A DNA stretch of 64,000 nt. Source: Centroberyx gerrardi. Its lineage: Eukaryota > Chordata > Actinopteri > Beryciformes > Berycidae. The position numbers and the translations under genes were made by a program. Where the stretch lies: positions 18,064,176-18,128,175 of the forward strand of contig NC_136016.1 of NCBI RefSeq assembly GCF_048128805.1. Reading direction: 5' to 3'. Positions within the stretch are counted from its first letter, which is position 1. Every line of letters begins with the position of its first letter. The notes under the pieces were generated by a model that was not told the DNA's origin, made no database searches, and worked only from the letters and a program-made list of their open reading frames with translations. Shown here piece after piece: positions 1 through 64,000 of the stretch.

Positions 1-813
1 ATGTTGCGTAATGTTGTGAAATGGACAGAATTCATATTTATACCTGCAAAATCACCAGTCATCATCACCCTTTTATATCAGTTTTTCCACATACTGTAGT
101 TACTCTTATGTAACATGCATCAAATCTACAATCAGCAGCCAAAAGAGCTATGATTAAAGCAAATGTAAACTTAATGGGGAATGAAAACACACAGTCCCTA
201 CATGATGCATGATGTAAAATACTTACGTTGACTCTATGAAACTGAAGCACTTTCCAGCCAACCGATGGAGGTGTGCTGGGCCTTGAGGAAGACATAAACA
301 TAGTCATGGTCAAAGATATACAATGAGGTTTTCATAACATTTCTCTGACTCCTACAAATAAAAAGTATGACAACATTACTTATAAATCTATCTTCTCTAG
401 AGAGACACAATATGGATGGAGGATGACGTGTAAGTTATATGTCAGGCCACTTTACCAGACACTGGAGATGGAGTGACTTTAGGCTGCAGTCTGCTTCCTT
501 GAGCCACAAAAGGATTGTTCAGCCTGAACAGATGGGTAAACAAAACAGAAATAAGATAAAACAACAAGGTGCAGTGTTGCAGTCACATCATGGCTTTCTG
601 CTTACCCGAATGTGTTCGGCTCCTCCACTATCTTCATTTTACCAGCCAATCCATGGGTTACTGTGTAAAAAGAAGTCGACAGATAGACTCAACATGCCTC
701 ATAGCTTCCACTGACACACACATTGTACACCAACACAACCCAGCACAGGGTGGCGCATCATCGGGAAACAAACTGAGAACAAAATACTTACCGAGAAGAG
801 ATAAACAGACCAT
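1..813 (-). CDS. gnptg: N-acetylglucosamine-1-phosphotransferase gamma subunit, 5' part (partial)
   Basis: The gamma subunit of the Golgi enzyme that adds the mannose-6-phosphate tag to lysosomal hydrolases. Five coding exons are visible on the minus strand: 792-813, 606-660, 456-523, 227-281 and 1-43 (cut by the window edge). Phases 1, 2, 1, 2 join cleanly and every junction is GT-AG. The start MVCLSLLVTHGLAG is a short hydrophobic signal peptide, followed by KMKIVEEPNTFG, LNNPFVAQGSRLQ, GPAHLHRLAGKCFSFIEST and YKYEFCPFHNITQH. These match the human protein in the same order up to the start of its mannose-6-phosphate-receptor-homology region. About 81 codons are present and the rest lies left of the window. 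The first ATG (811-813) was chosen because it opens the signal peptide. The gene is head-to-head with tsr3, as in human 16p13.3. Confidence 0.95.
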
Positions 814-1339
814 CCACGTCCTTATTACATGACGTACTGCTTTAGACAAACAGTGCATGGCTGAATTATTGGTAAACTAAAATGTGTTATCAGACTCCTC
901 TGACCTAAACAACAATTAGGTCTTCGACATTCTGCTACACTTCCTGCTTCGTTGGTCGTCTCGAGAAGAAAACACGTCAGGTGACAGGTCAGCTGATCAA
1001 AATAAGCCCTGCGCATGCGTTGTTCTCTCCTTAGACTGCGTGCTTCCAAAGATACCAAGTGGTAGCATAACATTCAGTGCAAGTTAAGTAGAAACTGATA
1101 CAATAATAGCGATACATGTTTTTTAAACTTATAAATTAAGTATATTTAGTTACGGACGCCTAGATAAAATACTAAACATATCTTAAGGAAGATTAATTTT
1201 CAAACACTCATGCTCGTGTCACTCTTTCGTGCTGGTTAGTGTAGCTAGCTAAGTAGAGGAGGCAGTATTTTAAACAGCTGATGGTTAGCTTTCATGCAAA
1301 CTGTAATCTGGTTGTCTAGCTAACCGCTGTGTGTGCAAC
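814..1339. promoter_or_regulatory. Shared gnptg/tsr3 bidirectional promoter region
   Basis: The two start codons are 526 bases apart and point away from each other, so both promoters and 5' leaders must lie here. A TGCGCATGCGT sequence at 1010-1020 is a near-perfect NRF1 site, typical of TATA-less housekeeping and bidirectional promoters. The E-box-like CAGCTG sequences nearby are weak evidence. Transcription start points cannot be placed from sequence alone. Confidence 0.7.
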
Positions 1340-3583
1340 ATGGGAAGAAAGAAACAGGGCAAACCTTTCCGCCCTGACAGCAAGGGGAAAGACAAACGGC
1401 ACAAAATGAAGGGGAAATCTTTAGAAGCTTTTACAGAAGAAATGCATACTGCACTAGAAGGTAAAGCTGCACTGACTGTTGATCCAAAATAATGCTTCTA
1501 CCTATTATTATGCTTCATATCTATTCATATTTGGATCTAGCTATTATTATGCTTCATATCTATTCATATGTGGCAACAAAACCAGTAAAATATTATTACT
1601 CATATCCCAAATAAACGTGTGTATAGGTGTTTATTTTACAGTATGTAGGTTGACACTCACATTATAATGTACGCTCATGTCCACTGTCTTGTCCACTGTG
1701 TTTTCCAGCGAGTCTTCACCCAGAGGAGGGAGCAGAGGCTGCTCAGGTGAAGCTGCCTTGTCCTCTTGCCATGTGGGAGTTGGGCCACTGTGATCCAAAG
1801 CGTTGCACTGGCAGGAAGTTGGTCCGCAAGGGCTTTGTACGCAACCTGCGCCTTAACCAGAGGTTTAATGGCCTCATACTGAGTCCAATGGGCACAAAGT
1901 ATGTGACGCCAGCAGACAGGTGTGTTTTGAGTTACCCACTTACATACTGCGCCCATTAAAATGATTACTAGCCTCATTGTTTATTATTATAACAAATTAT
2001 CAGGATTTATAAGACACACCATAAGCTGCCACAGATAAACAGGGATGTGGAGAAACACATAAGTGGGATACACTCTTCTTTCCCATCCAAACCATATATT
2101 TTTAGGTCATTGGTGAACACATCTATTTTTTATTTTTGTTGGCCTGTCATGATGCTAGTTACAATATATCAGGCTACATCCTATTACAGACTGTATTTGT
2201 AAGGACTGTTGAGTTTGTAATTCTAACAAGCATAATGAGAGACAGGTGTACTCCGAAAATACCTAGTGGGTTTGTGTGTCTGTTGTGAGAAGCTGAGGGT
2301 GTTTGGGTCCATAAAAATTGTATTTTATTTAGATGGTTTTGTTAAACTTGGCATTGTTTTGTGATCAAATTGGAATGAAATAATTTGTCAAAATCTCTGA
2401 TGTGTGGCCCTTTATATGCAGAGAGATTGTGGCTCAGAGTGGACTGGCAGTCATCGACTGTTCCTGGGCCAAACTGGAGGAGACTCCCTTCAGTAAGATG
2501 GTGGGATCTCATCCCAGGTTACTGCCCTACCTTGTAGCTGCAAACCCAGTCAACTACGGCAAGCCTTGCAAGTTATCTTGTGTTGAAGCTTTTGCTGCCA
2601 CCTTCTGCATTGTAGGTAGGCTTGAGCTGATGTGTGTTTGTTGTGTTACCTTCCTGAGTGCTTTTGGTAACTCATGCCAAAGCAATGAAAACCCATCATA
2701 TTTGATTTTGCAGGTTTTGAGGACCTGGCAGTGATCCTGTTGAATAAATTCAAGTGGGGGATGGTGTTCTTGGAGCTCAATAAAGTTCTGCTGGAGCGCT
2801 ATGCAGCGTGCCGGTCAGAGGAAGAGCTCCTGTCTGTGGAGCAGGAGTATCTCACTGCCGCTCCAGAGGAGGAGGAGTTTGGTAAAATGGGGGAGAAAAG
2901 TATTGGGTCTAATGTCAGATTATCCATTTTATGTTCCTTTTTTGGATATGACGATATTTAAACATGGTTCATTGTCAGAGGCACATGTATGAGTCTTATG
3001 AATTTCTTATTATTCAAAGTTAATATGATTTGTGATGTCTGACCCAGAATTCTGGGCAACTTTCTCAGAAATGTTGCACATGGATATGAACACCCCTTGC
3101 ATTGTGTGGGCAGGAATTTCCTACATCTGTGGAAAATTGCCCCATACTCTGTGAGGGATTTATTATATTGCTGAGGTTGTGACCTCTACTGTTGAGGCAG
3201 TTTTCTTTTACTACATCTAATCATACAGCTAATCATCCATCTTGTTTGCAGATCCATTTGATGTCGACTCAGGAAGAGAATGTATGAATCTCAACAGACC
3301 GACTCGATGGTAAGACTTTTGATATTGCTCATGTGGGCATTAAGTCTCTCAGGCCCACTATTTCTGTTTGCAAATAGACCTTTTCCAATAGTATGTTTAG
3401 TTACGTCATTTAACTGTCAATTCTGTATTTAGTGCCCCCGAAGATGAGGATGATTCTAGTGAGGAAACCGACGGCTCAGATGACAACGAAGATGAAGCAG
3501 AAGATGAGAAAACAGAAAGCAACGATGAGTCAAGAGTACCATCAGGTCGTGATGAGGAGAACGAATCAAAGACATCACACTAA
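1340..3583 (+). CDS. tsr3: 18S rRNA aminocarboxypropyltransferase TSR3
   Basis: Transfers the 3-amino-3-carboxypropyl group of S-adenosylmethionine to the hypermodified pseudouridine of 18S rRNA, a late cytoplasmic step of small-subunit maturation. Six exons: 1340-1460, 1709-1919, 2422-2615, 2714-2881, 3252-3309 and 3433-3583. Together they make 903 nt, or 300 residues, and all junctions are GT-AG. The N-terminus [12 protein letters not shown] is basic. The conserved core includes [47 protein letters not shown] and [19 protein letters not shown], as in human TSR3. The last exon is a low-complexity acidic tail (runs of E, D and S), also typical of the family. The human protein has a different N-terminal leader, so the exact start is slightly less sure than the body. 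Confidence 0.97.
1502..1569. repeat. Two-copy 29-bp direct repeat in tsr3 intron 1
   Basis: The same 29-base AT-rich unit, starting CTATTATTATGC and ending CTATTCATAT, occurs at 1502-1530 and again at 1541-1569 with no mismatch (period 39). This is a recent local duplication with no sign of function. Confidence 0.85.
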
Positions 3584-3741
3584 AGAATATTGTGAATCTT
3601 TTTAATACAAGGACTGGCAAGACTAATTAAGACTTTTTGTAACATGTATAATTTATACATAAACTGCAACCTATTTAGGCTATCCAGTTTTGATAAAGTA
3701 TCAAACAAAAGACTAAATGGTGTGTATGTCAGCACAGACAA

Positions 3742-3747
3742 AATAAA
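3742..3747 (+). terminator. tsr3 polyadenylation signal
   Basis: AATAAA lies 159 bases after the tsr3 stop codon and is followed by GT-rich sequence. It is the first canonical signal downstream, so a short 3' UTR is likely. Confidence 0.7.
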
Positions 3748-4298
3748 TATGAATGTTTGCAGTCTTCCTTCATTCAATTTTGAGGGGCATGTGGGACAAT
3801 ATCAGAGCTTCAGTGATGGATATAGTTGGTTAGATGGATAAAGATGGCTCCTAAACTGACCAGTGAAAACAGAATAGTGCATTTACATTAACATTTAATT
3901 GCATCAGTGTGCTGCATGAATTCAGGCTGCTTCGAGAAGAAAGTTTTGCAAAAATGTATGGCTAGGGCAGAAACGAGCTGAAGACAAACCTCATTGCAAT
4001 GCGTTATTATTCGATCAAAAACACAAACATGAGACTGGCGCAAAAAGACTAGATAAGCCACGTCTACTGCTATATTTGATTATCAACAAGTGTTGCCATC
4101 TGACTCCATATCAATAAAATGAAGTTCAGTAGGGTTGTAAATGTGGCGAGGGGGCGGATACAGGGGACTATCCTCTCCTGTCTTGCGGTAACATTGTTGT
4201 GGAACGACGTCACAGCCCGAAAATGAAGGCGCAGAGGCAGCCATTACTGGAGGTTCTGTAATTATTTTATTTCAAATAAATACTCGCGGAAAACTTCC
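3748..4298. promoter_or_regulatory. tsr3-pdpk1 intergenic region with pdpk1 promoter and leader
   Basis: No gene is seen here. The part next to pdpk1 (about 4140-4298) is more GC-rich and holds a GACGTCAC half-CRE at 4206-4213. The pdpk1 transcription start is probably in this part, since exon 1 of the coding sequence starts at 4299. Exact start sites are not visible. Confidence 0.5.
4223..4261 (+). other. Short upstream ORF in the putative pdpk1 leader
   Basis: ATG at 4223 opens a 12-codon frame, MKAQRQPLLEVL, ending in TAA 37 bases before the pdpk1 start codon. If the transcript starts upstream of 4223 this uORF would precede the main frame and could damp translation. Its use is not shown by sequence alone. 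Confidence 0.4.
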
Positions 4299-7200
4299 AT
4301 GGCAAGAGCCACAAGTCAGTTGGTAAGTATTGCAACTTTAACGCGAATAACAGTTCGAAGCCGGTGCTAAAGATGTACAGTGTGGCGACTGTTTGACAAC
4401 AAATTGTTACATTGGGCCTTCATTTGAACAGCGGTGCTAGCCACAGAAGATCGTCTAACGTTATGACTCGCTAACAGCGTTAGCTAGCTAATGTTAGCTA
4501 ACATAACAGCTAATGTTACGTTAATCAGGTTTCTTGAGTACCTGACCCGATTCAGTATTACAAGTTATTTGAATAGTTTGGTGCTGGTGTAACATTTGCC
4601 AAAGCTATGATATTTTATATCATGTCTGACCATTTTCCCTTCACGATTCGTGTTGGTCAGTAACTGTTGGCTAACGTTAGCTGACGTTAAGGCTGTACGT
4701 TAGCTAGCCAGGTTCGCGCTTTCTAACGATGCTCCTGTTTGCTAGCAGGCTAGCTGTATTGCGTGCTACCTAACGTTAACTAATTAAGGATAGCGTTGGA
4801 TAGTTCGATTGCCAACTTCTTGACTTTCAAATTTCGCGACCAACTTTAGCACCGTTAGCGTGGGTATGATTTACTACCGTTAAAATGGCAGATGGTTTGT
4901 AAGTTAGTTACCTGGCCAGCTAGCTAGCTAATTGGCTTCGCTGTTAAGTTTTTAACTCGCTGTCAATGATGGCCGGCATTATTTGACAAGGCAGCAGTAG
5001 CTAGCGTTAGCTTGCTAGCAAACGTTACTAGTTAGCAAAGAAAGTTTGCACAGGCCTAATGTTAGTCGAGTACTCGCGGTCAGGTAAACGTTAGCTTAAG
5101 TTTTAAAACGACCATTACTTAGTTAGTCAGTATTAATTAATATACCAGTAGCCATATGGCCAGTTAGCCAACATACAATCATGTCTGGATAAGGCAGCTA
5201 AATGGCCACACCTTGGATTTGAATGAAAAGAGGCCAGGCCAATTGAGCTAGCGTTAACTGAGTTGTAAGCTAAGTAGCGTTAGCAAATTAAGCGACCTTA
5301 ACACTGAATGACGGCTTAACATTATTTGCATAAAATCGTACAACTAGTTCAATAAGTTACAATAAGTAACGTTAGGGATAGCACCTAATAATGTTATAGT
5401 AAGCATGCTAACCTGCGCGCTGTATCCTATCTTTGGGTCTTGATGCACCATTTGATTGATTTCTCACCAATGTTTGTGTGCGCTGCTATGTCCATTTGAT
5501 CACGGATATAAGTTTGGTGATTTAAGTGGTGTCACTCAACACGACTGTCACATTGGCTACATAGTTTAGATTTTCAGCTTTAGCGCTGGAGGGTGGGACC
5601 GTCAGAAGCAGCTTCTTCAATAGGCGCTCCATAACCATGTCTTATCAATTTTAGTCTTCATATTAGGCCCACTTTAAATTGTCCATTGAACTTATTTGAT
5701 CCCACTATGGTCACAGTAGTGGCTACAATTACTTTAAATGGATTATTCGGTTTTGTAGTTTCTCACAAGATTTATTTTGCACGTGCTCTCTGCTCTCCAC
5801 CTATTCTTAGGGCAGACATTCAGGGATTTGCTGTGATTTAGTTACTGCTTTGCTGTTTTGTACATCATTGTTTTGTTATATTTAACAGTCTGCAGCACCC
5901 TCAAAGTACATATTTATTATTAGCATTTTTATGGTTGATTGGCACAGTCGCCTGAACTCACCTATATCCCATCAGTGGTCATAAAGGGAACGATCTTTGA
6001 GTGTAGTTTTAGACAGTTTTGGGCAGGGATGCACAATATTCCAGATTCTTCTGCTGACTATTACGAATGCACGATTTGAGCTACATAGACACAAGAATAT
6101 TTTTTACAAGAATTCCAACTGCATCTTCTGTTAAGTGACATTATCTAAATACACCCTCTCCCCTCTTCCTGTTCCAGTATGATGTTGTGCCCATTCAACC
6201 CAGTGTTGTCATCTGTTCCTGCCCACATCCATCAATGGTAAGAAATCACCCCGACTCCTGCTCGCCACTTGCTATCCCAGGCGCAAGTAGCAGCCACTGT
6301 CCCAGCATGGAGGGCCCAGCCTCAGAGGCCCGGACGCAGCCGGCCATCCAGGCCCCCCAGCCGCGCAAGAAGAGGCCAGAGGACTTCAAATTCGGCAAGA
6401 TACTGGGAGAGGGCTCCTTCTCGACCGTATGTAGCCTGCATTCCTTTTACCTTATGAATTATACCTGGATAGATGTTGCTACATGCTAGCATTCTTGTGG
6501 TCAAGATACTTCAGTGACTCATCTTCAGTTCATTTGAGGTGAATTGATGAGAAAGAGCTTAAGAGTCACTAGCTTTGCTCTCAAGTCTCTGACATAGCAG
6601 TGACATGTCGTCTGTTACATTCTGTCTGTTTGTTTTTAAAGGTTGTCCTGGCAAGAGAACAGTTAACAGGGAAAGAATATGCAAGTAAGTAACAATGCAT
6701 TACCACTTGGCAAATGCATCAAAGAGCACTGTAATTTCAAGGTGGTAAAGTTGTTGAAAGTGCCTTAGCTTTTTTACTATTACATCCTAAAATTTCTTGT
6801 TTTTTTTCTCTTCCAGTTAAGATTTTGGAGAAGCGGCATATTATGAAGGAGAACAAAGCCCAGTACGTGAAAAGAGAAAGAGATTTGATGTCAAATCTAG
6901 ATCACCCATTCTTCGTCAAACTCTACTTTACGTTTCAAGATGATGAGAAGTTGTGTATCCTTAAACAAGTTCAGTTCGTCATGGCATGGGGTATATAACT
7001 GAATTATCAGTTGCTCTGTTGTTTTCTGTGCTAGAACTTGGCAGAATAAGTTGCTTGTTTTCAATAAGGTCATCATTAATATTATTATACTTACAAGATT
7101 AAAGACAGGTTTTTTTTCCAAATGTCCCTACATGGAATATTTTAGAATTGGTTGCTGGTCCTCACAGTGTTCCTTAACTAACTTTTCTCAGATTTTGGTC

Positions 7201-10200
7201 TTAGCTACGCTAAGAACGGAGAGCTTCTGAAATACATTCGCAAAATCGGTTCATTTGATGAGACCTGTACTAGATTCTACTCGGCTGAAATAGTTTGTGC
7301 TCTAGAATATTTGCATGATAAGGGGATAATACACAGGTAAGTTTATCTTTTTGTTTTTTATGATAATGTTTACTTCTGTTTTTAGTGCTGTTGTTTTTAG
7401 ATGAGTTTTCAAAGCCTTCTAAGCAGCTTATTTGCTATAATTTGCCCTAATTCCTTTCATTACAGAGATCTAAAACCAGAGAATATTCTTCTGAGTGAAG
7501 ACATGCACATCCAGATAACAGATTTTGGGACAGCAAAGCAGTTGTCATCAGACAGTAAGCAAGGTACATCCGCAATCCTACTTTCACTTGTACTTTTCAA
7601 CATTAAGTATTCAGGGTGTTTATTTAATATTCCAAGTGTCAGTTTTTCACTTTCTCAGAATAACAGAAACTGAATTCTGTCTCCTTACCATGTTTTTTGC
7701 ATTGTTTGGCAGCGAGAGCAAACTCCTTTGTTGGAACGGCACAGTATGTGTCTCCAGAGCTGCTGACAGAGAAATCAGCCTGCAAGAGGTAATTGGGTTT
7801 GACCACAAGGCAACTCCTATAGTTGCTGATCATTGTTCCATTTTTATGTTATTGGACTCATTTGATAATACATTGGTATAGCTGATTTTATCTATACTTG
7901 TTTTCTTTTTTCCTTAGCTCTGACCTCTGGGCCTTGGGATGTATAATCTATCAGCTGGTGGCTGGTTTACCACCGTTCAGAGCTGGGTAAGTACTAAGGG
8001 GATATTTAGTTTTCACAATTCACTTGATTGTCATAAATTCATGCTTTCATGAAGACTGATCCACTTCTATTATTCTTTGTTTCCACTAAAATTATCTTTG
8101 AAGGTGATTGCAAGTGCAACAGATGTTTGTCTTTAGAGAACCTTTCCCCAAGAATATCACTCCAGCTAACAGCATTTCATCTGATACACTTCCTTAACAG
8201 AGTTCTTATTTTCTCCTCTTTTCCCCTTGTGTTATATACTTGCTTTGTTGTAGAAACGAGTACCTAATATTCCAGAAAATAATAAAGCTGGAGTATGAAT
8301 TCCCAGAGAAATTCTTCCCCAAAGCCAAGGATCTTGTCAAACAGCTTTTGGTAGGTCATGTTTTCATCAATAGAGCCATAGGAAAAAATTGAAAATTATT
8401 TCATTCATTCTGTAATTTGAACAGTGCCACAAGGAAGAAGGTCATCATATGCCATAGTTTCATACTTTACTTAAAAGATACAATGACATTTTTATTGATC
8501 CCGTGGGGTTATCTGTACTGGTGTTAAGGTTATATTGGGGTCAGTACTTCTAGATTGAATGAAAGCACTGGAACGTGATCTGTTTCTACCTCAGTCACTG
8601 GACCCCTCCAAGCGGATTGGTTGTGAGGAGATGGGAGGGTACGACCCTCTGAGGCAGCACCCCTTCTTCGAGACCATCTCCTGGAGCGACCTCCACCTAC
8701 AGACGCCCCCCAAGCTCACCCCCTACCTGCCAGCCATGTCGGAGGATGATGAAGACTGCTATGGAAATGTGAGCTCTTCTCTTTACTATAACTGTGCAGG
8801 TCTTGTTTTTTGTCTGTCGCTTGCCCAATCATGCACACATAAATCCATATGGGCAGTGGTTGGGGTTGTGATGCCACCAAGCCATGTACAAACCATATAT
8901 ATATTTAGTGAAACATCAACCTACCTTCTCTTGCTGATCTCCTGTCCATCCTCAGTACGATGACCTCCTGAGCCAGTTCAGCAGCATGCAGGTGGCCCAG
9001 TCCAGCTCTTCACACTCCTTGTCGGCGCCCGAGTCCCTCCCCCCACAGAGGTCCAGCAGCAACATTGAGCAGTACATCCACGATCTGGACAACAACTCCT
9101 TTGAGCTGGACCTGCAGTTCTCCGAAGAGGAGAAGCAGCTGCTGCTGGACAAGCAGACCACTGGAAACCCCTGGTGAGCCCCTCTCCAAACGCCTCACCC
9201 CTGTCAACCTGTTGATGTTTCTGTGTAGGGTGCTGGCAAGTTCACCGTGTTGCTTAAATCCTGATTATATGAATCATGTTTGGATTGACGCTCATGTCTT
9301 AAAAATATAGAAGTGATGTTATATTGTAGATGAGTGTGTATAGTTGTCAAAAAATTTATTCTTTTGAGGAATAAATGATGTCTTGAGTGAAAGGGGAAAA
9401 CATGTCTTTACTGTGTACATTAATCAGCACTGCTTATTTACACAGGCACCAGTTTGTTGAGAATAACCTGATCCTGAAAATGGGCCCAGTGGACAAACGG
9501 AAGGTGTGTAGATTCCTGCCCATGTATTTGAAAATGATCTCTTAATGTTTTGTTAATCCAGAATCTTTATAAACAAGTTATGGACTGAAACTTCTCATAT
9601 AGCACTCAAGAGTTTGCTACTAACAAGAGTGTTGCAGCATTCTGTAATGGTTTTGCTTTCAAGTTAAAATGTAACCAGGTCATCCAGTAAAAGACAAGTT
9701 GATTCAAGCTCAGTGAAGTCACTTTTCGTGGCATTGCTGCGTGTGCAAGCTTATAGGAAATGAAGGGGAATTCCCTGGTCTGGTGGGGAAAGTCTCATTT
9801 GTGTACTAGCCCCCTCTGTTGGCGGTCTAATGTCTCAACACGTCTGGTTCTCCACTGCAGGGTCTGTTTGCTCGACGGAGACAGCTGCTTCTCACCGAGG
9901 GACCACACCTGTACTACGTGGATCCTGTCAATAAGGTCCTGAAGGGGGAGATTCCCTGGTCTCTAGAGCTCCGCCCAGAGGCCAAGAACTTCAAGACTTT
10001 CTTTGTTCACACGGTAAATGATGGCTTATTTCTTATCCAGCATATTTTATTCCAGCAAAATGTTGACACTTGCCCACTGTTCATAATCTCTTCTCATATT
10101 TGTTTTTTTTTTTCCTTCCTGTGATCTTTGCAGCCTAATCGAACATACTATTTGATGGACCCCAGCGGAAATGCTGACAAATGGTGCAAGAAGATCCAGG

Positions 10201-10247
10201 AAGTGTGGAGAAAGATCTATCAAAGGCACCAAAATCCTGGCCTATAG
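4299..10247 (+). CDS. pdpk1: 3-phosphoinositide-dependent protein kinase 1 (PDK1)
   Basis: Master AGC-family kinase that phosphorylates the activation loop of AKT, S6K, SGK and PKC, recruited to membranes by PIP3. Fourteen coding exons: 4299-4322, 6178-6426, 6642-6684, 6817-6954, 7192-7336, 7466-7563, 7713-7788, 7918-7986, 8254-8350, 8595-8768, 8956-9173, 9446-9503, 9861-10013 and 10134-10247. They total 1656 nt, or 551 residues (human 556). The 8-codon first exon reads MARATSQL. The glycine loop GEGSFST is near residue 85, the catalytic lysine in EYAIKIL is at 107, HRDLKPEN starts at 199, DFG is at 219-221, and the activation-loop serine in [14 protein letters not shown] is at 237 (human Ser241). 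The C-terminal PH domain runs from about [13 protein letters not shown] to KKIQEVWRK. All junctions are GT-AG in consistent phase. kctd5 follows on the same strand, as near human PDPK1. Confidence 0.98.
4420..5350. repeat. GCTAGC / AACGTTAGC motif cloud in pdpk1 intron 1
   Basis: This part of the 1.9-kb first intron is crowded with GCTAGC, GTTAGCTA, AACGTTA and close variants, many of them palindromic, on both strands. They are irregularly spaced, so this is a simple-sequence bias rather than a tandem array. Similar patches occur in kctd5 intron 1 (about 13330-13480) and ube2i intron 1 (about 33360-33730). The rest of the intron (5350-6177) shows nothing recognisable. Confidence 0.75.
8485..8525. 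repeat. Short retroelement-tail-like fragment in pdpk1 intron 9
   Basis: TTTATTGATCCCGTGGGG resembles the tail seen on many fish non-LTR elements (TTTATTGATCCC.TGGGGAAA). A related stretch is at about 34217-34250 (TTTATTGTCCCCAAGGGG). Too short to assign to a family. Confidence 0.35.
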
Positions 10248-12475
10248 GAACGCAGTTCCTCCTGTGGCCACTCCTTCTTAGCTCTGAGGCCAATCACTGA
10301 GCAGAGTAACACCCTCTTTAGTGCCCTTCATCACCGCAATGTAAACAAACTCTTAGAGACGCTGGCATCTAGACCTTGTTTGTTTTCCTGAGTAGAACCA
10401 TGGGGAAAAAAATACAACTTTGGATTCAGGGTTGCTTTGCTTGTTCTTTGTGCTCTCTGTGAGGCTTCTATTGCATTTTTCCATGTATGGATGATGAGAC
10501 TGCCACCATGCACATCTGCTTCTTGTACATTCTGCAGGGGAAAAGAGAAGGGCAAGCTTGTCTGTAGAATAACACAAGCTTAGGTACCGCTAAGACTATC
10601 TCAAGTGCAAGGACTGGTTTCCTGCTTCTATGACACCATAACACACAATCCAGCTTTTGTGAACCAGAGCCTATCCTGATACCAGTATCTTACTTAAACC
10701 ATATCCTAATCCTACATTGTATGTGCAAGGTGTACTCAGGCCCCACTTCTAGTGCATATACTCCATAGTCGCAACAGATACTCTAACCTGATTCAGTCTC
10801 ATACTTTTACCAAACTCAAACCCTATATTTTTTTTTTGTCAAAGCCCCTTTGTTTGAGTTGTTTTCTAGTCTCTTGGTACTTTGCTTATTGCAGTCCACT
10901 TTGGGTCTGGATATTACAGAGCAGATTGCTGGTCTACAGCGACACACGGGTCTGAATCAGTCTCAGTGTTTTAGTGTGAGCTCTCCATAGACCGTTACTG
11001 AGGATATATTGCTAATAAGGGGCGGGTGAACATGCCACTAGCTTGTACTCCCTAATCATAACTTGCTTCTCTTTCCTGCACGGCCAGTTTTGTAGCTCAG
11101 CCTTGTCCGCTTCTCTCTCCTAGGGCACTGGAGATATAGTTTATTCAAGTTCAAAGGTGGGTATTTTTGACTGCATTGGCAACCATAGCTAATATTATTG
11201 GATGATTTGGCTGTTCTGTACCATTCACTGGCTATTTCTTTGTGGTGTGAATACTTCGATTTCTTTTGTGGTGGGATTGTCGGCTCATCTTCAGTATGTC
11301 CTATTGAAAACAAAATCTAATGTGCTGACCACCCCATGCTGAACAGAAAACCTTCATCAACAGAGAGATACATACACATACTATCATTCTCGGAAGCAAT
11401 CACAGTAAAGCTGTAGTCCCTGGACAAGTTGGCAGGACTGCCTCAATGGGTTCTCAACATTCATTGGGAGCGCCCCTATGTTTTTTTTGTTTTTTGTTTC
11501 TTTCTGACATCTGGCCCAATAGAAATTAAGCGATTGATTTAACTTGTGCTCTTGTTTTAGAAAGATATATTATCGTACTGCTTTTAATTTTGACATATTA
11601 CCTTAAGGTCCTCTCCAAAGGTCCTCTTCCTCCAGCTGAGTCTGTGTGTGCAGTGTGTGACTGGAGTAGGTGAATAGGAACCTCAGGCCCGGGGGCCGGG
11701 GGCTCGATGTGGTTGGATGTCAGTTAAAGGATATCTATCTGATCCAAATAACAGATGAAATTGCTGTATCTGTCTATAAAGTTGAGGAAACACTCTACAA
11801 AAGTGTGTGCCTCTCTCTCGTTAGAAAAATTGTTCGAATCAAAGTTGATGGCAGTCGGTTACATTGTGTATGGAATACTCTACCTGGTTTGTAACTGACT
11901 AGAACTGTGATGTACAGACGATGTATTATTGAAATCTGAAGCAAGTAATGCAATGATATTAGGATACAGTTTTTGTATTTTTATTCTTGTATAAGGTTAT
12001 TTGATGGCTATTGTTTAGCCTCTAGTTCATTCTGTGTTATTTAAATTCTAATATATGAATCATATTTGGATTGAAGTCATGTTCAGGGGCCATGTTGTGT
12101 ATGTATTGAGATGTAAAGCCTTTGAATGTGAATAATTATTGTAAACTATAATATTTTACAGCTTTTTTCTTACTATATCATATACATTTTCTATTTGCTC
12201 AGTGATTTAATCATATTTCTGATAATTTAATGAATCTGTTCATTCTCTCTCTGATTATTTGTGCGCTAGGTCAGTAGATGTTGAATGATGAATTTTCCAC
12301 TTAATGCTTGGTAGTCCAGTAATTAAAGCATGTAGGGATTTAGGCATACAAATAAATCAGTGTGTCCTGTCTTCTGTTAACAACCACGGTCATGACACAG
12401 TGAAAGCAGCAGCATTCAGTGACAATGGCATCTCCACATTTGCAACATGTAAATAAAGTATCGGCCCATCATGAA
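10248..12475 (+). other. pdpk1 3' untranslated region
   Basis: About 2.2 kb of AT-rich non-coding sequence after the pdpk1 stop, with no coding exon. AATAAA at 12452-12457 is a plausible main polyadenylation signal, because kctd5 starts 460 bases later on the same strand. Shorter transcripts cannot be ruled out. Confidence 0.65.
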
Positions 12476-12917
12476 TGTCTTTTGTCATATGGACTGTGAA
12501 GTTTGCTAGACAATGAGTTAGTCTTGGTTAAAGCATATTTTCTATTAAATGATCCTGAAATGCTGTATACAAAACGAAATATGAATAAGATGCCTGTCAC
12601 CCTTTCCTTTAGACACAGGATTATGAGATATTTTTCATAACATTTTTAGATTGCTATGATATTTCTAACAAAACAAAAAATAAGTCGAGCAGGCCTACAG
12701 TATCTCAAATCATTGGTCCATATTGAAGCGTCAGTAGATGAAGACCTCTTTTCTGGAGAGTAATCTATGCAAGTGTCTGTCACTGCTGGTGGAGTGGGAG
12801 TAGGAGTGGCTGAGGAGCTGGCACCCTGCTTTGCATGAATCGTGGAATCTAGTAGCTGCAGCTGAGATATTTCCTGTCAGCCGCACAGACAGAGAGAGCC
12901 GAGGGCGGAGAAGAGGG

Positions 12918-15900
12918 ATGGCAGAAAACAGCTCCGAAACAAGCGGCTCCGTTTATCGGAGATGTTTGGCCCATTCCTCGGCAGAGAAGAACATTTCATC
13001 CGGTGTCGGGGCATCGAAATGGATTCGCCTGAACGTTGGGGGAACGTATTTTTTAACAACAAGACAGACGCTGTGTCGAGATCCAAAATCATTTCTGTAC
13101 AGACTGAGCCAAGCTGACCCCGAGCTCGACTCCGATAAGGTAAATGCTAAGCTAGTCGAGCAAGTTAGCTTGCTAGTCGGAAGCGCAGTAGCTCCAGTTT
13201 TTTAAAAATTTTTTTGCCAAACTGGCTAGTAATCGCTCGGTCCAGTGTTGGCCGAGCGGGGTGGGTATCAGTTACTCTTGCTGACTTGCGTAGTCACTCT
13301 TTCAGCTCTGTTAAAGATGCTGTTATGTGTCTTAGGTAGTCACTTAACGCTAGCTTTCATTCTTTATAGCTAGCTAGCCTTAACCTGCTAAGCTAGCTAG
13401 ATTCCGACAGTCACACCACATGACACGAGCTTGCTAGCTTGTTGTGTGTAATGTTGCTGTAGATCGTATACGTAACGTTACAGTGCTTAAAAAGTGAGTG
13501 TGCCTGGGCTTATAATGACACAATTTATCTAGAGTGGTAATTCAGCGGAATCGTCTAGTAGTCTAGTATTTTAACTGCAGCTTTCCTAGTGAAAACAGCA
13601 AGTTGCCACAGTAGTTGCAAACTTTCCCCATCCAAGGCCATTGCATTGCGTTGCACTCATCAAGGTATCAAATGTCAGCTAAGTGATAACAAAGTAATCT
13701 GCCCTGTCCAGTGTTCATATACAACTGTTCGATTTTTCTTGTAAACTTACCAAATAATCTATACATATGACTTAATAGTAAACTAACCTAATTATCTGTG
13801 TTTTTTTTTTTTCTTTGGGTGGTCTGTCACTTTCTACACGATGAGTGCAATGATTGTCCCCTAGCCCCGCTGGTTCTGCTTGGTCTGCAATAATCAGCCT
13901 GTGTGGTGTAGATCTCCTAATGAGTGCACAAGTCATTGCCAAGTGGGGTGAGGTGCTGACAACCAAGAGCAAGGGATGATGTCACTCATCTCCCTGAATG
14001 GCTTCATTGGGCGAGAATCAGGCGCCTCTCTGTTTGTCCATCTGCCAGTAACAGCAGTGTGTGCTTTAAGTCCCCCAGCACTGTCAAGTGTCCATGTATT
14101 AGAGTCTGTACAGATACTGTGGCGTGCTGTTTTGCTCCATTTTTACTGCTCCATTATTATTCATTGTTCTCATCCACTTACACATTTTAATCTTCACCCC
14201 TACCCCCCCTTATACCCAGCGGAGGCCTTGTTTCCTTTCATATTTTCATGCAAATATCTTAATCTTTGAATAATCAGCTTGTTTTTTGTCCTGCCATGAG
14301 CAACTGATCAGCCTATCTCAATCCCTTGTCTTAAGTGCATGTCAGACTCCCAAGCCATTACCATACCTCTTTGCTGCAGCTGACTCAAGACAGCTCTCAA
14401 TATAGGACAGGGTATCGTTTTACTTTAACCACTTGCAGTCAAACTATATATGCTTACATGATTTTATCTCGCATGTGAATGACAGTCAAGAGGGCCTATT
14501 CTTTCTGTCACCTCGCACAACTCTGTACATGAACAGGAAGCCCAGAAGATTGATGGCTTTCTGAAGTGCTCTGTTTTTGGCGAATGCAGTATTGTGTTTC
14601 CCAGCCAAGGAAATGAGTGGTTCAGTTCTCAGTCACGCAGGCTGACGTGCTTCAGTAGGACTCTTGAGGAGAACTGCATTATTCATGTTGTTGACTGGAG
14701 CCTGTTTTGCACATTGGGGTAGACCAGGGAGAAAGTGGAGGGAGTGCACTCATATGCGCAGCCAGCCATCACAGCTGACAGTCACTTTTTTTTTATAAAT
14801 AAGTATCTATATAAGTCTATTTTTTTTAAATTGTCTGTCTCAAAGTTGACAAACGCCCCTGTCTGTGACCATGTTGGTGTGGTATTGTCATTATTCTGAA
14901 TATTTGATGAAGCGTTTTGTTGGCCTACATTGACTAATTCACGTCATGAGTGTCTTAAGAGGATATCGCTGTCAAATAATTGTCAATGGTTCAATCAACG
15001 AACTGAGAGATGCACATCGATGGACGCCCATCCTTCTCGTTAATGTGTAATGGCGGACTACTCCTCTCAAACAACTCAGCACCACTCAAGCGGAGATCCA
15101 GCTTTCTGGTTTTGAGAGCTGCATCAATTTTTCAAGCATTCCATCACATAGAATTCTTGTTCCTTTCACATCTGATTTTTTTTTTTCATATTCATCTCCC
15201 ATTTGCTGGCTGAGAAGGTTCTCTCGTGTGTGCGAGAAATATGGCCGCATTTAATGCCGGGTTCACGTTGTATGTCATGCCTGAGCGCACTGTGGGAGGC
15301 AACGTAAATATTTAACGGTGACATCATCATCTCCTCCGCTGCCTCCACGCAGTCAGTGCTCAATGCAACGCTGCAGAGTTCCACTGGCAGATCAGGTGCA
15401 AATTTAAACCGCTCCAGCCCGACTCTGTTGCCTATACCAGCACAAGGCCACTTCATTCACAAAAGCCAGCCACGCACAATTGATTAAAGCCTTGTGCTGA
15501 AATGAACCTAAATGTCGCAGGCTGGAACTCCCCCATGACTGAGTTTTAAACAGAGTAAATATTTTACACTAAGCTCCTCTCTCCTCTGTGATTCGCATTG
15601 CTGCTTTCTACCTAAAGCTCCGGGTGGCAGTGATTTCCCGCTCGCCAGCGTGGCCGAGCAACTCTTAACTGTGCCGTCTCACCATGACAGGGAAGCTTTT
15701 AGGGGGTCATCTAAAAGGAGTTGTTCATTTAGTGCCTGAAACATTCCCCCGTCATAAATTGTTCAGCTAAATGCACCGGTGGCGTTGCCTTTGCGAAATC
15801 ATGTATGCTTAGAAAATGCTGAAAAGACGAGAGATGACCCCCCTCCCACCACCACCACCAACCCAGAGGAAAGGTCAAGCTTGACAGTAAAATCAGGCAC

Positions 15901-18900
15901 TAAAACGACAGTGTTAAATATTTTGAAATACGAGATAGTTTCACATAATGCAGCCTTGATGTGATGCGTGTATTATTTAGAGGATGAAGCCCTATTTGAC
16001 TATGCCATTACTACTTGTACTCCAGAGGGACTTTGGCTCCTGCTCTACAAGGATCAGACTTCCACTTGGCTTGGCTAAGTAGTTACAGTCATGTGACTCA
16101 GAAGATCTACCGCAACATCTTTAAGCCCTGTTTCCGCAGGGCGCTTGTATTCTGGCTCAGCTGAAGTGAAGGCGTCCAGCGTTAATAAGGCTTTCATTCT
16201 TTTTATTCTTGGCCTGAGCAAATTTGTGGATTGGAACGGTTTCACATGACAAGCTAGCCTATTATTAGAGAGGATATATGAAATTTAGCAGTGAATACAA
16301 TTAAGCCAGCCTGCTCGTTTTGTGTGTTTAGTGAAATTAGGGATCCCTCCACACCTGCCAAGCATGAAACGGTGCAATGCTGCAATGAGAAGTCTTAGTG
16401 TGCGCACTTTGTGGTAGTCAGAATCCAACATGTGATAATTTGTAATGATTTGATGAATAACAGATAGACTTGCAGCGTTCATGTGTCTAAAAAGCCTTAT
16501 TGGACTTCCATGTGCTTGAAGGGTGGGCCACTGTGGTATTTCCTGTGGGAGGATATGTATTGTGTGTAGGAGAAGAACGATTAGGTTATACAGTAAGCTT
16601 TCCTCTTTGTGAAGTCCACCCTTCTAATTAGACCGTTTACCGTCATTTTAAGTCTACAGTTATCTTCAGTCTGTTCATGATTGGGCCTACTTTGATCCAT
16701 GTCAGAGCTGAAGAATTTGCCAGTTATTCTGTTAATGGTGTTTGTCCCAGTGATCTGTGATGAGAACCATACAACACCATGTTGCCCTGAACTAACCTCA
16801 TCTGGTGGTTATTGTAGGTTGTGTTTACACTTGTTTCAGTGTGGGTTTTTTTTGTTTGTTTGTTTTTTCATTTTATTTTTTGGGTCATTTGATCATGCCA
16901 GGATGCATTAAGTGATGGGGCTTGGATTTACAAAAGCAGGCATTTGCTCACAATCCGATCAAAATTCATCTACAGCAACAATACACAATAGGACCAGTGT
17001 AACATGAACGTGTGTGTGTGTGTGTTTGGGGGGGGTGCAGACGCATTAAATTTAATACGGCCACAGGATATGCATAACAGGCATTTTTAAACGTGTTTGG
17101 ACGCACATGTAGTCTCACAAAATCCAGTCTTTATGGTCTGATCTCAAGTCGCATTGAAAACACAAATGTAACAAACCAAACTTTGTGCAGCCCAAGACAT
17201 TTCAGAGTGCCTGAATTTGGCAGTTTAGCCTATACAGTTGGTATTCCCACCACAATAACACGGCCGCAACCATCCGTCTCTTCAAGTTTAGTGCCCCCCT
17301 TTTTGTCCCATATAGATCTAGCATTTCTGCTTCATTAATATGGACCCATAATGTCGGCGGACAAAGTTTGAGGATACTTTCAACTTAAGTTAGGCCTGCT
17401 CTGTGATTAGCATGTCATTGAATATTGCACAGTCACTTTTTGTTAACTTTTAATATCTTCACGACCATGAAACACGTCTCATGGATAAACTGGATTCAAG
17501 CAAACCATCATGCTATTGCTCAGAGATGGTGCACTTTCATAGGTGTGTTTACCTCTGCACTTAAAGCTTCCTAATTCAGTAACCTTCCTCCTCCTGATTC
17601 TTCAGCTTGCCTCCTTGTCTCCTCTCCTGCCTGTCTACTGTATTTCCCTGTGGTCTCTTCCTATTCCCTCACTCGTGCTCGTTGTCCCCACCCCTCTGTT
17701 TGTTCCCCGGTGCTCCCCAGCCGGGGCCCCCAGAGACACAGTCTCTTGTTTTTAATTACAACACTGTCCCCTTTGTGTGTTTGGGTCCACATCAATCACA
17801 AGCCAGTGCCCCCTGTAATCAGCTCTCTCTCTCTCTCTATAAACTGGGTCACTGTCACCCCAAGTGGGAAGACTCCCCCATAGCTCCATGTGCACCCAGA
17901 GGACCAGTGAACCGAGGGGGTTCCAGCTTTGGACTCAGAACAATAGGTTGACTCGCTTTCAAGTTTACAGAAACACAGTTACACACAGTTTTTAGGCTTT
18001 TTACTTTAGGGTTTTAACCGATGTGGGTTTTGGAAGGCCGATACCAGTACTGATATTTTTGTATTTAAGCTTCCGATTTTGTGCCGATATTCACTTTCTT
18101 TAAATTTGACCATTTTCTTGTCCCAAAATTACAAGTATTCATTGTTTACATTAAGCATTTTATTCTTGGCAGTTCGGAAAAGCCTCTGAAACAACATTTG
18201 ACATGGTTGACCCATGCCATCTATTCAGTAGTGGGCGAACTCTGGGAACATTACTGCCGTTAAATGAAGAATTAGGCAAATTTACAGAAAACATTATGTA
18301 ACAATTAAATGAAAATGCTAAATATGCAAAGAAAATCAAATTCCATAGGTTTTATACTCTTTATGTAGCTGAGGGAATATCCATATCCGATATTTAATAA
18401 AGGGCCAATATCTGCGCTATCGATCTAATGCTGGTTTACATGTCTACAGTGAGCTAATGAGAGACTTTTCGAGCAACTTGGCATGCTTGGGACGTCATAC
18501 TTCAATCATAGCTCTTCTCGTGAATGCTCATCATTGAACATTGTTGCAAACATGACTGGGTTCGAATTCAAAACTTTGGTGAAACCAGGGTTTGTTCTAA
18601 GGCCAATGCATCATGTAGTTGTTTTAGTTTATGTTGCAGTTGAATGTTTCTAGGTTTAGTCGGGAGTCTAGCAGCAGTGACCAGAGTCCATTCTTTGTCC
18701 AAGAGGGAGAGCGAAGAGGGGCAGAGCGTGGCGAGATCAGTAGAAATGACTCGCTACTATTGGAAGTCCTCGACTCAGAAAAAATGACTCGTTTTTTAGG
18801 AGCTAGAGGAGCAACCGCCAATCAGAAATCATCGCTCTGTGGCTGAATGTTGGTGATGATACAAGCATGTTAAATCAGGAAAGTTCTTGCTTGTAGAAAT

Positions 18901-20030
18901 ACAGTAGATGTTTTAGTTGAAACATAAATTCATTAGTGAATTGTATTTTTCAAGTTACTATTCATACACGGCAAAATGTGTGGTAAAATCGGAAGAAAAT
19001 CAGACAGTAGCAGCTGAACCCCTCTTTGTGGAAATTAACTGTTATGTAGGATGTGGTTTGATGTGACCTGTGTAGCTGTGGCCTTGTCTGTATCCTCCAT
19101 GTACGCCCACCTGTACTTGTGCTTAAACTTCAATGACTGCAGAAATGTAAGAACTGACACATGGCAATAAGACTAGAATAGAACTCCATTGGGCTCCTGT
19201 GGGGTATTTTTGCCATGGAAAGGAGGTCAGCCAGCCAAGAGGGTTCAGAGATTCATTACAAAAGAAAATGCACTGGGACCTTTTCTCATTATTAGAAAGA
19301 TTAATGGCTTCTGAGTTGAAGGCCCATCAATCCCTGGACTTGTGAAGGGGAGCTAGCTATGAATGTGCAGGTCTGTTCGTCAGTGAAGACTTGGCAGTGT
19401 GTTTGATTGTGGTCATGGCCTGGAAAGTATGAAAATAATGCTTGTGTTCTTGTGTAAATAATGTTGGGGAAGCTGCAATGACTAGCAGGCCTGCTAATTT
19501 GTCTAGATTGGTCCTGAGGCCATATGATGAACTGATGCAAACTCACACATCCTGTTGCATTTGTGGATTTGCATAAAATTTGCTTGGGGTTTTTTCCTTC
19601 CTGCTGAGTGTTTGTGAATGTGATCTACTCTTAACCCTCCAGACATCAGATGAAACTTTGATCTTCTAGCCTTTGGCCATGTTAAACACAAGTGTTTTTT
19701 TACTGAACTGGTGTTGGCTGCAGTTGTTCGACAACTTTCACAAACTGAATTTCTCATGGGCTGAGCTAACTATGTAACGCAGATCAGACTGGACTAATTG
19801 TTAGTTGTACGCCAAGGTAGCAGCGCTTCCTTCTGGTCCCCTCGGTGGATTCAGCCTGCTGTTCCAAATCTCTTTCTGTTCTGCTCTAATTGTTTTAACC
19901 TCCTTTTCCCCCACGAGACAAAGACCTTCTAATCACAGTACTTACAGAAATAGGGGAATACCCAGTGGTTGTGAAGGAATGAGGATCAAACCCAAGGCCT
20001 GTGGGAATAGGGAAGTGATATTCCAAAGCT

Positions 20031-20066
<36 letters not shown>

Positions 20067-22347
20067 TTCTCAACCCATGTAGAGATTATCAGCACAGGAG
20101 CTGACCTCATAATTCTTTGGTGTTTGGTTTTACTCATTATGTTTGACAAAGGTAGAGGCCTATCCATTGATTGTCTTATCTTAAATTCAATGTTTCCTAG
20201 TCTAACCATACATAGTTAAGAATTCTATTAACCTCATCCTCCTTTTTCCTCTGCTTTCCAGGATGAAACTGGTGCCTATCTCATAGACAGAGACCCCACG
20301 TACTTTGGGCCAGTGCTGAACTACTTGAGGCACGGCAAACTGGTGCTCAACAGGGACTTGGCAGAGGAAGGTAATGTTCTCCATGGGATATGACATGAAG
20401 ATTAGGGATGTTCCCGAATCCGAATGCCATATTCTGCAAAGCATGAAAAATTGTTTTCATTTTTGTTACTTCGACATTTTTTTCAGTTTTATTCAGATGT
20501 TTTAATAGTATGCCTTTAGTCGTGATGAAAACGTATTCAACTGAAAATAACTTGACTGGCTTTTTTCTCAGTTGAACTCAGAAGAGAGAGGAGCGGCATT
20601 TGAGTTCCTCATTCAGTCTGCTTGTGTTGTTACTGCCTGTCACACACATACACTGCCGAAATTGAGAGAGAGAAAAAGAGTTGCTTGTTTGTACATTTTT
20701 TGATACTAATTTAGTATTAGTGAGGCCAATTATTTGCTTGTTCTTGTCCTGGCACGTCTGCTTGGCTGATACCGTCTTTTGCGAGGGAGAGTTGATTTGA
20801 CTGGGAGTGGAGGAAGACTCTCTGTCCTCTTGAGTCTGTTCAGTACAGCGGGATGCTGTGTCTCCCGATTGATCAACACTACTGGTCTTCACAAAATACA
20901 ACTCGGAGAAATTTGAGTAGAGGCACAGTAGTCAAAGATATATTACTCGTAGAGAAGCTTTTGATTTTTTTGGTTTTCTTTTCATTTGTAGCAGAATATG
21001 CAGATTAAACAAAAAGTAGAGGTAAAATTAAAGAATTTCAAAAAAGAGGTTGACACAAAGATATACTATAAACACCACATACATATCATAGTTTCTCCGT
21101 ACACCCCTTATGTGAATGCCATGGTGTTCAGCCAAGCCTGATCTGTAGCAGTTGCAGGCTCACTCAGCCTGAAACGCTTGATTTTTTTCTCTTCTGTTTT
21201 TCACTTTTTTAGGGGTGCTAGAAGAAGCAGAATTCTACAACATTACATCATTAATAAAGCTCATCAAGGACAAGATCAGGGAACGTGACTGCAAAACATC
21301 ACAGGTGTGTACAATTCTTCCAGTGACACTCTACCTAGCTAGATTTCTCATCAAATTTAATATTATTGTATTTTTTTTTTCCACCCCTTTTCATCCCTCT
21401 TCCCCCCCCCCCCCCCTCTCCCAGGCTCCAGTGAAGCATGTGTACCGGGTGCTGCAGTGCCAGGAGGAGGAGCTGACGCAGATGGTGTCCACCATGTCCG
21501 ACGGCTGGAAGTTTGAACAGGTAAAGCTCTTCCCGCAGAGTCACAGCAGCGATCCTCCTTTCATGTGCTTCACGCACCCCGCTATCCTCACATTGACCAG
21601 ACAATCCAATCCTCAATATTGGAAATGAAAAAAAAATAAATCCATGTCCGCATACATGATCCGGGCATCCCTTCTGTGCTCTGATTGGTTGTTGCAGCTT
21701 GTCAGTATAGGTTACGGGCGGGCCCACCAGTCAGAGTTTCTGCTGATTGTGTCAAGGGAGGTGAAGGGAGAGGAGTCTGCTTTGCCAAACAACAGCGGAG
21801 AGGTGTGTCCCACAAATTTCTGTCCCCGGGCTGGTCACTGCATGGTCCCCATGTTGTCCATACACACACCCCGTTGGCCATCCTATGTCCCGACTTGACA
21901 CATAGCTGTTGGCCTTTTTTGAGTTGATTCCTTTCAGTGTTCATTTGTACTGCTTGTTCACCAATGAGGCTAAGAGAACATGACACCTTTTTTCTTGTCT
22001 GTGATTGTTTTTTTGTTTTGTTTTTTCCATTCATTCCCCATCCACAATTTGTTGTAGCTTGTCAGCAACTGTCTTTGTTTTGCTTTGATGTAGCCACTTG
22101 GCTATTTTGGGGGCTATGCTGCAATATACTGCTGGTTGTTTTAGAGGTAAAAGTGTAGGAGGTCTCTTAAGTTGTTTTATCTTCCCAGCAGGCACTTAAC
22201 CTAGAAATACAAATAGATTCAAACATTAAAGTATGAATTATCCAAGTTTACAATACTGAGTTTTACATGAGGTTTTGTCCTCAGTCAAAACCACCAAGGG
22301 ATTATTTCTCTTGATGGGAAGGCACGCTCATTTGGGTGTTGGGGTGG

Positions 22348-22398
<51 letters not shown>

Positions 22399-25300
22399 AA
22401 TGAATCTCCCCTCAAGAGATGAGGGGAGATCACTGGATCTCCCATCAGGGCTGAAATCTCACTAATCTCCTTATACAGGTCAGATGGGAAACCCCTAGAA
22501 ACACTCCCTTATGCAAAGCTTAAAGCTCAGTAGCCGGCCCAGGGGAGTCATCTGGGGAGACGAGCTCAGCTGACCTACTGCCTCGCTTTCAGGGCCACTA
22601 ATGGCACCGCTGCCTTCAGGACTCCATAATTATAGTCCATTTGTTTTGAGGGTGTGTCATGGTCTCTGGTCATTGAAGGTTATTATTTTAAAGCTGAGAC
22701 ATCGAGGGTCTTTTAGATTTGGTGCATGTTGAGCCATCAGCATTGTGGAGAGTAGAGTCCTTGGTAGCTAGTTTACATTATTTGGTCTTTTTGCTGCATT
22801 GACTGCTAATGTGAGATCTCTCGACAACAACAAGTCTTCGGCAGAAGCGGCTAATGAGGCGGTGCGTGTCTGAACATGCACACCTGGGTGCAGACAGTAT
22901 ACATGTAGCCTGCAGTGTACACACACTTAACACACAGAGTTAAAAGGAGTCGATCCGGAAGAGGCATTGCTCTGTTTTTCTAACAGTGTTTTTCAAGGTG
23001 TGCATGCTGTTTTTGTTTTTTTTGTTTTTTTAAAGATCTTGTCCCTTTATAATTTTTCCTCTTATATTGTTTTATTTGTGTCCTTTTGTGAATAAGACAT
23101 TTTAGCAGGAACAGGAACATTAGAAGTTGCAATGATTGTCTTAGAGATCCGTTTAAAAATGCTGTGTAGGATTTTCTCATTGGTGTATTCCTTAGGAAAA
23201 GGGTTGGCATGACTAACGCCTTGTAATGCTAGGGGGAAAAAGTGACTCGCTGTTACAAGCAGCAGCCACAGTGATGTTTTCATTTGGTTGAATTTGGGGC
23301 TTCTCACCCTCTATTCCCTGTAAAGTCTTGACAAAACCCTTCTGGTAGTCTGGTAAGTTATGCAGCAGAAGCAGGAGGGAGCGGACATCATGAAATACGC
23401 TGATAGAAAGCAGCTCACAGGGACAGTAGAACAGTGCAGATAGTATTGATGACAATTCATTTGACAATAGAAGCATGAGAGAAAATCCTACACGCACTGT
23501 CTAGTAGTGTCATGGTACTAACAATCAAATCTCTTCATAGTCACGGAGCTAAAAAATGACACTCTTGTTTATAAGACTGGGAGTGAGCTACTTAGTGGTT
23601 TGCTCCACCTTGACTTTATTCACTATTAAGGAGACAGTTTCCAATACTTCATTGCATCACAACAATTCACTGACAACAAGCTTGGTTCCATCAAATCAAA
23701 CCCACTGTTCCCCATTTTGATTTTTCAACTAGCATGTTTGCTCCCTGTGGTTGAGTCCATGCACTTGTATTCTCTTAGTGACTGACTACTGATATCTTTT
23801 GCTGTCCTTTTGTGTATTTTAGCTGTTTCTTTCTAACAATCATTAACTTCTTATTGTGGATCTCACATTACCATATTTTATTTCTTGGTAATTGCCTTCA
23901 TAATATCCCATCTGTTCACCCATTTCTCTTTTTTACTGTTTTTTTCCCCTTAATCTTTATGAATCCTAACACATCCCTGTTTTTATTTTGGATTTCCATG
24001 CTGGCATGTCTGCAGGTCCTGAAAGGATTTAAGAATAATGTCTAAATTGTATTTTAGAAATTTAAGGCTGTAGAAAGTGTTTAAATGCAGGTAAATGTAG
24101 CTTTTAAGTCTTAAATTGTTTTAAAGGTCCTAAAACATGTTCTCTTGGTGTGCTGCTTTTCTAGTTTGAAATTTCATAGTGTGAGTCATAAAGACCGATA
24201 CTTGGAAAGGTCTGTTTTTCATATTGACGTTTATTTCACTGGTGAAATTTGTCATATATTTCATCATAAATGCCGTTAAAATATATCAAAAAGTCTTAAA
24301 TTTAACTTGCTGCAACCTGCAGACACTCTGCATCTCCTGTTTGGTTGTCAACCTCTTACACATTGCTTTAAATTTCCGTTAAACTTCCTCCCTCTTCTGT
24401 TTTCCACCATGAGCTGCCCAACTTGTGTCTTCATGTTGCCTGTCCAAGGCTAATCCTTCCTCTGTGCTGTGCTCTCTCGTCTCTGTAGCTGGTCAGCATA
24501 GGCTCCTCTTACAACTACGGAAACGAGGACCAAGCCGAGTTCCTGTGTGTAGTCTCCAAGGAGCTGCACAACCAATCATACGGGACAAACAGTGAGCCCA
24601 GTGAGAAGGCCAAGGTGAGTGTGTGTGCGTCTGTGTGTACACGAGTGGCAAGGCTGGTTGAAAATCCATCCATAGCAAACATCTGTGAATGACGGTCTGT
24701 GTTGGGTGTTTTTAAATGCACAGCGTTGATGAACTTTTCCCCACGGGACTATGATAAGTACCGCTGGTTTATTGATGAGGAACCTCTATGAAGGAGCGCA
24801 TTGTGACTGCTGCAGTTAAACTAGACTCTGCCTTTTATAACCTGTATTGATCAGAGGAAATTATTTGAACTCTAAAATGAGTCTGTGTTTGTCATAGGGC
24901 TGGGCAGTATGGTTTAAATCAATATCATGATAATGGAATTAATTTTTTTCAATATCGATATATATATATATATATATGACGATATGGCTCATGTATGCAA
25001 AATCACACGTTAAATAATCAAATCAATGTTCATCCCATTGAACCAAAAGGTAATGTTAGGTGTGATGTCAAACAAAACTGAAATTTTAAAATAATATTCC
25101 TAAAAATGTTTACTCATTTTGTCTGAGTTTTTAAATAGAATTTACTTATCATCGATGTAGACAGCTATGATTTATCAAAGATGATAAACGATAATATTGA
25201 GTTATCGCCCTGCCCTAGTTTGTCAGTTAAGTATTCGAAACGATTGTAGTGAAGCAAAGGTTGATCATTTAATTTTGTCAGTTGAGGACATTTAAGTAAA

Positions 25301-28066
25301 GGACATTTTCACAGCCAACAACACTCACCCATTTGGATTTAGGCAGGAAAAGAACAACTGTTATTTTGATGTTGACTGTCAAAGACCACGCAAGGGGTCT
25401 AATAGCATTAACCCAGCTTTAAGATTTATGTCATGTTAGATTTGACCTGAAATGGAAAAAGTCTAAACATTGTAATCCGTGCTGTGGGGGTGGAGGGGGG
25501 GGGGGGACCATGAGAGCACAGGTCTGCGGATTAGTGGGACTATTAGCAAGGACTGTGGTTCTCTCAAGGGCTTTGGGAGCAAAGCAGGAGGCGCACCCTT
25601 AGGAATTAAAACTCCCATCAGCACGGACCCATGGGGGCTCGCTCCTCATCCGCCGCAACACACTGAGCAACCTTTATCCACTCGCCTATTGAATGATTTC
25701 AATGGTTGAGATTAAGATTTAAGCACTATTTGTGCGTCTTTTAAGCAGATCACTCATTGTTTTTGTACATTATTATTATTATTATTATTATTACATGAAT
25801 AAAAAACATTCAGAGGCTATTTTGTGATACTTTTCAAGGGAACCGTATAAGGACTGGGTTTTTCTAGATGACTGATTGCGGTGCCTTACTCAATATACAA
25901 TTGTTTGAGATCTAAAATGCTTAGTAATTATTCAGAATAGGCCTATTTTATTTATTTAGTCCTATTTAGACAAGTACATGTAGATGTATTGCGCTTGATG
26001 AAATGAGCTTGGTAGAAAGGTGCCTTTGGATAACTTTTGTATTTATTTTTTTTTGTATGTGGTGTTCTGTGTAATTGGGTATGTGTATGTTCATTTCACC
26101 CCTGTCAAAGTCCAATGAAGAGTAGTAATAGTGGGAAGGGTGTGTCTGATACTCAGTCGAGTCTTCATTGGACTGTTTGCATAGAGAGATTAAATGTTAG
26201 TCGTTAAGTAATGTGAATCCCCTCTGATCGTAACCCGTTAGTTTTATTTTTCTCCTTATTCTCCTTTCTAACATTTACACCTCCATTCATTTCCATTCTT
26301 TTAAGACATGCCTTTCTTGTCTTCTTCTGTGCCGTCTGCATGCTGCATGTTGCTCAGAGCGAGGACGAAGAGACGGATTATGAAATGAATGACTCTGATT
26401 AGGGTTGAGCACTTATGACTCAATGGTGAGCGCTCAACTGCTCTCTTAGTCCCTCCACCGCACCTCCTTAGTTTCTCCTCGTCCTCCCTTTCCATCCCTC
26501 TTTGACCCAATTTATGCTACTGAGGGCTTTTTCACGTTCGTTTTCAAAGACGCCTTTAGTCGAAAAGATGTTTTTACACGTTTTGAATCGAGCTTTGGCC
26601 TGCCACCTCCAGAGGTTACAAGCCAAAGCTGGATCAAAAGCCTGATGCTGCCTGCTTAGACCGGTCAAACTATTTCCCTTCAGGTAAAGCTCTCTTTGAA
26701 ACCAGATGGGAAAAGCTCCATTCTGTCAGTAGTGTAAATAGGACCTTTTGTTACTATTGTCATGCTCACAACCTTGGTCAATGGAGGGCATCCTGTATCG
26801 TCAGCTGCTGCACTTTGACTTATTGTCCTCCACTCAATGAAATGACGGGGATTTAGCTGCGTCCGTCCCTCTGTCAAACGTGATATCTTACACACCACTG
26901 ATCTAATTTTGACTTAGATGGATGATGCATCTTTGCACTGTTTGCTCAGTTAAAAATTAGATTGCCCTATAATTAATTAAAGGCGCTATAGTTAAAGGTC
27001 AAACTTTTAACTCTAACATTAAGGCATTATAAAAAGGCACTATAATTAAAAGGCAAGTTTATTTATATAGCACATTTCACACACAAAGGCAATTCAAAGT
27101 GCTTTACACAAGGTATGTAAGACATTAGATAAGAAATACAGCTAAAAACAAAAAGAGATTATAAAGCGTATAAGAAGAGGGTATAAATAAAGAATTAAAA
27201 TGCATAAAAGAGAATAAAGATCAAGTTTCAGTCAAAATTTCTAACTTTGAAAGGCTCCAGCTCTGACACCACAAGTCCGATTGATACAAAACATGCAACA
27301 CAAATACAGCTGTCTTGACAAATTACACTGATTTGCCTAATAGGGGCACTGTGATTACAGGTCCAAATTTTTAACTCGGTAACACGATATCTCAGACACC
27401 ATTGGTCCGATTTTGACAAAACATAGAGGGATGATGCATTTTGGTGCTGTGTTCTAGCATTTAAAAACATTAGGTGTCTGAGATTTGATGCGAGACACCA
27501 CACAAATGACTCCACAGATAAAGACCATACTATATACCGTACCAGCATTGCTTAACATAGTTTTAAATGATTAGCCCAAGCAATGACGGCATCATGCATG
27601 ACTGGGTGCGACATGTTTATGTTGCCTTGTTTTGATCCTTGGGTCAAACTAATGAGATTAGTTTCGCCCTTCATCTCTTTGGGATTTCAGACTCGGCCGA
27701 AGCGTCATGGTTAGTTGTAGCTTTTATCGCCGTGCCTTTCCGGTACCAAGGTTGACCGCACCTGCCAAGGTTCCCTTTGTGAACCGACCCTGACGTCGCT
27801 CTACAAGCACGCGCTCCTAGTTTGTAGCACAGCAGATTTATTTTCCTCCCTCATGTTAGCATTTCCTTTTTCTCCCCTCACTCCACTCAGTGTGTGTTTC
27901 AGCCTGCATGTAGAGTAAATGCAAGTGTGCTGCTGGCTGAGAGAGTTAGCACTGCTGAAGTGTTGTAGGGCTTACAGAGCATGTGGTACGTTGTGTTTTT
28001 GTTCCTTATGCCATTAAGCCTCTTCTGTCTCTGCAGATTCTCCAGGAAAGGGGTTCCCGGATGTGA
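12918..28066 (+). CDS. kctd5: BTB/POZ domain protein KCTD5 (CUL3 adaptor)
   Basis: Substrate adaptor for cullin-3 ubiquitin ligases that forms pentamers; mammalian KCTD5 is linked to turnover of G-protein beta-gamma subunits. Six exons: 12918-13139, 20262-20370, 21213-21304, 21425-21520, 24489-24614 and 28037-28066. They make 675 nt, or 224 residues (human 234). After a variable N-terminus ([11 protein letters not shown]) the BTB domain starts at [12 protein letters not shown] (about residue 35) and runs through [19 protein letters not shown] and [12 protein letters not shown]. The C-terminal domain has [19 protein letters not shown] and [20 protein letters not shown], and the protein ends ILQERGSRM exactly as in human. 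The start at 12918 matches the human MAEN start and has a good Kozak context. An in-frame ATG 29 codons upstream (12831) is open. A second exon-5-like copy lies in intron 4 (separate entry). Paralogs kctd2 and kctd17 are close, but the N- and C-termini fit kctd5. Confidence 0.95.
18010..18455. repeat. Probable non-autonomous DNA transposon (MITE) in kctd5 intron 1
   Basis: The left part has ACCGATGTGGG, GGCCGATACC and GTGCCGATATTC. The right part has ATATCCGATATT, GGCCAATATC and ATCGATCTAATG, partly inverted with respect to the left. Such CCGATA-rich ends are typical of widespread fish MITEs. The ends are decayed and the borders approximate. Confidence 0.5.
20034..20065. repeat. (TG)n microsatellite, kctd5 intron 1
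   Basis: An uninterrupted TG run of about 16 units, roughly 200 bases upstream of kctd5 exon 2. Confidence 0.95.
21698..21802 (+). CDS. kctd5: Candidate alternative copy of kctd5 exon 5
   Basis: Inside kctd5 intron 4, after a TTGTTGCAG acceptor, a 105-nt open stretch reads [19 protein letters not shown] then [16 protein letters not shown] and ends at a GAG|GTGTGT donor. Regular exon 5 (24489-24614, 126 nt) begins [19 protein letters not shown] and continues CVVSKE. Both start and end in phase 0, so either copy, or both, would keep the frame from exon 4 into exon 6. The shared LVSIG, YG, Q.EFL and VS.E pattern, with many synonymous third-base differences, argues for an old tandem exon duplication kept under selection rather than a decaying copy. 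The variant drops four residues before the YG pair and changes the C-terminal domain surface. Whether it is spliced into mRNA is inference. Confidence 0.75.
22351..22396. repeat. (GT)n microsatellite, kctd5 intron 4
   Basis: About 23 GT units without interruption, between the candidate alternative exon and exon 5. Nothing else genic was seen in 21803-24000. Confidence 0.95.
24005..24330. repeat. MITE with CTGCAGGT / ACCTGCAG ends, kctd5 intron 4
   Basis: The left end has TGTCTGCAGGTCCTGAAA and the right end AACCTGCAGACACTCTG, which are inverted copies. The inside is rich in TTAAG/CTTAAA and has no coding capacity. A related element lies at 59738-60170. The terminal CAGRGTRTCTGCAGGT pattern fits a common fish hAT-like MITE. 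The family name is inferred. Confidence 0.6.
24896..25216. repeat. MITE with AGGGCTGGGC ends, kctd5 intron 5, copy 1
   Basis: Starts AGGGCTGGGCAG and ends in the inverted GCCCTGCCCT. Inside are an (AT)10 tract (24958-24977) and GATGTCAAACAAAACTGAAA. A second member of the same family is at 43013-43310 and shares the ends and the internal blocks. No coding frame, so this is a non-autonomous DNA element. Confidence 0.85.
25770..25792. repeat. (ATT)n microsatellite, kctd5 intron 5
   Basis: About 7-8 ATT units without interruption. No gene seen around it. Confidence 0.9.
26880..27480. repeat. Decayed interspersed-repeat cluster, kctd5 intron 5
   Basis: Several degenerate units repeat here. Phrases such as GGCGCTATAGTTAAAGGTCA (26981-27000) and GGGGCACTGTGATTACAGGTC, and CATTGGTCCGATTTTGACAA (27400-27419) with its relatives near 26895 and 27265, recur in diverged form. 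Between them, 27051-27120 matches a widespread fish repeat tail (AAGTTTATTTATATAGCAC and CAATTCAAAGTGCTTTACA). No coding capacity. Borders are approximate. Confidence 0.55.
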
Positions 28067-29955
28067 AGAGGACTCAGTATTACGAGCTCCAGGTGTTACG
28101 ATGCAAACATATCATCTTTGTGGAAGAACGTTTGGCACAATGGAGATTGAAAGGGGGGTGTACATTTGTTTTGTGTTTTCCCTCCATTTTTTTTTTATTT
28201 CTTGATGTAAATAAGTCTGTTTACTGACTTTTTTGTGCCTGTACGTTTAAACTGGACCTTTTTGAATTAGCGGCAAGATTTTTGGTTTTTCCAACTAAAA
28301 GTAAGGAATTGTAATCTTCAAATGTTTTATGCTACAAAATCTGGCCATCATCATACAAGGCCAATGATTCACTCAGGGTCTTCTATTGAGTTCCTTCTTA
28401 TATCCTCCAACTCAAGGGTCTTGTAAGGGATCATTATGGTCTTTATAACTCAAAGTATCAAACTTACAAAAAATCTTCATTATTTAGATGAATTGAGATG
28501 TTAAGAAGGGAATTATGCATTTACTTAGCACATGTTAAGAGTTGGGCCATTTAATGTGAGATGCGCCCCAAAAACGAATTGAGAGAATGTTATTCCAAAG
28601 ATCTTGGACAGTTGAACTGAGATTTGTGAACATGATGAACTGTATCCCAAAAATAGAAACTACAACTAAGGCTTTGTACACACTTGCACATTTTTGTTAG
28701 CTACTTTTGGGGAAACATTTTAGTTTTTGTTTTTTTTTACTTTCCAGTTACTATTCACATTCACAATGAGCAACAAAACATTAAACATTCATCATCATAA
28801 TGTCAACGAGGCAGGCAGGAACTGAGAATCGTTACCCATATGAATCTTTCCTTGCCATTTACCAAAATTAAAATTTCACGTGCCCTAAAAAGTGAGTGAT
28901 TTTGGTTTTATAGTTAAAAGGACATTAAGTAATTTATGACTTTTATCAACGACGAATTGCGGAAACATCGACAGGTCTCTGGCACAGCTTAAGGTGGAAA
29001 TAAAAATATAAAGAAATAAATCGAAGTCACATTTTCATATGGAACGAGTAAGCTAGCTAATTAGAGATTTAGTAGAAAAGTCTAGTTGAAGAGGTAATAT
29101 ATCACCATCCAAAAAATTACCTGGCAAAGAAATGGTTGAGTCATTGGTATTGATCAACAGCCCCATCACACCCTCGCAGATTTGGCCACTTTGTGCTATG
29201 GGACAGGAAAAATCTTACTTAATGCATTTAAATAAATTAGATCAATTTATATATTCTCAGAGATGAACTAGGAACCTTAATGCAAAGTTTCTCTAGCCTA
29301 CATGATGCAAGGTAACGATTCATAATGTTCCTTGTTCACAAACTCCACTAAAACCTTTTCAATTGTTTTCAAAACATTTCCAAATCCAGGTTCAGTGAGG
29401 ATTTTGCAGCTCCTGGAAATGTGGATTTGACAATTTTAAAGAGCTGAAATATTGTTCTCAGAATGTTTTAAAGCACAAGTGTATTTGAGGTCAGGAGAGA
29501 TTTTCTGAAGCTGTATTAGCAATTCATTCATTTCATTTGACAATGAAAATGACTGTAGCCACTGTGGTTTCTTATCTATAGTCACTTGATAACATCGCAG
29601 TTTAGTCTCGACTCTTCCTCATGTTCATAAATCTAGAGTGAACTGTCAAAAATCAAAGGAGTTTCAAATGTGAATTCTGTTTTCGGGGTGATTTTCCGTT
29701 TAACATCAGTGTCCTGTGACGAGGGCCTGGACTTCTTCCTGTTGAATCAAGCAGTCAGGAAAAAAAAAAAAATCCTGAGAGACAATGTCGTCTTTGTTTT
29801 CTCACTGACTTCTGAGTTTTCCTAACCTGATTTATTTTGTATGTTGAGGGAACATCTTGTTTGATTAAGGGTTTTTTGAGGGAAAATATTTTGGTGTGGG
29901 AGGTTTGGGGATTGGAACTGTGTTTGAAGGCGATGGTGAAGGAATATCTGTTCAT

Positions 29956-29999
<44 letters not shown>

Positions 30000-31740
30000 A
30001 TGTAAATAATCCAAGTCCAATATTAATATTTAACTCTTAAAAACTGCACGTTTTGTACACTGTATAGAAAAATGCAACTTCAAATAGAAGTTGTTTATAC
30101 TGGATCTTTAAAAGCTAGAAAATCTTGACAATGTTAACTTCTGTTTTGCATTGTTTGTACAGGATTCTAGACCTATTGAGATTTCTAAGTTAGGATTGAA
30201 CCGGTTGATGCTGAATATGGTGTCTTTCACTGAGAACATGCCTGGAACATCTTTTTGATATCCAATAACAAAGCTATACTTGGCTGGCTAAGAAGTTGAC
30301 TGTTACATTTAAAAACAACAAAAAAAACAACAAAAAAACCCCCAAACAAATGTATTTTTTTCCTGCAGTGTGATAGATTCTTCTAAGCATTTTGAATTGT
30401 GTAGATTTCGTACACAGCGTTACAAGCACTACAGTGGGAATAACACTGTGCACAATGCTTATAAGCCTGTAATGTTGTTAATGTAAATACTGCATTTTAG
30501 AACACTTTTTTTATAGGAAGTTGTTTCAGGTTTGACGTGTGGTTTTGACTGGTTGGATATTTCATTCACAAATAATCATTTAGTGTTGCCTTTATTTTTT
30601 TTTCCCCAATGACCAAAATCCAATGTCTTATGTGTATTGTACACATTGATCTTAGTGTCAGGGAGGAGTGAACTTTTCTTATTGCTGGCACACTTTGTAC
30701 ATATACAGACTTGTTAACGACACACAAACCTCCATTTACTCACACCTACACGTATACACTTGACTAAAACACAATTTTATATTGTTGGCGACTAAAGTAT
30801 GGATGCATGTTTTTGATATCTATACATATATATATATATATTATATATACACACACACACAAGGGCTTTTAAAGTGCAAAATCTGAGATCTGCAAAGAGG
30901 TTCAATCAAAATAGACTGGATTTCCTGCCAGAGCTAGGCTATGTTTACATTTGCTATAGTATTCTGAAGCCTTCCAATTATATACTGTGTCTTGCACTCC
31001 CTCACATACCTTAACATAGTCTGACTTGTTTGACTGCACCAATGGCAACTAGCACTCCCACTCCACACTGAACTGATATTCACGCAGACTTGTTAATGGA
31101 TAAGATACTCTATTTCTAACAGCCTGTGCTTGAGCGTAGCAGACAATCTCGCTTTGTGACGGTAGTGATGCTCATTTTTAATACGGTGAAGTTTAGCTAC
31201 GTCGGCTCAGAGGGGGAGGGTTTATTTTGGTCTCCTTTTGAGCCTTGCTGCAATGAGATTTTAAAGTGTTTTCTATTTGGTTTGCTTGATTCTGTTGTAA
31301 CATCATTTGATATACTCCGGTCTAAGCCGTTTCACCCCTCCACATTACCTTTAATGCCCTTCCCAAGCAGGTTGTCTAGTTGAGCATTTGGCTTTGATAA
31401 TCATTTCATGTGATGGATGAACTTATCAGACCTGTAGCCTAATACTTGTAAGTGCCCGGTGTATTTTAATAATGCATTCGATTCATAAACCACATCCCAC
31501 TGTAATGCATGATTGAAGACGGTCACACTTGTAATCAGAGGGAATGAATGTGTCATTTTTCCTCAATCTAAGAATTATGTTGATGAATAAGGTTCTCATA
31601 TCACTACATAAATCACTTCTAACTTCTATAACTGATCTTATGCAATGTTCAAAATGTACAAAACTAAGTATGATGTTAATGGGATAGATCTATATGGTCT
31701 TGCATAAGGTAAACCCAATAAAAAAATTGTCATTCATATT
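28067..31740 (+). other. kctd5 3' untranslated region
   Basis: About 3.7 kb after the stop with no other gene. AATAAA at 31717-31722, followed by a GT-rich stretch, is a likely distal polyadenylation signal. A run of 39 T lies at 29960-29998 and a (TA)n tract at about 30826-30850. A long 3' UTR is the simplest reading, but earlier cleavage is possible. Confidence 0.55.
29960..29998. repeat. Poly-T tract
   Basis: 39 uninterrupted T in the likely kctd5 3' UTR. As DNA, such a run is often the remnant of a retroposed poly-A tail on the other strand, but no SINE or LINE body could be recognised beside it. Confidence 0.9.
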
Positions 31741-32995
31741 TGTGTGTGTAGAGTTCTTTTTCAGAAATATGTTTCAGGTCATATAAATGTCTTTATTAGA
31801 TATATATCTAATCTGATAGTATATATCTAATCCAATATACTGGACTAGAAGCGGCTATATGTTCTGTTGTAAGATTTCTATTTTCAGCAGTAATGGATAA
31901 CTAGTAGTTGGAAATCTGCATACAGAGGTGTCCTTTCACCTGTAGAGATCAGTCATAGAAAGAAATAGGAAATGTAAGTAAATGGCGACCTCTTGTGTCA
32001 TTTCTTCAAAAATCATTCCTATGGCATAGTTGCCTAAAGAATTGCCTGTTTAAATGTAGTTGATAAAATTACAATAAATTTTGCCAGCTCGAAGAGCATA
32101 AAAATCTATATTTGAAGAATATGCTAAATTATGTGTCTTAACGAAAATGGGTGTGAGGATAAATAGCATTGTTGGTTTCAATTGTACACACAAAAAAACT
32201 CCGTCAAAGGTACAATGATTGCGAGAAAAAGTTTATTGCAATTATTTGTTTTAATTAGCATAGCTGAATGTGTTTCGTATATCCTCATAGATTTGCCAAG
32301 TGGTGTGCAATTTTGCAGGCGGGTTGTCGGTTGTTTGGCCTAATAGTCTTCGTCGGGACAAAGATTGTATATATAAGAAGATAAAAATCCGTCTCAGCGT
32401 CCGCTAGAATGGGATATCCAGCACCTGCGCATATCCAGGCTACAGACGACGCATGGGATGCAAAAAAGATTTTTTTTCTGATACAACAACAACGCATCAT
32501 GATCGAAATCGAGCATACAGAGTCTCTCCTAGACAATTTAAAGTTTTACCTTTGCTTGTTTCTATTATTTAGGCTACCGAGTAAGCGGCAATACACATTG
32601 TCCCACTGCGCATGTGCGAAGTGTGACAACTGCCAAACAAACGTGATTTTCATCAACTTAATGACACTTATGATGCACGGAGCACCATCAGTGGAAACTA
32701 TATATTGCGCAAAGACAACTAAAACTAATAAGCATATCGCCAGAGGAAAGTTTTCCGACGGAGTCCCTGACAGACAAACCGACTCGCAGTCACAACAGAT
32801 GCGGTCTAATCTGAGGATATTTAAGCAAAGACGGAAGTATACGGGGGATTCTTGTCTCGCTTCGCTAGTTTTGTCTCTGGCTTGAGTCGGAACGGGTGAT
32901 TTTTTCAGGAGGGAAACTTTATAAGGTTTAACCCGATCTGAACACGATTAATTCATATAGCTTAATTACCCGAGCCACTATAGCCACACTGAAAG
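31741..32995 (+). promoter_or_regulatory. kctd5-ube2i intergenic region, ube2i promoter and non-coding exon 1
   Basis: A splice donor GAAAG|GTAAGA at 32995/32996 closes a probable untranslated first exon of ube2i, since the coding start follows an acceptor at 34941-34943. An NRF1-like TGCGCATGTGCG is at 32607-32618. The exon start is not visible but is probably within about 32850-32950. A 158-codon ORF at 32409-32885 has no recognisable domain and is not called. Confidence 0.5.
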
Positions 32996-33974
32996 GTAAG
33001 AGCAAATTTCCATTATTCAACATGTTAATTTTGTCGGTATATAAGGTTATTTAATCCGCCTGAGTTTGCGCCATTTTCGCTAGTTTGGTGAATGCATAAA
33101 TGTGCGCCTTTTAGCTCTGGCGTTCTTTGTCCCTATTCTACCATGGGTTATGATATGGTATATTACTGCTGATTTTTTTCACAATACTGATAGCGATTCC
33201 AAACTAGGTAGTATTCAACGTTAAAATGAAAGCAGTGTTCACTTTCTCGCAACCAGATCTGTGGCCAAATCAAGTGCATGTGCGCATTTTTGTGCTGCAT
33301 CAGGCCGCGCCAAGCGCTATCAGCGCGCCAGCGCCTGCTAGGCAGCAGGATTCTGGCGCACATGAGCTAGCTATCTAGCTAACCGGCTAGCTTGCTAATA
33401 ATGTTGGATAGCTTGAGGGTCAATTTGTGAACGTTTACGTTGGTAGCAAGCTTAGCCAGGAGCTCGATGGACATTGGACTAATGTAGCTAACGAGTTCAC
33501 TCCACTTTATAACCCCCGTAGTTTCAAGGTAACGTTACTGGCCACTATTTGAAGAGTTCAAAAACGTTTGTGGCAGATGTGTATTACCGCTGGCTAACTT
33601 CGCTAGCCCCATGTATTCATGTGGCTCGGCTTTAGGCTCAACATATTCAGGCTGTTAAAGTTAAATTTTAAGTTGGTAAAGTGGAGCTCTACTCTGTGAA
33701 GTCAACGGGTAACGTTACCGTGTAGGCACTAATTTTGCTGGTAGCGTTTTGTTGCTTCGCTATTATGGCTACGTCAAAAGCGTCGTTGCCATAGAGATCA
33801 TTAAGCGTGCTTATGGAAGAACTTAATTTGTACTCCTAGTTAGCACTGAAGCATTGTGGGATGGCTAGTCAGTTTTATAGCGAGAGACAAGTTAGGTAAA
33901 ATTTAAGAGCAGGTTAATTATGATCTGGCTTTTTATGAGCTAGATGGATGGCATCGTATCGGTCAGTGACTTTA

Positions 33975-34185
33975 GGACATGGGTCTCCAGTGATGTGCCA
34001 TGGAGTCTGTAGACTTTCATTCCAATCAAACACTACACCAGCTGATTTCACTGATTAACAGGCTTCAACCAGAGAGGAGGAATTAAACAGTGATAACACC
34101 TGGTGTAATCTTTGATTGGAATGAAATCCTGCAGACTCTCAGCTCTCCATGGCACACAATTGGACATCACCGCTCTAGGAAGACA
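33975..34185. repeat. Palindromic MITE in ube2i intron 1
   Basis: The left half (GTGATGTGCCATGGAG and TTTCATTCCAATCAAA) returns inverted in the right half (TTTGATTGGAATGAAA and CTCCATGGCACA), around a short unique centre. About 200 bases in all, without coding capacity. A foldback non-autonomous DNA element. Confidence 0.75.
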
Positions 34186-34917
34186 TGTAGTAAAGTCCTA
34201 CAATATATTATAGTAATAATAAGATGAACTTTATTGTCCCCAAGGGGAAATTTGTCTTGGACATAAAGTGCTGCTGCTCCACTGTATCTGTTCCCACTCA
34301 ATCTTCAAGGCAATTAAACTGATCTCCTGCACAAAGTCCTGGACTGGATGAATCCATGTTGCCATATTAGTTGTGGATAGAGAGTTGGGCAGAAAACTCT
34401 CTGTCCACAGGCACATTGGCTGGTGGAGCTCATAAATAACCATTCACTTTCACTATTCTTTCAGTCAACTAGATGTTTAAAATACAAACGCACCTGCACA
34501 ATGGTCAATTTAAAGTGGTTTGAGTAAACGAGCTTACCAGCCACAGCCAAAATTTGCCAGGTGTTGTCTAGTTTTAATTTCCCACCTGAAAAAGTTACAA
34601 AGGAGTTTTTTCCACCACTAATAGCGACAAGTGACACATTAATGTGGCATCAGCAAAGTGGTTAGTCAACAAAGTCCTGTGTTTTTTTTTGTTTTTTTTT
34701 TATATATATTTTTTCTATATATATAAAGCCGTTTACTTTTTGGTCAACTGACAACAGGCTAATTTCATTAATGTTTTAGATTAGACTCATTCTTCCCTTT
34801 TTCCAAATTGTAACTACTAGCTGTATCATTGATTACTTCACATTATCTGGATGAAGTGATGATGGGATGTTTCTTTTTCAGGACAAGACATTGTTTTTTG
34901 TAACTGATCTCTTGTAG

Positions 34918-41217
<6,300 letters not shown>

Positions 41218-41929
41218 GGGCGAAGACTCCGCTCCGGCAGAAGGAATGGGTTAAACAAGAATCACCTCCCCGCTCGGTCTCTCAATGAATGTGCTCCTCT
41301 CACATCGGGACTTGCTTAAAGACTTCTATTTAAAACTCCACACACATTCTGTGCCATCCGCTCTCCTCTGACCTACCATTTTTTGTTCTTAATTGCCGGT
41401 TGGCGCATAATGCTGGGAGGGGATGGGTGCTCCAGCACCCTGGTCATTTCTTTTTTAGCCGTTAATTGTCTTATGTGGTGCAAGGGACACAGCTCGGTAC
41501 CAGTTTCACCAACTCCATGCAAGCTGATTGTCATCAATGTTCAAGGAAGAAAATGTCTGTCTTTTTGTTTTTATTTTGCTCTTTCACAGGGTCTATTCCT
41601 TAAGTTTCCCCCCTGTATTTTCCAAGAATAATGTAAAATTTGCTTATTACTTCATTGTCAGTATTTCAACTGCTGTATAATGAATGGCACTTTTATACTG
41701 TCGTATCTCACTAGTGTCTCTAGATGGCTCTGTCTAATTCTCTTTCGCAGGTTTTCTATTCAGCATGCTGTAATATATGATAGAATCTGCTGCCTTGGCT
41801 GTCTTTTTGTTATTCAGAGTGTTTGCTATGGAATAAAGAAAATGGCCACATTGACTGAAGCAGGTAGGCTTACTTCTGTATCAGACTTTAAGTTTATATG
41901 GTGCTTTTGTTCATGTATGTGTTGGAGTA

Positions 41930-41935
41930 AATAAA
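41930..41935 (+). terminator. ube2i polyadenylation signal
   Basis: AATAAA about 710 bases after the stop codon, followed by TGTTT. Another AATAAA about 100 bases upstream (near 41832) could be used as well. Confidence 0.6.
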
Positions 41936-42432
41936 ATTGTTTCTACGAACCTTTTCTTTAGCATTATTGGAAACTAACAAATTAATAACTGGCTGATTAT
42001 TACAAGTTAAAAGGTAAAATATTAGAAACAAAGCAAAGCAAAATTGTGTTTTCTAGAAGACCCAATTCATATGTTATTTTTTATTGAGTGCTGGTGATAT
42101 AGCTGACCATGAGATACTCAAAGGACATGGTGTTGGCTAAGGAAATGTGCAATCGATCAAACAACGTGTACAAACTTATATTTATTTTTTCCATAGATTA
42201 GCATGCTAGTGATTTCTAAAGAGGCATGATGAGCCCATAAGTCAAACCTAGTACAGTGATAAAATGTCTACAATCATATTTTGTCACAAGTTCTGAACTG
42301 AACTCTGGTTTCTATTTCATGGGGTGTTTAAACTACCAGCCAGGACACAAAATGGATTGTGGGGCCCCATGTGACATGAGTCAGTGTTGTCATGAGCCTG
42401 GGCCCCATATGAAGGCAGTCTTAAAAAGTATA

Positions 42433-42582
42433 AGGGCGTCCTGGTGGCTCAGTTGGCCAGGTGCGTACCCCACGGGGTCCTGGGTCCGACTCCTGCCTGG
42501 AGTCTTTGTCATCCCTCTCTCTCTCTCCCATCTTTCCTGTCACTCTACTGTAAACTATCGAATAAAAGGCAAAAACAAAAAA
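42433..42582 (+). repeat. tRNA-derived SINE
   Basis: The head has RNA polymerase III promoter boxes: A box TGGCTCAGTTGG (42445-42456) and B box GGGTCCGACTCC (42482-42493), 25 bases apart as in tRNA genes. The body is CT-rich (CTCTCTCTCTCCCATC) and it ends in AATAAAAGGCAAAAAC with an A-rich tail. This matches the common fish SINE plan. The tRNA part is degenerate and does not fold as a working tRNA. Confidence 0.85.
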
Positions 42583-43012
42583 AATATATAACTCTGGAGT
42601 TTAATAAAACATTCACTGCATATTTACAGCTTCTTACAAAATTAAGTTGTTTGAAAAGACATGAAAGCAACAGCCTGTGCTATGAATACATGAATTTTCT
42701 AGATTCTACATTCTGCATAATAGCATGAGAACAGTTCATGAGTTTATGTAAATCCATGCTGAATTTATAAACTGTTACCAAATTACTTATTAAACTCCTC
42801 AGTAGTGTGAAAGCAATGAAAGTGGACTGCTGAAACATTTGTCTATTTTCCACTTCAGGCTGCTGGAGTGTTGCGTTATTAAGCATTATATTTCTCTCTG
42901 GCCCTCCATTTCCCAAGGTTTCAAGTTCAGCTTCACACTCAATAACAGTGTGTGTTCCCAACTACCTTTCTACATCAGGTGTACAGAAGTATCGGTTAAA
43001 TTAGGGCTGGGA

Positions 43013-43310
43013 AATGTAGTTGGAATCAATATCACGATAATCAAGGATTTTTATATTGATGATATATATATATATGCGTATGCAAAATCGCATGTTAAAT
43101 AATCGAATGTTCATCCCTAATGCTAGGTGTGATGTCAAACAAAACAGAAATTTTCAAATAATATTCCTTAAAATGTTTCATACCTCATTTTGTCAGTTTT
43201 TAAGTAAAATTTGCTTGCTATCGTCAATTTATCCACGATATCCCAAAATCATCACAATACGATTCCACTGAAAGACGATAAGCGATAATATTGATTTATC
43301 ACCCAGCCCT
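43013..43310. repeat. MITE with AGGGCTGGG ends, copy 2, abutting the il21r stop codon
   Basis: Same family as 24896-25216: begins AGGGCTGGGAAA, holds the GATGTCAAACAAAACAGAAA block and a short (AT)n, and ends CCCAGCCCT. Its right edge is 3 bases from the il21r stop codon (43314-43316), so the start of the il21r 3' UTR is transposon sequence. Confidence 0.88.
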
Positions 43311-43313
43311 AAA

Positions 43314-46300
43314 TCAGATCACGCTGCTCTGATGGCATCCATTCTGATAATCCCCGTTAGACTTAACAATGCTGAAGGAGCTTCCTGAACCTCGGCGCTC
43401 TGCCGTGACTGAACCGGACTTCTGGAAAGCGCTCAAGGTGCAGTACTCGTTGCTGTACCAGGGAGTGCCTTTCTCTAAGGACGTGTCGCTGCAGAGCCAG
43501 CACCCCGAGTCTCCCTCAACAGCGCTCTCCTGCTCACAGCCCAGGGACAGGCTCTTCAGCCCGGGTCCAGGACTTATGGCATAAGGAACGCCCAGGAGAG
43601 AACCGTCGAACGCTGGGTCGGATCCGCATAGGCCGTCCTCCATCAGCTGGTGGTGATACTGAGAGGGGTCGTCTTTCTCCGGGACATGTGCGCACTTGGT
43701 CATGGTGTCGATTTGGAGGGTATCCTCGGCCTTGAGCAGGTCAGCTACGTTGTCTGCCGTCACCACCCAGCTCTAAAACCACAGTCATTTCATCTGCAGG
43801 GACTCATGAAATCGTTTTCGGTTTATTACGTGAGAGGAAAGACCAGTGAAACCTACCTTGAAATCTCCCTGGCAGTCACTGTATAGGGACTGGAAATAGG
43901 GTGCTGGAGTTGGGATAAAGGCACTCTGCCTCCACCTGCAAGCATGATGACTATAATGATGATAATGCTCTGTGTGTGTATATATATGTATATATATATA
44001 TATATATATATGTATATAGGGGAGACCAGGGCATGTTGTGTCACTTTTTACCTTTTTACTTATTGGTGTATTTCTCAGCAGTTCCTTACTACTGAGATAC
44101 AATATATTTTTCTAGCTTGGCTCTATAATATTTAGTTTCAGAAATAAGCCCGCTGAGACAACTTACCCATGTGACAACTTGCCCCGCTCTCCCCTATATC
44201 GGAAATTGCATTGCAGGTCATTGCATTCTCTCTGTCCTATGATTTGGCATTTACTGAGGAGTAAAAAGCTGAAGGAAGGCCTTACTTTTTAACAGGAGCA
44301 TAGCACAAAAGTAACACGAGTGGCACCATCACACACAAGGGGATGAACACCCTCTTATCCAGTCGGGGCTGAGGAGCATGTGTAATTTTGTCTGGGAACA
44401 TGGGAAGTAGAAAAGATTAAGAAAAGCGAAATTGCCACAGGCTCAAATGTAGGAATAAAAGTCAAATCAAAAGGTTAAATTGCTGCATTGTCATCAGGTT
44501 GCTTTCAAATTAAAGATACAAATGCGTAAGCCTAGATGAGCTGTTCATCTCAGGGACTTGCCGAGTGGCTCTGTCTTCCAGTAGACTTCAGATGACCATT
44601 CACTCCACTGTCCCATGTAGTAGGATGGTGTGGACAGGTTGGGAGTGGACCGCACCCTGGCAGAGTAGTCAGTGCCTGGTTTGAAATTAACATCCCTCAG
44701 CGAGTAGTAAATTGTTTCTATGTTAATTGACCTTGCCTGAAAAAGAACGAGTGAAAAGGCTGAGCTCTTATGAGACTTTACAAAAGGGGAAATTACCAGA
44801 ACTACGTTTCCCAAAAAGCATCTGTGATCCTTTTATTTCCATCAACAAAGGGAATCCCATGCTTGATTGTTTATTACTGAATCTTACATTCTCTGTGTGG
44901 CCTCTTTTGTAGTATTGGAGTTCATATGACAGTTTGTTGCTCAGTTGGACGCCAGGAAGGTCATAGCTACTTTTCCAGGTGAAGTGGTATTTACTTGAGT
45001 TAACTGTGAGGCAGCATGGCGCGTTTGGTGTAACTGTCAAGAGAATGACATATTAAAGAAAACAAACATACGCAGTTTTTTAAGAGGTAAACGTCCATGA
45101 AATGTCGGACATTTGAAAAAACAGCCTGCCTTTGAATCAGCTTGTTAGGCTTGAATACCCTCAGAATTAACCCCTTGCACCCTGAGTTTCCCCTTAAATT
45201 TCCTCGTAAGTAGCTTTTAAGTAAAAACATTTTTCCAAACCGCACAACCATGTCACATACATATTCTGTATCTCCTCGTTCCAATGCTTCCCTGAAGCTA
45301 TAGCATGCGTACACTGAGTGAAATATTCAAACCCAAGATGCCATTTTTTATGGCTGCACCATTATAACAAATGGAAAAAATCTAGATGTCTTGTGCATGA
45401 TTTTATACACATGACCCTGTAATTCAGTATGAAATGTTTGGTATCTTTGGAAACCTTGGGATCTTGACTAGAATTAAAAATAAAGTTCTGTGTGTTTGAA
45501 CAAAGCGTGTCCGTGAAACGTGTTTGTAATGATGATCCCGCATGAGAGACCTATTTTCTTAATGCATACTTTGTTCTGCATGTTTGTGTGTCTGGGTGTG
45601 ACAAAGAACAAGCCAGGATCATTATGCTCCTTACTGTTTCTCCTAGGTGTGTATTTGTCGTCCAGCAGCTTGCAGCTTTTAGACCCGTTACGTGTGTTGT
45701 GACAGAGAGAGATTTCAAAGATGTCTGTATCCAAGAAGTTCAATGCATCTGGGTCATGCTCATTTGTGTTCAACGAACAGAAATGATACCCGTTGGTGTT
45801 TGACAGCATACACACATACTTCTCTTCCTCTGCCAGCCTGGCCATGATAGGGAGAGGCAAAGCAGCAATAAGACCGCCAACATGATATCATGATATTAAA
45901 GGCATTAGTGAAATGTGTCGGTAAAAAAAAAGTGGAATCTGCCTCACCCTTCCACTTGGAGCCAGTAGGAGCTGCTGTCTGATGGTGTGATCTTTAGGGA
46001 ACAGTTGATGGTGAACAGGTAGTCAGTCACACATCGAAGGGGATGGTCCACATCTAGTAATAATAACAAGTAATAAGGGTAGCACTTTATTTGGATAGGC
46101 TAATGCTGATATGCAACTATCAGGTGACCAGAAGTAGATGTTCAACAAAGTATCACTTGCCTTATTTGATGCATCTCTACAGACTGTGTAACTCTATGAC
46201 TATGACTTAACCCCAACCCAGATATTGTATACCTATAGACTACTTTACACTGCTGTGACAATCACCAGAAACTCAGTAGACGTTTAGTAGATATATACAC

Positions 46301-46850
46301 ATATTAGTCACTTGATAAGTTGAGTAACAGAATTGGACTATCCAAATAATGTACCGGTATGACTGTAATAAGTATATGTTTTGCACTGGTGTGGGGAAAC
46401 AAGGTGCAGGAGGAGCTGTAGACCGTCGACAGATACTTCCTTATCCATAAACAGTTTGTGACTAACAGGTTAAAAGTATTAGCAGCCTTTCCTCTCGAAG
46501 ATAATTGTGAACCTCCAAAATATGGGTGTCACTGTGTAAAAAAAAATACTATGCAATCATAGCACTTTTAAATCATCAAAATGTCAGGTCCCCTTTTAGT
46601 CTAGTTTTTAGTATTATATCTCCCAAAGTTATTTTAAAGCCTCTAATTTTAAGACAATGGAATTTCTCTCTCTACAGACTACAGATCATGTGATTTTAGG
46701 CTGAATCAGAGAATTTGTATAGTAGAAGATGGTGGTAATTCAATAACCTGTCATTGTAGAGTTGGTAGACATGAGCAGAAAGACAATCAGCAGCATGGAC
46801 TTCCACCTCGATAGAGAAGCCTGCTCCATCAGATCGGCCGAGACGCGCAT
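43314..46850 (-). CDS. il21r: Interleukin-21 receptor
   Basis: Type I cytokine receptor of lymphocytes; in mammals it pairs with the common gamma chain and signals through JAK1/JAK3 and STAT3. Eight coding exons, in transcript order: 46748-46850, 45948-46053, 45635-45837, 44888-45033, 44562-44736, 44286-44391, 43857-43935 and 43314-43772. They make 1377 nt, or 458 residues, in consistent phase. Signal peptide SMLLIVFLLMSTNS; D1 cysteines in RCVTDYLFTINC, YVCML and HFCSL; D2 with LSYELQYYKRG and WSEWS at 230-234; one membrane segment at about 259-276. The juxtamembrane FIPTPAPYFQSLYSDCQGDF plus KSWV matches human IL21R (LYKGCSGDFKKWV). The tail has tyrosines in YHHQ (a YxxQ STAT3-type site), NEYCTL and DYQNG. 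Intron 5 uses a GC donor. A 5' UTR acceptor lies at 46916-46918, so an upstream non-coding exon exists. The related il4r is a weaker match. Confidence 0.9.
43978..44014. repeat. (TA)n / (TG)n microsatellite, il21r intron 6
   Basis: Alternating TA and TG run directly beside the MITE at 44016-44198 and 43 bases from the exon 7 acceptor. Confidence 0.9.
44016..44198. repeat. Small palindromic MITE in il21r intron 6
   Basis: The left end TATAGGGGAGACCAGGGCA, then GTTGTGTCAC, is mirrored by the right end GTGACAACTTGCCCC, then GCTCTCCCCTATA. About 183 bp, no coding capacity. Plain non-autonomous DNA element. Confidence 0.85.
46079..46356. repeat. MITE with GGTAGCACTTTATTTGGATA ends, il21r intron 1
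   Basis: The left end (GGTAGCACTTTATTTGGATA) is answered by an inverted right end (TGGACTATCCAAATAATGTACC). About 280 bp, without coding capacity. A common fish non-autonomous element by its ends. Confidence 0.8.
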
Positions 46851-47304
46851 CACCCCAGCTTGTCAGATCTTGATGCAGTAATGTCGCCCTGAGTTGTAGA
46901 AAAACCTTCTGAGGGCTGAAAGAGGGAGGGAGCAGAGAGTCACTTCAAACTGATAGCTATCGCTGAGATGTTGGTAGTGGAGGATGTGCTTATTTGAGAA
47001 AGTGATAAGTGTTAGAGGGCTAAGATTACAGCGAAACCAACCGTAATCTAGTCACATGTCATAACCAAAGGCTGAAAAACATTGTAGTGTGAACCAATTC
47101 TGTTTAACCAAGAAGCTATCTTTCCCCCAATCTAACATCATTAACTTAGTACTATGCATTGAGGTTGGTGTGTTTTGTAATGAAATCTGGTATTCAACAG
47201 TAGGCCTATGCATCATCAGACCCAGTCATTTGGGAAGAAAATCATCCTTTGTTGAATTGTCAGTTTGGTTTATTCTGTCATCACTGTAACCGCGGTGTTG
47301 TTTG

Positions 47305-48430
47305 AATTGAGGCTGTAGCACCACATTTCAAAAAAGGATTTAAATGATTTTGTCACTGATTTACACACAATAACTAACCATGATGTCAAAGTGGATTTCT
47401 TTTATCTACAGATCTGCAGATTTTTACAAATTAATTAACAATCAAAGGCTAAAATGTTTTGAGTCAATAAGTACTCAACCCCTTTGCCGTGACACTCCTA
47501 AAATGAGTTAAAGTGCATCCACCTTTTGAATGTCCTTGATTGGAGTCCACCTGTGGCCAATTCAACTGATTGGACATGATTTAGGACAAAAGACTAATGT
47601 CTAAAGTCCCACAGATGACAGCAGTAATGTCAGAGCACAAACTTTACCCTGAAGTTCAAGAAGCTGTGTGTAAAATTAAGAGACTGTGAGGAGCCATAGA
47701 TCTGGGGAAGGGTATAAAACAATTTCCCAAAAGTGTTGGGAGTTTACAGCTTCATCATAAGGAAAGAGCAGATCATCCGTCCAAACTGATCAACCAGGCA
47801 GAAGGACCTTGGGAGGAGACAAATCCAAGAACCCAAGGACCGCTCTGACAAAACGAAGTTCCTTTGGCTGCGATGGGAGATCTTGCCGAGAAGACAACAG
47901 TCGGTGCAGCACTTCACAAATCTGGGCAGTATGGCGGAGTGGGCAGAAGGAAGCCAGTCTTGAAAAAACTGCACAACAGCAGCCTGGAGTTTACAAAAAG
48001 GCACATGAAAGAGTCTGAAAGTACGAGGCGAAAGATTCTGTGGTCTGATGAAACAAAAATTGAACTCTTCAGCTGTAACCCAAAGCACTATGTCTGGCGG
48101 AAACTGGGCACAGTTCATCAGCTGTCTAATACCTTCCCTGCCCTGAAGCATAGTGGGGGTGGGGGGGTGGGGGGGTGGGGGAGGGGGATAGAGGGAACAA
48201 AGGATGGAGCCTGAGGAGAACCTGCTTCACAGAGCCAAAGACCTTAGTTTGGGGGAAAGATTCATGTTGAGACGGGACAATGAACCTGAGTTTAAAGCCA
48301 AATCAACGCTGCAATGCATTCAGAACAAGAACAAGAACAATGTGAAAGTCTTCGGGTGAACCAGCCAAAGCCCAGTTGCAAATATTGACAGTTGCAAATA
48401 TTTCAACCCATTACATTCTGAGCCATAAGA
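47305..48430 (+). mobile_element. Decayed Tc1-like transposon upstream of il21r
   Basis: The plus strand carries broken Tc1 transposase text. The readable block is KRHMKESESTRRKILWSDET then KIELFSCNPKHYVWRKLGT (about 47996-48113), which matches the DDE-domain WSDE(T/S) region. Upstream stretches at 47620-47990 match the family in shifted frames. After a G-rich expansion (48151-48190) the similarity fades through 48410. Several frame breaks and no full inverted ends, so it is inactive. The minus-strand 135-codon ORF here is its antisense shadow. Confidence 0.8.
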
Positions 48431-51073
48431 ATTTCCTCCAAAAAGTGTCTAAAATAACATGATGACCATAGAACATATCAAAAAATTTCAGAGGATTATC
48501 TTCTATATATGAAATCTTCCAACATGCTATTTTTTTGTTGTGCTTTGTTTTGTTTTCTTGTGTTTTATTTTGTTTGTACACCATATTCCGTCATTTTGTT
48601 TTGTGATTGATTGCTGATTGGTTCGATTTAGGCAGGTTTGTTCCCTGTAAAGTCCTTTTGAGACTTGCTTTTGTGATGAAGGGATATAGAAATACACCTG
48701 ACTGGTCTGTCTCTGTGTTTGGGAGATAGGGCGATGCCATGTGTAGTGTGTTCATCTGAAAGACTGATATCTGGCCTCAATCTCACAGCTAAAGGATGTG
48801 ACGACTCCAGGACTTCAGTATCTGATACCCATCATGCCACACTGAGGTAGAGTTCTTATGTGAGCTGCTGATCTTGAGCCTTGGGTAAAGCAACAACACA
48901 AAACACATTTTCAATACTATTTATGATCAGAATAACAGCAAAGTGACTTAAATAGCGAAACCCCATCAGTAAATCTATTTTAGCTTAATGTGAAGTTCTA
49001 TACCAACATGAAAGCAGACAGTTCATGTTGATGGACAGTGTTTAGGGTTATTTTATGGCATTTCTGCTATATTGATCAGTTTACAGTGACAGATGGGAAC
49101 AATTGGGAAGAAAAGACTTTTTCTGAACTGTCAATATATGTAGGACAGTGCATATTGGTGATTCTTTTTGAGAGGATTCATTTGAAATCGCAACATGATG
49201 ACAGTAACTGGTGGAGAATGTATTACCACTTGCAAGAGTGTGATGGCAACATGTAGTGAAGCGTAGTGTATGTGTGGGTGTGTGTGCGTGTGATAGAAGG
49301 AGATCAGTCGTTTGGTGGTTATGTGTGACTCGATTAAAGATTAGAACTGATACTGAAGCTCGAGATCATGTTTCTCTTCCTCTGTGCTGAGTGAATGCGT
49401 GTCGTTTCATTGATACTGAGCTTGTAAACATGATAAATTTCACACCAGCGGAATCCATATCACTGTGTTGGGATGTAATCTATCTATTAAAGCACATAAA
49501 AAAAGTAAATGGCAACAAATCCGGAGGTAAAATCAGCAGCAAGCAACCTTTTGCTGAGGCTTTTTCAGTTTGACGAGAAAAAACGTGATTTCTAATTACA
49601 CAAAACTGTTAGATTTGGAGTCATGAGATCAAAGGGTGAGCAATGCCTGGAGGACTCGTTGACAAAAGTTCAAATGCATGAACTTCATCACTTGTTAACG
49701 GGTGTCGCAACAGGGAGCCAGCAAAGGTTAAAAGTGAAGATGTAGTCATCGGTTGTTCACGGTTGCCACACGTCTTCAGAGCTAGCTATATACAGTAGTT
49801 TGGACAGGAAACAGGTATACATATATGTTACTATACAGGTTGCTGTGTCAAGTGTCTTTTTATGCCACAGACAGAGGTATGAGTTTAATTTGGTTGTTTT
49901 TTTTTTTTGAATTCAAATAAAACTATCAGTACTTGTCGTGGTCAACTTACTCTACCACAGAGCATAACTGTGGCCTATTTTTGCATCTTGGAACCTCAAT
50001 AGCTCTCTCTCTCCTCTGTGTGAAGCAATACAAGCACGTATTAAAAACCTGTTTGCGATCAGTAATGAAGCTCTTGTGAGATGGAAGGCTTGTTAAGTCT
50101 TTACATTGCGCAACAGGAGAAACCATGATATGTTTGGCTCTATCTGCATCTTGTTGCAGTCCCTCAGCATCTGATATGAATACGTTTCTCAGTGTTCGGC
50201 ACTTTGATTAAAGAGCTTCCGTCTTTGTGATAAAGTCTAAAGAAGATAGGGAAGACACCTAGAGGCGTTTCTATTGAAAATAGCTACAGTTCCAAATAAC
50301 ATTTACTCTGTCTGACGAAGATCTGAGGAGAGTGATGCAACTGCAGCAGCATGAAGGCAAAAAGTTCATGTCTCAAATGTCAAGATCAAAATATTTAGAG
50401 TACTGCAAATGATGTGAAGTTTTGATGGCTTGTTATTGAAAGAAAACTTTCCATGTTAGTGTTGTAACATCAAAAATGGCAAAGAGAAACTTAGTAGAAA
50501 TACATGATCTATGAAATCACCAAGTAGATTTTCAAGTATATGCACAAATATCATTAGTTTAACAGGAATAAAGAGTCGTGGATCTGCAAATATTGTGTTA
50601 TTATCATTTAATGTTATACAGTTGTCATCAATAATTATTGCACCCATTTTGTAGACATCCAGCAAAATATAAAAAGAACAAAAATGAAATGTGATAGTGT
50701 GATAAATTGTGATAAATTGTGTGATAAATTGAAATCACTCTGCTTCCACTTAAATATAAAATCAGTGATAATCAAAATATTAGACCAATGAAGCAATAAA
50801 GTGTCTTTTTAAGTCTAAGCCTTTGCACATGATTTGTACGTTTTTTTACGTAGTGTTCTACAATGCACCAGCGTATTACAAGACATGATTTCAGATTCTT
50901 TACTGTCATGGTAATGGTAAAAAATGACTTTACTTCTTCACTCCAAATTATTGTCATTCAATAAACACTGACCCTCCAAATATACAAATACTCTTATCAA
51001 CAGCACATCTGATCATGTTGGGCGCGGACAGTTTAAGCTGTAAGGTTGCACACTTGAGGCACGCCGACATGCA
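48431..51073. other. Intergenic region between il21r and the Tubby-family gene
   Basis: About 2.6 kb, AT-rich, with only short chance ORFs. It probably holds an upstream non-coding exon and promoter of il21r on the left and the 3' UTR of the Tubby gene on the right, both minus strand. Neither could be bounded. Confidence 0.5.
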
Positions 51074-53827
51074 TCACTCACAGGCCAGTTTGCCATCAAA
51101 GGAGGAGAGGGTGATGGCGAAGGCTTGCAGGGCGCACATGGGGAAACTGTAGTCCATGGAGAACACATCCTCTGCCACACGGCCAAACTGCATCACTATG
51201 TAATCGTCTGGAGTAAAGATCAACACATAGAGGGAGGAGGGGGAGGAGAGGGATGATGGGCAAGTTAGGAATGTAGACACACACCTACAGCGTTGCATTC
51301 ATGTGCAATTTTGTCGGAAAATCAAAACTGGAAGACATACAGTAAACGAACATGGACCATGGAACTTCAAACAAATGTTCGGTTAGTTTGGTTAACAACA
51401 AGGTGCATGGGTATGTGTTTTTCTACTGTTGACTGACTTTTTTGCCTTGCTGAGAGGGGTTAAAGGTCACCATTGTATCATGAGCAAAACTTTCTCTGAG
51501 TTTCCAACTTAATCATCCGACTTTGGAGGGAGTTCATGTGAAATTTCCGAGCAGGAAAGTCGTTTTTCCGATATATCTGATAGCACATGAACGCTACAAC
51601 CAAAGCCTTCTGCTGTTTGGCTACCGAGAAGGTATCTTGCTCTCGGAGACGTTTCCTGTGGTTGTCGAGCGAATCAGTCGTTCACAGCTTACCGTTGTCA
51701 GGGTGGACGATCTGGAAGTTTTTGACGGAGGCCTGGGTGACTCGGCCGTGGAAGTTGAGAACGTAGGAGTGGGTCTGTTCGTTCCAGCTGGGGGATTTGT
51801 TCAGCAGGGTGACCAGGTTGTCTGTGTTGCCGTTGTCGTGACGGATCAGTAGAGTCTCAATATCCTGGAAAGAAAATTACAAAATCACAGTCCATTTGAC
51901 AAAACCTTCCCAGTGGCATTTTATATGCTGCATTTGCGTTGCAGAGTTTTAAAAGTTGAGGAACTTTTCATAAACGTACACTTTTTGGACGGATGCACAC
52001 TCTTTCATCATTCTCCAGCATGCCAGGGATGATCACTGTCATTTTCCTGGGACCTTTGAAGCCTAGAACATTCTTCTCCTGGAACATGATCATTGATTGT
52101 GTTACAGATTTTATTTGTTGACATAAATGGAGGAAAGTTAAGTGTGAAGTATTAAGGCTGGACTCACATAGCAAATTGCTGCCAGCTCTTGCCGGACTGA
52201 TTCACACTCTTTGATGAAGGGTTTTTTCTCTGGGTTTTCTCCTCCATCGTAGACCGTGAACTTTGTGCCCAGAACGTTTGACCTGAAACAAACCGGCCTT
52301 ATCAGATGAATGATGCTGAGATGACAGGTAGAACAAATCATCGCTGGGTGAAACCTTGTATCTCCAAAATGTAAACTTTTCAGCTTTGTTTTCAGCTTGA
52401 TGACAATGCATTTTTGACATTGTCCAAAAGGTTTTGAAAGGGTTTCATAAGTCCAAGAGGTCGGAGAATTTTCTCACCCCATAGAGGGGCGTGTGATCCT
52501 TCAATTGAAGTGGAAATCTCCAAGTTTCCCAAGTTTTCACATGACAGCAAAATGGAGATATACCTTAGTTTTCCTATGTAGCTGTTTGTATCTCTGGACA
52601 GATCTGTCGGGTCAGTGGAGATGAGATAGTTGGACGTTTTGCACTTCTTCCTTTTTCTGCCTGCCATCAGAAATACCTTCGAGGTGGCAATGAAGAACGA
52701 ATCGTAGAATAGAAGGAGACAGATGGAAAAGGAGAACTTAGATGGAGTTGTGATGGCTATAGAAAGCAAGATCACATCAGTGCAACTAAAACAAGAGTAT
52801 GTGCAATGACTAGGATCAAATTTCACAGAAGCACCGACCCTCTTGCCGTCCTCCTTCTCCATGTGGAGGTAGTAGGTGGGGTAAAGTCCCTTCTCCACGC
52901 CTCTCCTGTCCCTGGTGACCCGGCACTGGATCGTCACGTCTCTCGGAGCGGGACGCAAGGCAAACTTCTCCAGATCCTCCACTGAGATGGGAGAAGTCGA
53001 CTGAAATGACAAAGGGAGAGTCACTGAGAACCAGAGGTGGGGTCTTGAGTCACATGACTTGGACTCAAATCAGACTAGAGTCACTATTTTAATTGCTTGA
53101 GACTTGACTTGATGTATGAAGAGAATACTTGTGACTTGGGACTTGATTTGACTTGTACTTTGTACTTTGATGACTTCAGAAGGTTTCTAAAGTCTTGACA
53201 CAAGATCTTGTGTTTGTGTAAATTACTTTTTGTTTGTTCCACCACACAACTGAATTTAAATTCTGCTTTCTGAATTTGTATGAAATGATTGAATTTATTG
53301 AAGCTTAAACTGATTATAGAAATCAAACTGATGATGTACTTAGTAAGTTATTATACTATTAAAACCATATTACATTGAAAGGTCCTACATATTTGTTTTC
53401 TTTAAGATATTAAATTGATACTGGACTCTTGATAATCTACATTTAGACTTGAGACTTGTGCCTCAGGACCTGAGACTGACTTGGGACTCGAGCAAAGTTG
53501 ACTTGGTCACATCTGTGTTGAGAATGGTTTCCCCACCACTCACTTCCTTGTGCTTTTCTGTGTCAAAACAGCTTACGTGTCAACTTGCATACGTGCCAAA
53601 TTCACTTCTGAAAATATGCTAATGAGTTTGTAATTTAGTAGGTTTTAATTTCTCACTCTTTCATTTGAATCACTGTCTGATGACGAACTCTCCCTGTAAT
53701 TAGAGTTGAGTGAAGCCAGACTCGTCGCAGATTTCTCCCCTTTCTTTGTCTTTCCTGTTTTTTTTTCCTTCTCGATTATTTCCTCGTCTTTGCTGTCGTC
53801 GCTTATTTGGCACCTGGCTGTGGAGAC

Positions 53828-53863
<36 letters not shown>

Positions 53864-56374
53864 GTTATTCCACGTGACAAACAATTGTTTTAGAGTATTA
53901 TTGATCCCACCTTGGATTGGCACAGAAGACAGATGACTCACATGTGTTGAGTTGTTGTTTCCTCTTAGGGGTTTGCGGGGCAGGACTCTGGGAGCAGTCT
54001 TCCTTTTCATTGTCACTCTCATCAGATTTATTCATCTTTGACTTCACCAACTCCACCACTGAGTCTGTCTCAAGATCTGGAAGCTCCAGGAAATGTTTCT
54101 CTGCAAATGGGGAGACGTTTACATACTGTAAAAGCTGAGTGGCAGCATTTTCATGTGTTCCATGTGTAGTGCATTTAACCAACAGCCAGTTTTAATGTTA
54201 GAGCTGTAGAATACAGTTAGATAGCAGAGGATAAATTCACAAACATTGATGTTACTCTTACGCTCTTGTTCGTGTGTCTTGTCTTTCTTCTCCGTGTCTT
54301 CTGATCCTTTCGCTTTGTCCTTCTTCTTAGTTTTTTTCTCATTTTTCTCCTTGTCTTTGTCCTCTCCCTCGTTCTGTTCCAGCTCTGAAAAAAGCAGTAA
54401 GTTGCCAATGAATAATTTATTAAAGGAAGGTGTCTTCTAGATTTAACACATGCATGCATGAAAACACAGGCCAGGGATTACTGACTGGGCATGCAGGGCC
54501 CCGAACGCCCCAGATTCTCCTGTAGATAAATTTGTAATTAAACTGTAAATTTGCCCTCTCGGACAAATTTGCATACTATCTCAGCTATCATCACTAGTTG
54601 TACACTGAGCAATTTTTTGTGTAATTTGCCTAACTTATCTGATGGGGCGGGAACTTAAATGCACACAAACACACAGACACATTCACATAAGGAATAAAAT
54701 ATGCCAATTGCTTCATCTCACGTTTGGCTTTTTCTTTTTTCACGCCTTTCTTCTTGGTCTTTTTTCCATCTTCCTGGGCATCAGTCTCCACTTCAGACTT
54801 TGGCTCCGGCTCTTTCTCGATGTCCAGGTTCATTTTCCTGGGGGTGCCAGGCCCTTCAGGAGGCATCTCATCTGACGTCATCGTTGTTGTGAGGCCGCAC
54901 TCACCGAGAGTGATCTCCTCCAGTGGATTATCATGGGCATGTTCAACCTGAGCATCTATAGGAGACGAAAACAAAAGTATACAACTGTTTTAACTGTTAT
55001 ATAGTAAGAAGTCCAATTGTACAATGCTGTGGAAAATGATTTTCTAGAGAAATTACATCTTAAAAAGACTGACCAATGTTACATCGGTAAAGTTGTAAAA
55101 GATGCAGTCTGCCATTGTTCTACTTCACAAAATAATAAATTATTCTTATTCATATTATTGCAAACCATTCAAGGAAGTGTTGCTCTGGGATTGGCTGATC
55201 AGCAGAGCCATGTCATCTGAGCTGCCGGCCTTGTGCTTCCGGTTCTTGGGCCGAGCGTCTCGATTGGCCGTCACCATCTGAGTGTCGGCTCTCCTCCTCT
55301 GCTGCTTCTTTATGAGAAGAGTTCGCTGTGGGACATTTAATATTAAACTCAATTCAAACTGTGTCAACTCTGCCTCTCCATACGGTTCACAACTGGAGCT
55401 AGAACTAGGTACAGATCTAGAATTATTATACAGTATATTCGTCTTATCACTTTGATATAATACAGTGCTTTCCAGAAGTATGGGTCCACATGACAAAGAT
55501 GAGCTAAGGAAAGAACTAAGATAAACAACAGGTATAATGAGACATTTTCTTTGGTCAGAAGAATGATAACATTATATTTTATTATTTAACTGATGTGCAA
55601 GAAAAGGCCATAATGTGTTTTCCTAAAAGGGCCAAGGTTGGGCTTTTAACTGTAAATGTGCTTTTGATGGTGTTTTGTTTCTGGAATAATTTAGATAATT
55701 ATTTGTAATATAATTTAGATGATTAATTTGAATTGATTTAACTCTCTCTGACAACTGAGGACAGGATGATGGATGCAAGATTTTAAATACAGTAACCCAT
55801 GCACCAATTTTCCTATTTACAAAAAACAAAACAACAAAAAACCCTCAATGGCAGAATCATCCTTACACTCAACCTAGAGTCCAAAGAGTAAATAGACATA
55901 ATCTAATTTGGGCCTGAGTAACAGGTTCAGTTGCAAGCCAACAGGTGATTTCATGCTAGTTTCTAGGTAAATGTCTGCCTCAGGTAGCCTGTGACCATCT
56001 AGACCATGAAACTCAAGATAGCTTATATTTAATTGCAAGGCTATTATAGCCTACCTCCATTTTAGCCACTTAAACAAGGAAAAGTATAGCTCATTGTTCT
56101 ACTGCCCTAAAGCATGGAGTCATGTTGCTTATCCTTTTTTAAATGCAAATACCACCCAGAGATATTATCATTCACACTATGTATTTGAAGTGAAATAGCC
56201 CCAAAAAATGTGTCATTTATTTTCTTATTAAGAACATTATCGTTGCTATTGGTACTGACTTTAAATCCACTGGTACTGGCGTAAACCGTCCATATGTATT
56301 TCATATCTAAATGACATTAAACATTTGTTTACCTGGATGTCCAGCTTCTGTTGACGCATATCTGGGTCCTCCAT
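51074..56374 (-). CDS. Tubby-family protein (TULP/TUB)
   Basis: Tubby proteins bind phosphoinositides through a C-terminal beta-barrel and carry membrane receptors into cilia. Twelve coding exons, in transcript order: 56333-56374, 55166-55325, 54722-54955, 54262-54384, 53942-54100, 53657-53817, 52839-53000, 52564-52676, 52168-52282, 51980-52078, 51693-51864 and 51074-51207. They give 1674 nt, or 557 residues. The N-terminus [20 protein letters not shown] is the family's conserved helix. Residues about 68-290 are a Lys/Glu-rich linker. The tubby domain runs from [19 protein letters not shown] to the family-typical end [10 protein letters not shown], with [35 protein letters not shown] and [18 protein letters not shown] between. 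Which paralog is unclear. The charged linker recalls TULP1 and much of the core recalls [20 protein letters not shown] and NKSPSW recall TULP2. An in-frame stop lies upstream of the chosen ATG. Exon 7 has a weak GTCGGT donor. Confidence 0.93.
53032..53515. repeat. Probable hAT-type MITE in Tubby-gene intron 6
   Basis: Starts CAGAGGTGGGGTCTTGAGTC and is full of the ACTTGAGACTTGACTT-type phrase on both sides, ending near TTGACTTGGTCACATCTGTG. The CAGAGGTGGG end is typical of a very common fish non-autonomous hAT element. The right end is decayed. The 80-codon minus ORF inside is chance. Confidence 0.7.
53829..53861. repeat. (CA)n tract next to the Tubby-gene exon 6 acceptor
   Basis: On the transcribed strand this is (TG)16, ending only 11 bases before the exon 6 boundary (53817) and followed by TTGTCTCCACAG. 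The usual polypyrimidine tract is thus mostly replaced by a TG repeat. Confidence 0.95.
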
Positions 56375-58065
56375 GTCTGAGTTAATGGTAAATAAGACTC
56401 GCTGCTGTAAGATCCCTTAATCACAGAGTAGGCCTACAAGATGATCAACAGATACACGATGTCTCAGAATAACAGAGGAAATATAGCATCAAAAGTACTC
56501 GATGCCAGAAAGTGTTCAGTGTCAAAAGGAAAACAAGAAAACTTTCAGCAATTAAATATGGAGCTGTGGAAGTGTTTCATTCTCCCACTCCTGCTCCATC
56601 TGACAGTCTATCCACCTGCATGTGGCAGAAGGCAAAGTGGATTAGAAGGGGATAATGCTCTTAAACTCCACTTCACAGCTCAGTCAGTATGGACAGTCTC
56701 AGGCAGGCAAGAAACTACAAATAAGGCCATGTAATGCAGACTTTCTATCATACGTTTATACAGTAACCTACAGCTGAAAAGAGGTAAAGGAGACGCAGAA
56801 AGATGCTGCCCTGCTCCTGTCAGTCAAAGTTTAGATTATTTAGGCCTACTACAAGTGAGCGGGCTACGTCTTTCTTACAGTTTCCCCAGGCATAAACAAT
56901 CAAGCACCGAGGCCAGCGCAATCGCTAAGACTGGCACTGGAAAGATACAAATGACCCTAAAAAACCCTAAAACTTCCATGAAGGTTGTGCCGAATTGTGT
57001 ATCCTTTAATTACCAGAAAGGAGTAAAATAAATTCACCCAAAATGTATCGCCTAAAATACCAATAAAACTACTCAAATATCACAAAATATTAGTAGCTAC
57101 CAAAAACAGACGTTGCATGTAGCGTTAGTGGAACAATCTGGCTTGTATAACCGTTGCCATGGAGACGGGAGCTGGCGCGAGAGCATTGAAATTAACTTTT
57201 CTTTATTCATTTTTGTGTCTTTTTGTGGTTTTTGTTTCATTCCGTTCGATGCATTGATGATTTGTTTGCAAGATTGATGACCAGAGTTGTGTTACCAAGG
57301 ATGTCTATTTACATAAATAGCTTATAAATAGCTGATAATCTTCCATGCTGTCATATTTATACACATATCTTCTGATGCACTTGGACACATTAGTGATGTA
57401 ACCTGGGCTCACTGGTCGTTTCAGGTCTTTCATCACACACCCAGTTTGGGCTGATCAGGTCCTGTACTTGTGTCCATGTGTTCCTTCCCCTCCTGTTGTG
57501 CATAAGCCCAGGAGATGAGGGCCTGTGAATCCTCTGCAGCCCACTTCAATGCACACATCACTTATTGCACAAGAGCAACATGCAAAACAGATTCATTACT
57601 TTGGATGGGATCAGAGATTTAAAAATTGATCAACAGGCCTAGACTGTTGATTGAAAAAGTATCTCATAATAGATTTTCATACAGTTAAAAGTCTGAATGA
57701 TTTCCCTAAATCATCGAATACCTGCATTATTTTAGTAGTTTCCTCCAGTGAAGAGAGAGCAGTTTTTTGGTTCTGGGGAGAACGAAGCGAACAGATTCTG
57801 CAGTGAAGTGCGACACCGGAAGAAGAAAGAAAGAGTGGAAATGTTGTTGCTAGGATACAGAGCAAGGTAAACAGCTGATCCACTGATCTGCTTCACTGGA
57901 GGCTCTTTGGGTCGCAGCCAAAAACTTTTTGGCAACCAAGCAATGGATAACTTATGTCTTTGTTAACTACGAAATTGCACTACTATTTTTTTTAATCAAC
58001 TGTCACATCTAGAGTTTATATAGTTAGAAGTGTAGCTACGATTTGGCCAAAGAAAATGGATGCGA
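56375..58065. promoter_or_regulatory. Divergent promoter region between the Tubby-family gene and cfap119
   Basis: About 1.7 kb between two outward-facing genes. No coding exon is seen. A near-perfect X-box lies at 57153-57166 and weaker X-box-like halves at 57846-57858 (GTTGCTAGGATAC) and 57931-57938 (GGCAACCA). A CAG acceptor (about 56412-56414 on the minus strand) suggests that the Tubby gene has a non-coding first exon closer to the X-box. The small ORFs at 56441-56734 and 57677-57935 have no family signature. Confidence 0.6.
57153..57166. promoter_or_regulatory. RFX X-box motif
   Basis: GTTGCCATGGAGAC differs at one base from the optimal X-box GTTGCCATGGAAAC bound by RFX factors, which switch on ciliary genes. 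It is nearly palindromic and sits between two genes of cilium-linked families, so it could serve both. Confidence 0.75.
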
Positions 58066-60717
58066 AAATAAAGGTAAGTTACAGTCTGACCACAGCTGAA
58101 ATATTTTAGCTGACGGGTTTGCTAGTTTAATGTAATCTGCTGAGTTTTAACTAGTTAAAGATTGACAGCAAGCTAACGTTAATGCTAGATCCAACATCCA
58201 ATATTTGTCTAATGCTTTGTTTTGTTCTGTAGGTACCATTGCCACACTCCCTGAAACCTAAGGTGATGCTATGGTAAGAACCAGATCGATCCATATGTTA
58301 ATTTTGACTTTATCTACTGTTTGCAAGACTTCATGTCATCTTTAACTCTGAACCTCTCCACTGTGTGTCTTCAGGACAGATGTAAGCTACAGTGACATGG
58401 AGGAAATCGACAAAATCCAGTCCATTCCCGAGTTGGAGAGGTTTCTAACCTAATTAATGACTAGAATTACATCCATCCATTTTCACACAGACACACATGA
58501 TTTTCTGTCTCTTTTTTCTCACTCTCTCTCTCTCTCTCTCCTCTGTGATAGTGCTTTATGCAGTGTATTTCGTGTTGACACTCCTGAGCCGAGGAGAGGA
58601 GTTCAGCTGGAGTTGTATGTGCAGACTGTGCTGTTCTGCAGAGAGAGCAGCTTCAACAGAGAGCAAACCTCTGCTCTCCTGTCCATCATCAAGTGCGTCC
58701 ACCAGGCTAACACAGGTGAGTGAGGTAATGTCACTGGAGCGTCTCACTGCTGTGGAGCTGGCAGGCTTTGAACCAAGACGGCGTCCAAAAAAAAAAAGAA
58801 AAAGTGGCTGATTCCAGGAAAGGCTTTTACAACAATGGACAGTCTTTCTTTATGCAGTGGTTTCATGCAGCCAGGGGATAAGGAACAAGTCTGTGTTGCA
58901 AAATAGTCAGTTGCTCAACTAAGCAGATAGTAGAGGTAGTTGATATTAATATACTAATATTTAACTCTGCTGCTGGGAAAATATTACAAGTTTGTCTATT
59001 CAACTAAATCAGTAGCTAAAAAATAGTAATCTTACAGTAAAGGCTCAGCCCTTCACATTCATAGGTGATGTGATTTAAATGCTCTTTAATCTCATGTGGG
59101 ATGTTTGTGTTTGAAACTCATCCCTCACAGAAACCTCCCTCAACAACATGGAACAGTGTTTTGAATACTGCAGCGAGCTCCTGCTCTGTCACTCAGTCAG
59201 GGTGCGTAAACCAACAGCAGACTGTTTTCATTTTCAACTTATTTATAATATTATTTTAACACCCAATAATTTCTGTATATGTAATCTTTTAAGCCTTCCT
59301 GCTTTTGATCTTGATGTTCCTCTGTCCTGTCTGCTGCAGCGGCCGCCCTTCAGTATCAACCTGTTCAGCTCTGAGGAAGTGACCCATATCTTAAAGTACA
59401 TCCACAACACCTATATCAGACACTACAACCTCTACAAATATATTTTCACTCCGCAGGTAGTGATGGGACATTTTTATTACTCTACACATAAACATGTTGT
59501 TTTGAGTAAGAAAAGTTTGCATTGCAAAGCTCTGCCATCATTCTTTTTTTTTTTAAACTTCTTTTCACTTCACTACCATCAAAATGCACCAGGCGAGAGT
59601 AATAGTGAAGAGCTTCCAGAGTTTCTCTTTTCTTCATTTCATTAGGTACAACTTGATCTGTCTCTGTCTTACTCTGGGATGCCAGAGGAAGATGATCCTA
59701 CCATTGAAGACTCTGCTGTTCCAGGTATTAGTATTGTTACAGGGTATCTGCAGGTTGTAAAACCTTTTTTAATGCTACCTGGAATTGAATTTAATACCAA
59801 TTTAAAAACAAATGAAGAAACAAAGCTGGCAAAACCAGCCTATTTCCACAGGCTTGAACAAAGTGAATGAATGTTCTGAAACTATAAATAGGCAGTGTGA
59901 GGAAAAGGACAACAGGAAATTAAATGTTGAGGGACATGAAGTCCAACTGTGTTTAGTAAAGCAGATAGGATGCAGATTGTACTATTAATCCTGTTCTGTA
60001 TTAATGTAAGAGTAGACATGCAGCACAAAGAAACCTGTCATTACATGGTGAGAAGAATAAGATCTCTAATAACTGTATATAAGACATTTTAATACCTTTT
60101 AAGGCCTTTAATTTAGATAATTTGTTGTAAGACTTTTTCATACTTTTTAAGGACCTGCGATGACTCTGTTATGAAATGACCTTCTGCATCCGCATCTGCA
60201 CTGAATCATATTTGTTCTATTTTAGGTCAGCAGACACAGATGACCTTTATCCACTGATACTTTTGAACCACTCAGAGTCTTAATACTTGGAGAATATTTT
60301 AAGCACATTTCTTTTCTTTCTTGCACCAGATGTCGAAAAGGTGATGGAAAACGAATCAGAAGCAGCACAAGAGAAAGACCAGTTTCCTGAAACACAGGAA
60401 ACATTGACCACAGAGCCAGAAGGAGCCACACTGGGTAGGCTCCCAAATCATACCAGGGACGAAAGTAATTGTGCAGAAATAACTTTCTACATCAAAACGC
60501 CTTCTGTTGTTACTCATGCAACCCAAGTGGTAATTGTAACTGCTTTGTTTCTTGTCTTTCAGGTTCCAAATCAGAGCTGAAGGCAATGATACAGCAGGAA
60601 TTCAGAGAGGAGATGATGCTTGTGTTTGGCCAACTAGAGCAGCGACTGAAAGAAAGTGCAGATCAGCTCAATATCACACTAGCTTCCATACAGCCCAATC
60701 TCCAGGGCAAAAAATAA
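58066..60717 (+). CDS. cfap119: Cilia- and flagella-associated protein 119 (CCDC189 / C16orf93)
   Basis: Axoneme-linked protein of motile cilia and sperm flagella by family knowledge; its exact role is not visible here. Nine exons: 58066-58083, 58233-58273, 58375-58440, 58552-58715, 59131-59201, 59340-59456, 59646-59724, 60330-60434 and 60563-60717. They give 816 nt, or 271 residues, with consistent phases. The N-terminus is MDAKIKVPLPHSLKPKVMLW, followed by TDVSYSDMEEI. A helical core has ELYVQTVLFCRE, LSIIKCVHQANTET and TYIRHYNLYKYIFTPQVQLDL. An acidic linker (EEDDPTIEDS) follows. The C-terminus is a likely coiled coil (SELKAMIQQEFREEMMLVFG and QLEQRLKESADQL). No enzyme motif. The assignment rests on these motifs and on the tail-to-tail phkg2, the same neighbour as in human 16p11.2. 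The divergent start and nearby X-box fit a ciliary role. Confidence 0.82.
59738..60170. repeat. MITE with CTGCAGGT ends in cfap119 intron 7
   Basis: Begins CAGGGTATCTGCAGGTTGTA and ends with inverted TTTTTAAGGACCTGCGATGA. Inside is TTTAAT/ATTAAA-rich. Related in its ends to 24005-24330. No coding capacity beyond chance frames. Confidence 0.6.
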
Positions 60718-60865
60718 TGGAAAACACTTGACTTATATAAAGCTCTGTTTTCTGTTTTATAGTGTTTGTCATTTCAAAGTGTTCATTTGCTGCAATGCCA
60801 TCAGCCATCCACTCTGTCAAAGCATAAGCACTCACACAACATGAGAAAACTCAAACTCAATTTTT

Positions 60866-60886
60866 TTTATTATTATCATTAATAAA
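60866..60886. terminator. Back-to-back polyadenylation signals of cfap119 and phkg2
   Basis: AATAAA on the plus strand at 60881-60886 serves cfap119. TTTATT at 60866-60871 reads AATAAA on the minus strand and would serve phkg2, giving it a 3' UTR of about 0.9 kb. The two signals are only 9 bases apart, so the transcripts would overlap at their 3' ends. Confidence 0.6.
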
Positions 60887-61747
60887 ACTTCTTTTCTTCA
60901 TGTGTACAATTATTGTACATTTCTCAGGCATAGAGGCAGGTTCTTTCAGGAAAAGCAGCACTTAGTAAACTGAAGAGGGAGTTGAGTAGGGAATGCTATC
61001 GGTTAGTTATAATAGGAAATACAGTCGTAAACAGTCTTCACAGTTTCTCTAAGTGGGTTTCCTACTAAGGAATGTCGGCATGCAATGGCAGCAAGAAGGA
61101 TTTTCTACCAAACACCTTCCAATACTGTACCTGAATGTTTCAGATGTGTCTTTACATTCTTGATTGAGTCCACTGATATTGATTAGTAACACTTAATGTT
61201 TAATATGGCCTATCTTCTTGAAAACCGAGTCTTATTATATGTACATGTAATTATTAAATAATTAGTTACAGTGCATTAATATCAACTTCAGCCACACGAT
61301 GCTTAGAAATCCATGCTCTCCTCAGTTATAACTGATGATCAACAGTTAATAAAATCCTTAATATACATAATACACCTTAATGCCATGTGTTTTATCAGCA
61401 GATTGTGCATTGTGTTCAGTACTGCATTAAAGTGGCGCTGCAAATATTGTTTTCTGCAACTGTTATGACCTGACTTGAAGAATCGTGAATGAAATCTTTG
61501 ACCCACCAATTCAGATCAAAAGGCAGATATGGAATATGAAGTCGTGCACCTTATCTATAAATAACAGAGCCGTTGTGCACGCTAAGGCATACAAATGTCC
61601 TGGTCCCTGAATTCCTCATCTTGTACATTAATCTGCAGTAAACACAACGATTTGACCAGACATACAGCGACGGAACGGCAGCACATGCACATGGTAACAT
61701 TATTCAAACGACATAAAAACCAATGCAGTTAGAAATGAGGTTGACCT

Positions 61748-63689
61748 TTAAGTTTCAAAGTCCTCCAGGTCCAGCAGCATGATTTTAGCTGTGTTCTGGA
61801 AGAGAGCGGCCCGGTTCTGCTGCTCGCCCTTCTTCACCCAGTGTCCGTAGATGCGGAAGGCGCAGCCGTCGATGAGTTTGCGGACGCCGCGGAGGGAGTA
61901 AGGATCTCTGGCCAGCACCTCCCGGGTCAGCGGCCGGGCCCTGCGGTAACGACTGTACATCCTAATACAGGCCAGAACACTCACTATCAGCACCTGGGGA
62001 GGAACCAGACATTTACAGTGAGGGAAAGGACATTTTTTGCTTCATGAACACATACTGTAATATACCCATTCTTTCGGACAGTCGGCCTTAATTCAATAAA
62101 ATGGCAACAGTTGACCAAAATGAAGCAGTTAGCATTACGGCTCACCCTAAATGACTTTCTAGGACTGAAGAGCCGCACGTTCTCCTTCTGGTACTGCCTG
62201 AAGAAGGGATGGGCCAAGGCTTGCTCAGCATTGAGACGGAGAGCTGGGTCCACCACCAGCAGCCTGGATATCTGAGCAGCACGGAGAATTATTGGAAAAA
62301 ATTAACAGAACTGTTTGTTATACTATATACCATTTTGGAGATACAAATATTGCATTGTAGCTTGTTCTTGGTACTGAAAACACCCACAGGCTTTGACAAT
62401 TAGGTCTAGTGCAAACACTGAACAACTAAAAACAATGATATACTGAACAATGATGATGGGACTTAGAGCTGTCCACACACTGGTCTCATTGACTAAACAA
62501 ACAACCTAGAAAAGGAGAAAGTGGATGAAGATTTCATCCAGTCTTTTGTCAACTTAATGAACATTCAGGTGAGAAGTTTGAGAAACTGGATAAGTTAGAG
62601 AACTGTCATTTTTATCTATTTGAGAAACTTGCCATTAGGGCATTCTAACATTGGTATGAACTACTCATCACCAGTATGAATTTAATAATGAATATCTTCA
62701 ACTATATGAAACAACTAAGTTTGTCAAATAGTAAAATGCTATGTAGTTCACTGTGGCACCAACACGCCATCTGGACTTCAACTGTAGGCTTAAACAGGAA
62801 TCAAAGTTGACAGAATATGGTCTTACCAGGTCTTTGACAGTGTCGGACCGGTCATCCCACTCTGGGGAGCTGAACTGATAGCGACCCTCCATGATCATCC
62901 TGAGCATCAGCATCTGTTTGCGATGCCAGAACGGCGGAGAGCCGGCCAGTAAGGTGAAGAGGATCACTCCACAGGCCCAGCTTAGCAACAGGTACATGAA
63001 AAACATTAAGCAAGAATTAGAAATAAGATCGAGCACAACGCACATGAATATGATTTGTGAATCTAGCATTCAAATATTGAGATAAATGTTACTGACAAAG
63101 GCATGACAAAATAAAAACAAACTTACAGATCAACCTCTTTCCCGTAGCCTGGGTGCATCTCATCCATCGAGCATTTCAGTATCTCAGGAGCCAAATAACC
63201 AGGCGTCCCACAAAGCTCTAATTTATCATAACAAAAGACAAAATCAAATAAGTTTGACTTCTGCCTCCACAGATGAAAACTAAATCCTTCACATGATGGA
63301 GTGGATCCACAAAACTCTAATATTGATCTACAGTCATGTGTTTGGTTTCAGATCACCTCTGAGACTCTCCTCAGGCTGCAGCTGGACAGAGAAACCAAAG
63401 TCGGACAGCTTGATGTGTCCCTGGTCGTCCAGCAGAACGTTCTCGGGTTTCAGGTCCCGGTGGACGATGTTGAGGGAGTGGAGGTACTGGACGGCCTCCA
63501 GCAGAGCTCGCACCATGCTCCTGCAGAACAAACAGATGTTTTAATAAGGCATGAGTTAAGTGTTCATCAGTTTCAGACAGCGACACTGACTGTAGCGAGA
63601 CTTTCCCTTGTGTTCATCCTCACCTAGTCTCCTTTTCACTCAGAGTAACCTTTTCTGTGAGGTAGTCAAATAGCTCTCCTCTCCTCATG
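61748..63689 (-). CDS. phkg2: Phosphorylase kinase catalytic gamma subunit, 3' part (partial)
   Basis: Catalytic subunit of phosphorylase kinase, which activates glycogen phosphorylase; the C-terminal part binds calmodulin. Six exons in transcript order: 63624-63689, 63357-63520, 63127-63217, 62827-62980, 62146-62271 and 61748-61993. They give 847 nt, about 281 residues of the C-terminal side. Upstream exons are missing (63690-64000 shows none). Kinase motifs: [78 protein letters not shown] and [18 protein letters not shown]. The calmodulin-binding tail has [20 protein letters not shown] and [18 protein letters not shown], and ends DLEDFET. The [17 protein letters not shown] and [10 protein letters not shown] stretches favour PHKG2 over PHKG1, as does the cfap119 neighbour, although parts of the tail resemble PHKG1. 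Confidence 0.93.
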
Positions 63690-64000
63690 CTGAAAAGGAA
63701 AACAGCGACACTGAGTGATCGTACAGATGCAACAAAGATTTCATAAAGAGAAGAGAAGATACAAAGACGGCTGCACTGTCCATAAAACGTGAAGTTGCTG
63801 GTGGCAAAAAAAGGTGTTCTTGGAGTTAGATCATGAAGAGAGATACATCATGGCCTCTAGTACTTGAACATGCAAAAAGTAAAAATGTGAACAATAATAC
63901 CAAGGCGCACCCTGATGAAGGCATGTAAGCCGAAAAGCACTGGTGGGAAGCCAATATAATAAAGGCTTTTTAATATCTTTCACTGCAAACAGTGTGCCTC
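63690..64000. repeat. phkg2 intron with fish repeat fragment
   Basis: No exon could be recognised. At about 63901-63985 the text CAAGGCGCACCCTGATGAAG, then AAGCCGAAAAGCACTGGTG, followed by AATAAAGGCTTTTTAAT, matches a phrase widespread in fish interspersed repeats. The family is not determined. Confidence 0.45.

Follow-up and report, generated by a model that had tools for sequence, protein, structure and literature searches.

Intron 4 of Centroberyx gerrardi kctd5 holds a candidate alternative exon 5, probably an old tandem duplicate

In the 64,000-nucleotide stretch of Centroberyx gerrardi DNA analyzed here (the window), we found that intron 4 of kctd5 holds a second version of exon 5, hereafter copy A (21698..21802, + strand), which resembles its canonical neighbor (24489..24614, + strand), is open in frame, and is bounded by splice borders. 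Judging from the sequence, the explanation that we favor, and consider a good deal more probable than its rivals, is that copy A arose by an old tandem duplication of exon 5 and still serves as a working coding exon and a regulated alternative to it. The similarity, the frame, and the splice borders can be read directly from the sequence, whereas constraint on the protein in the alignable core is supported by tests of limited power.

In our gene model, kctd5 has six exons, all on the + strand, which encode an uninterrupted protein of 224 amino acids: exon 1 (12918..13139, start codon to donor), exon 2 (20262..20370, part of the BTB domain), exon 3 (21213..21304), exon 4 (21425..21520, ending in phase 0), canonical exon 5 of 42 codons, and exon 6 (28037..28066, encoding ILQERGSRM and the stop). 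When copy A is swapped for exon 5, the product is 217 amino acids long and is also uninterrupted, and both forms match the BTB_2 family. The best solved match of the 217-aa form is KCTD5 (8u7z, E 8.9e-102), with KCTD5 chains matched over their full length. Of the canonical form, the comparison covered exon 5, whose peptide on its own hits KCTD5 chains of 4 distinct sequences and differs at 3 of 42 residues from the solved KCTD5 3drx, which we take to be the human protein. The neighboring gene is presumably pdpk1.

Copy A begins 177 nt beyond exon 4 and consists of 105 nt, or 35 codons without a stop; its acceptor ends in ttgttgcag and its donor reads GAG/gtgtgt. Reading of the frame and borders confirmed that this is, as the initial annotation had described it, an open segment with AG and GT borders and phase 0 at both ends, and the junction that it proposed from copy A to exon 6 (21802-28037) is correct in our gene model. 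As expected of a tandem duplicated exon, copy A thus has the same phase at both ends as well as splice borders. Its GC content is 0.543 as compared to an intron 4 mean of 0.40, a value reached by 3.2% of the 105-nt windows of that intron. In a scan of parts of introns 1, 2, 4, and 5 (the 120-nt intron 3 was excluded) for phase-0 open exons of 50-250 nt with an acceptor and a donor each scoring at least as high as those of copy A, the sole such exon was copy A itself.

The likeness between the two exons exceeds what chance produces. Local protein alignment of copy A with exon 5 gave a score of 59, as compared to 36 for the runner-up segment of the window, and the chance maxima were 48 in 60 simulated 64-kb windows (order-3 Markov) and 46 in 500 simulated introns; at the DNA level, shuffling copy A equaled the exon-pair score in only 3 of 500 trials. 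These simulations and shuffles rule out chance similarity and establish the homology to a neighboring exon expected of a tandem duplicate. The earlier proposal of a duplicated, in-frame exon 5 is supported. The flanks behave differently from the exons: the upstream 150 nt were equaled by 373 of 500 shuffles and the downstream 150 nt by 34 of 500, a figure that rose to 113 of 500 when the first 8 nt were removed. The flanks are therefore not clearly alike, and the likeness sits in the exons. Counting against the likeness, a repeat finder (ungapped, with an 8-nt exact seed) missed the exon pair, so its silence on the flanks says little. It did report a 17-nt repeat of the copy A acceptor plus the first 8 nt of the exon (22049..22065, + strand; 16/17 identical, not open), a possible relic of a third copy; at merely 17 nt without an open frame, a full third copy at 22049 was rejected. 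Also on the negative side, the 35-residue copy A peptide by itself matched none of the solved structures at E values up to 10.

In a search of the 779-Mb genome that scores the best candidates only, a single place was found for copy A (E up to 10) and three for exon 5, all with ag and gt at the equivalent borders; the two others lie at C20:11471812 and C20:20819246 on the same contig. From their sequence we take these loci to be kctd2 and kctd17. An assembly duplicate or a retrocopy is not supported by this distribution. Within about 16 kb around each of the two paralogues (+ strand frames), no counterpart of copy A was found: its best match in each was the gene's own exon 5 (scores of 62 and 54), followed by scores of 29 and 31. 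Canonical exons 2-6, searched against these regions in the same way, clearly detected exons 2-6 in kctd2 and exons 2-5 in kctd17. No relative of KCTD5 was present in the prokaryote and viral collections searched.

Several signs suggest that the duplicate has been held to a protein-coding function. Within the alignable core of 22 codons, a tiny sample that was selected because it aligns (the tail aligns poorly), 6 codons are identical, 8 differ by silent changes only, and 14 of 22 amino acids are retained, while differences at codon positions 1, 2, and 3 number 6, 4, and 13 (Fisher p 0.004). In a pairwise codon model, a neutral copy had a log likelihood of -151.2 as compared to -145.3 with omega 0.1 on the copy A branch; over all 35 codons the values were -262.8 and -258.3 (best of the settings tried). 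In a four-sequence branch test, an omega of 1 on copy A was disfavored in all three topologies (2 delta lnL 7.9, 13.8, and 15.2; one-sided p 0.0024, 0.0001, and 0.00005), with no one of them singled out as the right one; the branch lengths in these fits are saturated and poorly determined. Against constraint, a simpler comparison, which asks whether the third-position distance passes the limit for a dead copy (set at twice the first-and-second-position distance), was not significant with 22 codons (p 0.068) or 35 codons (p 0.125) and reached significance only with 21 codons (p 0.037). Finally, in simulations that let exon 5 decay neutrally under an assumed rate of indels, the frame, splice sites, and similarity were all kept in 5.3%, 1.5%, and 0.5% of 4000 runs at 0.2, 0.3, and 0.4 substitutions per site, respectively, and in 0 of 4000 at 0.6, 0.8, and 1.0.

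The duplicate also appears to be old. Third-position differences among canonical kctd5, kctd2, and kctd17 number 12, 9, and 15 of 22, and those between copy A and the same three sequences number 13, 14, and 14 of 22. Divergence at these positions is thus like that between paralogous genes, which points to an old duplicate; the split of such paralogues is generally traced to the genome duplications of early vertebrates. Even so, copy A stays open, retains both splice sites, and encodes a peptide that can still be recognized. One could instead envision a neutral pseudo-exon, never used and recognizable by luck alone, and the p values of 0.068 and 0.125 against the dead-copy limit would allow for it; we nonetheless regard it as very unlikely in view of the codon-model tests, the decay simulation, and the near-saturated silent sites. 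The protein-level constraint expected of a tandem duplicated exon is accordingly seen in the codon models and the simulation, with the limit test falling short at 22 and at 35 codons, and the initial annotation's view that the silent changes reflect constraint on protein rather than decay is borne out to the extent of the 8 silent-only codons and the codon models. We consider long protein-level constraint on the core of copy A to be likely, though not proven, on these substitution patterns, and copy A is probably not a dead copy.

The splice sites of copy A are unequal in strength (all scores below come from weight matrices). Its acceptor scores 4.2 bits as compared to 9.1-14.1 bits for the five canonical kctd5 acceptors (9.1 for exon 5) and 6.5 and 9.6 bits for the exon 5 acceptors of kctd2 and kctd17, and 24 of the 176 AG dinucleotides in intron 4, itself included, score at least as high. 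Its donor, at 8.8 bits, lies within the range of the five kctd5 donors (7.0-12.1 bits; 7.9 for exon 4 and 12.1 for exon 5) and ranks second among the 217 GT dinucleotides of intron 4, itself counted. This pairing of a poor acceptor and a good donor suits an exon whose inclusion depends on assistance. A TGCATG (21839..21844, + strand), which we take to be an RBFOX-type motif, is separated from copy A by 36 nt of intron, a weak pointer; because the + strand of the window holds 30 such motifs, 3 of them within intron 4, it is merely suggestive.

The weak acceptor and the poorly alignable tail would also suit a once-functional alternative exon that is now dead or dying, one that was truly constrained for the greater part of its existence and then ceased to be spliced in; tests based on substitutions give a mean for the entire branch and are unable to date a loss that happened recently. 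On the other hand, the frame, both splice dinucleotides, and the good donor all persist, a combination of features that the simulated neutral decay seldom preserved even at 0.2 substitutions per site, and we judge recent loss to be improbable, if the least so of the rivals. The frame remains open beyond the copy A donor to about 21895, as would be expected if read-through and early polyadenylation made copy A an alternative last exon; however, a single ATTAAA (22225) is the only AATAAA or ATTAAA in 21698-24488, and copy A, itself open, ends at the second-best donor of the intron, so that this explanation is scarcely credible.

Whether copy A replaces exon 5 or joins it is a separate question. 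All four splice choices (copy A, exon 5, both, or neither) are in frame and open, which rules out a role as a poison exon. The two exons are 2,686 nt apart and both have GT-AG borders; since the spacing is ample, the borders ordinary, and the frame kept, neither crowding nor frame forces a choice, and mutual exclusion by frame, crowding, or minor-spliceosome incompatibility was not found. In the four flank pairs compared, which take in neither distant nor short pairings, RNA pairing did not stand out from shuffles, 0.155 to 0.925 of 200 shuffles pairing as strongly. The initial annotation's suggestion of mutual exclusion is thus unsupported; "alternative" is the right word for copy A, and "mutually exclusive" is a guess. 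Copy A could conceivably be a cassette exon that is added to exon 5 and lengthens the C-terminal domain instead of being swapped, since the combined form is in frame and no exclusion-enforcing feature was found, but the core strand would then be repeated in a compact domain, and we think this quite unlikely.

Under the preferred reading, in which copy A is a regulated alternative, exon 4 would join exon 5 by default because of the weakness of the copy A acceptor, and a splicing activator, perhaps an RBFOX-type protein at 21839, would cause copy A to be included. The resulting 217-aa form would retain the core strand EFLxxVS and the BTB domain, and with the latter the pentamer and CUL3 binding. 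It would lose SSYN of an exposed loop and have its tail replaced; since both regions are placed at, or close to, the side that faces the substrate, it should bind G-beta-gamma differently or pick another substrate, and mixed pentamers could tune the number of substrate sites per ligase.

The comparison with solved KCTD5 shows where the two forms would differ. Against that structure, the copy A form has a four-residue gap after LVSIG, on the SSYN of the SSYNYG stretch, and copy A ends in a 13-residue tail that differs from the 16-residue tail of exon 5. Since the final 25 residues of the canonical protein comprise 16 from exon 5 (from HNQS on) and 9 from exon 6, most of this stretch is replaced in the copy A form. 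In Inc, the fly orthologue, removal of the last 25 residues lowered activity but did not abolish it, and the C-terminus was reported to be dispensable for Cul3 binding and self-association yet required in vivo (PMC11790235); an effect of copy A would therefore be expected on substrate binding. The placement of the exon in the C-terminal, substrate-facing part of a CUL3 adaptor by the initial annotation is supported, but its statement that this part shapes the pentamer is not, given the dispensability of the fly C-terminus for self-association (PMC11790235). Alanine replacement of Inc N167, Y168, and G169, which correspond to residues of an exposed loop in KCTD5, left activity normal (PMC11790235), and a change in the loop alone may thus matter little. 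The gap at SSYNYG and the poorly aligned end fall, respectively, on the loop equivalent to that of Inc and on the tail that contributes to activity (PMC11790235). The same paper states that a KCTD5-substrate structure favors the lateral surface and the tail as the binding site (PMC11790235), every KCTD5 C-terminal domain touches blade 1 of G-beta-gamma according to the summary of another (PMC13361646), and G-beta-gamma binding is reported to depend on a charged or polar C-terminal stretch, a KCTD5 mutant in this stretch still binding, seemingly less (PMC9976452). We infer that the copy A form would have the same pentamer and the same CUL3 with an altered substrate side.

A broader and more speculative proposal, which we hold to be doubtful, is that the alternative exon 5 is as old, or nearly as old, as the split of kctd2, kctd5, and kctd17, was lost in mammals and kept in fish, and provides a second KCTD5 substrate face, with the forms mixed in each pentamer setting the number of G-beta-gamma sites per CUL3 ligase. 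If true, mixed pentamers would act as a splicing dial on G-protein signaling, and a ligase that controls such signaling could be retuned by splicing. G-beta-gamma is recruited by the C-terminal domain of KCTD2/5/17, canonical exon 5 hardly varies, and a long-kept variant would mark which parts of the pentamer tolerate change and which set the substrate.

Copy A is probably a further case of the known tandem-duplicated-exon kind, although one would not have expected such a variant in this gene. Among the literature matches listed (titles and abstract openings, with subscription papers mostly outside), none described the copy A exon, although a predicted isoform that includes it may already exist in automatic fish genome annotation. 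Cloning from mouse brain cDNA yielded a single KCTD5 transcript (PMC5469494), which counts against an alternative exon. A mouse Kctd5 exon is among the novel-exon RT-PCR primers in ASCOT (PMC6952364) and, like copy A, is an extra exon near the 3' end; the forward primer, as we translate it, reads PYGTTS, inside exon 5, so that this exon lies downstream of exon 5, unlike copy A. In the sister gene KCTD17, splicing alters the C-terminus and probably the binding partners (PMC5469494), as proposed here for kctd5, but those forms are variant C-termini and not a duplicated exon 5. A survey of tandem duplicated exon substitution, whose main text does not contain the word KCTD (its tables lie outside this statement), reported 236 events in 214 human genes, more than 90% of them with orthologous events in bony fish (PMC9741552). 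Those events and copy A alike involve neighboring homologous in-frame exons of one gene with products that differ in one homologous stretch; they are mostly ancient and enriched in N- and C-terminal stretches (PMC9741552), and they are substitutions made by splicing, whereas copy A is a candidate known here from genomic sequence. SNAP25 offers another parallel, since its exon 5 is likewise duplicated (exons 5a and 5b) and the gene has a neuronal role; there, two mutually exclusive splice variants have been reported (PMC2581893), whereas copy A is a candidate.

Within copy A, the candidate alternative exon 5 in intron 4 of kctd5 (21698-21802), there is a possible second donor (GAG|gtgaag, 21757-21766), which scores 7.1 bits with a splice-site weight matrix. 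This site follows codon 21, is also in phase 0, and lies about where the likeness to the canonical exon 5 fades; judged from the sequence, a 63-nt version of the exon that uses this internal donor is conceivable. A 17-nt stretch downstream (22049-22065) is identical at 16 of 17 positions to the stretch of copy A that spans its acceptor and opening bases, and is alike at 14 of 15 to the start of exon 5. The frame there is not open, and a search for similarity beyond the 17 nt found none; the stretch may represent what is left of a third copy of exon 5.

The intron between copy A and exon 5 also holds an interspersed repeat (23150-23510), which contains a perfect 15-nt inverted repeat (23164-23178 and 23479-23493). 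Among the matches listed, at least 39 others in the genome resemble it in part at 67-89% identity, so it is probably an old insertion.

When exon 5 was searched against the species' own genome, three matches were found, all on the contig carrying the window (at 11.47, 18.09, and 20.82 Mb), which we take to be kctd2, kctd5, and kctd17, respectively; no second kctd5 copy was found among the best candidates scored. Elsewhere in the window, open frames at 47744-48214 resemble a transposase fragment, presumably of the Tc1 type.
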